Below are positions 1-64,000 of a DNA stretch of 64,000 nucleotides, one piece after another (position 1 is the stretch's first letter; every line of letters starts with the position of its first letter). A model generated the notes under the pieces. That model was not told the DNA's origin. It made no database searches and saw nothing but the letters and a program-made list of their open reading frames with translations. The stretch covers positions 1 to 64,000 of the forward strand of contig CALSSN010000005.1 in assembly GCA_943789025.1 (NCBI GenBank). Reading direction: 5' to 3'. Source of the stretch: an uncultured Verrucomicrobiales bacterium. Lineage in GTDB: Bacteria > Verrucomicrobiota > Verrucomicrobiia > Verrucomicrobiales > DEV007. The translations under genes were made by a program, and so were the position numbers.

Positions 1-2000
1 ACTTATCGCGCCCGCAGCGCCATGCGCGAGATGGGAAAAGTCCTCGACCTTCCTGCCGATGTTCTCGGGCGCTTTTCCGATTCTTTCGGTCGTGAGGGAT
101 TCGCGGAAGAGGAGAAACTCCGCGAGCGGCTCTGCCGATCCGGGCTCCCCCGTAAGCACCCCCGGACCGATCCTCTGGTGACCCTGCTCCATGCGGTGCG
201 CGGATTGCCCCGGCACCTCGGCCAGCATTCCGGCGGCATGATTATCAGCGACCGTGAGCTCGACCGTATTGTCCCGTTAGAGAATGCCTCGATGCCCGGG
301 CGCAGCATCGTGCAGTGGGACAAGGACGACTGCGAAGACCTCGGCATCATCAAAGTGGACCTTCTCGGGCTCGGGATGATGGCGGCGATTGAGGAAACAC
401 TTCAGATCTGTTCGGCGCGCGGGAGACCCGTCGATCTGGCGCAGATTCCTAAAGACGACGCCGCCACCTTCACCATGCTCCAGCGTGCCGATACCATCGG
501 CCTCTTCCAGGTGGAAAGTCGCGCTCAGCAGGCCTGCCTTCCCAGAATGCGGCCGGAAGTCTTCTACGATGTGGTCATCCAGACCGCGCTGATCCGTCCC
601 GGACCGATCGTGGGGAATCTCGTCCACCCATACCTCGACCGTCGCCGCGGGAAGCAACCGGTCACCTACCTCGACGAGCGCTTCGAGCCGATTCTCAAAC
701 GCACTCTCGGCATTCCACTTTTCCAGGAACAGGTGCTGCGTATGGCCATGGTGATTGCCGATTTCAGCGGGTCTGAAGCCGAGGAACTGCGCCGGGCTCT
801 CAGTTTTAAACGCAGCGAGGAGAAAATGGACAAGGTGCTGGAAAAGCTTTGCTCCGCCATGACACGGAAATGCGTCAGGAAGGAAAAACAGGAAAAGATC
901 ATCGCGTCGATCCGTGCCTTCGCTCTCTACGGTTTTTCCTGAGAGCCATGCCATCAGTTTTGCGCTGCTCGCCTACGCAAGCGCCTGGCTCAAAGTTCAC
1001 CGCACCACCGAGTTTTATGTCGGCCTGCTTAACAACCAGCCCATGGGTTTTTACTCTGCAGACACCTTGATCCGTGATGCCCGACGCTGGGGTGTCTGTG
1101 TCGCTCCGGTGTGTGCGGTGGCATCCGAAAGGCGCTGTGTCATCGAGTCTCCTTCCAGAATCCGGCTCGGTCTCAGGCAGGTCCGGCACGTTTCTGCCCG
1201 AGTCATTGACAGGCTTCTGGAGGAGCGGATGGCGCAGGCCTTCACCGACCTCGATGACCTCCTCCTTCGCGTTCCCATGTCTAGGAAAGAACGTCGGGTT
1301 CTCGCGAAATCCGGCGTTTTTTGCGGCCTTCAGTCAGCACCGGCGCGATGCCTTGTGGAAGGTGGAGGACGCTCCCGAGGAGGAAGACCTTTTCACCTGG
1401 TCACGGCAGCAGCAGCAGCAGCAGCGTGCGCCAAAAGTGTCTTCGCTTCCACCGCCAGCAGTGCCCGGCCAGTGCCCCCTTGTTTTTCAGCACGAAGCGC
1501 AGAGCGAGGTGGATCAGGAACGCCACCGCCATTGTTGCTCCCCCGCCACAGAGAAGCACCATCCTTCACCGCTTCAGGCGATGTCGAATCTCGAGCGGCT
1601 GGAGGCGGATTACGCAGGGCTTGGGGTGACCACAGGCCCGCACCCGATGGCGTATCTGCGCCCTGCGCTGGAGGGGCGAATCTGGGCGGCAGTTGACCTG
1701 GTACAGGCGCACGATGGCCAGCACCTTACGGTGGCAGGGGTGGTCATCTGTCGGCAGCGACCGAGCACTGCCAAGGGGCATCTTTTTCTGAGTCTGGAAG
1801 ACGAGACCGGTATTAGTAATATTTTCGTCCCAGCCAAAACCTTCGAACGCCATCGCCTCGTGATTACTCAGGAACCGGTTTTGAAAATTTACGGCAGACT
1901 CCAGCACCGAGAAGGGGTAGTGTCTGTTTTTCTTCTTCGTGTGGAACGTCTCTGTGCCGCTCAGAACAGCAAGGGTGAAAAAACCCCAGGTAATTGTTAG
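1..2000 (+). CDS. dnaE2: Error-prone DNA polymerase III alpha subunit, 3' part, two frameshifts
   Basis: This is the C-terminal half or more of DnaE2, the translesion polymerase of the ImuA-ImuB-DnaE2 mutagenesis system. The reading frame is open from base 1, so the gene begins upstream. Visible pieces in order are the GQHSGGMIIS segment, VDLLGLGMM, FQVESRAQQ, IRPGPIVG, the YGF-ESHAISFALLAY segment, a helix-hairpin-helix region and a C-terminal OB-fold part. Two +1 shifts are resolved. Removing one T from the run at 933-937 gives YGFPESHAISF. Removing one T from 1317-1322 gives SGVFAAFSQHRRD. A CAG run near 1405-1423 encodes six glutamines just before the OB region. Identity rests on established DnaE2 motifs. 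The frameshifts are more likely sequence errors than true decay, because the protein stays conserved after them. Confidence 0.88.
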
Positions 2001-2022
2001 AAATAAATACGAGCTATTCTGC

Positions 2023-2086
2023 CTGGCCTCTGCTGGCCTCTGCTGGCCTCTGCTGGCCTCTGCTGGCCTCTGCTGGCCTCTGCTGG
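2023..2086. repeat. 10-bp tandem repeat, about 6.4 copies
   Basis: The unit tgctggcctc repeats five times perfectly (2031-2080) with partial copies on both sides, starting 22 bases after the dnaE2 stop. The period of 10 is not a multiple of three, so copy-number change would shift any reading frame crossing it. The forward frame across it reads only as repeated Leu, Ala, Trp and Cys and looks non-coding. Confidence 0.95.
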
Positions 2087-2198
2087 AGCGTTTCTGATTT
2101 TTATTTCTATCGAATTGTCACTTGCCAGCGTATAGAATGTCTTTACCTATTTGCTCTAATTTTGGGTAAATTTTTTTGGGGGTTTTCTCTCTCAGCAA

Positions 2199-2555
2199 AT
2201 GATTCTCTTTTTCACACTGAGCAGTGTCAGTTTTATCCTGGCCGTTTTTGCTCTGGTCGTGCGTGCCCACGCGAAGCGCTGGCGACGCATCTACCAGTAT
2301 TTTTTCGAACGGGGTAAACCCAAGCTGATCAATCGGAATAAGAGCATCGACGAAGCGATCCCTGCTCCGGCGATGAAAGTTGCGGCGATCTGTCTTTTCT
2401 GCTCCTTCATTTTAGCTCTCCTCGGAGTCGTGTTACGTGATAGTAGTGAGCTGCCACCTTCGGCTTTCCCGCAAGAATCCACGGCTCCTAAATTTTTCGA
2501 GGGTTCCAACCATGATGGTTTCACTCGCAGACCGTTCCGCGAAGAGCGTCCCTGA
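2199..2555 (+). CDS. Small hypothetical membrane protein
   Basis: A 118-residue frame with two hydrophobic stretches: residues about 2-22 (rich in Phe, Leu, Val) and about 62-82 (VAAICLFCSFILALLGVV). The loop between them is basic and charged. I do not recognise the family. The product would be an inner-membrane protein with two helices. There is no clear ribosome-binding site, only a G-rich run about 20 bases upstream. It stands alone between the decamer repeat and a gene-poor stretch. It could be spurious, but the paired helices argue for a real gene. Confidence 0.45.
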   Translation: MILFFTLSSVSFILAVFALVVRAHAKRWRRIYQYFFERGKPKLINRNKSIDEAIPAPAMKVAAICLFCSFILALLGVVLRDSSELPPSAFPQESTAPKFFEGSNHDGFTRRPFREERP

Positions 2556-2717
2556 TCAGCCGGGCGCTGTGATGCTGTGATGCAAAGATGCTGCGGCGCT
2601 GAAAGGCAGGAGGTTTTTTACCGCCTGTCGAGTCGTTTGCCTGTCTCTCGCCCTGGCTTTGTGCTGGCAGCAATCCCGCATCCTCTGCAAATATTTTTGG
2701 GCGCTATTTTGCTTATT

Positions 2718-2738
2718 CCGGATGTTCTTAGCATCCGG
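2718..2738. repeat. Inverted repeat (hairpin)
   Basis: Two perfect 7-base arms, CCGGATG and CATCCGG, separated by seven bases. No T-run follows, so a classical terminator is not supported. It lies in the 490-base stretch between 2556 and 3043, which otherwise holds only the repeat relic at 2863-2958 and no convincing gene. Confidence 0.5.
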
Positions 2739-2862
2739 TGTCAATCATTGTGAAGCAACCCGATGCCGAAAATGCGGCAACCGTCTGCGAAATCCCGATC
2801 AACAACCCAAGACAATGCATCACTCCAAACACAATTTCATCATGAACAGACTGATGCCACCA

Positions 2863-2958
2863 GCAACCCGAAGGGCTTCTTCAGCGAGCCCAGAGCGTCG
2901 CGATGCTGACTTTAATCCAATACCATTCCAAGTGGCGGGTGGAGCAATGGATCAGAAC
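2863..2958 (-). repeat. Partial, inverted copy of the ~227-bp dispersed repeat
   Basis: Read on the minus strand, this stretch matches the left half of the element at 13248-13480 and 20355-21034: the end beginning with the tctgatccattg-type terminus, the cactt/cactcggaatggaata block, and the gcatcgc-gcgctctgg-ctcgctgaagaagcc block. The right half is absent or degenerate. It looks like a truncated relic. The bases 2840-2862 have only a vague hint of the other terminus. Confidence 0.8.
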
Positions 2959-3043
2959 TTTCTTCACTATCTGACCCGTTTGTTTCTAGTCGATCAGAGA
3001 GAGCACGCCTTGACCTCGGGCTGTGAGCAGGTTTTTTGTTCTT

Positions 3044-3547
3044 ATGTTCAGATTCCTTACCCTTTGCTTTCTCCTCTTGGCAATGGCCGCCCGTGCTGAC
3101 AACCGATTTCCTGAAGTAACCGGGAAAGCCTTGACCGGAGATGCGGTGACTCTGCCGACTGATTTGGAAAAGCCCTTCACCTTTCTGGCAGTGGCTTTCC
3201 TGCAGAAGCAGCAGGCGGACGTCGATACCTGGATCCCGAAAATGGAGGCGATCGAGGATGCACGGAACGATTTTGCTTTTTACGAACTTCCGACCATCCG
3301 GAAGATGAACGTATTCACGCGGTGGTTTATTTACCGTGGCATGCGGGGCGGAATCCCCTCTGATCGCGCTCGGACAAGGACCGTGACCTTGCACATCGAC
3401 AAGGGGCCGTTCAAGAAATCTCTCGGGATCGAGGACGAGGGGAAAATCTACCTTTTTCTCGTCGACGGGGCAGGCGAGGTGGTATGGAAGACTGAGGGGC
3501 TTTGGGCGGAGGAGAAAGAGGCGGCGCTCCTCAAGCAACTTCCATAA
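3044..3547 (+). CDS. Secreted thioredoxin-fold-like protein without redox cysteines
   Basis: The product is about 167 residues. The ATG at 3044 is preferred over the upstream GTG at 3023 because it gives a clean signal peptide (MFRFLTLCFLLLAMAARA, cleavage near ADN). The mature part starts with FPEVTGKALTGDAVTLP followed by FTFLAVAFLQKQQADVDTW. This resembles the opening of redoxin and ATP10-like proteins, in which a beta strand is followed by an acidic Trp helix. No CxxC is present, so an electron-transfer role is unlikely. A second strand pair (TVTLHIDKGPFKKSLGI, KIYLFLVDGAGEVVW) fits a thioredoxin-like core. It probably acts in the periplasm. The family call is inference from the pattern only. 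Confidence 0.6.
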   Translation: MFRFLTLCFLLLAMAARADNRFPEVTGKALTGDAVTLPTDLEKPFTFLAVAFLQKQQADVDTWIPKMEAIEDARNDFAFYELPTIRKMNVFTRWFIYRGMRGGIPSDRARTRTVTLHIDKGPFKKSLGIEDEGKIYLFLVDGAGEVVWKTEGLWAEEKEAALLKQLP

Positions 3548-3549
3548 AC

Positions 3550-4056
3550 GTGGTGTCAGGACTTGTCTGCGAGATCTGTGGAAATCCGATTCGCGCGGGA
3601 GTGGCGAGCTGTCGCTTCTGCGGGTCGCGGCAGGAGGATGGGGGAGTTTTCGAGCACTGGGAAGGGGATCGGGTGGCGGCGGGTGGTCGCGGTTCGCTCA
3701 GAGATGACGCATCCACGCGGTTTGCGACCTGCAATATCAAGGAGGGATTCCCCACCGTGGCCGAGGCGGAGCAAACTCTGCACCGCGGGTTTGATTGGGC
3801 ATTGGCTTCAGGAGCGAAAGTACTGACAGTGATCCACGGTTATGGCTCGAGTGGGCGTGGTGGCGCGATCCGCGACGCAGCAAGAGTGCTCGTGCGCGGT
3901 AAGGTTTTTTCCGGACAGGTTAGAGCCTCAGTGTCGGGTGAGGAGTTCTCTACGAATTGCGTGGAGACTGCGGCTCTTCTCCGCTCCTTGCCATGGCTGC
4001 GCGACCACCGGGACCTCGGTCGCGGAAATCGCGGAATCACCATTGTAGTGCTGTAA
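3550..4056 (+). CDS. Zinc-ribbon Smr-domain protein
   Basis: About 168 residues. The GTG codons at 3550 and 3553, just after the previous stop, are the likeliest starts; the frame also runs 5' into the neighbour. N-terminal CEICGNPI and CRFCGSRQ form a CxxC-CxxC zinc ribbon. The C-terminal half holds TVAEAEQTLHRGFDWAL and the Smr signature VIHGYGSSGRGGAIR, as in the C-terminal domain of MutS2 and in stand-alone Smr nucleases. Smr domains nick or bind branched DNA or stalled-translation mRNA; which applies here cannot be told. Spacing suggests co-transcription with the secreted protein upstream. Confidence 0.72.
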   Translation: MVSGLVCEICGNPIRAGVASCRFCGSRQEDGGVFEHWEGDRVAAGGRGSLRDDASTRFATCNIKEGFPTVAEAEQTLHRGFDWALASGAKVLTVIHGYGSSGRGGAIRDAARVLVRGKVFSGQVRASVSGEEFSTNCVETAALLRSLPWLRDHRDLGRGNRGITIVVL

Positions 4057-4111
4057 GCCTGTGAGGAGAGGATCCTGCTACCGTGTAGGTGGCAACCTGG
4101 GGCAAACCGGT

Positions 4112-4309
4112 TCAGATTGAAACCGGGAGAATGTTGCAGGATTTCGAATCCTCGTCGTAGTGGAGTTCAGCGCGGCCGTTCATAAGTTGGGTGACTACCA
4201 ACTCGATCCTGGGTTCGACCGGAGAATGATCGGTTCCATCACGGGTGACGAATTCGAGGACCACGGCATGCAGCGTCTCTGAGTCGAGGGCTTCGGGTGG
4301 AATTTGCAT
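4112..4309 (-). CDS. YheU/UPF0270-like small protein
   Basis: A 65-residue protein. It opens with IPPEALDSETLHAVVLEFV-RDGTD and ends with HYDEDSKSCNILPV. This matches the layout of the YheU family (I-P-x-x-L-D-x-E-T-L, then E-F-V-x-R-E-G-T-D, and a final C-N-I). The family's biochemical function is not established. It is the last gene of a leftward run scpA, scpB, pheA and this gene, with a 73-base gap after pheA. Confidence 0.7.
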   Translation of the reverse strand: MQIPPEALDSETLHAVVLEFVTRDGTDHSPVEPRIELVVTQLMNGRAELHYDEDSKSCNILPVSI

Positions 4310-4382
4310 CGTTTGCCCAGGTGCTGCCTCCTTATTGCTATGATCTGCGAAGAGTTTGCTCGATCAAAACGTATGGTGAGGT

Positions 4383-5459
4383 TCAGGCGTCCTCTGTGCT
4401 GTTCGGGTAGCTCCCGAGTAGCTTGAACATCGAACAGTGCTCCTGAAGCCGATCAATGGCGGCGACGATATGCGTATCTTCGCAATGGCCGAGGAGATCA
4501 ACGAAGAAAAAATACTCCCAGTCTTTGCGCTTGGACGGGCGCGACTCGATTTTCGACATGTTGATGTTGAGCTCGTTGAGCGGAGTGAGCGCGGCGTAAA
4601 GCGATCCCGGCTGGTCTTTGACCGAGAAGACAAGTGAGGTGCGGTCGTTTCCTGTCGGTGGGCAGGTTTTTTCTCCGATGACGAGAAAGCGCGTGGTGTT
4701 CGTGGCGCTGTCCTGGATTGCCTCGTCGAGAATGTTGAGTCCGTGCAATTGAGCTGCCAAGGTTCCCCCAAGGGCCGCAGATCCAGCTTCTCCTGATGCG
4801 ATTTCAGCAGCCTTGGTGGTCGATGATACCGGGATGAGTTCTACCTTGGAAAATTTCTGGGAAAGGTAATTTCGGCACTGCCCAAACACCTGCGGGTGGG
4901 AGTAAATCCGTTTAATGTCTTCGATCGAGCAATTCCCCATCAAGGAATTTTCGATCCGAAGAAGGATCTGGGCGCAGATTTTAAGAGGGGAATCAATGAA
5001 GAGATCAAGAGTGTGATTGACTGCGCCCTCGGTCGAATTTTCGATTGGGACGACGCCGTAGCTTGCTTTTCTGCGGGCAACTTCATCGAAGACATCACCG
5101 AAATTTGGCTGCGCATGGTAGGCGACACTGTCCCCGAACTTTTTGATAGCAGCCTGGTGAGTGTAGGTGCCCTCCGGGCCGAGGTAGGCGATCGAGAGAT
5201 CCTCCTCAAGAGCGAGAGCAGCGGACATGATCTCGCGGTAGATGGCTCGGATCGAGCGGGCGGGGAGGCGGCCCTTGCTTTTTTTAATCAGGGCCTGAAG
5301 AAGAGCTTCTTCACGTTCTGGAGCATAGATTTGAAGATCATCCTTTTTTTTGATTTCACCGACTTCATGGACGAGCTCGGCACGGGAGTTAAGAAGTTGG
5401 AGGAGCTCTTCATCGAGCTTATCTATCTCCTTTCTCAGTTCTTTGAGGGGACGTGGCAT
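4383..5459 (-). CDS. pheA: Bifunctional chorismate mutase / prephenate dehydratase (P-protein)
   Basis: 358 residues, normal for a P-protein. Residues 1-85 form the AroQ-type chorismate mutase helix bundle (LKELRKEIDKLDEELLQLLN, then APEREEALLQAL). From about residue 90 the prephenate dehydratase domain begins with IAYLGPEGTYTHQAA, followed by YGVVPIENSTEGAV. The dehydratase TTRFLVIG motif is near residue 275. The C-terminal ACT domain shows SLVFSVKDQPGSLYAAL and IESRPSKRKDWEYFFFVD, the region that binds phenylalanine for feedback inhibition. The enzyme converts chorismate to phenylpyruvate in the cytoplasm. It sits 98 bases after scpB on the same strand. Confidence 0.96.
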   Translation of the reverse strand: MPRPLKELRKEIDKLDEELLQLLNSRAELVHEVGEIKKKDDLQIYAPEREEALLQALIKKSKGRLPARSIRAIYREIMSAALALEEDLSIAYLGPEGTYTHQAAIKKFGDSVAYHAQPNFGDVFDEVARRKASYGVVPIENSTEGAVNHTLDLFIDSPLKICAQILLRIENSLMGNCSIEDIKRIYSHPQVFGQCRNYLSQKFSKVELIPVSSTTKAAEIASGEAGSAALGGTLAAQLHGLNILDEAIQDSATNTTRFLVIGEKTCPPTGNDRTSLVFSVKDQPGSLYAALTPLNELNINMSKIESRPSKRKDWEYFFFVDLLGHCEDTHIVAAIDRLQEHCSMFKLLGSYPNSTEDA

Positions 5460-5557
5460 GGTAGTTGTTTCTACTTGGTTGGGAGAAGCTCTACTGATTG
5501 GAAGGTTTCTTCTGGGAGGCTGTATCAGGCGGATCCGGTGCTGTCGCGGAGGAATTA

Positions 5558-6280
5558 TCAGCGGTCACTTTCCTGTCGGCTTTTCATGGGGGTATTGCCA
5601 GCGTCTGGGAAGTCGTCTTTGTTTCTCGGTGATGTGAGACTCGCGTCGTCGATGGCAACCATGTGGAGCTGAACCTCATTCGGGTGGTCTTTTGTCTCCG
5701 CTTTATCAGCTTCAGGAAGTGCTACCTGACGCAGTTCGGCAGAGTTGGGGAGATCGTCGACCGAGCGAATGCCAAAATGTTCGAAAAAGAGATCCGTAGT
5801 TTCGTAGAGAAGTGGTCGACCGGGAAGATCCGCCCGGCCCGCGATACGGACGAGGTTTCTGTCCATCAGAGTCTGAAGAACGCCATCAACTGAGACGCCA
5901 CGGACGCTCTCCATGCTTCCCTTCGTGACTGGCTGACGGTAGGCGATGATGGCCAGAGTTTCGAGTGCGGGTGGACTCAGACGGGAGGGTTTTGAGCTCG
6001 GGAAAAGGGCTCGTGACCAGTCAGCGAATTCGGGAAGTGCACAAAGCCGCCACCCCGACGCACGCTCGGTTAAGGTAAAGGCCCGCCCTTGGTCGCGGTA
6101 GGTCGTGAGCAGTATTTCGACCGCTTCGTGAACCTGCTCAGGGGAGACCTCGGCGAGTTCATTGATTGTTTCGTCACCCGACTCTTTGACGACAAGGCGA
6201 ATCGCCTCGGCCATCGCCTTGTCGGAAAGGGCTCCATTGGCTGAGAAGAGGAGTGCCTCGATAATTAAAGTGAGTTCCAT
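5558..6280 (-). CDS. scpB: Segregation and condensation protein B
   Basis: 240 residues. ScpB dimers bind ScpA and the SMC ATPase in the condensin-like complex that compacts the chromosome. Two winged-helix domains are visible. The N-terminal one starts LTLIIEALLFSANGALS. The second carries LSPPALETLAIIAYRQPVTK and VSVDGVLQTLMDRNLVRIAGR, both strongly conserved in ScpB. The C-terminal ~50 residues are charged and poorly conserved. It follows scpA by 61 bases, the usual scpA-scpB order. Confidence 0.95.
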   Translation of the reverse strand: MELTLIIEALLFSANGALSDKAMAEAIRLVVKESGDETINELAEVSPEQVHEAVEILLTTYRDQGRAFTLTERASGWRLCALPEFADWSRALFPSSKPSRLSPPALETLAIIAYRQPVTKGSMESVRGVSVDGVLQTLMDRNLVRIAGRADLPGRPLLYETTDLFFEHFGIRSVDDLPNSAELRQVALPEADKAETKDHPNEVQLHMVAIDDASLTSPRNKDDFPDAGNTPMKSRQESDR

Positions 6281-6341
6281 TTGGAAAATATTGGGTTGCT
6301 GGAGAATGCGAAGATGTCTGGCCTCGATGCAAGGCTGCGGG

Positions 6342-7100
6342 CTAAACGTTGTTGTTTCTCTGGAGAAAAATCTCGCTGAGGAGGTCTTGCTGGTAGATGC
6401 AGAAGTGGTTGAGTTTTATCAGCTCAAGAAGAGCAAGAAAAGTCACAATAACTTCTGTCCGAGATGAGGCATCCCGGAAAAGTCCGAGGAAAGGAAGCCG
6501 TTCTCCTCGTGGTATCTCGGTGAGGAGAAAGTCGATCTTATCTCCGACCGTGAAGTTTTCTTCCGCGATCTGGTAGATCGAATTCTCCTCCTCAAAGCGA
6601 CTGAGGACCTTCTGAAAAGCGCGGATCAGATCAAAAATACTGACATCTGGAGGCGGTTCGGAAACGACTTCTTCTGGGGGAAGGTCTTGAGGGTCGGGAC
6701 GTGCGAAGAAGATGTTTTCCTGCTCCAGTTCTCTGATTTGGAGGAAGCCTGCGGCATCTTTGAATTTCTTGTACTCGACGAGTTGGCGAATCAGGTCCCA
6801 TCGAGGATCTTCCTCCTCAGTTTCCTCATCCGGTGGCTGTTGGTTGCGGGGAAGAAGTGTGCGACTTTTAATGTACATCAGGTTGGCCGCCATGACGATA
6901 AATTCGCTGGCCAATTCGATGTTCAGAATCTTAAAGGTATCGACAAATTTGAGATATTCCTTGGTGATCTTTTCGATTGAAATGTCATAGACATCGAGCT
7001 CCTCCCTCTTGATAAGAAAAAGAAGGAGGTCGAGCGGGCCCTCGAAGATATCGAGTCGGACTTTGTATTCAGGATCCAAGATTTTAAGACGCGCAAACAA
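6342..7100 (-). CDS. scpA: Segregation and condensation protein A
   Basis: 252 residues, the normal ScpA (kleisin) length. The family opening YKVRLDIFEGPLDLLLFLI is intact, followed by ELDVYDISIEKITKEYL, LASEFIVMAANLMYIKSR-LLP, and the C-terminal winged helix that docks on the SMC head (VIVTFLALLELIKL). It joins the SMC heads and recruits ScpB. It is the first gene of a leftward scpA-scpB-pheA-yheU-like run. The 212 bases to the divergent gene at 7313 should hold both promoters, but I cannot define a -35/-10 pair there. Confidence 0.95.
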   Translation of the reverse strand: MFARLKILDPEYKVRLDIFEGPLDLLLFLIKREELDVYDISIEKITKEYLKFVDTFKILNIELASEFIVMAANLMYIKSRTLLPRNQQPPDEETEEEDPRWDLIRQLVEYKKFKDAAGFLQIRELEQENIFFARPDPQDLPPEEVVSEPPPDVSIFDLIRAFQKVLSRFEEENSIYQIAEENFTVGDKIDFLLTEIPRGERLPFLGLFRDASSRTEVIVTFLALLELIKLNHFCIYQQDLLSEIFLQRNNNV

Positions 7101-7312
7101 CGCCGAATGGGGATGCGCCGCCAGCGATATTTTCTCTTTTCGGCAGGATATTCAGGATTAGCGGGGTTCTCAGATGCAGAAAAATGCGAACTCTCGATTG
7201 TCAGTTTCAGTGTCGGTTGAGGATGGTTTGCTGGGATTTCTGTGTCATAATAGAAAGAGCGTTGTTGAGAGCCCTTCACTGTATCTAACCCCTCACTGGC
7301 ATAAGAATAACA

Positions 7313-8749
7313 ATGTGGAATACTCGCAACTCTTCGGAGCGCCAGTGGCAGAGAGGCAGGAGGCGGTCTCTTCTTGCCAGGATTCTGGTGCCAAATCCAG
7401 ATTTCCCGGCAAGTAAGCGGATGCTTGGGTTTCTAGTGAGAGTGGTTCTGGTCGTCGGAATTCCCTGGGTGGTTTTCAAGGAGAAAACGGAGAGGTTTCT
7501 CGGCGGCGAGATGTTTTCTCAGCTTGTTTCAGACGGACTCAGGCAGCGATTGGGAGCTGATTTGGTACAGGTTGACCCCTTCAGTTGGCATAAGGACTCG
7601 GCGCGGACCGCAAAGATCAAGGCAACCTTTGGGGCAGGAAGTCCCATAGCCGGGGTCACTCTGGAGGACGTACGTTTCACCCTGCCAATGCGAAAACGCT
7701 TCGATAGAGTCTGGGAGATCGACCGTCTCGGGGTTCGCGGGCTTTCTGTTAGATTGAGGGGGGCAGCCCTGAAGCAGGAAAAAAAAGAAAAGAAAGGAAA
7801 GCAGTACTTCGGAGGATTTCTTACTATTGATCCCGAATTCGAGAGGACAAATATCCATTATGCCCATGCCGAATATTTAGATGTTTCCTGGGGCGATGGG
7901 GAGTTCAACAGTGGTCGTCTGGAGGACGCCAGGGCAACTTTTGTGCCTATGAAAAGGCGTGGAATCTGGAAGATCGAAGTGAAAGGTGGGAGATTGCACC
8001 AGAACTGGCTCAAGGATGTGGAGATCGTGTCGGCTGATTTGGAGTGGGATGGTGAGAGGCTTGTCTGCGAATCCTCTGAGTTTCTTATGCCTAAAGGCGG
8101 AACAGGATCGATGTCGTTCACCTTCAACCCCGCAACTCTTTCGATTGATTCGACACTTGATTTGAGAGATGCGAACCTGGCTGGTTTTCTCGATTTCAAC
8201 TACCTGCGCTATTTTAGCGGGAGTGTTTCAGGGCGAGTGCGGATCGCAGGAAGCTTCAATCCCGGGGAGAAGCTCACAAGTGAACTGGCGCTTACTCCGG
8301 AAAGTAACTGTTATTGCCAGGGGATTCGCTTTTTCGAGGAGCTCGGGAAAATGACTTTAAATCCGAGTCTTGGGAAGCTTCCTATGGAATCAGGTAATAT
8401 CAGCCTGCGTGCTGTTGGTGGAAATCTTGAGGGAGTTTCTGCATCTCTGGTTATAGGGACTTTTGGGAATGTCAGATTTGAAGCCGAAGCAAACGAGCAA
8501 ATTTTTCAAGGGACAGCCGATCTCAAAATAGAGGATTATGTTTTTCGTAGGGCGCAGGCGCTCAAAGACGAAGTGTTTTCCTCGCACACAGAAGGTTGGT
8601 GGGTTAGACGTGTTGAGATTAAGGGATCGATCGACCAATGGTTTCTTCAGGTTGCGAATCAGGTGAAGATAATTGCGCAGCGCAACGAGAGCAGTCCACG
8701 GAAGGGTCTGCGCGCCCGTGATGCTACTGCAAGAAGAAGCCAAGAATGA
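7313..8749 (+). CDS. AsmA/TamB-like membrane-anchored hypothetical protein
   Basis: 478 residues from the ATG at 7313. A second ATG at 7421 would start directly at the hydrophobic anchor (MLGFLVRVVLVVGIPWVVF) and is a serious alternative. The rest is beta-rich with repeated strand patterns such as IAGVTLEDVRFTLP, WKIEVKGGRLHQN and GSVSGRVRIAGSF. These recall AsmA/TamB or DUF3971-type proteins that sit in the periplasm and face the outer membrane. A lysine run (residues about 148-165) interrupts the second third. Function is unknown; the family link is inferred from strand pattern and topology. Confidence 0.6.
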   Translation: MWNTRNSSERQWQRGRRRSLLARILVPNPDFPASKRMLGFLVRVVLVVGIPWVVFKEKTERFLGGEMFSQLVSDGLRQRLGADLVQVDPFSWHKDSARTAKIKATFGAGSPIAGVTLEDVRFTLPMRKRFDRVWEIDRLGVRGLSVRLRGAALKQEKKEKKGKQYFGGFLTIDPEFERTNIHYAHAEYLDVSWGDGEFNSGRLEDARATFVPMKRRGIWKIEVKGGRLHQNWLKDVEIVSADLEWDGERLVCESSEFLMPKGGTGSMSFTFNPATLSIDSTLDLRDANLAGFLDFNYLRYFSGSVSGRVRIAGSFNPGEKLTSELALTPESNCYCQGIRFFEELGKMTLNPSLGKLPMESGNISLRAVGGNLEGVSASLVIGTFGNVRFEAEANEQIFQGTADLKIEDYVFRRAQALKDEVFSSHTEGWWVRRVEIKGSIDQWFLQVANQVKIIAQRNESSPRKGLRARDATARRSQE

Positions 8750-8844
8750 TCGGGCGAGAAGGATCTGCTTGTCGAGATCTCAGCTGAATGGGAGGTCTCA
8801 GATGGCAGTCTTGAGGGGTTTCATCATCTCTCACAAAGCAGCCA

Positions 8845-9954
8845 TCACAACTTCGAGGATTCAGCTTCTTCTGTTGCCAGCAGGGCATACCCAACCTCAG
8901 CGATGGCTGATGGCAGAATGACGTGCTCCACCGTGTGAATTCTTTCGAGCAAGGTCTCCGGTGTGTCATCTTCAAGGACAGGCACAGCCTGTTGAGAGAC
9001 GATTTCACCGGCGTCGATTGCCTCAATGACGTGGTGGACGGTGGCTCCGGCTTCCTTGTCCCCAGCGTCGAGAGCCTGTTTCCATGCTGCTCTCCCACGG
9101 TGACGCGGAAGGAGTGAGGGATGTATGTTAAGAATCCGGTTTTTAAAGACACTGATGATAGGGCTTTTAATCACGCGCATAAATCCGGCCAGGATCACGA
9201 GATCGACACCCGCGACAAGGAGGCGTCCTCTGATCTCCTCCTGGGCATGGTCAGCAAGACGGCTCGGATTCTCTCCAGGATCGACATGGGAAGCAGGGAT
9301 GCCGTGCCTCTTTGCAATTTTGAGGATGTCTGCATCTGGCATGTCTGAGAGAACAAGCTCGACCTTGGCATGGAGACGTTGGTTGTCGATGGCATCCAGG
9401 ATCGCTTGAAAGTTCGACCCAGTCCCCGAGCCAAGTACTCCGAGGCGGATCGGGCGCCGGGGGATCCGAGTAGGGCCGCCTTGAAGCCGTTTGAGAGTGA
9501 GAGAGGTCGAGCGTGCTGGCGCGAGGGGAAGAATCTTCACTTCAGCTCCGACCTCGTCGAGAGCTGCCCGCTCGTCGAGGTCGAGCGAGTCGACCGTATA
9601 GTCGCCGCCTTTGACGTAAATATGGGGCTTGATCGCGCGGATAAGATTGGTGGCGCGCGGCTCTCCAAAGATGCACGCTGCACTGACGCTTCTCAGTGAG
9701 CAGAGCACTTCTGCCCGATCGTTTTCCATGTTGATCGGGCGGAGTGGGCCCTTCAGAGAGCGAACCGATGCGTCGCTGTTCACTCCGATGGCCAGGAAGT
9801 CTCCCAGTCTCGCCGCATCGCTGAGATAGCGTGTGTGCCCGACGTGAAGTAAATCAAAACATCCGTTGGTGAAGACCAACTTTTTGCCTTCGCGGTCCAG
9901 GTCTTCGCGAATCTGCGCGAGTTCTTCCGCGCTGAAAAGTCGAGATTCTTCCAT
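8845..9954 (-). CDS. purN: RfaE2-type nucleotidyltransferase fused to phosphoribosylglycinamide formyltransferase (PurN)
   Basis: 369 residues in one uninterrupted frame. Residues about 1-150 are an RfaE domain II cytidylyltransferase-fold protein: LVFTNGCFDLLHVGHTRYL carries the HxGH nucleotide motif, followed by YVKGGDYTVDSL. From about residue 168 a full PurN follows: RLGVLGSGTGSNFQAI, LVILAGFMRVI, ILNIHPSLLPRHRG (catalytic Asn and His) and TVHHVIEAIDAGEIV (catalytic Asp). RfaE2 activates heptose-1-phosphate for lipopolysaccharide; PurN uses 10-formyl-tetrahydrofolate in purine synthesis. The join (residues 151-167) is a short Arg/Pro linker. Both halves keep their active sites, so the product is probably bifunctional. 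Confidence 0.88.
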   Translation of the reverse strand: MEESRLFSAEELAQIREDLDREGKKLVFTNGCFDLLHVGHTRYLSDAARLGDFLAIGVNSDASVRSLKGPLRPINMENDRAEVLCSLRSVSAACIFGEPRATNLIRAIKPHIYVKGGDYTVDSLDLDERAALDEVGAEVKILPLAPARSTSLTLKRLQGGPTRIPRRPIRLGVLGSGTGSNFQAILDAIDNQRLHAKVELVLSDMPDADILKIAKRHGIPASHVDPGENPSRLADHAQEEIRGRLLVAGVDLVILAGFMRVIKSPIISVFKNRILNIHPSLLPRHRGRAAWKQALDAGDKEAGATVHHVIEAIDAGEIVSQQAVPVLEDDTPETLLERIHTVEHVILPSAIAEVGYALLATEEAESSKL

Positions 9955-10025
9955 GAGATTGGAAGTAACGTGCCGCGGGAGCAGGCACGCAAGGAGGTTT
10001 CTCTTTTAGCGAGAAAAGCGTCTCC

Positions 10026-10217
10026 TTACGTCTGTCTTTTTTTGCGTTCTTCGAGCCACCGTTCCCGGTGGTTGATAATCCAGTTGGCCAGGGCGCGCTC
10101 GAAACCTACGTCTTGGCCGGTTTGCTCACTGAGATACCATTTGTGTTCGAGAATCGAATCACGCTCGGCGAGAAATTCGTTGTAAAAATCAGGATGAGTT
10201 TGGTGCGAGACAGCCAT
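10026..10217 (-). CDS. Conserved small hypothetical protein
   Basis: 63 residues, soluble and charged: a leading FYNEFLAERDSILEHKWYLSE segment, GQDVGFERAL, then WIINHRERWLEERKK. The EHKWYLSE-x4-DVG pattern recalls the C-terminal tail of DUF4032-type proteins, but this is memory of a pattern and not a firm assignment. It reads toward the rfaE2-purN gene with a 71-base gap that contains two small inverted repeats. Confidence 0.6.
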   Translation of the reverse strand: MAVSHQTHPDFYNEFLAERDSILEHKWYLSEQTGQDVGFERALANWIINHRERWLEERKKRQT

Positions 10218-10349
10218 CAGATAAATCAGAAAGTATTGCTATAACATATGCGAGTTCCTGGCAACAGTTGATTGGATTCGATTGCGGATCGAGGGAATGA
10301 TCAGGTTCCTGCCTTGCGAGTTCAGGGCTTGGTCGTTAGGCTGCGCACC

Positions 10350-11450
10350 ATGAAAGATCTCCGATACGGTCAGCTCGCTCGTCAGCTCGTCAGGTTTTCG
10401 ACTCAGGTCAAGCGAGGGGAGCGGGTTCTCATCGAGTCGTTCGACATTCCCGCAGCGATGACAGTCGCCCTGATCCGCGCAGTTCGTGAACGGGGAGGAG
10501 TTCCTTTTGTCAATCTGCACGATGCGGTGGTAAGTCGTGAAATGGCACTGGGATCCACTGAGGCACAGTGCAACGCGCTGGCTGCGACTGCGATGGACCA
10601 GATGCAGCGGGTGGATGTCTACATCGCGGTTCGTGGGAGTCACAATATCACGGAACTTTCTGACGTTCCGCCGCGGCGGATGAGGCTCCTTCTCGAGGCG
10701 ATGCGACCGGTGGTGAATTATCGGGTAAAGGATACCCGGTGGGTTGTCCTGCGTTGGCCGACACCAGCCATGGCACAACAGGCGGGAATGAGCACGGAGG
10801 CATTCGAGGATTTTTATTTCAGGGTCTGCCTCCAGGATTATCGGCGCTTTGTCGTGCCGATGCGAAATCTCAAGCGTCTTATGGATAAGACCGATGAAGT
10901 GCGCATTACCGGTCCTGGTACCGAGCTTCGATTCAGTTTGAAAGGGATGGAGGCAATTCCGTGTGGCGGTGTTCATAACATTCCGGATGGAGAGGTTTTC
11001 AGTGCACCTGTTCGCGATTCTGTGGAGGGCCACATCACTTACAACACTCCATCGATTTACCAGGGTATTGCTTTCGATAACGTCTTTCTTCGATTTGAAA
11101 ACGGGAGAATCGTGGAGGCAAAAGCGAATACTACCAAGGCGATCAACAAGATCCTGGATCAGGATGAGGGCGCCCGTCATATCGGTGAGTTTGCCCTTGG
11201 CTTCAATCCGGAGATCAGGAAGCCGATGCGGGATATTCTCTTTGACGAAAAAATTGCGGGATCGTTTCACTTTACCCCGGGGCAGGCCTATGAAGGAGTG
11301 GCCGACAACGGAAATCGTTCCCAGGTCCATTGGGACCTCGTTCAAATTCAACGCCCAGATTACGGCGGTGGTGAGATCCACTTCGATGGCAAGCTCGTCC
11401 GCAAGGACGGTCAGTTTTTACCCAAAGGACTGTTTGGACTCAATGGCTAA
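10350..11450 (+). CDS. M29-family aminopeptidase (thermophilic metallopeptidase type)
   Basis: About 366 residues. The ATG at 10350 ([14 protein letters not shown]) is preferred to the far-upstream frame start at 10272 because it aligns with the family N terminus. The family core is visible: [69 protein letters not shown] and VHWDLVQI. These provide the Glu, His and Asp residues that bind two metal ions in M29 peptidases. It is a cytoplasmic enzyme removing N-terminal residues from peptides. It is convergent with the gene at 11493. Confidence 0.92.
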
Positions 11451-11492
11451 GAAGCCGTGGGTAAGAAAAGTCGAAGAGATGCGTGAGAATGA

Positions 11493-11993
11493 TTACTCAC
11501 CAGGTTCTCTACGAAGAAGAACAAAGTTTTTCAGTCCGTTTTCGTAGAGCTCACACCAGTAGCGTTCTTCGACCGGGTGGCGCTCTCCCTCACGAAGTCG
11601 CTCCATCGCCTTTTCGTATTCACCCTCGCCTTTTCTGTCGAGGTCCCGCTTGGTCAGGACACGAACGATTTCACTCCAGAAGAAGTCGTCTTCGTAGCGT
11701 TCCATTGCCTCACGGGCCTCGGAGGAATCTTCGAATTGGTGAGTCGGGTAAAACCCTCCCGAGGCATGGTCGAATTCGAGGATGTTCTCGCAGTCCACAG
11801 CCGCGGCTTGAGAGAGAATGCTTTCCTCGAGTGCACGAATTTCGCGTTCGAGGGTGATAGGTAATTCCTCGGGGCGTCGGGTAGCGCAGATCCACCGAGC
11901 GAGGCACAGGGTCTGGACGAGAGCGAGGAAGCGCTCTCTATCTAGTGTGATCTGGACCGTTTCTGCCATCGGGTTGATTCCTGCAGCTTCCAC
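11493..11993 (-). CDS. Conserved hypothetical protein
   Basis: 166 residues, or 158 if it begins at the internal methionine MAETVQITLDRER. The protein is soluble, acidic and mostly helical, with clusters such as FEDSSEAREAMERYEDDFFW and LDRKGEGEYEKAMERL. No known catalytic motif or membrane segment is seen. It is divergent from the gene at 12099, leaving about 105 bases for two promoters. I do not recognise the family. Confidence 0.65.
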   Translation of the reverse strand: MEAAGINPMAETVQITLDRERFLALVQTLCLARWICATRRPEELPITLEREIRALEESILSQAAAVDCENILEFDHASGGFYPTHQFEDSSEAREAMERYEDDFFWSEIVRVLTKRDLDRKGEGEYEKAMERLREGERHPVEERYWCELYENGLKNFVLLRREPGE

Positions 11994-12098
11994 CCGATCT
12001 CTGATGGATGCGAGAAATCTGTTGTTATAAATCGATCATGCAAGCTCTGGACAACGCGGATTGCTTTACGGCCCGCCTTCTCATAGGTTCTAGGTCCT

Positions 12099-13241
12099 AT
12101 GAGCGAACCCGTGACTTCTTTCCACGTTCCTGTCGAGCACGATGACGAGATCAATTCCAGGATACTGGCGGTATCTGAGGATCATCTTTCAGGGTTTCAT
12201 CGCTATCCGTTTCAGACCATCGCGGAGCGTTCAGGTGTCGAGTTCGATCAAGTGGTGGAACGTATTCAGGCCATGCTCGCAGCAGGAGTGATCCGAAGAG
12301 TTCGCCAGACGCTCCTGGCCACAAAGCTTGCGCACGGTGCTTTGGTCGCCTGGCGCTGTGATCCTGATCGGCTGGATGAAACCTTCGATTTCATGTTCCA
12401 GAATGACCCGTTCAGTGGTCATGTGGTTACCCGCTCGACTGATCGTAAGGTTTCGGGATCAGATTATCGACTCTGGACGACCCTCAAGGTTCCGCAGGGC
12501 GAATCGCTGGAAGAGCACGCTTCGGTTCTCAAGCGAATCACGGGCGCCCACGAGTTTATTCTGATGCCGGCGAAAGGTATTTTCAGTCTGGGCGTCGGGC
12601 ATGTGCGAAGAAAAAGCATCGAACCGGGCGCGCGCGCGGATGAACCTGCGCAGATGATGACCACGACAGTGGTCGATCTCGATGAGGACGAGTGGAATGT
12701 GCTACTGGCCTTGAAAGGAGATTTCGCGATCGATGAGATCGGTCCTGAACCTTGGGCGGGGCGGGCCGAGCAGGCAGGAATGACAGTGGAGGAATTCTGT
12801 GAAATGGCGAAACGGCTTGATGAAAAAAAGGTTATTGGTCGCTATTCGACGTTCCTTGAGCATGTCAAGCCCAGCCAGGGAGCTGGAAAAAGAGTCACCC
12901 GATTCAATGGGCTTTTTCACTGGAAGGTTCCAAAGGGAAGAGAGCAGGAGGCAGGCGGTCAGATTGGAAGGCACCCAATTCTTACGCACTGCTACTGGCG
13001 CGAGGGCGGTCCAGCCTTCGGGAATGTCAACATCATGGGAGTGCTCCATGGAACAGATCGAGGACGTATGCTGGAGCATAAGGCAGCCATTGATGCCTTT
13101 CTCGAGGCGGAGGGAATTCCCGTCGATTACACGAACGTTTTCTGGGGTGGAAGGAGCGAGATCAAGCCTTCCGAGATATCCCCTGCCATCTACCACGCGT
13201 GGCACGCGAAGCACTCGGCAGGAGGTCTTGCAGGAGGATGA
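12099..13241 (+). CDS. Tandem siroheme-decarboxylase-like (AhbA/AhbB, Lrp/AsnC-fold) protein
   Basis: 380 residues with two Lrp/AsnC-like modules. The first has a winged helix (HRYPFQTIAERSGVEFDQVV, VERIQAMLAAGVIRRVRQ) followed by a RAM-like strand region (LVAWRCDPDRLDE to LWTTLKVPQGESLEEH). The second repeats this from about residue 195 (DLDEDEWNVLLALKG, KRLDEKKVIGRYSTFLEH, GLFHWKVPKGREQEAG). The YPFQ-IA and GVIRR patterns are those of AhbA/AhbB and NirD/L/G/H, which decarboxylate siroheme in the alternative heme or heme d1 routes. No other heme gene is nearby, so a transcription-regulator role cannot be excluded. A repeat element starts seven bases after the stop. Confidence 0.72.
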   Translation: MSEPVTSFHVPVEHDDEINSRILAVSEDHLSGFHRYPFQTIAERSGVEFDQVVERIQAMLAAGVIRRVRQTLLATKLAHGALVAWRCDPDRLDETFDFMFQNDPFSGHVVTRSTDRKVSGSDYRLWTTLKVPQGESLEEHASVLKRITGAHEFILMPAKGIFSLGVGHVRRKSIEPGARADEPAQMMTTTVVDLDEDEWNVLLALKGDFAIDEIGPEPWAGRAEQAGMTVEEFCEMAKRLDEKKVIGRYSTFLEHVKPSQGAGKRVTRFNGLFHWKVPKGREQEAGGQIGRHPILTHCYWREGGPAFGNVNIMGVLHGTDRGRMLEHKAAIDAFLEAEGIPVDYTNVFWGGRSEIKPSEISPAIYHAWHAKHSAGGLAGG

Positions 13242-13247
13242 GGAAGC

Positions 13248-13480
13248 AAGGGAAAGTCTGATCCATTGCGCTCCACTCGCCACTTGGAATGGAATAGGAT
13301 TAAAGTCAGCATCGCTGCGCTCTGGGCTCGCTGAAGAAGCCCTTCGGGTTGCTGCCCGCATCCAGCGTGGCTGTGTTGCTCGATGGTCATGGATATGGAT
13401 GTTCATCCACTTCTACCTCGCGCCGTGCCAGACAGAATTTGGACAACAATGACGGGCATCGCCATGAATCAGACCCTCCC
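13248..13480 (+). repeat. Dispersed ~230-bp MITE-like element, complete copy
   Basis: Same element as the array at 20355-21034, about 85-90% identical by eye. It starts with aagggaaagtctgatccattg and ends with gccatgaatcagaccctccc. The termini are imperfect inverted repeats built on a GGTCTGAT-type core. No protein-coding capacity is apparent. The remaining 13481-13734 between this element and the synthase gene holds nothing I recognise. Confidence 0.88.
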
Positions 13481-13734
13481 AAGGCTCGTTTGGTGAGACG
13501 AAGGGTGTCGATGGGCGTTTCGGCGGATTTGAGATTCTTTTGCCACCGCGTGGGGGTGGTATAAAAATTCGAGAAAAAAGTTGGCGTGATGCCAGGCCGA
13601 TTGGCATGCGTGGGAAGGGGGCAGGATTCGCGCAGATTTTTCGCGCAGCTGCTCGCGAAGCGTGAGCTTTGCGTTGCAGTGTGAGGATGGCCAATCGGGG
13701 TTGGCTCAGGCTGTTCTCTGGCCTTCGCCTCCGG

Positions 13735-14610
13735 TTACGAAATCTTCGAGTCTTCGCTGTCCTTGGGGAAGGGAGCAGTCCATTTCGATTGCATCCACGA
13801 GGAAGCGAAGATGATGGCTTTCTCGGGTTTGGAGAGCCCGTAGCGATGGCTGAAGACCTGGTAGCGATCCTTGTGCATTTTCTCCAGGATACGTCGGTAG
13901 ACGGTCACCATCATTTCGGTGGCGACGAGACGTGGTCGGAAGGTGGGCTGGATGTAAGAGGCTGTCAGTTGATAAAAGTGCGAGGCCTCGTGGTAGAGAA
14001 AGTCCATGAGAGCCACAAAGTTAGGGGTGTATTTTCCTGCCCTGAGCTCTTCCTCACTGTAGCCAAATTTGTCCATGATTCCAATAGGAAGGTAGATGCG
14101 CCCGTCGTTTTGAAAATCCTCAGCAACGTCCCGCATGATGTTGGTGAGCTGGAGGCAGTAGCCGAGGTTGATGCCGTAGTTCAAGGCGTCTTCATCTTCC
14201 CCGCATCCGAAGATTCTCACGCTGACCAGTCCGACCGCGGAAGCGACCTGGTAGCAGTAGGCGAGGAGGTCATCGAGGGTTTGGTAGCGCACTGGTTCGA
14301 TGTCTTGGGAAACCCCGTCAATGATTTCGATAAACAGATTTATCGGGATCTGGTGCCGATCGATGATGCTACTGAGTTCCGGGTGAAGCCAGCCATCGCC
14401 AGTGAAACCAGATTCCGCTGCCATTCTCCACAGGCCGAGCTTCTCTCTTTTTTGCCTGGCTGGGCGTTCCGGATCGTCGGCAATGTCGTCCACGATCCGA
14501 CAGAATGCGTAGAAGTCGACCATGTCATCCCTGCGCCGCCCGGGAAGGGTGGAAAGGGCGATGGCGAGATTTGATCCACTTTTTCGGGTGATGTCTCTGG
14601 GAGATTTCAT
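13735..14610 (-). CDS. Squalene/phytoene synthase family protein
   Basis: 291 residues, normal for the family. The two aspartate-rich motifs that bind Mg-diphosphate are present: VDDIAD (about 40-45) and TNIMRDVAED (about 155-164). Between them are the conserved YCYQVASAVGLVSVRIFG and GINLGYCLQLTNI; after them come GRIYLP and LYHEASHFYQLTA. The enzyme condenses two isoprenyl diphosphates to presqualene/squalene or phytoene at the membrane. No desaturase or cyclase lies nearby, so squalene (hopanoid) and carotenoid products cannot be separated. Its start is 4 bases from the end of the upstream membrane gene, suggesting one transcript. Confidence 0.9.
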   Translation of the reverse strand: MKSPRDITRKSGSNLAIALSTLPGRRRDDMVDFYAFCRIVDDIADDPERPARQKREKLGLWRMAAESGFTGDGWLHPELSSIIDRHQIPINLFIEIIDGVSQDIEPVRYQTLDDLLAYCYQVASAVGLVSVRIFGCGEDEDALNYGINLGYCLQLTNIMRDVAEDFQNDGRIYLPIGIMDKFGYSEEELRAGKYTPNFVALMDFLYHEASHFYQLTASYIQPTFRPRLVATEMMVTVYRRILEKMHKDRYQVFSHRYGLSKPEKAIIFASSWMQSKWTAPFPKDSEDSKIS

Positions 14611-14613
14611 CGC

Positions 14614-15756
14614 TCAGCGAGAGATAGGATCGTCGAGGTTGAGGTCAAGCACGGCAAGATCTTCTTTTTGCAGCATAATGAACCACGATGCAAGCAGCCA
14701 GACTCCGAGAGCAATCTCAAAAACAGGTTCAGCGCACTGCCAGATTTCGGAAGCCAGTCCATGTGCGGAGATGGCGATGTTCGCGGAGATGATGTGGAGA
14801 AGCGTGGTGGCGGTGAGAGCGAAGACAAGAAGCCAGAAAAATCTTGGCCAGATCGGAAGCACGACAGCGAGTGCCAGGAAGGCAACCTTCAAAGTAGCTG
14901 CAGGTTTTCGGTAAAAAGTGAGCAGGTAGCTGAGTGGAGCAAGAAGGATAAGAAGCTCGGGTACGATGAGTCCCTTCATCGTAGTCACGATCCCGGGTTC
15001 GGGATCATAGAGGAATCCAGCAAGTTGCTCGGTGAGGTAAAGCCCCGCCGCGAGGGGAAGCAGCCTTGGTGCGCGGGATAGTGTCCATTCGACTCTGTCG
15101 ACGAGTAATGCCTCTGGCCGGGTGTCGAGGTATTGAGCGAGAACGACGAAAAGGTAGGCTTGCAAGCAGAGTGCCGCTTCGAGCTGAAAGATGTGCCCGC
15201 CGACGCGGGCCGAGGTTCTCAGTTCCTCGGAGAGAGGTAGCCAGCCGAACATGAGCTCCGACTGGTGGACGAGGTGAAGGGCGGCAATGAGAAGAAGGAG
15301 AAAACCGAGGAAAACGGAGTGAATTTTTGCCACAAAGGTTGGTGCTGGGTTCCAGATTTTCAGGTAGGAACGCCGCCACCCGAGAAGGAGCAGGATGGCC
15401 ATGAGAATGCTGATCGGCCACGAGTTGACCGGATAATAAAATATTTTTGATACCGTGCCTATGGCTTCGACGATGGCAGAGGGAAGCCCAGAATTACTTG
15501 GGAGAGTATCCCCTCCACCGTAGGCATCACCGTGGAATGAACTGAATTCGAGGGCTCTGCTCGCGACGCCGATCAATGCAATGGGGATCCAGATGTGCGT
15601 ATGCTGGCGCATGAAACGGGCGCCGGCAGCAATGCAGGATCGGAGCGGGTGGAGAAGGTAAAAGCCAATCAGTGAGCACACGGCACTGAGAATCCAGACC
15701 AGATACCATTCGAGAGACTGCAGGTAATCCGGGGGCTGCCAGGGTGGAAATGACAT
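14614..15756 (-). CDS. Multi-pass membrane protein of unknown function
   Basis: 380 residues with about nine or ten hydrophobic helices, for example WYLVWILSAVCSLIGFYLL, ISILMAILLLLGW, FLGFLLLLIAALHLV and LKVAFLALAVVLPIWPRFFW. A short motif FHGDAYGGGDTLPS lies in an early loop. I recognise no domain. It is tightly coupled (4-base gap) to the squalene/phytoene synthase gene downstream and follows lepB on the same strand. Confidence 0.7.
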   Translation of the reverse strand: MSFPPWQPPDYLQSLEWYLVWILSAVCSLIGFYLLHPLRSCIAAGARFMRQHTHIWIPIALIGVASRALEFSSFHGDAYGGGDTLPSNSGLPSAIVEAIGTVSKIFYYPVNSWPISILMAILLLLGWRRSYLKIWNPAPTFVAKIHSVFLGFLLLLIAALHLVHQSELMFGWLPLSEELRTSARVGGHIFQLEAALCLQAYLFVVLAQYLDTRPEALLVDRVEWTLSRAPRLLPLAAGLYLTEQLAGFLYDPEPGIVTTMKGLIVPELLILLAPLSYLLTFYRKPAATLKVAFLALAVVLPIWPRFFWLLVFALTATTLLHIISANIAISAHGLASEIWQCAEPVFEIALGVWLLASWFIMLQKEDLAVLDLNLDDPISR

Positions 15757-15817
15757 CTATGGGCATCCTTTCCTGGCCTCCAGGTTATGAGAGGATACTG
15801 ACGGTTGGTCAGTTGTG

Positions 15818-17002
15818 CTACCGAATCGGGCCGAAGTGGTGAGCGAAGGGCCAGTAGACGAGAAGAGCAGGCCCAACAAGGTTTTTTTCAGGCACAGGCC
15901 CCCATCCTCGACTGTCGAAGCTATGGCCGCTGTTATCTCCCATGGCCATGTATTTTTTATCAGGGAGCACTCCATCGTTGAGCTTTACGGAGGTAGGCTC
16001 GAGCGAGAGGTGGTAGCCACGGTAGCCGTCTTTCTCGCTCATGACCTTCAGGGATCCACGACCCTCTGCCATTTTGTCGTTGATAATGAGATTGGGCGGT
16101 TCAATTCGGAAGGAATCACCGGGAACGGCGGTGAGCCGTTTGATGTAATGCTGTGAGCCGAAGCGCGGGTCGAAATCGCTGCGTTGTTCGATCCCACGAA
16201 TTCCCTCGGTATTGAAGACGAATACTTCATCCCTTTCCGGCCTCCGAAAGTGGTATGAGAACTTGTTTACCAGAACTTTGTCGCCGGTGGTGATCCATCC
16301 ACGAGCGAGAACTTGCCCCTTTTGAATCTCTCTGCTCGGGCTCGAAAGAACAAGACCTCCCGCTGTCTGGCGAGCCAGAAAACCGAGGCTTTTTCCCAAG
16401 CCAAGATCCTCGACGGCCTGTTTTTTAGGCGCGGGTATTTTGATCTTGGTTCCATCTTCGAGATGGACGAATGTGGAATCAAAGAAGAGAAATTTACTAC
16501 TGGTGATCGGATCGCCCTGCCTGAGAAGGCCATCCTTGGGAGCGGTAACATCGATGTAGCTGCGACCGGCGAAAGCGACGTCGAAGATTCGCTTGAGCAC
16601 TCCGGGCTTGTCGGGATTCTCGCCGCCCCACGTGTCGATGCCAGTTGCCACAATGCCGTTGAGCGTCGGCTGCATCGATCCGGTCGGGATACTGAAGGGC
16701 TGCAGGAAGTAGGTGCGGATTCCAAGAGCGATGACTACAGCAACAAAGAGAACTTCGATATTCTCACGGAGCGCAGGGTGCCGCGGCGTGGGGAACGAAG
16801 TCTCGCAGAGGCCGGTGACTGCCTGCGCGGCTACTTCACAGGCTGGTCGGTCTCGGTTCTGGATCGCCTCGAGAAGCGACATATTAGCTTTCTCGATCCG
16901 ACCGAGTTGCTCCAATTTGAGGAGGTCACTTTTGTAACGCAGAAACTTGATTACCCCCTTGTGGAGAAGCTTGGCATTCTTGAGGTATTTTGGGCGGAAC
17001 AT
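15818..17002 (-). CDS. lepB: Signal peptidase I
   Basis: About 394 residues from the ATG at 17002 (MFRPKYLKNAK); an upstream in-frame start at 17089 would add 29 residues that overlap the neighbour. A cytoplasmic helical lead (residues 1-90) precedes the membrane anchor NIEVLFVAVVIALGIRTYFL. Then come the catalytic serine box IPTGSMQPTL, the lysine box TGDKVLVNKFSY-FRRPERDEV, IKRLTAVPGD, and the final box MGDNSGHSFDSRGWGPV. It cleaves signal peptides of exported proteins on the outer face of the inner membrane. Long insertions between the Ser and Lys boxes make it larger than the E. coli enzyme, as in other members of this phylum. Confidence 0.93.
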   Translation of the reverse strand: MFRPKYLKNAKLLHKGVIKFLRYKSDLLKLEQLGRIEKANMSLLEAIQNRDRPACEVAAQAVTGLCETSFPTPRHPALRENIEVLFVAVVIALGIRTYFLQPFSIPTGSMQPTLNGIVATGIDTWGGENPDKPGVLKRIFDVAFAGRSYIDVTAPKDGLLRQGDPITSSKFLFFDSTFVHLEDGTKIKIPAPKKQAVEDLGLGKSLGFLARQTAGGLVLSSPSREIQKGQVLARGWITTGDKVLVNKFSYHFRRPERDEVFVFNTEGIRGIEQRSDFDPRFGSQHYIKRLTAVPGDSFRIEPPNLIINDKMAEGRGSLKVMSEKDGYRGYHLSLEPTSVKLNDGVLPDKKYMAMGDNSGHSFDSRGWGPVPEKNLVGPALLVYWPFAHHFGPIR

Positions 17003-17048
17003 CTCCTGGAGTGAACGATAGAGGTGTGGAGGACAGGGATCTGCGTCT

Positions 17049-17729
17049 CTAGTCTTCGAGGGGGATGCAGCCGTTCTCAATGAAGGCAATCAGCTTCTCC
17101 GCATCGGAATCGCCCTCGACGATGACCTTCCCCTCGCGGTCAACTGCCAGCATCCAACCCATCTTGCGATCGATGTGGCGGAAAATAGTGGGAAGGCGCT
17201 TCCGATTCTTCATGGCACTGAGACTTAGTGCAGGAATGGACGGGTGCACTGCGAGGAGTTTGTTTTGCCCTTCGGTGTTCTTGTCCTGACTGCAGATCAC
17301 CATAGCGATTTTCGGGTTTCGAGAGACGTGTTTCTGATAGAACTCCACCACCTGTGGAGCGTGTGTCATGCACTCCCGTCAGAAGCTGGCTGCGGCATAA
17401 AGGATGTAATAGTGGGCACCGGAAGAGATAGTTCCTCGGCTTGTGTTTGAGGACAGCTCCTTGTAGACGAGGTTTTCAACAGGCGGAGCGAGATTTGCCG
17501 CGTGCTCTTTGACGTAAGCCTGGTCTTCACCCGAGACGAAGCCGAGCAGGAACGTCAGCTCCGAGCCGTCCGCTCGCAGAACAGTGATCTTTTCTCCCGA
17601 GGCTGCTACGAGTTCACCCTCGAACTGCTTGGTCGGATCATTGGCGCTCGTCCAGGTACGGATCTCAGCTTGAACTGGGCTTTGTGCGAGCGTGATGGCA
17701 AGTGCCGCCGCAAGAAAGGTGTCTCGCAT
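17049..17729 (-). CDS. SHD1-like plus thioredoxin-like protein with in-frame UGA (candidate selenoprotein)
   Basis: Read through the UGA at 17381-17379, the frame gives 226 residues from the ATG at 17729. There is a signal peptide (MRDTFLAAALAITLAQSPVQA), then an SHD1-like beta domain (RTWTSANDPTKQFEGELV to LGFVSGEDQAYVKE), then a thioredoxin-like domain beginning YYILYAAASF-U-REC. The UGA replaces the first cysteine of the usual SASWCxPC box, giving U-R-E-C. Conserved thioredoxin-fold sequence continues in the same frame (VVEFYQKHVSRNPKIAMVICS). A stem-loop that fits a bacterial SECIS follows. A point error TGT or TGC to TGA is the alternative. Probably exported, with a thiol-disulfide role. 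It lies 33 bases after the isomerase-like gene and 47 before lepB. Confidence 0.8.
17343..17359 (-). promoter_or_regulatory. Candidate bacterial SECIS stem-loop
   Basis: On the transcript of the SHD1/thioredoxin gene, arms CUCCAC and GUGGAG (6 perfect pairs, extendable by a G-U) close a 5-base loop AGGUG. The loop GG lies at +27/+28 after the UGA. Bacterial SECIS elements are stem-loops just 3' of the UGA with a conserved GG in the apical loop bound by SelB. The same loop position recurs in the paralogue at 53895-53914. Confidence 0.62.
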
Positions 17730-17761
17730 GTTGGCTTTTGGTTGTTTCCAGACGGGTGGTG

Positions 17762-18766
17762 TCACGATTGCTTTTCTTTGTCGAACTGTTCATCAAAGAC
17801 GATGTCAGAGCTGGGGAAATCCAGTTTCCTGACGAAGGCACAGGACTCGGTGGCACCGAATTCACGGTCCATGCCACCATCTTCCCACTCGACAGAGAGG
17901 GGGCCGTCGTATCCGATGTCGTTGAGAGCTCGAATGATGAGTTCGAAGTCGATGGAACCGCGACCCACCGACCTGAAGTCCCAGAATCGGTTCGGCTGGT
18001 GGAAGTCGACGTGGCCACCGAATACTCCGGCTTCAGTAGGGTGGGAGGACCATCTGACGTCTTTCATGTGAGCATGAAAAATCCGGTTGGGAAAGCGGCG
18101 GATGAATCCGACGTAGTCGACTCCCTGGTATCCGAAGTGACTGGGGTCGTAATTGAATCCGAAAGACTCGTGTCCGTCGAGGGCTTCGAGTGCCCGAGCG
18201 GCCGAGGCGATGTCAAAAGCGATTTCGGTAGGGTGCACTTCCAGCGCATACCGCACTCCGCAACTCTCGAACTCATCGAGAATTGGCTTCCACTGGGCTG
18301 CAAACTTCTCGTAGCCCGCATCGATCTGTCCCGGGAGGACAGGTGGGAACGAGTAGCAAAGATGCCAGATGGACGACCCAGTGAAGCCGTTGACCACCTT
18401 GACGCCAAACTCTTTAGCCGCATGCGCGGTCTTCATCAACTCCTCGGCTGCGCGCTTGTTGACGTCTTCGGGATTGCCGTCGCCGTAGATTTCTTCGGAC
18501 AGGATCTGAGCGTGACGAGCATCGATGTTGTCGGAGACAGCCTGGCCGACGAGGTGGGTGGAGATGGCGTGGCACTGCATGCCCGCAGCGTCGAGTTTTT
18601 CTCGCAGGTTTGCGCAGTAGCTGGCGTCAGCCTTAGTAACCTCGAAGTGATCCCCCCAACAAGCGAGTTCTACTCCATCATATCCGAAAGTTTTTGCTTT
18701 CTCGATTATGGTATCCTGGCTGAGGTCGGCCCACTGGCCGGTGAAAAGGGTAACGGGTCTTGCCAT
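17762..18766 (-). CDS. Sugar phosphate isomerase/epimerase-like TIM-barrel protein
   Basis: About 334 residues from the ATG at 18766 ([15 protein letters not shown]), preferred over an upstream frame start at 18853. The fold signature of xylose-isomerase-like barrels is clear: [70 protein letters not shown] and [13 protein letters not shown]. These place the Glu, Asp, His and Glu metal ligands. The substrate cannot be read from sequence. It is the first gene of a leftward run with the SHD1/thioredoxin gene, lepB, a membrane protein and the squalene/phytoene synthase. It is divergent from a phosphodiesterase-like gene. Confidence 0.88.
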
Positions 18767-18954
18767 GCTTTTGTCTTTGTTAAGATTTTTTATGTCGAGG
18801 GAATCTTCCACTCCTAGTCGGATAGTATTGGGTGTGGAGCAGGCATCGGGCAAGTCCGAATCTTGTCTTTGCGACGGGAATGTCGAGCAAGTCTCATTCT
18901 CTGTTGTTTTCGGGATTGCTTACTGATCTTCTCTCATGGACACTGGCCATCAGA

Positions 18955-20358
18955 GTGCAGAGAACAGCGATTTTAAACGTCGTCGGATTGACGACACGGT
19001 TGATAGGAAGCAGAACCCCGTGTATCCAGGCTTTTCTTGAGCGGAATGAGCTGGCGTTGATCGATCCTGTCCTTCCGGCGGTCACTTGCAGTGCCCAAGC
19101 GACCTACCTCACCGGAGCCCTTCCAGACCGTCACGGGATTGTGGGCAATGGCTGGTATGATCGAGACTACTGCGAGCACCGGTTCTGGCCGCAGTCCGAG
19201 AAACTGATCCAGGCGCAACCGTTCTGGGAGCAGCTCAGGGATGAGGATCCCAGTTACACCTGCGCAAAAATTTTCTGGTGGTATAACATGTATTCCAGTG
19301 CGGACTACTCTGTCACCCCACGCCCACTCTATCCCGCCGACGGCCGCAAGGTATTCGATATTCATACCAACCCCATGGGGATGCGTGAGAAAATCAAAGC
19401 AGACCTCGGGCCGTTTCCCTTTACTCATTTCTGGGGGCCTCTCGCGAGTATCCTGTCCACCCAGTGGATCGCAGAACTGGCGAAATGGATTGAGGACAAG
19501 CACTGGCCTTCGCTGTCTCTTGTCTATCTCCCTCACCTCGACTACGACCTTCAGAGGTATGGTCTGGAAGGGCCACATCTTGATACTTGCCTGGCAGAGA
19601 TCGATGCGGTGGTCGGCGACTTGATTGCGTTTTACGAGAAGCGATCGATCAAGCCGATTCTGCTCTCGGAGTATGGGATTACCAATGTTTCAAGGCCGGT
19701 GCATCTGAACCGTGTTCTGCGTGCGCGCGGGTGGATCCAGGTGAAGGACGAACTGGGCAAAGAAACCCTCGATCTCGGAGGGAGTCGGGTTTTTGCCATC
19801 GCTGATCATCAGTTGGCGCACGTCTACTTGAATGATCTTTCCTTGTTGGACGAGGTGCGGGGTGAGTTGGAACGAACGCCTGGCGTAGCAGAAGTGCTTG
19901 GGCCGATGGAGAAAAGTTACGCGGGTTTGGATCACCCACGGGGAGGAGATCTCATCGTGGTGGCGGAGGCAGAGTCGTGGTTTACTTACTATTATTGGCT
20001 TGATGAAAGAAAAGCGCCCGATTTTGCCCGCTGTATCGATATTCACAGAAAGTATGGCTACGATCCGGCAGAGCTGTTTTTTGACCCTGCGTTCAAGCAT
20101 CCGAAGAGGCGGGTGGCGATGAAAATCCTGCGCTCGAAACTCGGAATGCGGTCGCTGCTCAATGTCATCCCGACGAGCGCCGAGATGGTCAAAGGATCCC
20201 ACGGTGCTCCGCCATCCGACCGTCACGACTGGCCAGTGCTGATCGGAGACTTTCCCGATTTTCCGCGGAGTAGGGAGGTAGCGGCCAAGGACGTCCGGCG
20301 ACATCTTCAGGAACACTGCGGTCGCGGGCAGGGCTACGGTCAGGTGGACCTGCTTTAG
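18955..20358 (+). CDS. Alkaline-phosphatase-superfamily (nucleotide pyrophosphatase-like) protein
   Basis: About 467 residues if it starts at the GTG at 18955; the frame is open further 5' (18832) but that part does not look conserved. It begins VQRTAILNVVGLTTRLIG and continues ALIDPVLPAVTCSAQATYLTGALPDRHGIVGNGWYDR, the nucleophile region of this phosphodiesterase branch. YLPHLDYDLQRYG supplies metal-binding Asp and His, and later SEYGITNVSRPVHLNRVLR and AIADHQLAHVYL supply more. It hydrolyses phospho-mono- or diesters; substrate unknown. Genes of this type also occur beside sugar isomerase-like genes in ebo-type clusters, which fits its divergent neighbour, but the other ebo genes are not seen here. 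The stop falls inside the first repeat unit. Confidence 0.82.
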   Translation: MQRTAILNVVGLTTRLIGSRTPCIQAFLERNELALIDPVLPAVTCSAQATYLTGALPDRHGIVGNGWYDRDYCEHRFWPQSEKLIQAQPFWEQLRDEDPSYTCAKIFWWYNMYSSADYSVTPRPLYPADGRKVFDIHTNPMGMREKIKADLGPFPFTHFWGPLASILSTQWIAELAKWIEDKHWPSLSLVYLPHLDYDLQRYGLEGPHLDTCLAEIDAVVGDLIAFYEKRSIKPILLSEYGITNVSRPVHLNRVLRARGWIQVKDELGKETLDLGGSRVFAIADHQLAHVYLNDLSLLDEVRGELERTPGVAEVLGPMEKSYAGLDHPRGGDLIVVAEAESWFTYYYWLDERKAPDFARCIDIHRKYGYDPAELFFDPAFKHPKRRVAMKILRSKLGMRSLLNVIPTSAEMVKGSHGAPPSDRHDWPVLIGDFPDFPRSREVAAKDVRRHLQEHCGRGQGYGQVDLL

Positions 20359-21034
20359 GGAAGGTCTGATCCATTGCTCCACCCGCCACTCGGAATGGAA
20401 TAGGACTTAAGGCAAGCATCGCTGCGCTCTGGACTCGCTGAAGAAGCCCTTGAAGGTTGCTGCCCTCATCCAGCGTAGCTGTGTTGCTCGTTGGTCGTGG
20501 ATGTGCATCCACTTCCGCCTCGCGCCGTGCCACACAGAATGCGGACAACAATGACGGGCACCGCCATGAATCAGACCGTCCTTAGGGAAGGTCTGATCCA
20601 TTGCTCCACCCGCCACTCGGAATGGAATAGGACTTAAGGCAAGCATCGCTGCGCTCTGGACTCGCTGAAGAAGCCCTTGAAGGTTGCTGCCCGCATCCAG
20701 CGTAGCTGTGTTGCTCGTTGGTCGTGGATGTGCATCCACTTCCGCCTCGCGCCGTGCCACACAGAATGCGGACAACAATGACGGGCACCGCCATGAATCA
20801 GACCGTCCTTAGGGAAGGTCTGATCCACTGCTCCACCCGCCACTCGGAATGGAATAGGACTTAAGGCAAGCATCGCTGCGCTCTGGACTCGCTGAAGAAG
20901 CCCTTCGGGTTGCTGCCCGCATCCAGCGTGGCTGTGTTGCTCGTTGGTCGTGGATGTGCATCCACTTCCGCCTCGCGCCGTGCCACACAGAATGCGGACA
21001 ACAATGACGGGCACCGCCATGAATCAGACCCTCC
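20355..21034 (+). repeat. Three tandem copies of a ~227-bp MITE-like element
   Basis: Units begin at 20355, 20582 and 20809 (spacing 227, 227 and 226 to the closing ttagg at 21035). Each starts ttagggaaggtctgatccat and ends ccatgaatcagaccgtcc or ccatgaatcagaccctcc. The two ends are imperfect inverted repeats sharing a GGTCTGAT(C/T)CAT core of about 13 bases, flanked by a TTAGG/CCTTA join. The copies are nearly identical; the third has cttcgggt where the others have cttgaaggt. Minus-strand frames through the array are artefacts of the repeat. The rest up to 21191 (about 155 bases) holds nothing recognised. Confidence 0.95.
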
Positions 21035-21191
21035 TTAGGTATCACGATAAGTCGAGGGCCTTGTGGAAGGTTTTGCTCAGAGTGCGTTGCCAGCTGTCGA
21101 AAGCGTCGTAAGTTACACCTTTCCACGGTAGGTTCCCCCTGCTACGAGAAGCCTTAGGACAACCAACAAGCGAAAAACTTATCAGCAATCG

Positions 21192-22637
21192 ATGGATTTT
21201 ATCTGGACGCTAATCAAAGGAGGGGTCGTGCTGATCCAAGTGATTTTGGTCTTCAACGTGCTGATCGTAGTGCACGAGTTGGGGCATTTTTTAGCCGCTC
21301 GGTGGCGTGGCTTGAAGATCGATAAGTTCCAGGTCTGGTTTGGAAAGTGCCTATGGAAGAAGAGGATTGGGGGCGTTCAATACGGACTGGGAACAATCCC
21401 AGCAGGCGGGTTTGTAGCTCTTCCTCAGATGGCGCCGATGGAGGTTCTGGAAGGTGCGAATGAAAAAATCGAAGCTGAGGCCCTGGCGCCGATCTCGCCA
21501 TTGGATAAGATCATCGTAGCGATTGCAGGGCCGCTTTTCAGTATTCTTCTGGCGCTTGTCTTCGGAATGGTTGTCTGGGTGGTGGGGTACCCGAAGCGGG
21601 TGATTGAAAGTACAGTGATCGGCTTCGTGCAGGAAGGGTCGCCCGCTGAGGAAGCGGGTTTGATGGCTGGAGATGAGATTGTCACCATCAATGGAGACGA
21701 AGTGCACCAGTTCTTCGGAATGCTGGACAGCGTGATCGAGCGGATCAGTATGTCGGAGGGGGAGATTATCCGAGTAGGAGTCAGGCGTCCAGGCGAGGGT
21801 GGTATCCTCTATTTTGACAGTGGCTTCCTCAAGGAAGGAGGCGGCCTGACGACCCGTCCAGGTCTTAGAAAGATCGGCATTGGAAATCATATGTCCCTCG
21901 TGGTGGAGAGTGTCCTCAAAGACAGTCCCGCCGAGCGTGCGGGACTTCTTCCTGGCGACGAGGTCGTGGCAGCGAACGGAACCAAGCTTTACAGTGACCA
22001 GGTTCTCGTTGGCATGACCAAGGCGGAGGTGCCCATGATGCTGGAGGTGATGCGTGAAGGAGAAGCAGCGTCACGGGTGGTGGAGCTGACTCCGGTGCGT
22101 CCCATCCAACCAGAAGGGGTCGATCCGATGCTGGGGATCCGCTGGAGTAATACTTTTTTCAGTGAAGCACTGGATCACCCGACACCCATCGCGCAAGTGG
22201 TCTTCAGCATGCGGCTCATATGGCGGACGATCTCGGCGGTCGCCTCGCCGGATTCAGACGTCTCGGTGAAGCACCTGAGTGGACCTGTGGGGATTTCTAA
22301 TCACTACTTCTCCATGCTCCGCGCACCGGATGGTTGGCGGATGGTTTTCTGGTTCAGTGTGGTTCTCAATGTGAACCTTGCTGTTCTTAATATGCTGCCT
22401 TTTCCGGTCCTTGATGGGGGGCATATCACCATGGCCTTGGCGGAGATGATCCGTCGCAAGCCGGTGAATATTCGCGTCATCGAAGTGCTGCAGACCGCCT
22501 GTGCCTTGCTGCTTATTTCTTTCATGATCTTCGTGACGTGGTTCGACAGTGCGGACACGGTGCGGGATGTGGGCAATTCCATGGCGCAAGAAGAACTTTT
22601 ACCGATCAAGTTTGCCCCGCCTGCAGGGACGCAGTAG
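21192..22637 (+). CDS. rseP: Site-2 zinc metalloprotease with two PDZ domains
   Basis: 481 residues. The catalytic motif VVHELGHFLAARWRG lies in the first membrane helix (residues about 26-40) and the third-helix motif NMLPFPVLDGGHI near residue 400. Between them are two PDZ domains, each with a carboxylate-binding loop and a GD-x-V core (EEAGLMAGDEIVTINGDEV; ERAGLLPGDEVVAANG). RseP-type proteases cut membrane segments of anti-sigma factors and leftover signal peptides. It is followed 65 bases later by ispG. No sigma-E or anti-sigma gene is in the window. Confidence 0.94.
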   Translation: MDFIWTLIKGGVVLIQVILVFNVLIVVHELGHFLAARWRGLKIDKFQVWFGKCLWKKRIGGVQYGLGTIPAGGFVALPQMAPMEVLEGANEKIEAEALAPISPLDKIIVAIAGPLFSILLALVFGMVVWVVGYPKRVIESTVIGFVQEGSPAEEAGLMAGDEIVTINGDEVHQFFGMLDSVIERISMSEGEIIRVGVRRPGEGGILYFDSGFLKEGGGLTTRPGLRKIGIGNHMSLVVESVLKDSPAERAGLLPGDEVVAANGTKLYSDQVLVGMTKAEVPMMLEVMREGEAASRVVELTPVRPIQPEGVDPMLGIRWSNTFFSEALDHPTPIAQVVFSMRLIWRTISAVASPDSDVSVKHLSGPVGISNHYFSMLRAPDGWRMVFWFSVVLNVNLAVLNMLPFPVLDGGHITMALAEMIRRKPVNIRVIEVLQTACALLLISFMIFVTWFDSADTVRDVGNSMAQEELLPIKFAPPAGTQ

Positions 22638-22702
22638 CAGATCAGAGGCAAGATGACTGAAAAACCTGCCCGTCACTTTTGATCTCTTAGACCCAGACTT
22701 TG

Positions 22703-24502
22703 ATGGCCGAGCACTCCTCTCACAACTATTGCCCTGATCCCTACCGCTATTCGCGGCGTGTCACCCGGGAGATCCATGTCGGTCACCTGGGAGTTGGCGG
22801 GGACAATCCGATCCGAGTCCAGTCGATGTTGACATCGGATACCCGGGATACCGATTCGTGCGTGAAGGAGGCTCTCGGTCTGGCCGAGGCCGGGTGCGAG
22901 ATTGTGCGGGTGACAGCGCAGACGCGCAAATACGCCGCGAATCTCGAGCACATACGAAACGGTCTTCGGAGAGCGGGATGCGATGTTCCGCTTGTGGCAG
23001 ATATTCATTTTAAGCCTGACGCTGCCATGGAGGCCGCGCGATGGGTAGACAAAGTCCGAGTCAATCCGGGGAATTATGCGGACAAAAAAAAGTTCGCCGT
23101 TCTGGAATACAGCGACGCCGAATACGCAGCCGAGCTCGACCGGATCCGTGAACAGTTTTCCCCTCTTGTCGAGTTGTGTCAGAAGAACGGTGTCGCGATG
23201 CGCATCGGGACAAACCACGGGTCGCTCAGCGATCGCATCATGAACCGTTACGGCGACACGCCGCTGGGGATGGTGGAAAGTGCCCTGGAGTTCGCAAGAA
23301 TCGCTCGGGATCAAGGTTATCACGAGTTTGTTTTCTCGATGAAGGCCTCGAATCCGAAGGTCATGATCGAGGCTTATCGCCTGCTGGTGGCCAAGTTGGT
23401 TGAGGAGGGTGCTGATTGGAACTACCCGCTGCACCTCGGGGTTACCGAGGCTGGGGATGGTGAAGATGGCAGAATTAAGAGTGCGATCGGAATTGGCTCA
23501 CTTCTCGCTGATGGGATCGGCGACACGGTGAGGGTTTCTCTCACCGAAGATGCGGTATACGAGATCCCGGTAGCCCAAGCTTTGGTCGCTCCTTACAATG
23601 CGGGAATCATTCCGGGAGACTTCCCCGAGGGCCTTCCCCCGCTTTCTTATGACCCCTTCGACTACGTTCGCCGAAAGTCGGAGAAAATCGAAGTCGCAGA
23701 TCTCACCATGGGAGCCGACCGGACAATCCGAGTCCTCACTTCGCAAGATAAGTGGGACAAGGTGGTCCATAAAATCGACAAAATGGGAGATTTCAAGCCC
23801 GAGGCGGCAATCGAGATGCTCGGCGTGTATGAGGTCGACCCTCGCGACATGGCGGCGATTTCGCAAATCAATGCTCTGTCTGAAGCAGTTCCGGTGACAG
23901 TCTCCGATGCGCTTGATCTCCCTTTGATTCCTGCATTCCGGCTGCTCGCTGCCCGACTCGATGCCAGGCATTCGCTTATTCTCAAGGATACACTGCACCC
24001 ATCAGAAGATTCTTCTCGTGACTTTGTAGAGACCCTGCTGCGGGCCGCCAGTAACATAGGTTCACTCCTGTGCGACGGAATCGGCGATGCGATCTTGATT
24101 CAAGGTGAGGAGGCGCCCGGTCAGTCGCTGCGACTTTCCTACAACGTTCTTCAAGCGGCCGGTGCTCGAATTTTCAAAACCGACTATGTTGCCTGCCCAA
24201 GTTGTGGAAGGACTCTCTTTAACCTGCAGACGACAACCCAGAAAATACGCGCCGCCACCGGTCACCTCAAGGGAGTCCGTATTGCGGTGATGGGGTGCAT
24301 TGTCAATGGCCCGGGTGAAATGGCCGACGCAGATTTTGGCTACGTCGGTGGCGCCCCGGGAAAAATTAACCTCTACGTCGGAAAAGAAGCGGTGAAATTC
24401 AACATCCCAGAGGACGAAGCCGTCGCTCGTCTTGTCGATCTGATCAAGGAACATGAACGCTGGGTAGAGGCACCTGAGCCGGTGGAGGCGACTGGAGTTT
24501 AA
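22703..24502 (+). CDS. ispG: 4-hydroxy-3-methylbut-2-enyl diphosphate synthase, long form
   Basis: About 599 residues from the ATG at 22703. The N-terminal TIM barrel starts VGGDNPIRVQSMLTSDTRDT, followed by ADIHFKPDAAMEAA, KVRVNPGNY, AMRIGTNHGSLSDRIM and LGVTEAGDGEDGRIKSAIGIG. An insertion domain (about residues 290-430) makes it the long three-domain type known from Bacteroidetes, Chlamydia and plants. The C-terminal [4Fe-4S] domain has ACPSCGRTLFNLQ and VMGCIVNGPGEMADADFGYVG, providing the three cluster cysteines. It makes HMBPP in the MEP isoprenoid pathway, matching the squalene/phytoene synthase in this window. Confidence 0.96.
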   Translation: MAEHSSHNYCPDPYRYSRRVTREIHVGHLGVGGDNPIRVQSMLTSDTRDTDSCVKEALGLAEAGCEIVRVTAQTRKYAANLEHIRNGLRRAGCDVPLVADIHFKPDAAMEAARWVDKVRVNPGNYADKKKFAVLEYSDAEYAAELDRIREQFSPLVELCQKNGVAMRIGTNHGSLSDRIMNRYGDTPLGMVESALEFARIARDQGYHEFVFSMKASNPKVMIEAYRLLVAKLVEEGADWNYPLHLGVTEAGDGEDGRIKSAIGIGSLLADGIGDTVRVSLTEDAVYEIPVAQALVAPYNAGIIPGDFPEGLPPLSYDPFDYVRRKSEKIEVADLTMGADRTIRVLTSQDKWDKVVHKIDKMGDFKPEAAIEMLGVYEVDPRDMAAISQINALSEAVPVTVSDALDLPLIPAFRLLAARLDARHSLILKDTLHPSEDSSRDFVETLLRAASNIGSLLCDGIGDAILIQGEEAPGQSLRLSYNVLQAAGARIFKTDYVACPSCGRTLFNLQTTTQKIRAATGHLKGVRIAVMGCIVNGPGEMADADFGYVGGAPGKINLYVGKEAVKFNIPEDEAVARLVDLIKEHERWVEAPEPVEATGV

Positions 24503-24550
24503 AGGTAAGATCAGGCCATTGGGGTCGGCTGTGAAAGAATTATAAAAGTG

Positions 24551-25612
24551 ATGGAAGAATGGTATTACGCGAAAGATGGGGAGCAGTCTGGACCGGTTTC
24601 ACGAAACACTTTGCAGCTGCTGCTTGCTTCTGATGAACTTAAAGATTCGGCTCTCGTTTGGACCGAGGGGATGGATCAGTGGCAGCGAGCCGACCAAGTC
24701 ATCAAGCTTGGCGGGACGGGCGCTCAGGTGCCGCCGCCGCCGCTGGTAGGTGCTGCGGCTACGGGTGCGGAGGGATCCGCCACATCCGCAAGCAAGAGCG
24801 CGGCGGGGCGCTCCCACGAGGATCCCGCGCGGGAACTCGCGTCTACCACAGGTGGAGGAAGAATCGCTCCCGGGAGCGATCCGCTCGAACCGGGCGCCTG
24901 TTTCCGTGCCGGCTTCCATTTAACCAAGCGCTATTTCGTTCAGGTTTTTCTTGCCGGATTGATTCTTTTTGGATCTTTAACAGTTTTCGGAATCATCGAG
25001 GAGTCCCTCAAGATTTCCACTCAGGATGTCGGAGATGTCGTGCGGGAATTTGAGCCAAGCGAGGATCAGAGCTTCGACAACCTGCTCGCGTGGGCGGAGG
25101 GATTGGAGGAAAATGAACATACCGGCCCGTCCCTCGTCGTGGGTCTGCTTGGCCAGGTTTTATCTGTCTTCCTCAGCCTGGGCATGACGCGGATATTTCT
25201 CAACGCGGTGGATGCAAGAGAGGTGAATGTTGGGCAGATCTTTGGTGAAGGCAGGCTTCTTCTCTCGGCGATTTTAGCGATGCTCCTTTCCTCTCTGATC
25301 ATTTTTGTCGGGTTTATTCTTTTCATCATTCCGGGAATCATCGCCATGATTCGGCTCTCACCATTGACGGGCGTGCTTGTCGACCAGGAACTCGGTCCTG
25401 TAGAGGCGATTAAGGAGAGTTTTCGGCTGACTCGAAACAACAGCTTGCAGATTGTGGGGCTCTGGTTGCTGAGTATTCTTGCTCTTATAGCTGGCTTTCT
25501 TGCTTTTTTTGTCGGCCTGATCTTTGCTCTGCCGCTCGTCTTTTTTGCTTATGTTGTCGCCTACCGATGGCTGAGTTGCGGCCGGCAGGCTGCCTTGGGT
25601 GCCGCAGTTTAG
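24551..25612 (+). CDS. GYF_2-domain membrane protein
   Basis: About 353 residues. The N-terminal GYF_2 domain reads WYYAKDGEQSGPVSRNTLQLLL and ALVWTEGMDQWQRADQV, a peptide-binding module common in this phylum. A Pro/Ala/Gly/Ser-rich linker (residues 55-110) follows. The C-terminal half carries about five helices (FLAGLILFGSLTVFGII, LSAILAMLLSSLIIFVGFIL, LWLLSILALIAGFLAFFVGL) with SFRLTRNN between them, a layout like the membrane domain of glycerophosphodiester phosphodiesterases and DUF975-type proteins. Function is unknown; a membrane scaffold is an inference. Confidence 0.75.
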   Translation: MEEWYYAKDGEQSGPVSRNTLQLLLASDELKDSALVWTEGMDQWQRADQVIKLGGTGAQVPPPPLVGAAATGAEGSATSASKSAAGRSHEDPARELASTTGGGRIAPGSDPLEPGACFRAGFHLTKRYFVQVFLAGLILFGSLTVFGIIEESLKISTQDVGDVVREFEPSEDQSFDNLLAWAEGLEENEHTGPSLVVGLLGQVLSVFLSLGMTRIFLNAVDAREVNVGQIFGEGRLLLSAILAMLLSSLIIFVGFILFIIPGIIAMIRLSPLTGVLVDQELGPVEAIKESFRLTRNNSLQIVGLWLLSILALIAGFLAFFVGLIFALPLVFFAYVVAYRWLSCGRQAALGAAV

Positions 25613-25703
25613 TCTGACTGGTGATGACGGTAAATCTTCTCATAAACTCTCGGGCCGGCCGTTCATGTAAGGAAAATTCCCAGTGCTGCTGGGAGTGGTG
25701 CCT

Positions 25704-26795
25704 ATGACACTTGAGGAACTTGGATGGAATGACGGGTTTTCCGTGGCTTTCACGCCCTACGAGAGGAAGGGCTACCTGCCCGCCCGCCTCTCGCAGGAGA
25801 CGAAGATCAACTACACCGCAATTCTGGGCGATGGAGAGCAGTGCGAGGTGGTGCTCTCTGGCAAAGTCTGGCATGCGGCTGCCAATGACGCTGAGCTTCC
25901 TGCAGTAGGAGATTGGGTAGCGCTCGACATGGAGGCGGGCACCGAGCCGGTAATCAGGGGAGTCCTGCCGAGGCAGACGAAGTTCTCGCGGAAGGCACCT
26001 GGAAAGAGTGCGGATGAGCAGGTGATCGCCTGCAATGTAGATGCGGTAGTCGTGGTGACCGACCCCGGAGAAGATTTCAATATTCGACGACTCGAGCGAT
26101 TCCACACTCTGATCGCGCGCAGCGGTGCGGTGCCTGTCATTCTGCTCAATAAGTCCGACCTCCACGATGATGTTAGGCTTGCGGAGTGCGCTGAGGCGGT
26201 GGAAGCCCTGGGTGAGGATGTGCGAGTCCATACCATCAGTGCCCTTTCAGACGAGGGCACGGAAGTGTTAAGAAGTTATCTGGATGGCAATCGTACCCTC
26301 GTTCTCTGCGGATCCAGTGGTGTTGGCAAGTCGACTTTAGTGAACAGTCTCCTCGGAGAAGATTACCAGTGGACCTCCCACGTGAACGACGTCACCGGCA
26401 AAGGGCGCCATACCACAGTAGCACGCGAACTCGTCCTGCTTCCGAGAGGCGGTATGCTCATCGATAACCCGGGAATCCGCGAAGTTCAGATGTGGACAGA
26501 CGAGAACACGCTGCGGGAAGCTTTTGCCGATATCGCCGAGTTGGCAGCAGACTGTCGGTTCAGTGACTGCAAACACCGTTCGGATGCTGGTTGTGCGATT
26601 CGTGAGGCCTATAGCGCTGGTCTTTTTGACAAGGAGCGCTACCGGAGCTTCCTCCACCTTGAAGAGGAAATTGAGGCATTGAGGCGCCGTCAGAAGAAAA
26701 AGCAGGTCGCTGTTGAGCGCTGGGCAAAGCGCAACCACCGGGTCAAGGCGAGAAACCTTGCAGACCGGGTGGAAGAGGAGGAGCATGATCGATGA
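25704..26795 (+). CDS. rsgA: Ribosome small subunit-dependent GTPase A
   Basis: About 363 residues from ATG 25704; an in-frame upstream start at 25683 would add seven residues. An N-terminal OB fold (KINYTAILGDGEQCEVVLSG, VGDWVAL) is followed by the circularly permuted GTPase. G4 (LLNKSDL) precedes G1 (CGSSGVGKSTLVNSLLG), then G2 (GKGRHTT) and G3 (LIDNPGIREVQ). The C-terminal zinc site is CRFSDCKHRSDAGCAI. RsgA helps late maturation of the 30S subunit. The stop overlaps the start of the carbonic anhydrase gene by 4 bases, indicating translational coupling. Confidence 0.96.
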   Translation: MTLEELGWNDGFSVAFTPYERKGYLPARLSQETKINYTAILGDGEQCEVVLSGKVWHAAANDAELPAVGDWVALDMEAGTEPVIRGVLPRQTKFSRKAPGKSADEQVIACNVDAVVVVTDPGEDFNIRRLERFHTLIARSGAVPVILLNKSDLHDDVRLAECAEAVEALGEDVRVHTISALSDEGTEVLRSYLDGNRTLVLCGSSGVGKSTLVNSLLGEDYQWTSHVNDVTGKGRHTTVARELVLLPRGGMLIDNPGIREVQMWTDENTLREAFADIAELAADCRFSDCKHRSDAGCAIREAYSAGLFDKERYRSFLHLEEEIEALRRRQKKKQVAVERWAKRNHRVKARNLADRVEEEEHDR

Positions 26796-27433
26796 TAACA
26801 ATGAGCCATGATGACGCCCTCGGGCAGTTGAAGGAGGGGAATTCCCGTTACGCCGGAGGTAGTGGCCGCAACTTTTCGAATCTCTCAGAGGCGCGTGACA
26901 GTCTGGTGGAGGGGCAGCGGCCGTTTGCTGTGGTTCTTGGCTGCTCCGACTCGAGAGTGCCACCGGAGATTGTTTTTGACCAGGGCCTGGGAGACCTTTT
27001 CGTGGTTCGGGTCGCTGGGAACGTCGCCGGCCCAACTCAGGTCGGGAGTATCGAGTTTGCTGTGGCTGAGTTTGGTTCACCGCTCGTGGTGGTTATTGGC
27101 CACGCTGGTTGCGGCGCAGTGAGGGCTACTCTCCGATCTCTATCAAAGAAGGGAGCAGCATCACCCTCTGCGGAGGTATCTGACGATCTTCTTGCCATCA
27201 CCACGCTTATCGAACCCGTGCTTCTGCCGCTCCATGGCAAGCCGGAGGAGGAGGCGATGGCGGTTGGAGTGACGGCGAACGTCCGGGCAAACGTTGCTCG
27301 TCTCGCGGAGCGTTCTGCTCTTCTTCGGGACAGGATTTCGGCTGGTCATCTCGCCGTCGTGGGCGCCGAATACTGTCTGAGAAGTGGCCAGGTGACATTT
27401 ATCGAAGAGCCAGGTCGCAGCGCTAGAAGATAG
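26792..27433 (+). CDS. Beta-class carbonic anhydrase
   Basis: 213 residues, normal for the class. Zinc ligands are visible in VVLGCSDSRVPPE (Cys, Asp, Arg) and VVIGHAGCGAV (His, Cys). The core strand VVRVAGNVA and the C-terminal ISAGHLAVVGAEYCL-SGQV also fit. It interconverts CO2 and bicarbonate in the cytoplasm. ATG 26792 overlaps the rsgA stop; a second ATG lies at 26801. It is convergent with the coiled-coil gene ending near 27525. Confidence 0.93.
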   Translation: MITMSHDDALGQLKEGNSRYAGGSGRNFSNLSEARDSLVEGQRPFAVVLGCSDSRVPPEIVFDQGLGDLFVVRVAGNVAGPTQVGSIEFAVAEFGSPLVVVIGHAGCGAVRATLRSLSKKGAASPSAEVSDDLLAITTLIEPVLLPLHGKPEEEAMAVGVTANVRANVARLAERSALLRDRISAGHLAVVGAEYCLRSGQVTFIEEPGRSARR

Positions 27434-27446
27434 GCAAGCGCTTGCT

Positions 27447-27462
27447 GATCCTGAACAGGATC
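27447..27462. terminator. Possible bidirectional hairpin between convergent genes
   Basis: GATCCT-gaac-AGGATC forms a perfect 6-pair stem with a 4-base loop, 14 bases past the carbonic anhydrase stop and inside the convergent gap. There is no strong T-run on either side, so termination is only suggested. Confidence 0.35.
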
Positions 27463-27524
27463 CTGACCTTGGAAAGGAATGCTGTTTGGTGATTGCGGTT
27501 TTGAGGAGGAGCTGGAATCGCTTG

Positions 27525-29101
27525 CTATTCTTCTTCCTTCTCCTCTTTTTGCTTCTTTCCCTTCTTTCCCTTCTTTCCTTTTTCCCGTCTTTTTCTTTTT
27601 TCTTGTTGTTGACCGCAACCACGAGAAGAACAATCAAGGCGGGGGCGAGAAGGAAAGGGAGTTTACTCAGGAGACCGCCTCCGCCACCAACCTCCTCCTG
27701 CAGAATATCGGTGACTCCGGTGACAGCAGCCTCGGCGGCGGCTTTGGCCTCGGTGGCAATCTCCTCAGTCTTTTGGCTGATGGCTTCTACTTGGGCCGCC
27801 TGCTCTGCTTTTTTTTTCTCGTTTTCTTCAGCTTTTTTTTTCTCGTTTTCTTCTCTTTTGACCTGCAGAGCACTCCTTCCCCCAGGATCGGTTGGGATGG
27901 TGACTCTTGATCCCATCAGGAGCCCTGGTTGCCCCGATCCCTCGCCAGTTCCCCATTCGTCGCCAGAAACGAAATCGAGTGCCGCTTTGGCTTGTGCATT
28001 AGCGGCTGCCCCAGTCTCCATGACATCTTCCGCACCGGCTTTGATGTCGCCCATTTTCTCTTTGAGCTTGGTGATCAATTGGTCGTCCGCACCTGCTGCA
28101 GATGCTCTTGAGATGGCTGCTGTAGCTTTGAAAAACTCCTGGTCTGCAAAGTGCTCAAATGCTTTGGCAATATGCACCGATGTGGCCCTGAGGGTCTTCA
28201 GGTCGATGTTAGAAAGCCGCTCCCGTTCCTCTCGGATTGTCGCTTTTTCGTCCTCCAAGCCTTTGAGGTCATGGGGGTAAATGGTCATCCACTTCAGGGC
28301 CTCCTCGGTTTCCTGCTTCCTTGTCGCCTCGTAGCGAGCGATTTCATCTTTGATCGCTTGCTCGATCTTGGCTCGCCGGGGAAAGTCGACGAGTTTAATG
28401 CCCTGCTCTCTCTGTTTGACGATGAGAGCGTGTCTTGAGAGGTGTCCGTCGATTTCGGCCTCATATGAGTTGAGAGCCGAGAGGGCACTGACAACGGCTT
28501 CAGGATATGCGATGGACATTTCGTAAGAGTCCTCGAGTTCCTGGAATTTAAGGAGGGCTTTTCGATAAGCTCGTTTGCCGATCAGGAGATCGATTTCTTT
28601 CTGCGCGAGCCTCGCTTCGATGGTGTATTCCTTCCGCTTGTACTCGGCAGGAGAGATCCACTTACTATCAATTTTTCGCTGTCCAGCGGCGACGAAGTTT
28701 CGCTCGGTCTGGAGTTCGGCGAGAAGCTTTTTGACTTCTTTGCGATAGTCGCTTTCGGGAAAATTTTTGAGAAAGTGAGAGAATTCTCTTTCGATCATCT
28801 CGTTGTATTCCTCGACAGACATGAGGTCGGGCGTAGGAAACAACGCTTTGAGTTCTCCGTAAGCTTTTTGATCAGGGGTGGTTTTGAGCACCTTAGAGAT
28901 CTCTGCAGCCGGAATCGTTTTTTCGTCGATGATCCCTCTTGAGAGGTGGTATTTGATCAGAACGCCGCTGTCGTCCTGGCGGAGAACTTTGCATTCTATG
29001 GTCTCTCCTGACTTGAGGAAGACTTGGTCTGCCTTCGCGTGATGGAAAGCTGAACTAGCGAGGAAAACAAGGGCAAGGAAGAGTGATCTTTTTAAGAGCA
29101 T
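27525..29101 (-). CDS. Exported coiled-coil protein with C-terminal membrane anchor and Lys-rich tail
   Basis: About 525 residues from the ATG at 29101. It has a signal peptide (MLLKRSLFLALVFLASSAF-HAKA) and a small beta module (DQVFLKSGETIECKVLRQDD, KTIPAAEISKVL). A long helical, charged middle follows, with an EENEKKKAE repeat. One membrane helix comes next (LPFLLAPALIVLLVVAV), then a lysine-rich tail. As written, the frame runs on to 27161 antisense to the carbonic anhydrase. A one-base shift in the A/G-rich tract (plus-strand 27570-27590) instead ends it at a TAG at 27525 after KKGKKGKKQKEEKEEE, which I prefer. I do not recognise the family. Confidence 0.65.
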
Positions 29102-29283
29102 GGGCTTTCTTCGTTGAATGGGAGTGGTTGATTCCTCTGCCACCAAGCTACCCGTGCCATGCGATAAAAATCGTGCAATCTGTATTTTGTCAGGTGGATG
29201 AAAAATGCTTGGCAGCGCGTGTTGTTTTTTGCTTGAGCTTTAGCTTGCAGAAAGGGAGAGGCAGCGCTTTAGAGGGAACTATC

Positions 29284-30179
29284 ATGATGTATAAATGCCC
29301 ATTTTTGGTGCGATTAGCAGCTCTTTTTTCTGCTCTGGTTCTGGTTGCCTGTGGTGGTGAGAAAAAACGTCAGGCTTCGTCCGCGATTCTCAGGTTTTCT
29401 GCGATTCCTGATCAAAACAGCACTGAGCTTCAAGAAAAGTTTGACCAGCTTGCCGGTTATCTCGAAGAGAAGCTCGGGGTGGAGGTGAAATATGTTCCCT
29501 CAAGTGACTACAAGGCGTCAGTCGAGATGTTCAAAAACGGCGACATTCAGTTAGCCTGGTTTGGTGGGCTGACGGGGGTACAAGCTCGTGCTGCTGTCGA
29601 GGGTGCAGAGGCGATTGCTCAGGGTAAAGAGGATCCAGCTTACCTTTCGTATTTTATTGCCCATAAAGACGCGGGGATTGAGGTGTCGGACAGCTTTCCG
29701 GCCGCCATCGGGGAGAAAAGTTTCACTTTTGGATCGGAATCATCGACATCAGGACGCCTCATGCCGGTTTATTTCATCAGGAAAGAGACGGGAAAAACCG
29801 TGCAGGAATTCTTTAAGAAGACCCCGGATTTTCTGGTTCCCATGATAAGACAGCGAAGTTGGTTGAGAGCGGCCAGGTGGAGGCAGGGGTTTTGAGTTAT
29901 AAGACATTTGATAAGTTGGTTGCTTCGGGAGAGGTGGATCCTGAATTGGTGAAGATTATCTGGAAGACCCCCCCATACGCAGATTACAACTTTACCGCCC
30001 ATCCTCTCCTCGAGGAGATGTTTGGGAAGGGCTTTACCATGAAACTTCAAGATGCTCTCGTCGCTTTGAAGGATCCGGAGTTGCTTGCGGCATTTCCCAG
30101 AGAGGCATTGATTTCAGCCAAAAGCGCAGACTTTGACGGTATTGTGAAAGTTGCCTCAGAGCTCGGTTTTCTAAGGTGA
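29284..30179 (+). CDS. phnD: Phosphate/phosphonate ABC transporter substrate-binding lipoprotein, frameshifted
   Basis: About 297 residues once repaired. The lipoprotein signal MMYKCPFLVRLAALFSALVL is followed by the lipobox VAC. The PhnD-type core reads LRFSAIPDQNSTELQEKF, YLEEKLGVEVKYVPSSDY, LAWFGGLTGVQARAAV and FTFGSESSTSGRLMPVYFI. After 29820 the frame changes. Adding one C to the run 29822-29825 gives TPGFSGSHDKTAKLVESGQVEAG and the domain continues to the stop at 30179. It would bind phosphate, phosphonate or phosphite outside the membrane and hand it to the PhnC/PhnE-type importer downstream. The ligand is not determinable from sequence. Confidence 0.85.
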
Positions 30180-30313
30180 AAAAAGCTGTTTAGTTTCTCG
30201 CTGAGGTGAGAAAATGGATAAGCAAAGGGTTGGGTCATGTGCACTCGGTTGCTCCGAGACACGACCAGCAGAGAGAGGTGTTGAGCAGAAGAACCAATTT
30301 ACCCTGAATCCGA

Positions 30314-31111
30314 TTGACTGCCGAGAAGCGAGCACTTGAAAGTCCCGAGACCATCTTTTCTTTGGAGGAGGTGGGGGTGGCGTTCGGGAGTGTCGTTGCA
30401 CTGAGGGAAGTTAGCTGCGTTGTGGCAAAGGGTGAATTGGTCGGGCTTGTGGGACCAAGCGGATCGGGTAAGACGACTTTTCTTCGTTGCCTCAATGGGA
30501 TGGTGTCGCCTTCGGCGGGTGCGGTAAGAGTTCTCGGCTTGGAGATGGGGGCTTTGGCAGACGCCAGCCTGCGGGATTTGAGGGCCCGTCTGGGATTTAT
30601 TCCACAGGATCTCGGCTTGGTGCCAAATCTCAGGGTGGTGCAGAACGTGGTGACAGGGCGCTTCGGGAAGCAGGGGTTTTTCGGCGCATTGAAGAGCTCG
30701 CTTTTTCCTGACAGAGGGGAGAAAGGGCGGGCTTTTTCGATTCTGAAGCGGGTGGGGATTGGGGAGAAGATTTTTGAGCGAACCGACCGGCTCTCTGGAG
30801 GGCAGCAGCAGCGAGTCGCTGTGGCGCGCGCGCTCTACCAGCGGCCCGAAGCGATCCTCGCAGATGAGCCGGTCTCCAGTGTGGATCCGGCAAGAGCACG
30901 GGATACCGTGAGTCTTCTCACCGAGGTGGCCAAAGAGGAGGGAATGACTCTCATGATGAGCCTGCACAACCTGGAGTTAGCACGCGAATTCTTTCCAAGG
31001 CTGATCGGTCTGCGCGGCGGAAGGGTGGCATTTGACGCCGCTGCGGATGCCCTGCCGGCTGGGGCTTTCGAGCGTCTCTACAGCCTGAGCGAGGAGGAGC
31101 TTCTGGGGTGA
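30314..31111 (+). CDS. phnC: Phosphonate-type ABC transporter ATP-binding protein
   Basis: 265 residues, beginning at a TTG (30314) because no ATG precedes the conserved part. Walker A is GPSGSGKTT, the Q loop LGFIPQDLGLVPNL, the signature LSGGQQQRVAVARAL, Walker B AILADEPVSSVD and the switch His is in LMMSLHNLE. The FGKQGFFGALKSSLF insertion region is typical of PhnC. It energises the permease encoded by the next gene; the stop overlaps that gene's start, so the two are translationally coupled. Confidence 0.9.
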   Translation: MTAEKRALESPETIFSLEEVGVAFGSVVALREVSCVVAKGELVGLVGPSGSGKTTFLRCLNGMVSPSAGAVRVLGLEMGALADASLRDLRARLGFIPQDLGLVPNLRVVQNVVTGRFGKQGFFGALKSSLFPDRGEKGRAFSILKRVGIGEKIFERTDRLSGGQQQRVAVARALYQRPEAILADEPVSSVDPARARDTVSLLTEVAKEEGMTLMMSLHNLELAREFFPRLIGLRGGRVAFDAAADALPAGAFERLYSLSEEELLG

Positions 31112-32913
31112 TGTCGGAGATTGCGGCAGAAGCAGTGGTGCAAGGAACCAGAGGGGCAATCCGTTGGGTATTTCTTACCATTGCTGGAGTTGTGATTCTG
31201 GCAGGCGTAGGGCTGGGGCTTGACTTCAGGGAGCTTTTCCCTGGGGAAGGAGGGTGGCAGCTGACTCGGGCTTTCTTTGCAGCCTGTCTCGCTCCGGCAT
31301 GGGATTACGAGGCGGCAACTGTACCTGAAGGGACGCGTCCTTTTTTAGTGAAATTGTTGGGTGCAGCGTGGGAGACACTCAGAATTGCTGCCGCTGGGAT
31401 GGCTCTCTCACTGCTGGTTGGTTTCCCGCTCGGGCTGGCTGGATCACGTCATTTTTGTGGGCCAAAAAACAGGCTTTGTTTGAGGCGTCGTTTCGTCCGG
31501 GTGTTGATCGCGATGATGCGATCGGTTCACGAGTTGATCTGGGCCTTGGTTTTTCTGGCGGCTTTCGGCTTGTCGGAGATTGTCGCAGTGGTTGCCATTG
31601 CAATTCCGTATGGAGGAACTCTGGCGAAGATTTTGCTGAAATGTTGGATGAGAGTCCGGATCGCCAAGCAGAGGCTCTCGATGCCATTGGCGCCTCCAGC
31701 CAGCAGGTTCTCGTTCTGGCTCGCCTCCCTGGTGTGATCGGAGAGGTGGTGGCGTATACCTTTTACCGGTTTGAATGCGCTGTACGCTCGTCTGCGGTGC
31801 TCGGTTTTCTCGGGATCCCGACGCTTGGTTTTTATCTGAAGCTTTCCTTCGAAGAGGCGCATTTTCGCGAGGTCTGGAGTTATCTCATCGCCTTGTTGGT
31901 CATCGTGGTCCTGCTCGACCTCTGGAGTCATGCTTTACGGAGGAGGTTTGGCATGACCCGGGAGGATGCCTCACTGAATGAGCTCTGGAGGCACAGGGAA
32001 TGCTCGGCTTTTCTGCGTTGGAGTTTGTGCCTTGCTTCGGTCGGGGCTCTGGGTGGCTTGATGACCTGTCTGGGCGATCTGGAGGATCTTTTTTCACCCC
32101 GCCGCCTCGCGAATCTGGAACGCTTTCTCCGTGAAGTGGTCCCTTATCCGTTGAGCCCATCCGGAGCAGGCGAGGGAGACCTTTCGGCTGAGTGGGCAGG
32201 GAGATTGGGAACCACCATGGTAGTCCCCGGAGTCTGGAACACGCTGCTTCTTTTCCATCGTCGCTGCGGGCGAATTGCAGGGGGCCTGGCGCTTCTTTCC
32301 CTGCCGGGATCCGCTCGAAGACCTCGCCTGTCCCAAGCCCTTTGAGTCCGGGCCAGTCATCGAGACGGGGATACTGGCTCCGCTGCTGGGGGTGGAGGAT
32401 GGTGGTTTTTCTGACCCGTGGTCTTCAGATCCTCGGGCGGGCCCCTGCCGGAATATATTCTGGCGTTTCTTCTCGTCGGGTTGCTCGGTCTGGGGTACTG
32501 GCCCGCCATCCTGGCTCTGGCGATTCACAACGGCGGCATTCTCGGGCGACTGGGAGCAGAAGAGTGGGTGGAGAACGTTCCGCCAACCCTGCCTCGCGTG
32601 CTCCGCGCAGCAGGATCTGGGAGGATCTCAGATTTTCTCTGGCTGGGGTCTTCTGCCGGTGCTGCTGGGGAGGTTCCTTGTCTTCTTTTTCTACCGGTGG
32701 GAGACCTGTGTTCGGGAAGCCACGGTGCTGGGGTTCGTCGGAGTCGGCTCGCTCGGTCTGTTTATTCAGGACGCCAGAGCCCGGGACCTCTATGACGAGA
32801 TGATGGTGCTTGTTCTCGCCGGGGCGGGGCTCGTTCTTCATTGGGGATCTTCGTCTCTGTCATCGTCCGGGCCCGTTTGGGAGGGGGAGGCGGGCGCCGC
32901 TGCTGAAAGGTAG
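31111..32913 (+). CDS. phnE: Double PhnE-type ABC transporter permease, several frameshifts
   Basis: About 600 residues when repaired. The first permease unit runs from 31111 to about 32000: LLGAAWETLRIAAAGMALSL, SVHELIWALVFLAAFG, AEMLDESPDRQAEALDAIGAS, then SSAVLGFLGIPTLGFYL. The second spans about 32190-32913: RLGTTMVV, PEYILAFLLVGLLGLGYWPA, ILALAIHNGGILGRLGAEEW, REATVLGFVGVGSLGLFI. Each unit has the EAA-like loop and the membrane helices of PhnE. The first shift (near 31640) is cured by one T in the run within gattttgct; several more lie between 32240 and 32680. Two fused PhnE units would make the transmembrane pore from one polypeptide. GTG 31108 is an alternative start. Confidence 0.78.
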
Positions 32914-33158
32914 TCTGGAGGATGGGCGTTATGACGTCCGGCTTGCAGCGTCCGCAAAGCGGAAGTTTTCTGTCTCTGGATCGGGCGGTTCCTAGCGTGG
33001 ATCCTTTCTGGCTCGGCAGCATGCGCGAGTGCGCGAAGTGGCTTTTTTGTAAGGCACCGAGAGTCTCCATCCCGGTGGAGAAAGCGAATCAGACCCGAGC
33101 AATTCATTTGCGGGTTGCTGCCAATGCTGGTAGTCACCTGATTCGCCTTCTCCGAGTC

Positions 33159-34329
33159 ATGTCAAAGCCGGTCGTCGCGAGTTATTGCACTACTTTTTTG
33201 AAGCCGGAGATGATGCACATCTACCGGCAGGTTCACCGGCTTGAAGCGGGTGGACACCTTTGTCGTCTGCCGGGAGAGGCGGTGCGCGGAGAGAGTTTCC
33301 AGTCCCAGACCTGCACAAGGTCGATCGCGTGAAGGTCAATTTTGTGCGGCGTTTCTGGCTGAAGTATGTCAAAAAGGAGCCCCGGTGGTCTATCGGGGTG
33401 AGTATGGGTGCGCTGGCCAAAAATACTCGATCGAAAGCAGGCGGATCTTCTGCAACATCTATTTCGGTCACACTGGCGTGCACCTGTTGCCATTCCTCCG
33501 TCGCTGGCCGCGGCCGACGGTCTGTTCGTTCCATGGCATGGACGTCCAGCCGCGTGAGAACCAGCCGGGATATCTTGATCGGATGCGCGAACTGCTCGAG
33601 GAGTATGCCGCTGGTGATGGCGAGGTCGGAGTCGTTGCAGGAGCGGTTGATTGCGCTCGGCTGCGACCCGGGAAAGAGTCCGCCTGAACCGTACCGGCAT
33701 TCCCATGGAAAAATTTCCCAGGGTCGAGAGAACCAGGCCGGAGAACGGGAGGTGGCACTTCGTGCAGGCTTGCCGGCTTTATCGAGAAGAAGGGGCTCGA
33801 TGTCTCCCTGAAGGCATTTGCGGATTTCGTTGCGAAAGGCAACGATGCGCGTTTTACCATCGCAGGTGAGGGTCCTCTTGAGGCAGGAAATCAGGACGCT
33901 CTCGCGGGAGCTTGGGGTCGAGGAGAGGATCGATTTCGTTGGCTTTCTTTCGGAACTGGGAGCTGGCAGATCTTTATCCGGTCGCGCGCATATCTTTTTT
34001 TCATCCAAGCCAACTTACCTCCGACAAGAATCAGGAAGGGGTTCCCAACAGCATGCTTGAAAGCGATGGCCACCGGACTTCCTGGTGTTGGGGACCGTGC
34101 ACGGTGGAATCCCGGAAGCTGTGACCGACGGGAGCTCAGGGCTTCCTTGTGCCGGAGCGCGATCACCCAAGCCTCTGGCATGCGCGGTGGATCGGAATGG
34201 TGCAGGAAGACGGCGCTCTGGGAGACCATGGCGCTCCATGCGGCGGAGGATGTCAGGAAGGGCTTTGGGAAAGAGCAACAGCTTGCGAAGCTGGAAGATG
34301 TCTATTTCGAGGCTCTGGAAATAGGCTAA
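33159..34329 (+). CDS. Glycosyltransferase family 4-like protein, multiple frameshifts
   Basis: About 390 residues when repaired, from MSKPVVASYCTTFLKPEMMH. Pieces in order are: RVDTFVVCRERRC; DRVKVNFVRRFWLKYVKK; CNIYFGHTGVHLLPFLRRW; VCSFHGMDVQPRENQPGYL; MARSESLQERLIALGCDP; VRLNRTGIPMEKFPRV; GEGPLEAG-type strand; ELGVEERIDFVGFLSE; QEGVPNSMLE; then GTVHGGIPEAV and the tail ending at 34329. The HGxD and E-G-x-P-N-S-x-L-E motifs belong to GT-B retaining transferases acting on nucleotide sugars. Acceptor unknown; an exopolysaccharide or O-antigen role is likely from the neighbouring paralogue. At least five shifts are needed. The 245 bases upstream (32914-33158) show no convincing gene. Confidence 0.75.
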
Positions 34330-34354
34330 GGGTCGGTAGAATGGAGGCTGCGGG

Positions 34355-35616
34355 ATGAAAGAAAGTTTCAGAGGAAAAATCCGACCTGCCGCGGGTCGTG
34401 AGCCTGACTGGGACCTACCTGAAGCCGGAGATGCAGAGCATTTACCGGCAGTTGGCGAACCTCAAGCGCCACCAGACCACGGTGTTTGCCGAGAAGCTGG
34501 AAAAATGAGGAAGTGTTTCCGCTCGACCACGTCGCGCAGATGACGAAAATCCCCCCGCCCTCGGCCGCGGGGAAACTTATGTGCTGCGATTTTGGGTACA
34601 AGCACGTGGTCAAGCAATGGCCGCCACCGCGAAAAATTCACCACAGAACCAGAGGAATACTTCCCCTACGACCTGGTTGAAATTCTGAGGAGAGAAAATC
34701 CTGATCTCGTACACGTCTATTACGGACACAAGGCAGTCAAGTATCACGCAATGCTCACCGCCTGGGGTGGCCCGTGGATAGTGTCATTTCACGGAGTCGA
34801 TGTGGTGAAGTTTTTCGACAGGGAGGGATATCACGACCAGATGCGGAGGGTTTTCAGAGATGCACAACTCGTTCTTGGACGCAGTGAATCACTTCTGGAA
34901 AAGCTGGAGGATCTCGGCTGCCCGCGCGAAAAGCTGCGCCTGAATCGAACACCGATTCCAATGATGAGTGCACCGCAGCCTTTGCCTCGCACGCCTCCCG
35001 GAGAAGGCGATGGCCACTGGCGCCTGCTGCAGGCATGTCGGTTGGTGGAAAAGAAAGGAATTCTGACCACCTTGCGGGCGCTTTCTGAGGTGGTGAAAAC
35101 CATTCCGAATTTCCGTTATATTCTTTGCGGGAATGGACCATTTCGTGACATGATTGTGAGCGAGGTTGGGCGGCTCGGATTGGGAGACAATGTGCAGCTT
35201 CGCGGGTGGCTCAGTCAGGCAGCGCTCGCTGAGGAATTCGAGAAGGCCGCATATTTTTCTCCACCCGAGCGAACTGACCGGATCTTCCGACCAGGAGGGG
35301 GTTCCTAACAGCATGCTTGAGGCGATGTCTTATGGATTGCCGATCGTTGCCACCCGCCACGGTGGTATTCCAGAGGCAGTGAGAGATGGTGTGGATGGTA
35401 TCCTGGTTCCCGAAAAGAGCGTCGAGGATTTGCGCGACGCGTTGCTGCGTGTGATGAGCGACGCCCCATTGCTGGCCTCACTTTCAGAACAGGGCAGCAG
35501 CAGGTGTGCGTCAGCGTTTCGGCTTGGAGCAGAGTGTCGCTGCCTTGGAAGATTGCTACCACGAGGCGGTCAGCGCCTCTCGAGAAGCAGGGGAGGAAGA
35601 TGCCGAGATTGGATAG
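34355..35616 (+). CDS. Second glycosyltransferase family 4-like protein, frameshifted
   Basis: About 420 residues when repaired, starting at ATG 34355. It has VVSLTGTYLKPEMQSIYRQL, a long clean stretch from DLVHVYYGHKAVKYHAM through IVSFHGVDVVKFF, VLGRSESLLEKLEDLGCP, LRLNRTPIPM, LLQACRLVEKKGILTTLRAL and LGLGDNVQLRGWLS, then SDQEGVPNSMLEAMSYGLPI, RHGGIPEAVRDGVDGILVP, and a tail FGLEQSVAALEDCYHEAV ending at the TAG at 35614-35616. Shifts lie near 34400, 34500, 34600, 35270 and 35500. Clearly a paralogue of the preceding gene (shared KPEM, HG-V/M-D, NRT-IPM, EGVPNSMLE), so a tandem duplication acting in the same polysaccharide pathway is likely. Confidence 0.78.
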
Positions 35617-35732
35617 GTAAGACCGAGGTGGCTTTTGGAAATTCTTGCTGCAGATACCAGATCCTGCCGGGTGGTGAGGTCACGAGCCGAGGGGACCATG
35701 AACTGCCGGGTGCTCGAAATTCTCTGCCAGGC

Positions 35733-36225
35733 TCACACCGGCGAGGTGTCCTTCCAAGTGGGCCATGGGTGCACTGCGAGGTGATTGTTCAGGTAGCGGC
35801 GATCACTGGTGACCTGCTCTCCGAGCCATGTGGGTTTCTTGAAAGGGGTGTCCTCAGAGGGAAGTTCGATCTCTGCGACCACTAGACCTTCATTGCTGCC
35901 GTGGAAGACATCGATCTCCCACGTGAGACCATTGCCTGCAGGCACATGATGTCGCGTCTTTTCAATGACCCGACTTCCAGAGATCTCGCGGATCATTTGT
36001 TTCCCCTCGGCGACGGGAATACTGAATTCGAATTCCGCCCTCTCGGTATGAGAGAGCCAGCGCTTGATGCCCGATCAGAGCGTGTGCGTCATCGGTGATG
36101 CGGACTCGGACAGCCACGTCGTTTTCCCGGGCAAGGTAGCCTTGGATGAGGCGCATGCTTTTGGTAGCCTCCGGAAGCGGGTCGCCGACGGTAAGGAATT
36201 TTCTTTCGATTTCTCGTGCCATTGT
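35733..36225 (-). CDS. CYTH-domain (inorganic triphosphatase-like) protein, one frameshift
   Basis: About 163 residues. It begins MAREIERKFLTVGDPLPEAT, the ExExK motif that names the family, then LIQGYLARENDVAVRVRI. Removing one G near plus-strand 36075-36085 joins it to EFEFSIPVAEGKQMIREISG, VIEKTRHHVPAGNGLTWEID, VFHGSNEGLVVAEIELPSED and VTSDRRYLNNHLA. CYTH tunnels bind triphosphates with a metal; stand-alone bacterial members usually hydrolyse inorganic triphosphate. It opposes the glycosyltransferases and precedes the respiratory cluster on the other strand. Confidence 0.85.
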
Positions 36226-36488
36226 GGTTGCAGGAAGTGGAGCTTTCTTGATGTGGCGGAGAGCTGACTTCTGTGGGGTGCCGCTACCGGAAAGTGCCTG
36301 TTTCTCATGCCAGTCATCGGATCTATTTGCAAGCTGCGAGGTGATGCATGCCGCCGGTCCCAACCATGCGCGACTGGCTTCTCAGGCGGCAGAGGAGGGG
36401 GAAATCTTCCGTCCCGAAATATTCTTTAAAAAGCTGCCGATTTTTGCTTGTGGAAATTTTTTCACAAGCGCCAAGGTAGAGGCCCGTT

Positions 36489-37319
36489 ATGGCCAACCAT
36501 TTTCCTCGTTGGACGAATTTTATCCTGCTCAAGGTGGCAGTCTGCCTTGCTGTGGCTGGGGGGTGCGGTTGCTTTAGCGGTGCCATACTTTTTTACCCCT
36601 AAGTACACCAAGGTGGGATACGAGCCCTCGCAGCCGGTTCCCTTCAGTCACCAGTGGCACGTGGGGCGAGCTCGGTCTTGACTGTCGCTACTGTCACAGC
36701 TTCGTGGACGAGTCGAGCCACTCAAACATTCCCACCAACGAGACCTGCTACACCTGTCACGGTGCTGGAAAAGGTGGAATTAAAGTTGAAAGCCCGAAAC
36801 TTGCTCCGGTGAGAAAGGCTGCTGAGACAGGTAAGCCAATCGAGTGGGTTAGAGTCCATGCCGCACCCGATTACGTCTACTTCAATCACTCGGTGCACGT
36901 GAACCGGGGAGTCAGTTGTGTCAGTTGTCACGGCAAGGTCAATGAGATGGAAGTGGTTTCCCATGTCGAACCCCACTCGATGGGGTGGTGCCTGAACTGC
37001 CACCGGAACCCGGAAGAACACCTGCGCCCGGTGGAGGCGGTGTATGATCTTGACTGGAAGCCGGAGCAGCTTGATCGGAAAGATTTTTATCAGGGCCTTC
37101 TCGATGGGGGTGCGCATCCAGCCGATCTGCTTGGAGGGATCGAGGGTGAAAAGACCGCGGTTGATCTTCCGGAAGGTGTGGGTGATACCCTTGCCTACCT
37201 TGTGGAGAAAGCAGGCAAAGAGTTTTGGAGAGACAGTAGCACAAGAGGAAGTCGGTGGCGTACTCGCGCGCCATTGGCAGGTGAGTCCACCTGAGTCCTG
37301 TGCTGGATGTCACCGCTAG
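36489..37319 (+). CDS. actA: Alternative complex III pentaheme cytochrome c subunit, frameshifted
   Basis: About 275 residues when repaired. It begins MANHFPRWTNFI, then an N-terminal membrane anchor (LAVAGGAVALAVPYFFTPKY) and a periplasmic part with five CxxCH sites: CRYCH, CYTCH, CVSCH, CLNCH and, after a late shift, CAGCH just before the stop. Five hemes is the known count for ActA. Frames change near 36535, 36670 and 37215. ActA passes electrons from the quinol-oxidising core toward ActE and the terminal oxidase. It is the first gene of a rightward cluster running to 53548. Confidence 0.9.
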
Positions 37320-37374
37320 ATCTGAAAGTCCGAAGAGCAAGCATCAAGCATACGATTACTTTTAATTTTCCCAA

Positions 37375-40300
37375 ATGAAGCGCATCCTGCATCACCCTGA
37401 AGAGCCCAAGACGGGTAAGCGCTACTGGCGCAGCCTCTCCGAGTTCGAGAAGGATGAGGCGTTCAGCCGCCACCTTGAGCGTGAGTTCCCAGATGGTACT
37501 GGTGAGCTCAGTGAAGTTGAAGTCGGAGATACCCGGCGTCGCTTTATGAAGCTGATGGGTGCGAGCACTGCAGTTGCCGGGCTGGGGCTCGTTGGATGCC
37601 GTCGGCCGGAGAAATATATTCTGCCTTACAGCAAGCATGTGGAGTGGGTGATTCCAGGAAAGCCGTTTGTTTTATTCGACAGCGATGCCTTCTCCGTATG
37701 GTTGCATCCCGCTTGTTGCCACAGTCCACGAAGGACGGCCGACCCATTTGCAGGGGAATCCTTTGCACCCACTGAGTAATGGAGGTGCGGATTCTTTTGC
37801 CAGCTCATCGATTCTGGATCTTTATGATCCCGATCGCCTCCGGGAGGTTCGTCGTGGCGGGGAAGCCGGCCTGGGACAGACGATTTTGACGCGTTTATTG
37901 AAAAGTTGCGCTCGCAGATGTCGGCAACGCGAGGTGAAGGGGTAGGGGTCTTGACCGGGCACCACGACTCGCCCACTCGGCAACGTCCTTTTGGGGGAGG
38001 TGAAAGCAGCTTTCCCGGAGCTGAAGTTGTACGAACACGAGCCGGTCTCGAGGGGGAGTCACATCGAGGCGACCGAGGCAGTCTTCGGAGTAGGAGCCCG
38101 TCAAAACCGTCGCATCGATCGTGCAGAAAAGATTCTGTCCTTGGACGCTGATTTCTTGGGCCTTGAAAAGCTCAGCTCGCTTTTCAGAAGCTGATTTCGC
38201 TTCGCACAGGAATCCTGATGACGGTGAAATGAATCGTCTCTACGTGGTGGAAAATGGCTACACGCTGACCGGCGGAATGGCCGATCATCGTTTGCCTGTC
38301 AGGACCTCTGAGATTGCCTACGTCACGGCGATGCTGGCCAGGGCGGTTTCCAAGGTAACGGGAAGTGCTCTTCCCGGTGAACTCGCAGCTCTCGTCAAAG
38401 GAAAAGTCGCTGGCGCTGAAGACTGGGTTGCCCGGGTGGCAGAGGATCTAGCAGCATCTAATGGAAAGTCCGCTGGTGGTCTGCGGTGCACGCCAACCTG
38501 CGGCCGTGCAGGCAATGACGATCGCGATCAATTCGGCTCTCGGAGCTTTCGGCGCAACGATTGAGGTAGTCCAGGGAGAGCCTGCTTTGAGTGGCGTCGG
38601 CGACCTCGCACAACTCGTTGAGGACGTGCGGGATGGGAAGGGTTACAACCCTCTTCGTTCTCGACAGCAATCCGGCTCACAGTTCCCCTCACGATCTCGG
38701 ACTGGGCATCCTGCCAGAAAGAGATTCCGGAGGTGATCAGTCTTGCCCATCGAATCGACGATACTACCAAGCGGGCGACTTGGGCACTTCCGAAGGCGCA
38801 CTATCTCGAGAGTTGGGGAGATGTGAGGGCTTGCAGATGGAACTTACTCGGCGATTCAACCGATGATTCTCCCGCTCTTCGGTGGAATTTCTGAAATTGA
38901 TCTTCTGCTGGTTCTTCTTGGTCAGAAGACCTTGCAGCCCGGAGAAGTGGCCGAAGGTGAGCCGAAAGCGGAAGTGACCGATGCTGGTTTTGCTGAGGTG
39001 GAGAAAACACTGGTAAGTCTCGGGGGAAAAAGTTCTCTGCAAGCTACCCTGAAGGATGGTTTTCTCGCCGGATCCGAGTTCGGTAAGGTGGCGGGAGGAA
39101 AAGGGAAGTTGAATGCAGGGGCTTTGCAGGCTCTTGTCGGGCGCGAAGACAGTTACATGCCCGATAGCGTGGGTGGCTTTGAAGTGGTGTTCCAGCCCTG
39201 ATTCTAAGGTTTGGGATGGTCGCTACATCAACAATGCATGGCGGCAGGAGTGCCCAGATCCGATCACTAAACTGACCTGGGATAACTGCGCGATGATGTC
39301 CCCGAGAAGTTTCCGCGAGCTTGGTTTGAAGGCATCTAAGTTTGGCTTCGAAGAGCCTCAACCGATGATTGAGGTGACAGTCAATGGCCAGACTTTGGAG
39401 ATTCCTGTTCTAGAGGCACCCGGCCATGCACACAATTCCGTCACAGTAACTCTCGGCTACGGTCAGAAGCAAGGCGGTCGGGTAGGGGACGAGACAGGTT
39501 TCAATACCTATAAAATTCTTTCCTCCCAGCACCCTTATGTGGCGACTGGAGCGAAAGTAAAGATCAGCCCAAATCGTTACCTTCTCGCCACCACAGCGGA
39601 ACATTACAGCATGGAAGGTCGCGCCCTTGCTCGTGAGGGGAACCATGGATGACGTCGCTAAAGATCTCTATGCGGTGGCTCACGGTGAGGAGCCGACGGC
39701 CTTCCGTCACCAGGGAATCGATTCTCATATCCCGGAAAACGACCCGATTTATAAAGGGCAGGTAGGTCGTAAGACAGCGGATAATCCCTACGGTTTTGAT
39801 TACGAGCGCGAGCATCAGTGGGGCGATGGCCATTGACCTCAACAAGTGCATCGGTTGCACCGCTTGTCTGATTGCATGTCAGTCTGAAAACAACATCCCG
39901 GTCGTCGGGAAAGATCAGGTGATTCAGAATCGGGAAATGCATTGGATCCGGATGGATCGCTACTTTTCCACCTCAGATAACGTCGACTCGGATGCGCCGC
40001 TGGAGGAACTCGACAATCCTGAGATGCTGACTCAACCGGTGGCCTGCGTGCAGTGTGAGTCGGCCCCGTGTGAAACCGTCTGTCCAGTGAATGCCACGGT
40101 GCACACGCCAGAGGGCTTAAATGCGATGGCATACAACCGCTGCATCGGCACGCGTTATTGCGCCAACAACTGCCCGTATAAGGCCCGTCGCTTTAATTTT
40201 CTTTGATTACAACAAACGGAATCCTCTCACCAAAAAGTCTCTCCCTGTGATAGGCGAATTCAGCAACCTTTATGCTGGCCCATTGGGTGACCGTAACGAC

Positions 40301-40699
40301 CGCGGTAAAGAGGCGGTAACCGCTTTGCAGAAAAATCCGAATGTCACGGTGCGCATGCGCGGAATTATGGAGAAGTGCACCTACTGTGTGCAGCGCCTCG
40401 AGGAAGCGAAAATTAATCAAAAAATCAAGGTCAAAGGTTCTTCGAATGTTCGTATTCCCACCGACTCGGTCAAAGTGGCCTGCCAGCAGGCATGTGGAAG
40501 CGGTGCGATCACATTCGGAGACCTCGCAGACAAGAAAAGCGCGGTCAATGTGCTCAAGGTGTCGCCCAGAAACTACGAATTGTTGAAGTATATCGGAACC
40601 TTCGCTCGAACGACTTACCTGGCACGGGTCAAAAACCCAAACCCGAAAATGCCCGGTGCATCAGCAGTCGGCACCATGACAACCCAATTCAGCCACTAA
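37375..40699 (+). CDS. actB: Alternative complex III molybdopterin-oxidoreductase-like/iron-sulfur subunit, many frameshifts
   Basis: About 1100 residues when repaired, the length of a fused ActB. A Tat-type signal ([20 protein letters not shown]) follows a 50-residue lead. The catalytic-subunit-like half has recognisable pieces: [64 protein letters not shown]-free linker, [39 protein letters not shown]. The iron-sulfur half is intact over long stretches: [65 protein letters not shown] and [19 protein letters not shown]. These give the cysteines for the 4Fe-4S/3Fe-4S clusters. Shifts occur near 37700, 37830, 37960, 38170, 38480, 38680, 38850, 39200, 39640, 39830 and 40200. In known complexes the molybdopterin-like half binds no cofactor. 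Confidence 0.88.
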
Positions 40700-40747
40700 T
40701 TTCGGAAACAACTTTTCCTTCGAAAAGATTTTAAGCTTTTTCACCTC

Positions 40748-42235
40748 ATGGCAGACGCAACGCCAGCAGCAAACGACCCAGAAAAGATCATCCCGCTTGT
40801 TCTTGAGCGCGAAAATCTGGTCCTCAACCAGCGTTCTTTCGGGCTGGATCACGAACCGGGTGTGCGGAATCGTCGAAAACAGGCAACCCCTGATCTGGTG
40901 GGTCGTTTTCCTCATTTTCCTGCCGATCTGGGTGATTGGAGTTGGCGGTGGACTCACTTACCTCGTCTCGACCGGTGTCGGGGTCTGGGGGGAACAACAA
41001 CACGACCATGTGGGGCTGGCCGATCGTGAACTTCGTGTTCTGGATCGGCATCGGTCACGCAGGCACGCTGATCTCTGCCATCCTTTTCCTTACCAGGCAG
41101 GACTGGAGGACTTCAGTCAACCGGGCGGCAGAAGCGATGACAATCTTTGCCGTGATGTGTGCAGGTATCTTCCCTGCCTTTCACGTCGGGCGTGTCTGGA
41201 TGGCCTGGTATCTGGCTCCCATTCCAAATGCGAATGCCATCTGGCAGAACTTTAAGTCCCCGCTCCTTTGGGACGTCTTTGCTGTCTCGACTTACTTCAC
41301 CGTGTCCCTGATCTTCTGGTATCTTGGCATGGTGCCCGATCTGGCTACCATCAGAGACCGTTGTAAGGCAGGGATCCGCAAAACTTTGTATGGGCTCTTT
41401 TCGCTCGGTTGGCGGGGAGGGAATCGGCAGTGGCGCCACTACGAGATGGCCTACCTCCTGCTCGCCGCGTTTTCCACACCTCTGGTTCTTTCGGTCCACT
41501 CGATCGTCTCGTTTGACTTCGCTACTTCTGTGGTTCCCGGCTGGCACACGACAATCTTTCCTCCTTATTTCGTCGCGGGAGCCATTTTCGGTGGCTTCGC
41601 CATGGTGCTCACCCTGATGATCCCTTGTCGGAAGATTTTACGGTCTTCAGGACATGATTACGATGAAGCACATCGATAACATGGCCAAGATCATCTGCTT
41701 TACCGGATCGATCGTGGGGTATGCCTATCTGATGGAGCTCTTCGTCTCCTACTATTCCGCGAGCCCTTACGAGGGAGACGCTTTCCGTTTACGGACTCTT
41801 TCCGGGCCTTACGTCTGGTCCTACTGGGTCATGATGTTCTGCAATGTCGCCGCGCCCCAGGTTTTTCTGGTTCGAAAAAATGCGGCGGAATCTCTGGGTA
41901 GTGATGCTCATCTGTATGTTCGTGAACATCGGAATGTGGTTCGAGCGCTTTTGTCATCATCGTGACCACGCTTACCTCGGATGTGGCTGCCGGCTGAGTG
42001 GGGACTTTACAGCCCAAGCTGGGTGGATATCTGGACTTTCATAGGTACGATTGGGCAATTTCTCTGCCTGTTCCTGCTGTTCCTTCGATTCCTTCCCTGC
42101 ATCAATATTGCGGAAGTGAAGTGGACGAAGAAGGAAGCGGACATTCATCACGACGAGCACCCGCACCCGGGTGAGTCCACCGACGAACCAACCTTCAAGG
42201 GTCGGATCGATAATGGGGGGAGCCAGACCGCCTAG
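40748..42235 (+). CDS. actC: Alternative complex III NrfD-like membrane subunit, frameshifted
   Basis: About 495 residues when repaired. It starts [20 protein letters not shown], then helices such as [80 protein letters not shown] and [20 protein letters not shown], and a C-terminal part ending [11 protein letters not shown]. The [11 protein letters not shown] and [13 protein letters not shown] segments are conserved in ActC, which carries a quinol site together with ActB. Shifts lie near 40850, 41000, 41660, 41860 and 41980. Spacing to actB is 48 bases. Confidence 0.88.
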
Positions 42236-42310
42236 CCCCCCGCAACCAACTCAAAGCATTTCTGCTATTCACCCTTCTCTTATTTTCTTTGTTTCCTCAA
42301 GATCTCTGAC

Positions 42311-42911
42311 ATGAAGCGAGTCCACGGATATCTTGCCGAGTTCGAAAGCCCTAAGGCGCTTTACAAAGCTGCCAAGGAGGCTCACGCGGCCGGCTTTAAG
42401 AATTGGGACGTCCATTCGCCCCTATCCGATTCACGGCATGGACGCGGCGATGGGGCTGGGGGCGTTCGAAGCTCCCGCATTTCGTCTTCTTCGGCGGAGT
42501 TACAGGGCTTTCTACCGGGTTCATTCTTGCAACAGCAACCCAGGACGGATGTCTGGAAGACAGTGACCGGTATCTTTTCCAAGGTGCCGGGCTTGGACAG
42601 CATTCCTTACTCGACGATCGTTCAGGCGAAGCCGACGAACATTTTCACCACCCCGGCATTCTTCCCGGTGATCTTTGAGCTGACAGTTCTTTTCTCCGCT
42701 TTCACAACGCTCTTTGTCCTCCTTGCGCTTTGCAAACTTTCCCCGGTTCAATCATCCGCTCTTTGAATCAGAGAATTTTGCACGTGCCACGGATGATGGC
42801 TTTTTCCTCTGCATCGAGCAGCGGGACCCGCATTTTTCACGCGATACCACCCGAGAATTTCTCGAAGGGATCGGCGCAAGTAACATCGAACTCGTGGAGG
42901 AACAGGTCTAA
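42311..42911 (+). CDS. actD: Alternative complex III subunit ActD (DUF3341), frameshifted
   Basis: About 200 residues when repaired. MKRVHGYLAEFESPKALYKA is the DUF3341 opening, followed by AGFKNWDVHSPYPIHGMDAA. Then come two helices (LPHFVFFGGVTGLSTGFILA; FFPVIFELTVLFSAFTTLFV) linked by IPYSTIVQAKPTNIFTTPAF. After another shift the C-terminal part reads LPRFNHPLFESENFARATDD to EFLEGIGASNIELVEE. Shifts lie near 42420, 42540 and 42740. ActD is an integral membrane subunit with no cofactor and an assembly or structural role. It is needed for complex integrity in known systems. Confidence 0.86.
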
Positions 42912-42941
42912 GGGTCGAGGAGACGCTTTTTCAGTCAAGCC

Positions 42942-43577
42942 ATGCGCTACTTCTTCTTCATCTTTATTGTTCTTCTGGCAGGGGTTCTCCTGGCTGCGGG
43001 AACTCGCGGACACAAGTTTTCGAAACCACCCTTCGAGCTACTGCCTGATATGGATCATCAGGCGAAAATTAAATATCAAACCAGAAGTGATTTTTTCAGT
43101 GACGGCGTTGGATCTCGGCTTCCTGTGGCGCACACCCAACCAATGGGATACTCGATCCCGGCCCAGGCTGTCTCTTCATTGTCTGATGCGGAGGCAAAAG
43201 ACGCTGCTTACTTCGCAACCGGACGCTTTGGTGACTTCTGGGGGCACGGCCTCCCTGCGACGATTGAGGTCAATGAGGGGTTTCTGGCGACCGGTGCGCA
43301 GTATTATGGAATTTATTGCACGGTCTGTCATGGTGAAACGGGGAATGGGAAAGGCCCTACTTCGCAGTTCGGGATCGCCAACGCGGCGAGCTTTCATATT
43401 CCAGATTTCACCAACCCGGAAAGCCCCGCATACCGCACGGATGGCAGTATTTTTGATACGATTACCCATGGCAAGGGCCTGATGGGTTCCTATGGTGCGA
43501 ACATCACCCCCTACGAGCGGTGGGCCATTGTTGGATATATTCGCAGTCTCCAGGCAGCGGGCGCAGGTGCCCAGTAA
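42942..43577 (+). CDS. actE: Alternative complex III monoheme cytochrome c subunit
   Basis: 211 residues, intact. An N-terminal membrane anchor or uncleaved signal (MRYFFFIFIVLLAGVLLAAG) precedes FELLPDMDHQAKIKYQTRSD, a segment typical of ActE. One heme site is present, CTVCH (near residue 126), with a downstream Met ligand candidate in GKGLMGSYGANI. ActE accepts electrons from ActA and can dock the terminal oxidase. No lipobox cysteine is seen, unlike lipoprotein ActE forms. It is 30 bases after actD and 39 before actF. Confidence 0.92.
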   Translation: MRYFFFIFIVLLAGVLLAAGTRGHKFSKPPFELLPDMDHQAKIKYQTRSDFFSDGVGSRLPVAHTQPMGYSIPAQAVSSLSDAEAKDAAYFATGRFGDFWGHGLPATIEVNEGFLATGAQYYGIYCTVCHGETGNGKGPTSQFGIANAASFHIPDFTNPESPAYRTDGSIFDTITHGKGLMGSYGANITPYERWAIVGYIRSLQAAGAGAQ

Positions 43578-43616
43578 CAGTGTTTTTCTTTCCCCTTTAA
43601 GCAGTTCAACGACCCG

Positions 43617-44954
43617 ATGGCCGATCATTTCGTCTCAGTAGCCGACCTTCCCACAGATGGGGAGAAATTCGATTCCTCCAGAGTCTCGAAGTTCTCGTCG
43701 CTTTCCCTGATTGTCGGGGGAATCGGCGCGGTGGTTTCCTGGCTTCTGCTGCTTGGGGTTTTCGGAGATTTTCTCCGCGATCGTTATGCTTACAGCTACC
43801 TGTTTGCTTTTTCGGTGACCTTTTCCATCGTAATGGGCGGCCTTTTCTGGGTTCTTCTTCACCACGCGATCAATGCTGGCTGGGGTATCGCGGTGCGCCG
43901 TATCTGGGAGGGTCTCGCCCGTCTTATCCCGCTCCTCTTTCTTTTCGCTCTGCCGTTTTTCCTCCCCTCCGTCCAGGATCCCCTCTGGGAGTGGATGGCC
44001 GAGCATCGCGAGACGATTGCCCACATGGAAGAGTCGGGTGCAAGTTCTGGAGATGGGCATGCGAAAACGACTCTGCATGACGCTCTCCTGCATGAGCACA
44101 AGGTTCTCCTTGCCGAGAAAATTGGCTATCTGACGATTCCGTTCTGGACTGGACGTCTTCTCTTCTACCTCCTCGCGATGGGACTGGTTGCGCATTTCCT
44201 TCTTAAGTGGCCTCTCGATCAGGAGCGCGATGGCGAACTCCGGCACACCTTCAAGACCCGGCGCCTCGCCTGTGGCGGTCTTGTTCTCTTTGCGGTCAGC
44301 GTCAGCTTCTGGGCGATCGATTTTCTCATGGCACTCGATTATGCCTGGTATTCTACCATGTGGGGGGTCTACATTTTTGCAGGCTGTGCATGGTCGAGCA
44401 TGGCGGTTTCGATTCTTGTGCTCAATTTCCTGAAGTCGCAGGGCTACCTCCAGAAGGTGGTCACCGAAGAGCACTATCATACCATGGGGAAGCTTCTTCT
44501 CGCCTTTACGATCTTCTGGGGATACATCGCATACGACCAGTTCTTCCTGATCTGGTATGCCAATATCACCGAAGAAACCAAATTTTACCTGATCCGGAAC
44601 ACCGAGGGTTGGTATCTTGTCTCTTTGCTTCTCTTCTTCGGTCACTTCGTGATCCCGTTCTTCTGCCTGCTTTTTGTCTGGGTAAAGAAAAGTCCGAAGC
44701 TTATTGGTTTTATCTGCTGTTGGGTGATTTTCATGCATCTTGTCGACCACTACTGGATCACGATTCCAGAGCGTGGTATCAGCATCCTCGAAGAAGCTGC
44801 GGTAACCGCTCCCGGGGCGTGGATCGGAGATATTTTTGCGCTCGGAACTTTTGCCGCCTGTTTTGCTTATTTCTTTCTTCGCGGTTTGGCGAAACACAGT
44901 CTTTATCCGTGGCGTGACCCTCGTCTCCAGGAATCAGTCAATCTTCACAACTAG
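43617..44954 (+). CDS. actF: Alternative complex III NrfD-like membrane subunit ActF
   Basis: 445 residues, intact, with about ten helices (SLIVGGIGAVVSWLLLLGVF, FSVTFSIVMGGLFWVLLHHA, LIPLLFLFALPFFLPSV, LACGGLVLFAVSVSFWAIDF, LLLFFGHFVIPFFCLLFVWV). The motifs MALDYAWYSTMWGVY and TMGKLLLAFTIFWGYIAYDQ are strongly conserved in ActF, a shortened ActC paralogue. It shapes the proton path of the quinol-oxidising complex. The cytoplasmic insert between helices 4 and 5 is His-containing (GDGHAKTTLHDALLHEHK). Confidence 0.93.
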   Translation: MADHFVSVADLPTDGEKFDSSRVSKFSSLSLIVGGIGAVVSWLLLLGVFGDFLRDRYAYSYLFAFSVTFSIVMGGLFWVLLHHAINAGWGIAVRRIWEGLARLIPLLFLFALPFFLPSVQDPLWEWMAEHRETIAHMEESGASSGDGHAKTTLHDALLHEHKVLLAEKIGYLTIPFWTGRLLFYLLAMGLVAHFLLKWPLDQERDGELRHTFKTRRLACGGLVLFAVSVSFWAIDFLMALDYAWYSTMWGVYIFAGCAWSSMAVSILVLNFLKSQGYLQKVVTEEHYHTMGKLLLAFTIFWGYIAYDQFFLIWYANITEETKFYLIRNTEGWYLVSLLLFFGHFVIPFFCLLFVWVKKSPKLIGFICCWVIFMHLVDHYWITIPERGISILEEAAVTAPGAWIGDIFALGTFAACFAYFFLRGLAKHSLYPWRDPRLQESVNLHN

Positions 44955-45011
44955 AGAGAAAAGCATCCTCGCAGGGCGCAGATTAATTTTTTAAGGCTCA
45001 TTTTTACCACG

Positions 45012-45407
45012 ATGGACGAATCGCAACAGAACGACAGCTTATCGCTCCGCTTGGGCTCGATGGCCTTTTACTTTGTCGTCGCGCTCTCGTTTCCGGTAGT
45101 GCTGTTCGTCCTGAAAGGGTGTTTTGCTCCTGAACAGGGTGCGGCAGATGCGGTTCTCAAAGCTCGGATTGCAAAGGTAGCAGTCGCTGCCAAGGAGCGT
45201 CAGAAAGGGGTGGACGAAGCAACCCTCTTGAAAGTTTCCGAGAAGGTGCTGGAAAAACTGGCAACGAGTCGAGGCACGGCTACCGCGACCGTGGTTCCCG
45301 GATCGCCTACTCAACTTTCGGGTGGGGAGAAGGAAGTTTCAGAAAATCCGAAGCAGGCCCCGGAGAAAGAAAACTCTGCGAGCGAAGACAAGAAAGCTGG
45401 ATCATAG
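45012..45407 (+). CDS. Small membrane-anchored protein of the respiratory cluster
   Basis: 131 residues. One helix (residues about 16-36, MAFYFVVALSFPVVLFVLKG) is followed by a soluble, Ala/Lys/Glu-rich tail with a helical DAVLKARIAKVAVAAKERQK and a low-complexity end. No cofactor motif is seen. It sits between actF and the ccoN-like gene on the same strand with short gaps, so it is probably an accessory subunit or assembly factor. I do not recognise a family. Confidence 0.7.
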   Translation: MDESQQNDSLSLRLGSMAFYFVVALSFPVVLFVLKGCFAPEQGAADAVLKARIAKVAVAAKERQKGVDEATLLKVSEKVLEKLATSRGTATATVVPGSPTQLSGGEKEVSENPKQAPEKENSASEDKKAGS

Positions 45408-45463
45408 ACTCCTGCTGAACAAAGTATCAATAATACCTATCCCGATCTCTTTTAGTGGAACTG

Positions 45464-46930
45464 ATGAACGCCGAACAGACAGCTGAGACCAACAAGGTTT
45501 CGCCGGAGCTTCAGGCATTGCGCGCTCGGATCGATAAGAGCGTGCGTGTCCCAGTGCTCTATTTTATTACCACCGCAGTCGCCTGGCTTGTCCTTTCGGT
45601 GTTTCTTGGCTTTATTGCCTCGGTGAAGGCCTATTACCCGGGTTTTCTCGACTGGGATGCACTGTATTTCCTGCACTACGGCCGTCTCCATCCGGCCTTT
45701 ATGAATGCGCTCATTTACGGCTGGGGTTTCCAGGCAGGAATCGGGGTGATGCTCTGGATCATGGCGCGACTCTGCAGGGCCGAACTTCCCAGTAGCCGTG
45801 TGCTGATTCTCGCTGGGCTGCTGTGGAATGTTGGCGTGACTTTCGGTGTCATTTCCATCTTATGGGGAGCGAGTAGCTCGGTCGAGTGGCTGGAGTTTCC
45901 CCGCTGGGTCTGGCCATTTCTTTTTGTCGCATATCTTTTGATCACCGCCTGGGTCGTTGCCTTGTTTAAAGCGCGGACATCGGAGGGTGTCTACATCTCG
46001 ATCTGGTATTTCCTCGGTGCCTGTTTCTGGTTCCCATGGATCTACGGAACCGCCAATATTCTTATTCATCACTTCAGCGGCGCGGCCGTCTTTGCCACCG
46101 CGACGGACAGCTGGTTTACGAGTAACCTGATCCTTCTCTACTTCGTTCCGGTCGGTCTGGGCAGCGTCTATTATCTTCTTCCCAAGGTGCTTGGCAGGCC
46201 GGTGCACAGCTATCAGCTCGCCCTGATTGGTTTCTGGATGCTGGCGGCTATCTCCGGGTGGACTGGAATGCAGAAGCTTGTCGGCGGTCCAATTCCAGCC
46301 TGGATGCCTGCTGTCAGTGCAGCTGCAACCGTCCTCCTTCTTGTTCCAGTAGGGGTTGTCGCGCTCAACCACCATCTGACCTCCGGTGGGTTTTTGGCGC
46401 TGGTTGCCGTCAGTCCCACCATTCGATTCACCGTGTTCGGGGCCATGGCTTACACCGTGATGAGCCTCACCCTGGCCGGGATGTCGCTGCTTTCGGTCAG
46501 TAAGGTCACGCAGTTCACCTTCGCGAGCGCCGGATTTAACTGTCTTGCCATCTATGCCTTCTTCAGTATGTGCATGTTCGGGGCGATCTATTTCATTCTA
46601 CCTCGGGTATCCGGGTGCGAGTGGCCTTCTGGAAAGTTGATTAGAATCCATTTCTGGTTCTCCACCTACGGGACGGTGGCTTTGATTCTCTGCCTGTTCA
46701 TCGCAGGATTCAGCCAGGGCTTCAGTGTCCAGAATCCTGAGAACTGGAACCTCAGTTTTCTCGGGCCGGTAGAGAAAGCCTCCGCATGGGTGCGAGGGAC
46801 TTCGATCGCCTGGGGGTTTCTCCTTGTTGCCAACCTTGTCTTTTTCTTTCAAGTCCTTCTCATGGCTTTCCGTCTTGGGCGGAGGGTCTCTGATGGCCCA
46901 ACCCTCTTTCCCGCTGGAGGATCCCACTAG
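45464..46930 (+). CDS. CcoN-like cbb3 oxidase subunit I lacking all canonical heme and CuB histidines
   Basis: About 488 residues from ATG 45464 (GTG 45455 possible), twelve helices, intact. The backbone aligns with CcoN: GRLHPAFMNALIYGWG, LPKVLGRPVHSYQLALIGFW, FGAIYFILPRV, IHFWFSTYGT and IAGFSQGF. The ligand positions are changed. The low-spin heme His of GRLRPLHTN is Phe here (GRLHPAFMN). The CuB His of WYGHN is Ser (WFTSN). The His pair of GPHHLHY is Gln-Lys (GMQKLVG). The two heme histidines of IGHVHAG are Ser and Gly (FASAGFN). It cannot be a normal oxygen-reducing subunit. It is followed by intact ccoO, suggesting a non-catalytic membrane partner. Comparison is from memory of CcoN sequences. 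Confidence 0.85.
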   Translation: MNAEQTAETNKVSPELQALRARIDKSVRVPVLYFITTAVAWLVLSVFLGFIASVKAYYPGFLDWDALYFLHYGRLHPAFMNALIYGWGFQAGIGVMLWIMARLCRAELPSSRVLILAGLLWNVGVTFGVISILWGASSSVEWLEFPRWVWPFLFVAYLLITAWVVALFKARTSEGVYISIWYFLGACFWFPWIYGTANILIHHFSGAAVFATATDSWFTSNLILLYFVPVGLGSVYYLLPKVLGRPVHSYQLALIGFWMLAAISGWTGMQKLVGGPIPAWMPAVSAAATVLLLVPVGVVALNHHLTSGGFLALVAVSPTIRFTVFGAMAYTVMSLTLAGMSLLSVSKVTQFTFASAGFNCLAIYAFFSMCMFGAIYFILPRVSGCEWPSGKLIRIHFWFSTYGTVALILCLFIAGFSQGFSVQNPENWNLSFLGPVEKASAWVRGTSIAWGFLLVANLVFFFQVLLMAFRLGRRVSDGPTLFPAGGSH

Positions 46931-46961
46931 ATAAGAATCCTACCGACCGACCCTGATCCTT

Positions 46962-47651
46962 ATGAACAGTCTTCGCCGTTTCACTCTCGGGCTTGCCATT
47001 ACTTTTGGTCTACCCTGGCTTGTTCTCGTCGTCGTGCCCACGTTCAAGCACGCCTCAATCGGGGCGATGGTCTATGAAGATGCCGACGGCAATCAGAAAT
47101 ACTTTCCCGAAAGCACCGTCTTCACCAATGGCCAGCTCGTTTACCAGGCGGAAGGGTGTGTCACCTGCCATACGCAGATGATTCGCCCGATGTATGCCGG
47201 GTTTGACGGGCAACGAAAAGGGTGGGGCAAAGATCAGGAAAAGCGACCAAGCCTCACACGCCCTTCGGAGGCACGAGATTATCTTCGGGAATCTTACGCA
47301 TATCTCGGAGTTCAGAGGAATGGGCCGGATTTGAGTAACGTAGGCTACCGGATTGCTGACGAGAAGTGGCATCACGCGCATCTTTATGACCCGCGGGCTG
47401 TTCATGCATGGTCAACCATGCCTTCTTTCCGTCACCTTTACCGGAAGCAGGAAATCCAGGGGGCCGGATCGGAGGACGCCGTGGCGACGAAAGGCCGCTA
47501 TGAGTATGTCCCCAGCCCGCGTGCCCGTGCCCTCGTGCAGTATTTACTTTCTCTGAAGAAGGACTCAGATGTTCCAAGTTCCAGATCAACAACTGCCGGT
47601 GAGGCTTCTTCTCCAGCACCGGCAGCTTCCCAGCCTGCGGATGGTGCGTAA
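46962..47651 (+). CDS. ccoO: CcoO-type monoheme cytochrome c
   Basis: 229 residues, intact. There is an N-terminal helix (LGLAITFGLPWLVLVVVPTF), then the CcoO hallmarks GCVTCHTQMIRPMYAGF (heme-c site), RDYLRESYAYLGVQRNGPDL and HHAHLYDPRAVHAWSTMPSF (Met ligand candidate). The C terminus is a Ser/Ala/Pro tail. In cbb3 oxidases CcoO passes electrons to CcoN; here CcoN has no hemes, so the electrons probably go to another partner such as the aa3 oxidase. It follows the ccoN-like gene by 31 bases. Confidence 0.9.
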   Translation: MNSLRRFTLGLAITFGLPWLVLVVVPTFKHASIGAMVYEDADGNQKYFPESTVFTNGQLVYQAEGCVTCHTQMIRPMYAGFDGQRKGWGKDQEKRPSLTRPSEARDYLRESYAYLGVQRNGPDLSNVGYRIADEKWHHAHLYDPRAVHAWSTMPSFRHLYRKQEIQGAGSEDAVATKGRYEYVPSPRARALVQYLLSLKKDSDVPSSRSTTAGEASSPAPAASQPADGA

Positions 47652-47704
47652 TCTTATGGAGTTCTTTTTTCAATTTCCACTGACTTTCTTTTCAGATTTG
47701 ATCC

Positions 47705-48364
47705 ATGGCGAATAACCAGCAGCCCAATCCCGATTACGAGCACGATCGCACCGATGTAAGTGGTGTCCACGCGCCTGTCGCGCGCGAGAAAGGGGATCCC
47801 GGTGTAAGTAGTGAACTCCCTTCGCTATGGGTTTTCGCTGTTTGTGGGCTTATTCTTATGCTTGGAACCGGAATTTTTATGGGGCATCTCTATGCGCCCT
47901 CTGGGGACATCGTAGACCAGCGTCCCACCTTGTCCGCAGGTGCTGTGGAAGAAGATCCCGCCCTGGCTTCTGCGAAGCGGGGAAAAAAAAGTTTACGCTG
48001 CCTGTATTGGCTGCCACCAGGCCAGTGGTGCGGGGCTCCCGGGAATGTATCCACCTCTTGCCGGTTCCAAGTGGGTCACCGGAACCGTGATCGCCTGTTG
48101 CTAGTGATTCAGAATGGTTTGGTTGGCGAAATCCAGGTCAAAGGACAAACCTATAACTTTCCAGGAGGAATGCCTGCGCAGGGAGTCCTGCTTAACGACC
48201 AGAAGATGGCCGACGTGATGACCTACATTCGAGGTGAGTGGGGCAACACAGGCAGCGCAGTGACCGTAGATGAAGTGGTTGAAGGACGCGCCAGACACAG
48301 TGGCAAACTGGGTCAGTGGACAGCGGCAGAACTGGATGAATTGTTAGGCCCCCCCGAAAAGTAA
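47705..48364 (+). CDS. CcoP-like monoheme cytochrome c, two compensating frameshifts
   Basis: About 219 residues. One membrane helix (LWVFAVCGLILMLGTGIFMG) anchors a class I cytochrome c. As written, the middle is out of frame. Removing one A from the run at 47983-47990 gives GKKVYAACIGCHQASGAGLP, MYPPLAGSKWVTGTV. A second shift near 48090 (one extra C) restores the frame to LLLVIQNGLVGEIQVKG, MPAQGVLLNDQKMADVMTYI. The single CIGCH site and MPAQ Met ligand are typical. Position after ccoO suggests the role of a CcoP-like electron entry subunit or carrier to the aa3 oxidase. Confidence 0.85.
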   Translation: MANNQQPNPDYEHDRTDVSGVHAPVAREKGDPGVSSELPSLWVFAVCGLILMLGTGIFMGHLYAPSGDIVDQRPTLSAGAVEEDPALASAKRGKKSLRCLYWLPPGQWCGAPGNVSTSCRFQVGHRNRDRLLLVIQNGLVGEIQVKGQTYNFPGGMPAQGVLLNDQKMADVMTYIRGEWGNTGSAVTVDEVVEGRARHSGKLGQWTAAELDELLGPPEK

Positions 48365-48454
48365 ATTTTTTCTGGGGCATCTGTGCCCCCCTCATCACCT
48401 TTGTTACGTAACTGAGATAGAGAGAACTCTCACCCAACGAACCGAAATAAGGCC

Positions 48455-50384
48455 ATGGCAGAAGCAACCGCAGAAGCTCACGAACACGCGCATGACGATC
48501 ACGCGCATGACGATCACGCTCACGATGATCATCATGAACTCTCGTTCATCCAGAAATACGTTTTCTCCACGGATCACAAGGTCATTGGAATTCAATATGG
48601 AATCAGTGCCTTGGTCTTCCTTGCCATCGGTTTTTTCCTCATGCTTGCCATGCGCTGGAGCATTGCTTATCCCGGCGAACAGCTGCCATGGATTGCGCAG
48701 AAAATCATTGGTTTTGGCGGGCTCGGTGAGTTCCTGGAAAGATCTCAGGGCACCATGGACGGGACGCTCTATAACATGTTCGGTGCCATGCACGGGACGA
48801 TCATGGTCTTCCTCGGAGTGGTTCCCCTCGGCTTCGCCGCTTTTGGGAACTATGTGACACCTCTGCAGATCGGAGCGCCCGATATGGCCTTTCCGCGACT
48901 GAATATGTGGAGCTTCTGGGCATTCGCGATTGGAGGAACCCTGATGCTGGCCTCCTTTTTTCTCCCTACGGGAGCGGCTCAGGTCGGTTGGACCAACTAT
49001 TCACCCCTCGCCACTACGGCGCAGATTGAGTCCGGTACGTTCTGGGGGATTTTCTGGACCGGCCAGACCCAATGGCTGGTTGCCATGGTTTTTGTGATCT
49101 CTTCATCGCTTCTAGGGTCCGTCAATTTCATCACCACCATCATCAACCTTCGAGCCCCAGGGCTCACCTGGATGCGCCTGCCTTTTTTCGTCTGGGCCAT
49201 GCTGGTAGTTGGTTTCCTTCTCCTCCTTCGCTTTCCCCGCCGCTGGAAGTGGCAGCGATCATGCAGTTGATGGACCGTCTCGCAGGATCCTCCTCCTTCT
49301 TCTCCCGACCGGTTTGGCGACTGACGGCGGTCAGATTCTTGATATTTCTGGTGGGGGATCGCCTCTGCTTTACCAGCACCTGTTCTGGTTCCTGGGGCAT
49401 CCAGAGGTCTACGTCCTCCTTCTTCCAGCTATCGCTATCGTTGCAGAAATTATCCCGAATAACACCAGGAAGCCACTCTGGGGTTACAAGTCGATGGTCT
49501 ACGCTGTGCTCGTCCTCGGGTTCCTTTCATTCATCGTCTGGGCCCACCACATGTATCTCACCGGGATGGGGAATGCGGTTTCCACCTTCTTCCAGACCAC
49601 GACAGTCCTCATTTCGATTCCTTCAGTCATTCTTCTGACCTGCCTGATGATTTCTCTCTGGGGGGGGTCGATCCGCTTTACCGTTCCGATGCTGTTTGCT
49701 TCAGCGTTTCTCCCGATGTTCGGCTTTGGAGGGCTGACAGGATTGCCCCTTGCCTTCAACCTGACCGACCTCCACCTGCATGATACCTACTACGTGATCG
49801 GGCACTTCCATTACGTAGTCGCTCCCGGCACGCTTTTTGGTCTTTTTGCCGGAATCTATTACTGGTATCCCAAAGCCACCGGTCGGCATATGAGCACCTT
49901 TCTCGGGCACTTGCATTTCTGGCCGACTCTGATCTGCATGAATGGCATCTTTTTGCCCATGTTTATCCAAGGAATGGCAGGATTTCACCGTCGTTGGTGG
50001 GATGGAGGTCTCGCCTTTGAGAGCACCACCGCCAAATGGATTCATCTCAATGAAGTGATGTCGTTTTTTGCCTTCACGATGGCCTTGGCACAGATTCCTT
50101 TTATTATCAATTTCTTCTGGAGCATCAAACGTGGCAAAAAGGCCGAAGGTGATAACCCCTGGGGTGCGACGACTCTGGAGTGGGCGACTCCCACCCCTCC
50201 GCCACACGGCAACTTCGTGGTCGACCCGGTTGTGTATCGCGGTCCTTACGAGTACAGCGTTCCTGGAATGGAGCAGGATTTCCTTCCGCAGACCACAGCT
50301 CCGGAAGATGTGCAGACTGCCGGTAAGGCTAATGCCGATGCTGACTCTGCTTCTGCTGAGGATGTTGCCACTGCCAAGGCATAG
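48455..50384 (+). CDS. coxA: Cytochrome c oxidase (aa3/caa3 type) subunit I, frameshifted
   Basis: About 640 residues when repaired. The N terminus carries a His/Asp-rich repeat (three HDDHAHDD-type units) before FSTDHKVIGIQYGI. Then come MFGAMHGTIMVFLG (low-spin heme a His), GHPEVYVLLLPAI (CuB His, proton-channel Glu and Tyr), VWAHHMYLTGM (CuB His pair) and LHDTYYVIGHFHYVV (heme a3 and heme a His). All catalytic ligands are present. Frames change near 49230 and 49300; repaired, the region reads FPALEVAAIMQLMDR then LPTGLATDGGQILD. It reduces oxygen to water and pumps protons. Confidence 0.93.
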
Positions 50385-50453
50385 CAATGCTACTTTCTGA
50401 AAACTCAATCAACCACTTGATTTAAATTCTAACCGAGACGGTCACCTGATACG

Positions 50454-51818
50454 ATGGAGATTCCTTATACTGTAAGCGCCCGCGAAGATACCGGGCTCTG
50501 GAATGCCAAACTCGGCATCTGGCTTTTTCTCGCCTCTGAGGTGATGCTCTTCGGAGGGCTTTTTTCTGGCTACATCTTTCTTCGCCTTGGAGCTGCCGGA
50601 GACCCGTTGTATCACTGGCCCTCGCAGGAGCTCAAGATTCTGCCCGGCTTCGTGAACACTCTCGTTCTGATCGGCTCGTCGGTGACGGTGGTGATGGCCT
50701 GGGCCTCACTCAAGATGCGCAAGTGGGATGCCTACCGCCGTTACATGTTCATCACCTTGGGCTGTGCGGTGGCCTTCATGGCGATCAAGTCTTACGAATA
50801 TTACGGAAAATTTACCCATTCGAGCGTCCGCCTGCTGGATGGAACGGTTGTCGATGGGCACATTCACCAGGATCTCCTCGTGTTTGAGGGGGTCGATTCC
50901 ATCACTGTTCCCACTGAGAATCCGGACCTTTCTTTTCTCGCGAAATACGCGTTCGATTCCCATGCAGCCGATCACGGGCATGGTGAATCCCATGCGCATC
51001 CCGAAGGTGACGCCGGTCACGGAGGAGCGAATCAGGAAGAAAACGCGCAATCCGTTAGTGGTGACGCAGCCCATACAGGCCATTCAGGAGAGAGCGAACT
51101 GAGATTTCTGACCCCTAAGGGTGAGGTGATCGAGCATCTCGAACGTCATATCCGCGAGATTCAGCTTCTTCCAAAGGAAGAGCAGCCTGCTTCGATTAAG
51201 CTCAAACTTTCTCGTCCCGTGACGCTCGGAGTGAAGCCGTCAATGGCCTTATCCTACGACAAAAAGTCATTCAGGCTGAGGAACGGTGCGACCGCGCAAG
51301 GTCATCTGACAGATGATTCGATGCATATCAAAGTGGATGCAGTTGACCTCAGGAACGTCGAGGATCCCGCAAAATCAGCGGCCTGGGATTTTCTGACACC
51401 GAATCATAAAGAAAAGTTCCTTTCCCATGCGGACCAAGAGATTGCAGCATTCAGTAAGGAGCACCCTAAGCATGATCCTCTCACTATCCCGGATGCGCGT
51501 AAAAAGGCGTTCTGGCAGAAGTTTAAGAGTAAGGAGGAGAAGCATGAATCGACAATTCCTCGCAAAGACATCAAGTTCTATGCTTCTCACACCCCTAAAT
51601 GGAACACCTACTACGCTATCTACTTCACGATGACCGGCCTTCACGGTCTCCACGTTATTGGAGGCGCTCTGGTTCTTGCTCACTTCACGTTTTTCGGGCG
51701 TCGGATTTATGACAAAAATCCCGAACACCTCTGTAATCGTGTCGAGGTCGGAGGGCTTTTCTGGCACTTTGTAGATCTGGTCTGGATCTTCCTCTTTCCT
51801 ATCATGTACCTACTCTAA
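50454..51818 (+). CDS. coxC: Cytochrome c oxidase subunit III with large soluble insertion
   Basis: 454 residues, more than twice the ~200 usual for bacterial subunit III of this type. Residues 1-120 give the first helices (LGIWLFLASEVMLFGGLFSG; the conserved Glu in IKSYEYYGKF). Residues about 121-375 are an extra hydrophilic domain with a His-rich patch (HAADHGHGESHAHPEGDAGH) and a beta/alpha part. The subunit III pattern then resumes with NTYYAIYFTMTGLHGLHVIG and VEVGGLFWHFVDLVWIFLFP. There is no frame break, so the insertion is genuine. Metal binding by the His-rich patch is an inference. Confidence 0.9.
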   Translation: MEIPYTVSAREDTGLWNAKLGIWLFLASEVMLFGGLFSGYIFLRLGAAGDPLYHWPSQELKILPGFVNTLVLIGSSVTVVMAWASLKMRKWDAYRRYMFITLGCAVAFMAIKSYEYYGKFTHSSVRLLDGTVVDGHIHQDLLVFEGVDSITVPTENPDLSFLAKYAFDSHAADHGHGESHAHPEGDAGHGGANQEENAQSVSGDAAHTGHSGESELRFLTPKGEVIEHLERHIREIQLLPKEEQPASIKLKLSRPVTLGVKPSMALSYDKKSFRLRNGATAQGHLTDDSMHIKVDAVDLRNVEDPAKSAAWDFLTPNHKEKFLSHADQEIAAFSKEHPKHDPLTIPDARKKAFWQKFKSKEEKHESTIPRKDIKFYASHTPKWNTYYAIYFTMTGLHGLHVIGGALVLAHFTFFGRRIYDKNPEHLCNRVEVGGLFWHFVDLVWIFLFPIMYLL

Positions 51819-51823
51819 TTCCG

Positions 51824-52168
51824 ATGGCTGACAGCGCAGAAGAAATCCAAAAACACATCAAAACCTACTTCATGGTGGGGGCAATCCTCGTTGTGGGGAC
51901 GCTGATTACCGTGGCGGTGGCTAAGTTTCCAATCTTTGATCTCGGCGCACCAGGAGTGACTCCTCCGGATATCCTTGCTGGACTGGCCATCGCTACTGTG
52001 AAGGTGTCGTTTGTCATGTTGATTTTCATGCACCTCAATCACGAGAGGCCACTGATTTATAAGATCCTCGCCTTCACGGTGGTTTTTGCATTGGGCCTGT
52101 TCTTTCTGACCTATCTCGCCTGGATCGATCCAGCGGTTTACGATCATTTTTGGACACGGTCCGGTTAG
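51824..52168 (+). CDS. Cytochrome c oxidase subunit IV (caa3-type, CtaF/CoxD-like)
   Basis: 114 residues with three helices: YFMVGAILVVGTLITVAVA, ILAGLAIATVKVSFVMLIFM and ILAFTVVFALGLFFLTYLAW. The central IATVKVSFVMLIFMHLNHE is the subunit IV signature. It starts 6 bases after coxC, so it is co-translated. It stabilises the subunit I/III core. Confidence 0.88.
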   Translation: MADSAEEIQKHIKTYFMVGAILVVGTLITVAVAKFPIFDLGAPGVTPPDILAGLAIATVKVSFVMLIFMHLNHERPLIYKILAFTVVFALGLFFLTYLAWIDPAVYDHFWTRSG

Positions 52169-52223
52169 GCATTCCGTTCGTAAGATAAAAAAGAGGTAAT
52201 TCGATTTTAGAAACCATCATCTT

Positions 52224-52430
52224 ATGTCGCTTAAAAACTTTCATCTCGTCTTTATCTTTCTGGCGATTCTATGTTGTCTCAGCTTTGCGGCCTGGACGCA
52301 GTGGGGAGCGGCCAGTGAGGTGCTTACCCCATCCCTTCAGGGAGCGGGTTTGTTCAGTGGGGTAGGTGGGGTTTTTCTGATCTTTTACGGCATCCGTTTT
52401 TACCGCAAATCCCGCAGTATCATTGTCTAG
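52224..52430 (+). CDS. Tiny two-helix membrane protein of the oxidase operon
   Basis: 68 residues with two helices (FHLVFIFLAILCCLSFAAW; LFSGVGGVFLIFYGIRFY) and a short basic tail. No known motif is seen. Its place inside the oxidase operon between subunits IV and II suggests an accessory subunit. Confidence 0.65.
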   Translation: MSLKNFHLVFIFLAILCCLSFAAWTQWGAASEVLTPSLQGAGLFSGVGGVFLIFYGIRFYRKSRSIIV

Positions 52431-52460
52431 GAATTTTTTTAATTAGAAATCATCGGTATC

Positions 52461-52709
52461 ATGTTATCACCTCTTACCAGTGCTCTTGGAAGTCCGATTC
52501 TCGGCTGCGCCACCTGCATGGGAACAGCATTCGATGGAGCCACCATAGCTGCCAACTGGGCGATCATTACGATGGGAGGCATTCTTTTCCCGATCCTGGG
52601 AGGGGTCATTATGATGATGTACACTCTGCGGAAACGGGAGGCTGCTGCCCTCGCCAGAGTCGATGAATTTGCCAGCCAGAATAGACCTACCGATTCCCTG
52701 AACGGATAA
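52461..52709 (+). CDS. Tiny membrane protein with CxxC motif, oxidase operon
   Basis: 82 residues. It opens with LGSPILGCATCMGTAFDGAT, then two hydrophobic stretches (AANWAIITMGGILFPI; GGVIMMMYTL) and a charged tail. The CATC pair close to the N terminus could bind a metal or form a disulfide. It lies between the 68-residue protein and coxB. A copper or assembly role is conceivable but not shown. Confidence 0.66.
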   Translation: MLSPLTSALGSPILGCATCMGTAFDGATIAANWAIITMGGILFPILGGVIMMMYTLRKREAAALARVDEFASQNRPTDSLNG

Positions 52710-52762
52710 AATAATTCGAGAATCCGTTCTTAATACGTTTTTTACCTTTATTTAGCGCTCCG

Positions 52763-53548
52763 ATGATACCTACTCTCGCCCTAATCAACGAAATGTTTGG
52801 TCTTCCAGAGCGTGCTTCTGAGCATGCCGAGATGGTGGATCACATGCTCGAATTCGTTCACTGGTTTATGGCCATTCTGTTTATCGGCTGGTCGGCATTT
52901 CTCTGCCTTGTCTTCTGGAAGTTTCGTCGGAAAAATAACCCGAAGGCCGACTATACGGGAGTGCAGGGAAATGCTTCAAGCCACATAGAGATTGGCGTGA
53001 TCATCGTCGAAGCGATTCTCCTCCTCGGCTTCGCGCTGCCGTTATGGAATCAGAGAGTAGAAAAGTATCCCGCCGAGGCCGATGTGCTGAAGGTCCGTGC
53101 TGTCGGGCAGAAGTTTGCCTGGACTTTCGTCTACCCTGGGAAGGACGGAGTGCTCGGCCGGGTTGATCCTCATCTGGTAACTTTTGAGAATCCTTTAGGA
53201 CAAGACTTTGCAGATCCGCACACGGCCGATGATTTTCAGGTCGTGGGAGAACTGAGAATTCCTGTCGACCGGCATGTCATTATCGACGTAGCCAGCAAGG
53301 ACGTGATCCATAATCTGGCACTGACACCTATGCGAATCGCTCAGGACGCCATTCCTGGAGTCGGCGCGCAGATGTGGTTCAAGCCAGTGAAGACGGGTGA
53401 GTGGGAGATTATCTGCGGCCAACTTTGTGGATCTGGTCACGCAAACATGATCGCGTATCTTTACGTCGATGGTGAAAGCGACTTCGAAGCTTTCTGCGAG
53501 GAAAACGCTCCGCCGACCAAGGTGGCGCTCGCTTCCGCGGCTCAGTAG
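52763..53548 (+). CDS. coxB: Cytochrome c oxidase subunit II
   Basis: 261 residues. Two N-terminal helices (WFMAILFIGWSAFLCLVFW; IEIGVIIVEAILLLGFALPL) are followed by the cupredoxin domain. CuA ligands are visible: His in SKDVIHNLALTPMRI, and CGQLCGSGHANM with both Cys, the His and the Met; the usual Glu between the cysteines is Gln here. VGQKFAWTFVYPG is the Trp region for cytochrome c entry. There is no fused cytochrome c domain, so the enzyme is not a true caa3 by this subunit. Placing subunit II last in the operon is unusual. Confidence 0.93.
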   Translation: MIPTLALINEMFGLPERASEHAEMVDHMLEFVHWFMAILFIGWSAFLCLVFWKFRRKNNPKADYTGVQGNASSHIEIGVIIVEAILLLGFALPLWNQRVEKYPAEADVLKVRAVGQKFAWTFVYPGKDGVLGRVDPHLVTFENPLGQDFADPHTADDFQVVGELRIPVDRHVIIDVASKDVIHNLALTPMRIAQDAIPGVGAQMWFKPVKTGEWEIICGQLCGSGHANMIAYLYVDGESDFEAFCEENAPPTKVALASAAQ

Positions 53549-53662
53549 GGCTCGGGAGGGGTAATTCTTCCTATTTTGACGCAACGGCGTGCTCCCGTGC
53601 ATGTCTACAGAGGCGTGCATGCCTCGAAGCAGTAAGACGTATTACTTCCATTGCTTCTTCGC

Positions 53663-54403
53663 TCAGCCCCCAAGCGCTGCCTTGATTCTAGAAATTTCTT
53701 GGTCCGCTGTGACGGAAACGCCGACGAGTTGTCGCAGGCTTTCACCTTCGCTGTTTAAGAGCTGAATGGTCGGAAACGCTGAGACCTGGTATTTTTTTAG
53801 GAGCTCTTCGTGACCGGAGTTGGTAGGACCGCTTCGGGCAACATCAACTTCTAGAAGAACCAGACTCTGGTTGGAGAACTTTTTGAAAGTATGGGAAGAA
53901 AAGACCTCTTCTTCAGCTACACGGCATGCCCGTCACCAGTCAGTTCCTGTGAAGAGTAAATAAATGGGTAGTCCTGAATTCTGCGCTTCTTTCAGAGCTG
54001 TATCCATGGAGTTGTGCCAGCGTGCCTGTCGGTTTGACGGGGCTTTAGCGGGGCCTCGTGAGAGCAATTGGGCCTTGTAATCTGCGACCTCTGAAAACCT
54101 GCCCTGGTCCTCGGCGGAAAGGTTTTGAAGGGAAATGAGAAACTCCATTGCGTCGGTTTGACGGCGGACAAGAATCTGGCCACCTCGCTTCGCTAGAATC
54201 AGGCATTCAAGTGCTCTCCCCTTGGTATCGGTGAGAGTCACACTGCTGTCGAAGATCGGATCATGAGGCAATTGATCACTCATCCAGGATTTTGCTTTTT
54301 CAGCGTTTTGGATGATTTCCGGAAGACGTTCGAATATTTTGTAATGGTAGCATAGGGCGGCGCTTCCGATCAGCATGAAGAGAGATAGCTTTCCAATCTG
54401 CAT
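53663..54403 (-). CDS. SHD1-like plus thioredoxin-like protein with in-frame UGA (second candidate selenoprotein)
   Basis: Reading through the UGA at 53935-53933 gives 246 residues in one frame. An N-terminal helix (LSLFMLIGSAALCYHYKIF) leads into an SHD1-like domain (SSVTLTDTKGRALECLILAK to LQNLSAEDQGRFSEV). The thioredoxin-like domain then follows: LPIYLLFTGTDW-U-RAC-RVAEEEVFSSHTF, LVLLEVDVARSG, KKYQVSAFPTIQLL with its cis-Pro, and GVSVTADQEISRIKAALGG before the true stop. The usual box is GTDWCxxC; the UGA sits at the first Cys (codon 157). Sequence after the UGA is fully thioredoxin-like. A hairpin with loop AGGUCU follows. Likely membrane-tethered and periplasmic. It lies tail-to-tail with coxB. 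Confidence 0.82.
53895..53914 (-). promoter_or_regulatory. Candidate bacterial SECIS stem-loop
   Basis: In the transcript, arms GAAGAAGA and UUUUCUUC pair over eight positions (one G-U) around GGUC; the open form of the loop is AGGUCU, the same hexamer as in the E. coli fdhF SECIS apical loop. The GG lies at +27/+28 after the UGA, exactly as in the paralogue at 17343-17359. Confidence 0.68.
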
Positions 54404-54531
54404 GCCTCACAGTCCATCTGATGTGGAGAAATGGCAACTTGTGGATGCAGGAGTAAGAGACCGTGTGAGATTCCCGTTGCTCGTGAACCCTGGAATGATT
54501 TCTCGCCTTCCTGCCAGGTTAGCTGGCTAAT

Positions 54532-54912
54532 TCAACTCTCCTGTGTGCTGGCTTCCTTCTCGTATTCTCCTGGAGCATCTACAGGAATTGCCTCACAGAC
54601 CTTTTGCCATCCAGGAAAGTTCCAGCGGTTTGGAAAGCCAGAACACTGCCAGGGTTTCACTGGCTGGATCGTGCATTCACCAACCGCGAGAAAAACACAC
54701 GCACCGTCCGGCTGGTCAATGATCGAGAGGCCCTGACGGTTCGCCGTCAGGCGGGTAAATTTTTGGATAAAGTCTTGCTCTGTCATACCGAGGAAGCGTG
54801 AGATTTTACCAATGTCCTCTTCTGTTACTACAATGTCCCCGGGCCATCGGCAGCATTGAGTACAGCGCTGGCAAAGGTAGTAGGGGGTGGTTCTCATGGA
54901 ACGATCGGGCAT
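54532..54912 (-). CDS. YkgJ-type cysteine cluster (zinc/iron-chelating) protein
   Basis: 126 residues. The N-terminal CQRCTQCCRWPGDI, then DGACVFL, GECTIQPVKPWQCSGFPN, match the CxxCxxCC and C-x-I-Y/Q-x-x-R/K-P-x-x-C pattern of the YkgJ family, thought to chelate zinc or iron. No membrane segment is present. The exact role is unknown. It is in the same orientation as the SHD1/thioredoxin gene, 129 bases upstream of it. Confidence 0.82.
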   Translation of the reverse strand: MPDRSMRTTPYYLCQRCTQCCRWPGDIVVTEEDIGKISRFLGMTEQDFIQKFTRLTANRQGLSIIDQPDGACVFLAVGECTIQPVKPWQCSGFPNRWNFPGWQKVCEAIPVDAPGEYEKEASTQES

Positions 54913-55366
54913 GGGCAGGTTTGCTTAATCTAAAAACGGCAAGAGGGTATCGCAACGTATCATCCTGAGGATCTTGCACCGATACATCCCGGGTCTGCGG
55001 ACGGCTTACGGAACCTCTTACGATACCGGCCCATCCAGAGATCTGGCTTCGACTCTGTCCGCCCATCTCCACTTGTCTGCGCTCCCATTCTCACACTCGC
55101 TCAGGGGGCGGTTCACGATGACAAGACGTGGCTTTTTTGACGTTGCAGAACGCACCCCGAAGGTGAAGGTGAAGGTGAAATATTCCTGAACCCATTGATG
55201 TTGTAAGTGCGTCAAGGGTCGGATGACTGCCAGTTAGGCTTTAGGGTGATAAGCTTCTTCCGATGTAACTGGGAAATTTCATAGGCTGCCAAGAACAAAA
55301 AAAGCACAGATGAAAGATCCGACGAATCGTGGCGGAAGACCACTGCACAAAAAGAGACAGCAACTC
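54913..55366. other. Intergenic stretch, no gene recognised
   Basis: About 450 bases between the YkgJ-like gene and the sulfatase. It contains a short hexamer run (gaaggt three times plus gaa near 55155-55180) and no convincing reading frame. It presumably holds the divergent promoters. Confidence 0.5.
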
Positions 55367-56923
55367 ATGAGAGTCATTACCTGCCTGCTACTGTTCACCA
55401 GCAGCTTATTCGCTGAGAACAGGAAACCCAATTTCGTGTTCATTCTCGCCGATGATCTCGGTATTATGGACATGTCATGTGAGGGATCCACTTTGCACGA
55501 GACCCCTCATATCGATCGTATTGCTCATGAGGGAATGCGTTTCACCGAGGGTTACTCCACCTGTCAGGTTTGCTCCCCTTCCCGGGCCAGCATCATGACT
55601 GGCAAATATCCGGTGAGGCATGGTGTAACAGACTGGATAGGTGCCCCAGTGGGGCTCGCATGGAAGCGAAACGACAAGGTTCTACCTTCCGAGTATAAAA
55701 AGCACCTTGGCCATGAGGAGACCACTCTGGCCGAGGCTCTAGCCTTAGGTGGCTACAAAACCTTCTTCGCCGGCAAATGGCACCTTGGGGATAAAGGTTC
55801 TCATCCTGAAGACCATGGATTTCAAATCAACAAGGGTGGCCATCGGAAAGGAAGTCCTCCTGGTGGATTTTTCGCGCCTTACAACAACCCAAAACTAGAA
55901 GACGGGCCCGCTGGCGAGTCATTACCCATTCGCCTCGCAGAGGAAACAGCCACCTTCATCAGGGCAAACAAAGCCCAGCCTTTCCTCGCCTTCCTCTCCT
56001 TCTACTCGGTACACGCGCCCATCCAGACCACCCCGGCGCTGTGGAGAAAATACCGCGATAAGGCACAACAAGAACCTCACCAGGGTGAACGGTTCCTGCT
56101 TGATCGCACCAAACTTGTCCGCCAGGTGCAGGACTGCCCGATCTACGCCGGCATGATGGAAGCCATGGACGATGCCGTAGGGATTGTGCTTAAGCAGCTC
56201 GACGACCTGGAACTTGCCGAAAACACTGTGGTCATTTTTACCTCGGACAATGGAGGTGTCTCCTCGGGCGACGCGTTCGCTACATCCTGCCTGCCGCTGC
56301 GCGGAGGCAAGGGACGCCAGTGGGAAGGCGGCATCAAGCAACCCTACTACATCAAGGCCCCAGGTTTGACGAAGTCCCAATCCACCTCTGCCACCCCGGT
56401 GACGGGCACGGACTTCTACCCAACCATGCTGGATCTGGCTGGGTTGCCCCTGTTACCAGCGCAGCACGTCGATGGCCTCAGTCTGGTGCCCCTGATTCAT
56501 GGCAAAGAGATCGCCGATCGCGCCTTGTTCTGGCATTACCCCCACTACGGCAATCAGGGGGGTGAGCCTTCCGCTATCATCCGTAAGGGCGACTGGAAAC
56601 TCATCCACTATTACGAGGACGGTCGGGATGAGCTCTACCAACTCAGTCAAGATATTGGTGAGCAGAACGATCTCGCGGCCAGGAATCCCGAGCTCGCTCA
56701 AACCCTCCGTACGGAGCTCAATACCTGGCTTAAGGCTACGGAGGCGCTGATCCCGCAACAAGACCAGCGTTACAATCCCGTGGCGAAGAAAAAATATCAG
56801 GAAGACTCTATCAAGCAGCAGCAATCTCGTCTGGAGAAAGCTCACGCCCGGTATCTTGAGCCTGACTATGTTCCCAACAAAAACTGGTGGGGCTCAAAAC
56901 TCATCCGGGACGAGTCAGAATGA
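55367..56923 (+). CDS. Formylglycine-dependent sulfatase
   Basis: About 518 residues from the ATG at 55367, which gives a signal peptide (MRVITCLLLFTSSLFA); the frame extends to 55310. The metal site begins PNFVFILADDLG. The modified-cysteine motif is STCQVCSPSRASIMTGKYP (C-S-P-S-R), followed by GKWHLGDKGSHPEDHGFQ, SFYSVHAPIQ, VIFTSDNGGV, LRGGKGRQWEGGIKQPYYIK and a C-terminal RKGDWKLIHYYEDG. It removes sulfate esters, probably from sulfated polysaccharides, in the periplasm or outside the cell. It needs an FGE enzyme for activation; the FGE-like domain at 63 kb is part of a kinase and may not serve this role. Confidence 0.93.
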   Translation: MRVITCLLLFTSSLFAENRKPNFVFILADDLGIMDMSCEGSTLHETPHIDRIAHEGMRFTEGYSTCQVCSPSRASIMTGKYPVRHGVTDWIGAPVGLAWKRNDKVLPSEYKKHLGHEETTLAEALALGGYKTFFAGKWHLGDKGSHPEDHGFQINKGGHRKGSPPGGFFAPYNNPKLEDGPAGESLPIRLAEETATFIRANKAQPFLAFLSFYSVHAPIQTTPALWRKYRDKAQQEPHQGERFLLDRTKLVRQVQDCPIYAGMMEAMDDAVGIVLKQLDDLELAENTVVIFTSDNGGVSSGDAFATSCLPLRGGKGRQWEGGIKQPYYIKAPGLTKSQSTSATPVTGTDFYPTMLDLAGLPLLPAQHVDGLSLVPLIHGKEIADRALFWHYPHYGNQGGEPSAIIRKGDWKLIHYYEDGRDELYQLSQDIGEQNDLAARNPELAQTLRTELNTWLKATEALIPQQDQRYNPVAKKKYQEDSIKQQQSRLEKAHARYLEPDYVPNKNWWGSKLIRDESE

Positions 56924-57425
56924 CGCCAGCCATGGCATCGCGCATACCCCATGAGGCGTGCTCGCAGCTGCCGGCGCTCCGATTCTGCCTCATTTCCGGT
57001 TGCCGTCGACCGAGGGAATCAGTCCTCGCTTGCAGGGAAGAGCGAGCCGAGAGCGGAGCTTGTTCCGCGCTTGGTGACCCTGTGAGTGTGACCCCCTACG
57101 TCAGTGGTGTGTTTCGCAATCAGGCAGAATTGGCTGATGAGTATGAGGCTGAGCTCATTGGCGGTACATCGCTGTCCGTCAGTTTCTAGGACCGACGAAT
57201 TTAACCCAGCAGCTTTTTCGACGTGCCGATGGGCGTTCGTGGATACTTGGATCAGGTTTTAAGGGTCCGGGAGATCTTTGATAGTCTGTGGAACCCGCTT
57301 TAGGGTATTCCAAGCGCTACAGGAGGTAATATAGATGGCCAGGGGAGGCGTTTGAGCATCCGTCCGTTTGAATCGACGACCACCCCTTCCGCGGCGGTTG
57401 AGATTGGGGATTGATGGCTCAAAGG
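56924..57425. other. Intergenic stretch with a strong ribosome-binding site before a 6-codon frame
   Basis: No convincing gene. At 57321-57328 aggaggta, a perfect Shine-Dalgarno, stands 6 bases before ATG 57335, whose frame stops after six codons at 57355. It may be a leader peptide, a gene broken by a frameshift, or chance. The frame 56887-57189 has no family resemblance. Confidence 0.4.
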
Positions 57426-58248
57426 TCAGTTTGAAGCCCTCTCCAAATCATTCAGATCAAACAGGTGGAAGTTGGTTTCCGGGGCGGTGGTAAGGGAGTC
57501 CGGGCGGGTAATCACATAGGTAAGGTAGTGATCGGGGAGGGTTTCCAGGTAGGCTTTGACTTGTTCCGGGGGTGTCCTTCGGGTCATCAAAGTATCGGAA
57601 AAATACCTGATCGTCATCGCAGAGGCGGTAGTCAGGGTGGTAGCCTTCGCGTGTCAGAATATCCATGAAGCAGCCGCTGCGGTTGATCGCGTCCAGGCAG
57701 GGCAGGTTTTCAGGGTCGGGTGACTGCGTGCGAGTGGCTCTGGCTGCCTTAAGTAAGCGGGCCTTATCCTCAGCGGAGAGCAGGGAGGTGTGGACGGCTG
57801 AGCTTCTGGTGGTTCTCGGCAAAGCGGAGCGGGGAGTCGAGAATGGGCTGCGAGGGAAATGGCTTCCGCCTCTGGGGGGCTGGGCTCAAGACTTGCATTA
57901 CCACCGTAGCGGCTGGGCCGGATGTTGATCGTCTCGATGGGGTCATGCTCGAGGCAGGGTGAGCGGTCTGTCTGCGATGTCGGTGTTATTCAGGCTATTG
58001 AGACCGCTTCGGGTGGTGAATGTGAGGCGGTGTTCCACGCTCCATCGGAGCCATTGTTGGGGATTACTGAGGGCGTCGCGAAGATCGGCTTCTGGGAGCA
58101 GGGGCAGAGGAATTCCGTAATCGGTGTAGTTCTCTTGCGGGACTAACTCGCCGTTCTCGTAAAGCTGCAGGCCGGTGATAGGGCAGAGCAGGTTGAAATT
58201 ATGGGGGGAGGTGGGCTTGCCGTGATTACCGAGATAAAGAAATTGCAT
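57426..58248 (-). CDS. Hypothetical protein, frameshifted
   Basis: About 270 residues when joined. It starts MQFLYLGNHGKPTSPHNFNL, LLCPITGLQLYENGELVPQE, LPEADLRDALSNPQQWLRWS, NNTDIAD, then changes frame near 57960. It resumes with EDKARLLKAARATRTQSPDP and CFMDILTREGYHPDYRLCDD, and after another shift near 57590 ends with EQVKAYLETLPDHYLTYVIT, NFHLFDLNDLERASN. It is soluble and has no motif that I recognise. The smooth continuation across frames suggests one gene with two indels. Confidence 0.55.
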
Positions 58249-58351
58249 GGTCAGGGGAGTTAAAAGCCGGGACGGTCACATTGATGCCGGTTCAGACTGC
58301 AGCAAGGACGAAGGCCGGGGAGGGCTGGTCGCGGGCAGTATGATAAGGGGC

Positions 58352-59014
58352 TCACTCGCGAGCATTCAGGGTGTCAGCCTCCGGCTCTGCGGCCAGTTTC
58401 TCGACCGTTGACCACGGGATCGCCTCATAGTCGGTAGCAAAGACCTTATCGTTGCCCCACATGAGCTCGGCGAAGCTCGTCCTGGCGAGGATGAGCGCGT
58501 TCAGGAGGAATGCTTTTTCAACCGAGAAGTCTGGGGGCGGATCGGTGTCGTCCAGCTTGCGGGCTCTGGTCACGAAGCTGATCACCGAGTCGGGTTGGTC
58601 GGTCAGCTCGTAGCTGTTGAAGGTGGCGACAGATGACTCGTCTTGAATGAAAGGCTCCTTGTTGAAGGCGAAGCCATTGCTCCCGAGGCCCTCCCTGATG
58701 TCTCCGAGCGATGTGGATCCAAACTGCAGCTTGCCGACGGAGGAGGTGGATTCTTCAGGATTACCTGCCCAGTCCTCCTCGATCCAGATGGCTCCGCCCC
58801 TGGCGAAGGTCACGGAAAGCTCGTTTCCATTGGGCAGCTCGAACTTGCGAATTTCGACCCCATCCTCGCCCTGCTGCTCGACTTGATGGTAGCCCAGGGC
58901 AAGGACGGCTTCCAGTGAGTCGCCGAGCGACACGCCGCCGACAGATGGCTGAGCAAGGATCGGAGAAATCGATGTGAGCAGCAGCAGGAGCGGTGATAGA
59001 CGTAGAAAGTTCAT
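58352..59014 (-). CDS. Exported hypothetical protein
   Basis: 220 residues with a signal peptide (MNFLRLSPLLLLLTSISPILA, cleavage near AQP). The mature part has VGGVSLGDSLEAVLALGYHQ and LQFGSTSLGDIREGLGSNGF. These are two copies of a G-x-S-L-G-D pattern seen in small beta-sheet exported proteins of this phylum. No catalytic motif. It follows the hypothetical gene cluster on the minus strand. Confidence 0.65.
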   Translation of the reverse strand: MNFLRLSPLLLLLTSISPILAQPSVGGVSLGDSLEAVLALGYHQVEQQGEDGVEIRKFELPNGNELSVTFARGGAIWIEEDWAGNPEESTSSVGKLQFGSTSLGDIREGLGSNGFAFNKEPFIQDESSVATFNSYELTDQPDSVISFVTRARKLDDTDPPPDFSVEKAFLLNALILARTSFAELMWGNDKVFATDYEAIPWSTVEKLAAEPEADTLNARE

Positions 59015-59054
59015 TCAGGCATTGCGTGAGAAGGTTTGCCGGGCAGCTATAGCT

Positions 59055-59793
59055 TCATATTTGACCCATGATTTCCTCCCGGAACTTCAGCTGAACGGAC
59101 GACCATCGGGCCGGGTAGAACGAGGATTGCTGGGCTCCGGGCGACTCCATAAGGAGCAGAACCAGGAACTTCTTTCCGCCAAGTAAGACAAGCGGCAGCC
59201 CGTCAATGCTTTGAATCGTGTATTCCTGAGTGTCCGCCGTAGTTTGCTCAAAGCTATGATTTCTGCCCGCGATCAGGATCGTGGGCGGAGTTTTCTTGAA
59301 CATGGCCAGGCGCAGGTAATGGGCATAGCTACCTTGGCTTTTCTTCCATGTCTTTCGATACTCGTCGGACCAACCCTTATACACATCCAGAGGCTCATTT
59401 TTGTGCATACAGGTTGCCGGGAGATTTTACGGCTCCCCAGCCACCGCTGAGTGTCACCTCGGGGGGCAGCCGTTTGCATTGTTCGGCTACATCGGGGCTG
59501 GTGGTGGCGACGATACAGGGGGTCTACTGCGGTAGATTTGCACCGGATTACGAATGGCGACGGGGCGAGATGCACGACGCCATCCACCACGGGAACCACG
59601 GTGCCCCGCCTGGACGAATTCGAAGTAATCCAGGGGCGATCCTTCGATCGATGGTGAGGGCGCCGGGCGGGTGAGCCAGCAGAGCCAGACCGAAGATAAG
59701 CAGGAGCAGGCCGGCCCCAAGGGAAAAGAGCCATTCCTCTCGACCCCTGTTGCCAAGCGCTTTCCGGAAAAGCGATTTGGCTGTTGCTGGCAT
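59055..59793 (-). CDS. Hypothetical membrane-anchored protein, frameshifted
   Basis: About 245 residues when joined. The start is MPATAKSLFRKALGNRG with one helix (LFSLGAGLLLLIFGLALLAH). The middle is out of frame, where a piece CKRLPPEVTLSGGWGAVKSP is plausible. The last 117 residues are in one clean frame (KNEPLDVYKGWSDEYRKTWK to QLKFREEIMGQI). Family unknown. The shift sites are near 59400 and 59600 and could not be fixed with certainty. Confidence 0.45.
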
Positions 59794-59878
59794 GTGAGGC
59801 GTATCTGCACCAATCGCCGGGGGAATCAGGTGCAAGCCGTCGCTTGCAAGCTGGGCTCTGTGCAGGGGCTGAGCGGCC

Positions 59879-59960
59879 GGGATCTGGGTTCATGGAGTCT
59901 CGGATCGGTTTGTCTGCCCCTTGAAAGAGAGCGGAGTGCGGCCGTTCCGAAGAAAACCAC
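59879..59960. repeat. 82-bp imperfect direct repeat, copy 1
   Basis: Matches 60925-61006 closely: both start gggatctgggg or gggatctgggt, share catggagtctcggatcggtt, and end ttccga-aaaacca. The second copy lies inside the sigma-like gene; this one lies downstream of it in a 300-base stretch (59836-60132) with no clear gene. Confidence 0.75.
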
Positions 59961-60132
59961 AAAAAATTTCGATCCCGGGGAAGAAGCGGGGAGGGGGTCG
60001 TAAGCCTGCCAGTTAACCCAATCCTCCAGATCTCGAAGGTCCACCGCGAAGGCAGGACATGTTGCGCGGAGATTCCCTCCACTGGGATGCGGGGCGGGGC
60101 CTGCTGCAACCGGCCCGCGGCGGGGCCGGTTT

Positions 60133-61863
60133 TCAGCCTTCCGCGGAAAAGATCGCGTCCCAGGTCCTGGTCTCGCTTTCCAGGTAGTCGCGCCTTGGAT
60201 CCTCCGGGGAAGAGCAGGGTGCGCCCTGGCGTTCGGTTCTCTCCGGGCTGTTGCCTTCCTGGAGCCTGGTCCGGGCCGCCATCGCCTCCGCCAGCAGCTC
60301 CTGCGCGATCGGGGGCAGCTCCGTGGCTCTTGCTGCAGTTTCGGGGTCGACCCACCGGAGGTTCCAGAGCTGCAGGACGGCCAGGGCCGGATCGTCATGG
60401 CCGGTTGCCAGTTCCCCGTCTGTCGCGGGTTGTCCGAGTGGGGAGAATCCCATGAGGGCGAGGCGTCGTTCCGGGTCTGTGGTGGTGGCAGTAACGACCG
60501 CATAGCGAGTGTCCTGCAGGGGGTCGCCCGGCCGGGTGAAGGCCAGGATGGTGCCCGGTGTGGGTATGCGTGGCGCGGCGGGAGAGGCGGGTGCAGCTTC
60601 CTCCTGGGCTGTCGACATGGCGATCGATCCCGAAGCCTCGCCCAGCCCGGAGATTTTGAGGCCCGCCAGCCCCTTCCCGAGACCTCCCTGCGCAGGGGCC
60701 GGCGTCGCCGTGAACAGGCCCTTCAGCTCGGTGAGGAGACCATCTGCGCTTTCCCCTTCTGCCAGGCCCATCGTGAGCCTTTCCTCCTCGTCCGTCGTTT
60801 CCGGCTCGTAGTCGAGGACGCCGTTTTCGACCAGCCAGTTCTCGAAGTCCTTTGTTTCCTGGTGGGCTCGCCACGACGCGAGCCATCGATCATAGGCTTT
60901 GCCTTGTTCCGGGGCAGGGGAGGTGGGATCTGGGGTCATGGAGTCTCGGATCGGTTGGTCCACCCTTCCAAAGAGAGGGGAGCAGCGCGGTTCCGATAAA
61001 AACCATGGAATTGCGACCTGGTGGAGTAGCGGGCAAAGGTCCCGGGCGGTTTCCGCCTTGTCTAAATCGCCGTGGTCCCGGAGGGCCGGGTGGCCAGCGA
61101 CGGTAAGGAACGCCGACTTGTAGATGGCATCGCGCAGCTCGTAGATCCGCGACTTCCTTACTTCCGCGATTTCGAGGACGACCGGGTCGTTCGCGTTGAT
61201 CACCTGGTTCGCCCGTGCCTCCAGGGCGAGCAGCGCCACCCCTAGTCGCCCTGCGAAGGCGCCCTCCTCGAAGGCGGTGGCGGCGATCTCGCGCAGTTCC
61301 GTGTCCGGCAGCGGGCTCTGGCGAATCTCCGGGGCCGCCTGGCGGTCGAGGTGGGTGGTGCCCTCTCCCTCCCGGATGGGGGCATCCAGGGAGTAGTCCG
61401 CCACCGACTTCTCCTCCTTCGAGAGGATCTCGAGCTGCCGGATGGCGTAGAAGACGAACCTGCTTTCGATCGATGGGACGTAGTCCCCCACGCCGGCCTT
61501 CCGGTGGTTCTCCCGCGCGCGCTGGTCGGCCTTGTCGATCCCGCCCCGGACCGTGGCATTGTAGTAGCGGTAGCCGGAGTAGTTCGGGCTCCGATCGCCC
61601 ATCCTGGTAAAGAACATGGAGCGGCAGATGCGCCAGAAATCCTCCGCTTCGAGGCTGGCCGCTACCCGCAGGATGTCCGGATAGTTTTTGAGCTTCCTCT
61701 CCAACTTGCCCCCTCCCAGCGCCCGGCGGCTTAAGCAGACAAAGTAGCCCTCGGTCTGGTCCCCCAGGCTTGCGGTGCCGCCATTCCCGCCCTCGAGCTG
61801 CTCGAGGTTGTTCCGAAAGAGTGTGATCCAGTGGCGGATGCGGTCGCCCAGTGGCAGTGTCAT
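60133..61863 (-). CDS. Large sigma-factor-like protein, divergent from kinase gene
   Basis: 576 residues from the ATG at 61863 (MTLPLGDRIRHWITLFRNNL); the frame continues 5' only as antisense of the kinase. The first ~250 residues look like a DNA-binding regulator of sigma-70 type: a helical lead, SLDAPIREGEGTTHLDRQ, a region LREIAATAFEEGAFAGRLGV and a final helix-turn-helix-like VLEIAEVRKSRIYELRDAIY. The C-terminal half is Pro/Ala/Glu-rich with a strand-containing end (GTILAFTRPGDPLQDTRYAV). It is divergent from a Ser/Thr kinase gene, a pairing seen for PVC extracytoplasmic sigma factors. The family call is by resemblance and moderately sure at best. Confidence 0.5.
   Translation of the reverse strand: MTLPLGDRIRHWITLFRNNLEQLEGGNGGTASLGDQTEGYFVCLSRRALGGGKLERKLKNYPDILRVAASLEAEDFWRICRSMFFTRMGDRSPNYSGYRYYNATVRGGIDKADQRARENHRKAGVGDYVPSIESRFVFYAIRQLEILSKEEKSVADYSLDAPIREGEGTTHLDRQAAPEIRQSPLPDTELREIAATAFEEGAFAGRLGVALLALEARANQVINANDPVVLEIAEVRKSRIYELRDAIYKSAFLTVAGHPALRDHGDLDKAETARDLCPLLHQVAIPWFLSEPRCSPLFGRVDQPIRDSMTPDPTSPAPEQGKAYDRWLASWRAHQETKDFENWLVENGVLDYEPETTDEEERLTMGLAEGESADGLLTELKGLFTATPAPAQGGLGKGLAGLKISGLGEASGSIAMSTAQEEAAPASPAAPRIPTPGTILAFTRPGDPLQDTRYAVVTATTTDPERRLALMGFSPLGQPATDGELATGHDDPALAVLQLWNLRWVDPETAARATELPPIAQELLAEAMAARTRLQEGNSPERTERQGAPCSSPEDPRRDYLESETRTWDAIFSAEG
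60925..61006. repeat. 82-bp imperfect direct repeat, copy 2 (inside the sigma-like gene)
   Basis: Encodes, on the minus strand, the segment LFGRVDQPIRDSMTPDPTSP; copy 1 would encode the related LFQGADKPIRDSMNPDPGRS. The similarity holds at protein level, so copy 1 may be a relic of a duplicated gene segment. Confidence 0.72.
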
Positions 61864-61995
61864 GGAGTAGTCATGGAGTTCCAAGTGACCGAGGTCAAGC
61901 AGCACCCGGTGGCCGGGTTTCCAGAGAATCTGCCGCGCCTCCCCGGTTTCTTGCAGATTGACGGATAACCGGCAGCCTCCTAGTATCCCATGATT
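61864..61995. promoter_or_regulatory. Divergent intergenic region between sigma-like and kinase genes
   Basis: About 130 bases separate the two divergent starts and must hold both promoters. I see no unambiguous -35/-10 pair or palindromic operator. Confidence 0.35.
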
Positions 61996-64000
61996 ATGGC
62001 GGAGTTCGAGGAAAACCAGACCCTGCCCGACGACGGGGAACCTGCCCGGGATGCTGGCGACTACGCCGGGGAGTGGCCCCCCGGGCAGCTCGGGCCATGG
62101 ATTCTCGAGGAAGAGATCGGGGCCGGTGGCTGGGGCGTCGTCTTCCGTGGCAGGCACGAACACCTCGGGGGAGAGATCGCCGTAAAGATCCTGCGCCCGG
62201 ACCTGGCTGCGGTCGCCGCGAACGTCACCGCCTTCGTGGATGAGGCGCGGCGGATGTTCACGCTCAGAGAGTGCGGGCAGGTTATTCAGGTGCGTGATGT
62301 GCAGGTCTCCGGGGAGGGGCTGCCCTTCCTCGTCATGGACCTGGCGAAGGGCCTCCAGATCGGGGGAAAGAAGCTGCGTTCCGTGGCCCATCTCATGGCC
62401 GACCGGGAGCAGCAGAGCGGCTCGGTGCGCCTGGAGGAGGCCGCCGTCATCGGCATGGCCCGGGACGTGCTGCTGGCGCTGCAGGCGGCGCACGCGGCGG
62501 GCCTCGTTCACCGCGATATCAAGCCCGGCAACATGCTGCTGGATGGCTCCGGCCGGGTGCGCCTGTCCGATTTCGGGCTCGCCAAGCTCGTCGCCTCCGA
62601 ACTCAGCGGCGCCCTTGAAGGCAGTTCCAGCGGGCAGGCCAGGAGCACCGTGGTGAAGGGCAGCCTCCACTACCTGAGCCCGGAGCAGCAGCAACTCAAA
62701 GACCTCGACGGACGCAGCGACCTCTACTCACTGGGCGTCTGCCTTTACCAGATGCTGACCGGCGAGTTACCTCTTGGGCTCTTCGAGCTGCCGGGGGAAC
62801 TCGGGCTGGGTCTGGCGGAAGGGTGGGACGATTTCTTCCGGCGCACGCTCAAGCGACGACCGGAGGACCGGTGGAAGGATGCGACAGAGATGCTGGAAGC
62901 ACTCGGGGCGCTGGAGAAGGCAGGTGAGCAGCCTGAGCCTCTACCGCAGCCTGAGCCCCACAAACAACCTGAGCCTGAGCTGCAGACCAAGCCAGAGCCG
63001 GCTTCGGTGCCGGATTCGCGCCCGGCAGTGCCCGCGCAGGCTCAGACGAAAACGCAATCGAAACCGAAGACCACAAGCGCAGCCACGCGACCATCTGCGG
63101 GGGGGCAGTCGCAACGCCAGGGGTCGCTGAAAGCCGTACGGCAAAGAGGTCGGGTGGCCCTGTATCCAAGCCATTTTCATTTGGACACTTCCTTGGTTGC
63201 TATTACGCTAGATTACCGTGGTGGTTCAAACTTGGGTTCGCGGCGCTGGTGATCGGTCTTGGTCTGTGGGTGGTCCGTAACGCAGTTGAGCCGACCGTCG
63301 GGTAGAACCACGGGACCCGGCAGGCCCCTCAGCGGTCACCTGGGAGGCAGAGCCCTTTGCCGCGGAGGCCACCTTCACCAACGGGATCGGCCAGCAGATG
63401 ATCTGGGTGCCTGCGGGGAGTTTCCGGATGGGGGATCTGACGGGGAAGGGATATGATGACGAGAAGCCGGTGCGGACGGTGGAGCTGTCGGGTTATCACC
63501 TTGGGTCGACGGAGGTGACGCAGGGTCAGTGGCAGGCGGTGATGGGGAGTAACCCGAGTTATTTCAAAGGCGACAGCCTACCTGTAGAAGAAGTCTGATG
63601 GGAAGACGCGATGGAGTTCTGCCGGAAGCTGACGGAGAGGGAGCGTCGGCTGGGCGTCTGCCTTCTGGATATGCGTATGTGTTGCCGACGGAGGCGGAGT
63701 GGGAGAATGCGTGCCGTGCGGGGACGACGGGGGACTATGCCGGGGATCTGGATGCGATGGGGTGGTATGATGAGAACTCGGGGAGCAAGACGCACCCGGT
63801 TGGCGGGAAGAGGGCGAACGCGTGGGGCTTTTACGACATGCACGGCAACGTGTGGGAGTGGTGCTGGACTGGTATGGCAGCTATGAGGGCCTTGGGACTC
63901 GACGATCCTGACAGGTACCGCGACACGGCTCCTACCGCGTGCTCCGGGGCGGCAGCTGGCTCACACGCGTCCAGCTGTCGCTCGGCCCGCCGCCACGGGG
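61996..64000 (+). CDS. Ser/Thr protein kinase fused to an FGE-sulfatase (SUMF1-type) domain, frameshifted and cut by the window end
   Basis: The kinase domain occupies the first ~300 residues: [14 protein letters not shown] (P-loop), IAVKILR (Lys), [14 protein letters not shown] (catalytic loop), LSDFGLAKL (DFG), HYLSPEQQ and [16 protein letters not shown] Pro/Glu linker (QPEP repeats) follows. After a shift near 63130 a membrane-like segment and then the FGE-sulfatase domain appear: [73 protein letters not shown] and YRVLRGGSW near the end. A TGA at 63596-63598 replaces the Ser of PVEEVSWEDA. Pkn1-type kinase-FGE fusions are known in this phylum. ATG 61990 is an alternative start. Confidence 0.82.

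Follow-up and report, generated by a model that had tools for sequence, protein, structure and literature searches.

The question raised by this locus is whether a UGA codon in the middle of a thioredoxin-like gene, at the first cysteine position of the expected redox motif, ends translation or is read as selenocysteine. The window, which is the whole stretch of 64,000 nucleotides that was analyzed, carries this gene on the minus strand. Its reading frame starts with an ATG at 54403, and the TGA at codon 157 is the sole internal stop, in the context G153-T-D-W-U157-R-A-C160. An open reading frame list ending at this codon gives a protein of 156 residues. It is very probable that the gene encodes a selenoprotein in which UGA 157 is decoded as selenocysteine. 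The coordinates and the frame, which had been proposed in a sequence-only reading of the same DNA, were confirmed. The gene and its parts are as follows:

53663 to 54403, minus strand: whole gene, 246 residues plus stop, candidate selenoprotein with a membrane anchor, an SHD1-like and a thioredoxin-like part (from the reading frame and homologues)
54338 to 54391, minus strand: N-terminal hydrophobic stretch, probable membrane anchor (sequence read by eye)
54086 to 54250, minus strand: SHD1-like region, residues about 52 to 106 (from the SHD1 matches of relatives)
53717 to 54022, minus strand: thioredoxin-like domain, Thioredoxin_7 at residues 128 to 216 and Thioredoxin_2 at residues 141 to 229 (also from pLDDT and the DsbH match)
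53933 to 53935, minus strand: UGA codon 157, for which selenocysteine is proposed as the first residue of U-R-A-C
53924 to 53926, minus strand: TGC codon 160, proposed resolving cysteine of UxxC (from the reading frame and the alignment)
53771 to 53773, minus strand: codon of Pro211, the expected cis-proline (invariant column in the alignments of 8 and of 16 sequences)
53663 to 53665, minus strand: second in-frame UGA, the natural stop, without a qualifying hairpin 3′ of the codon, which is consistent with its role as a stop

The part of the protein encoded 3′ of the UGA is matched by the Pfam family Thioredoxin_7 (PF13899) with 38 bits at a cut-off of 27. Furthermore, Thioredoxin_2 (PF13098) and Thioredox_DsbH were found with 34.8 and 28.3 bits, each also at a cut-off of 27. 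Pro211 belongs to an F-P-T motif at the place expected for the cis-Pro loop, in agreement with the earlier claim of a full thioredoxin sequence behind the UGA, including a cis-proline. For the SHD1-like region, the window gene gives no match to Pfam SHD1 (PF03983) at E ≤ 1; three of the eight sequences in the alignment match this family with E-values of 0.1 or lower, the best being 7.4e-6.

Homologues were searched in 386 genomes of the order to which the window belongs, and matches were listed down to about 1e-14. The best match among those listed shows 45% identity across residues 40-233, with the sequence F-T-G-T-S-W-C-P-P-C. At the site of codon 157, a CxxC is present in 28 of the 29 fetched homologue loci, which places the UGA at this site beyond chance. 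Locus L049 has an asparagine at the first cysteine position, and a serine is found there in a second, neighbouring copy at locus L045. None of the 29 loci has a stop inside the matched part. An alignment of eight sequences was built from the window protein, with the UGA entered as cysteine, and seven relatives; its invariant columns are Trp156, residue 157, Cys160 and Pro211. The sequence-only reading had placed the UGA at the first cysteine of GTDWCxxC, which agrees with the cysteine of the homologues. These continue past the site and do not end there naturally.

A search of 74 genomes from the same family listed 14 matches at 1e-15 or better, and the only internal stop among them, a TGA, is that of the window copy. 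Among the matches listed for the order sample, a TGA was likewise seen only in the window copy, and a TAG was seen in G319. The family and order matches listed contain no second SHD1-type copy with a UGA. To read this as the absence of any other UGA form from the order would be wrong, because the genomes G009, G039 and G132 share their selA coordinates with the genomes of L100, L080 and L104, which carry UGA forms. Within the window, the thioredoxin profile matched only the present gene, and a second UGA thioredoxin gene was not found by this profile or by motif scans judged by eye. The assembly contains four Thioredoxin_7 matches, with a UGA in the window gene only. The gene had been introduced as the second of two candidates, next to another paralogous UGA gene, and this part of the earlier description was not upheld.

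The search for the selenocysteine machinery in the same genome, which the sequence-only reading had suggested as a check, was successful for selA, selD and tRNA-Sec and failed for SelB. The assembly (G000) comprises 2.57 Mb in 31 contigs and is 81% complete. It encodes a SelA with 492.6 bits (cut-off 267.9) and a SelD with 257.3 bits (cut-off 125). The tRNA-Sec was found with 60.3 bits (gathering score 47) and was identified by ARAGORN as tRNA-SeC with the anticodon tca. The selD sequence forms the second half of a 759-residue open reading frame (L017:295-2574, plus strand), the first half of which appears NAD(P)H/FAD oxidoreductase-like by eye; the active site of this SelD has a cysteine, not a selenocysteine, as judged by eye.

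The assembly matches to the SelB profile TIGR00475 were read as EF-Tu, IF-2, TypA, CysN, EF-G and a LepA-like fragment only, SelB-wing_3 gave no match in the assembly, and no SelB was recognized by eye among the open reading frames in the 16 kb around selA. SelB exceeds the cut-off in seven of the eight selA-bearing relatives that were tested, and with an assembly completeness of 81% it is therefore expected and may sit in the missing fifth. It can also be absent from a good assembly, as in the eighth relative, G135, which is 95% complete, carries the nearest homologue and shows no SelB at 1e-60. Across the order, selA was found in 117 of the 386 genomes at 1e-60, and 115 of these matches exceed the cut-off. 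In the family it is present in 48 of 74 members, including G135 and G158, the homologues of which have a cysteine.

In addition, a species-genome collection was scanned for the DNA pattern of F-T-G-x-x-W-UGA-x-x-C. The scan demanded Phe-Thr-Gly and Trp exactly, covers that motif only and was run with the genome of the window and near ones left out. It returned 52 stretches, of which 17 were judged to be DsbH-like thioredoxin genes with a UGA at the homologous codon (L064, L070, L072, L074, L079-L081, L083-L085, L094, L097, L100, L104-L107). Nine of them belong to Verrucomicrobiota and eight to Planctomycetota. They encode an N-terminal signal-like segment, and several have a further C-terminal part. 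In all six of the 17 that were scanned against NCBIfam, the best match was DsbH, below its cut-off. The other 35 stretches were rejected as chance occurrences by reading of their frames, which are short open stretches with no thioredoxin-like sequence; this is a judgement and not a score.

The genomes with these UGA forms carry selA over the cut-off in 15 of 17 cases, compared with 117 of 386 in the order (Fisher p 2e-6), and in eight of nine for Verrucomicrobiota alone (p 6e-4); the comparison is indicative, as the reference set is a single order, several of the Planctomycetota loci are near-copies and three genomes occur in both sets. These three are one Persicirhabdus sediminis (L104) and two named Verrucomicrobiales; on their basis, the bacterium that carries the window very probably belongs to the order Verrucomicrobiales.

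A stem-loop was found 3′ of the UGA codon in two extents:

53895 to 53914, minus strand: 8-bp hairpin GAAGAAGA-GGUC-UUUUCUUC, proposed bSECIS core, with the GGUC loop at 53903-53906
53889 to 53920, minus strand: extended stem-loop with an additional three base pairs beneath a 3x3 internal loop, -7.3 kcal/mol

The core hairpin covers nucleotides 19 to 38 past the UGA, and the GGUC is closed by the 8-bp stem, with an A-U pair giving A-GGUC-U. This AGGUCU loop, described before from the sequence, is indeed present, and is identical to what we take to be the SECIS loop of E. coli fdhF. The weight that had been placed on it as evidence was too high, since the hairpin is ordinary by energy. Limits for bSECIS elements, as far as given in the accessible part of the source, are a loop of 3-9 nt, a stem of 4-16 bp, a G in the first two loop positions, a spacing of 16-37 nt and an energy of at most -7.5 kcal/mol (PMC13188914). 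The GGUC loop, the 8-bp stem and the spacing of 26 nt between UGA and loop lie within the limits for loop and stem, G position and spacing. The core folds with -5.5 kcal/mol, and the extended form, with the energy given above, falls narrowly short of the energy limit, for which that part of the source does not specify the stretch to be folded.

As proof on its own the hairpin was rejected, because the energy and recoding controls show it to be ordinary. The core energy is equalled or bettered after 65 of 412 cysteine codons in window open reading frames of at least 200 codons and at 1005 of 6000 random positions. Among sets of 200 dinucleotide shuffles, the number of sequences that folded no worse than the original was 97 for a 66-nt stretch, 49 for the core and 22 for the extended form. 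A stem of at least 8 bp with the right loop and spacing occurs after 17 of the 412 cysteine codons and at 3843 of 127,840 window positions. When the same peptide was recoded synonymously at random, 4314 of 20000 sequences contained such a stem, with GGUC as the loop of a stem of 5 bp or more in 2909. The combination of GGUC with at least 8 bp is rare, at 201 of the 127,840 window positions, a figure for a loop that was picked after being seen.

The hairpin carries weight only in comparison with cysteine relatives. These were collected with a regular expression, which found 18 places in the 29 homologue loci and left 12 loci unreached; one place (L053_1963) was out of frame and was dropped. A stem of at least 6 bp is present in 11 of 17 UGA relatives and in 3 of 17 cysteine relatives (p 0.013; 12 of 18 and p 0.006 when the window copy is added), and a stem of at least 8 bp in six and none of 17, respectively (p 0.018), in sets that are small and partly related. 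In L080, L100 and L104 the distance between the UGA and the start of the stem equals that in the window gene, and the loop is CGUGU; L081 has the loop GGUC. Five of the 17 UGA relatives (L064, L070, L079, L083 and L094) have a poor hairpin or none, which counts against a simple rule. No Rfam family reached its gathering score in the window, and no tRNA was found in it.

The strongest rival explanation is a base error or a strain-level nonsense change, with TGC or TGT as the true cysteine codon and the UGA as a mistake of sequencing or assembly. We regard this as improbable. The window does contain split genes (coxA, a glycosyltransferase gene and dnaE) and a kinase/SUMF1 copy with an in-frame TGA in place of a Ser/Thr codon, but three of these four defects resemble indels and not substitutions. 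The present gene has no frameshift, and its single internal stop falls on the one codon of 246 where a selenocysteine would be useful. That the nearest homologue among the matches listed has a cysteine, and that no close relative with the same UGA is among these matches, fits an error as well; the presence of selA, selD and tRNA-Sec in the assembly and the UGA at the homologous codon in 17 other contigs do not. Slightly less probable still is a pseudogene or truncated product, in which the UGA ends translation and leaves a 156-residue SHD1-like membrane protein without redox domain: the missing SelB and a hairpin no stronger than chance by energy would suit it, but the 89 codons past the UGA stay in frame, retain Cys160 and Pro211, match Thioredoxin_7 above its cut-off and have a third-position GC of 0.49, similar to the 0.53 of the first part, and the homologues run on past this site. 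The interpretation of the gene as a selenoprotein, as first put forward from the sequence, is supported.

A tree of 46 thioredoxin domains was calculated; L049 was left out, as it has no CxxC, the motif used to cut the domains. The window copy groups with four SHD1-type cysteine proteins of its family (support 97/87), and the 17 other UGA forms lie on the opposite side of a branch with a support of 100/97. The tree requires four state changes, and the grouping of all UGA forms into a single clade is rejected (p-AU 0.00013). The branch of the window copy is long (1.18), and its exact placement is therefore unsure. A separate change from cysteine to selenocysteine in its own lineage is the simplest reading, and repeated loss is possible. 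According to the available parts of the sources, conversion between the two residues in this direction is well documented for many thiol oxidoreductases (PMC1794560, PMC13188914).

Regarding the structure, the nearest solved one is that of DsbH (2ju5), both by sequence (1.6e-12) and by fold in Foldseek (5.1e-10), with DsbD gamma domains among the matches that follow. The structure model has a mean pLDDT of 73.5 and can be relied on in the thioredoxin half only, where the blocks of ten residues from residue 131 onwards have means of 79-97. The alignment used for the model has 16 rows, the window protein and 15 of the 17 UGA relatives without the near-copies L085 and L105; it does not contain the SHD1-like region, so that this half is not reliably modelled.

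Chlamydial DsbH is described, in the part of the source at hand, as a reducing dithiol oxidoreductase which structurally resembles thioredoxin and DsbD gamma and was suggested to help to keep the periplasm reducing; the same paper of 2016 states that DsbH was unreported outside chlamydial species (PMC5193440). The window protein resembles DsbH of Chlamydia pneumoniae (2ju5, NF043050) in sequence and in the thioredoxin fold. However, it reaches 67.8 bits at an NCBIfam cut-off of 190, and is therefore called DsbH-like and not DsbH; it also differs by the added SHD1-like region and by its U-R-A-C. The 17 DsbH-like UGA genes, with FTGSDW-U-xx-C, have the UGA at the homologous codon, an N-terminal signal-like segment and the thioredoxin domain in common with the window gene, but no SHD1-like region was seen in them and they belong to a separate part of the tree.

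Three kinds of known selenoproteins are comparable as well. The thiol:disulfide interchange selenoprotein of PF13098 with UxxC (PMC13188914, PMC9312934) also combines Thioredoxin_2 with UxxC; it was compared by its table row and not by a reference sequence, and its description, in the accessible parts of these sources, does not contain an SHD1-like fusion. The Trx7/PDZ (seleno)protein NF041199 is likewise a Thioredoxin_7-type selenoprotein, as far as its accessible description goes, but it has the motif CxxU and a PDZ domain, and the window protein gives 15.7 bits at a cut-off of 300. Finally, TsoB (NF045694) is a selenoprotein with a DsbD-like thioredoxin domain; according to its partial description it is a rhodanese fusion with UxxxxU and two selenocysteines, and the window protein gives 56.2 bits at a cut-off of 805. 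Neither an SHD1-linked thioredoxin selenoprotein nor a DsbH-like selenoprotein of Verrucomicrobiota or Planctomycetota is named in the titles and abstract openings among the literature matches listed, from a search with little coverage of subscription journals. The terms DsbH, SHD1, PF13899, Planctomycet and Verrucomicrob are absent from the main text of PMC13188914, the PF13098 UxxC row of which may include relatives.

If UGA 157 is decoded as selenocysteine, the product would carry a U-R-A-C redox site behind the SHD1-like region. SelB would bind the stem-loop 26 nt past the UGA and deliver the Sec-tRNA. The protein is probably a membrane-anchored thiol-disulfide oxidoreductase with a DsbH-like thioredoxin fold, and would face outward. 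Sec157 would attack disulfides and Cys160 would resolve them, and in this way a target in the envelope may be kept reduced, as proposed for chlamydial DsbH.

The gene lies next to oxidase genes, as noted before, and converges on the following one:

52763 to 53548, plus strand: coxB, cytochrome c oxidase subunit II, convergent neighbour (COX2 by Pfam)

No oxidase gene was recognized by eye in the 8-18 kb around each of four homologues (G135, G158, G092 and G031; for G092 the surroundings cover one side, and for G031 little more than one). Thus, the adjacency to coxB was not used as functional evidence, and a functional tie to the neighbouring oxidase is a guess.

The coxA gene (48455-50384, plus strand) is split into two overlapping open reading frames matching positions 2-175 and 178-435 of the COX1 profile, with a frameshift near 49.21-49.27 kb. 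The genes for a glycosyltransferase (34592-35885, plus strand) and dnaE (22-1696, plus strand) are also split into overlapping open reading frames, which suggests assembly indel errors. Furthermore, the frame of a Ser/Thr kinase and SUMF1-like copy (61990-64000, plus strand) is interrupted by breaks and by a TGA at 63596, a site at which Ser or Thr is encoded in the tandem copies farther down the contig; the copy is either decayed or the result of an error.

Decoding of UGA as selenocysteine is a known mechanism and not new biology, and the gene adds a good example to a kind of protein that is already known. If true, the selenoproteins known so far would gain an SHD1-linked, membrane-anchored disulfide oxidoreductase from an organism that has cytochrome c oxidase genes, and gene prediction which halts at the UGA would report a protein of 156 residues instead. 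We tentatively suggest, as a possibility somewhat short of even, that the DsbH-type envelope thioredoxins of Verrucomicrobiota and Planctomycetota form a selenoprotein group not described so far, in which cysteine and selenocysteine were exchanged more than once and the SHD1-linked copy arose by a separate conversion. The family is perhaps pre-adapted by hairpin-prone mRNA: the peptide E-E-E-V-F-S past the active site makes the mRNA prone to a SECIS-like hairpin, so that the family may gain selenocysteine by one base change. Together with its 17 relatives, the gene, if it does encode a selenoprotein, would offer a compact system for studying the change from cysteine to selenocysteine: the protein is short, its own peptide favours the hairpin, and cysteine relatives occur in genomes with selA.
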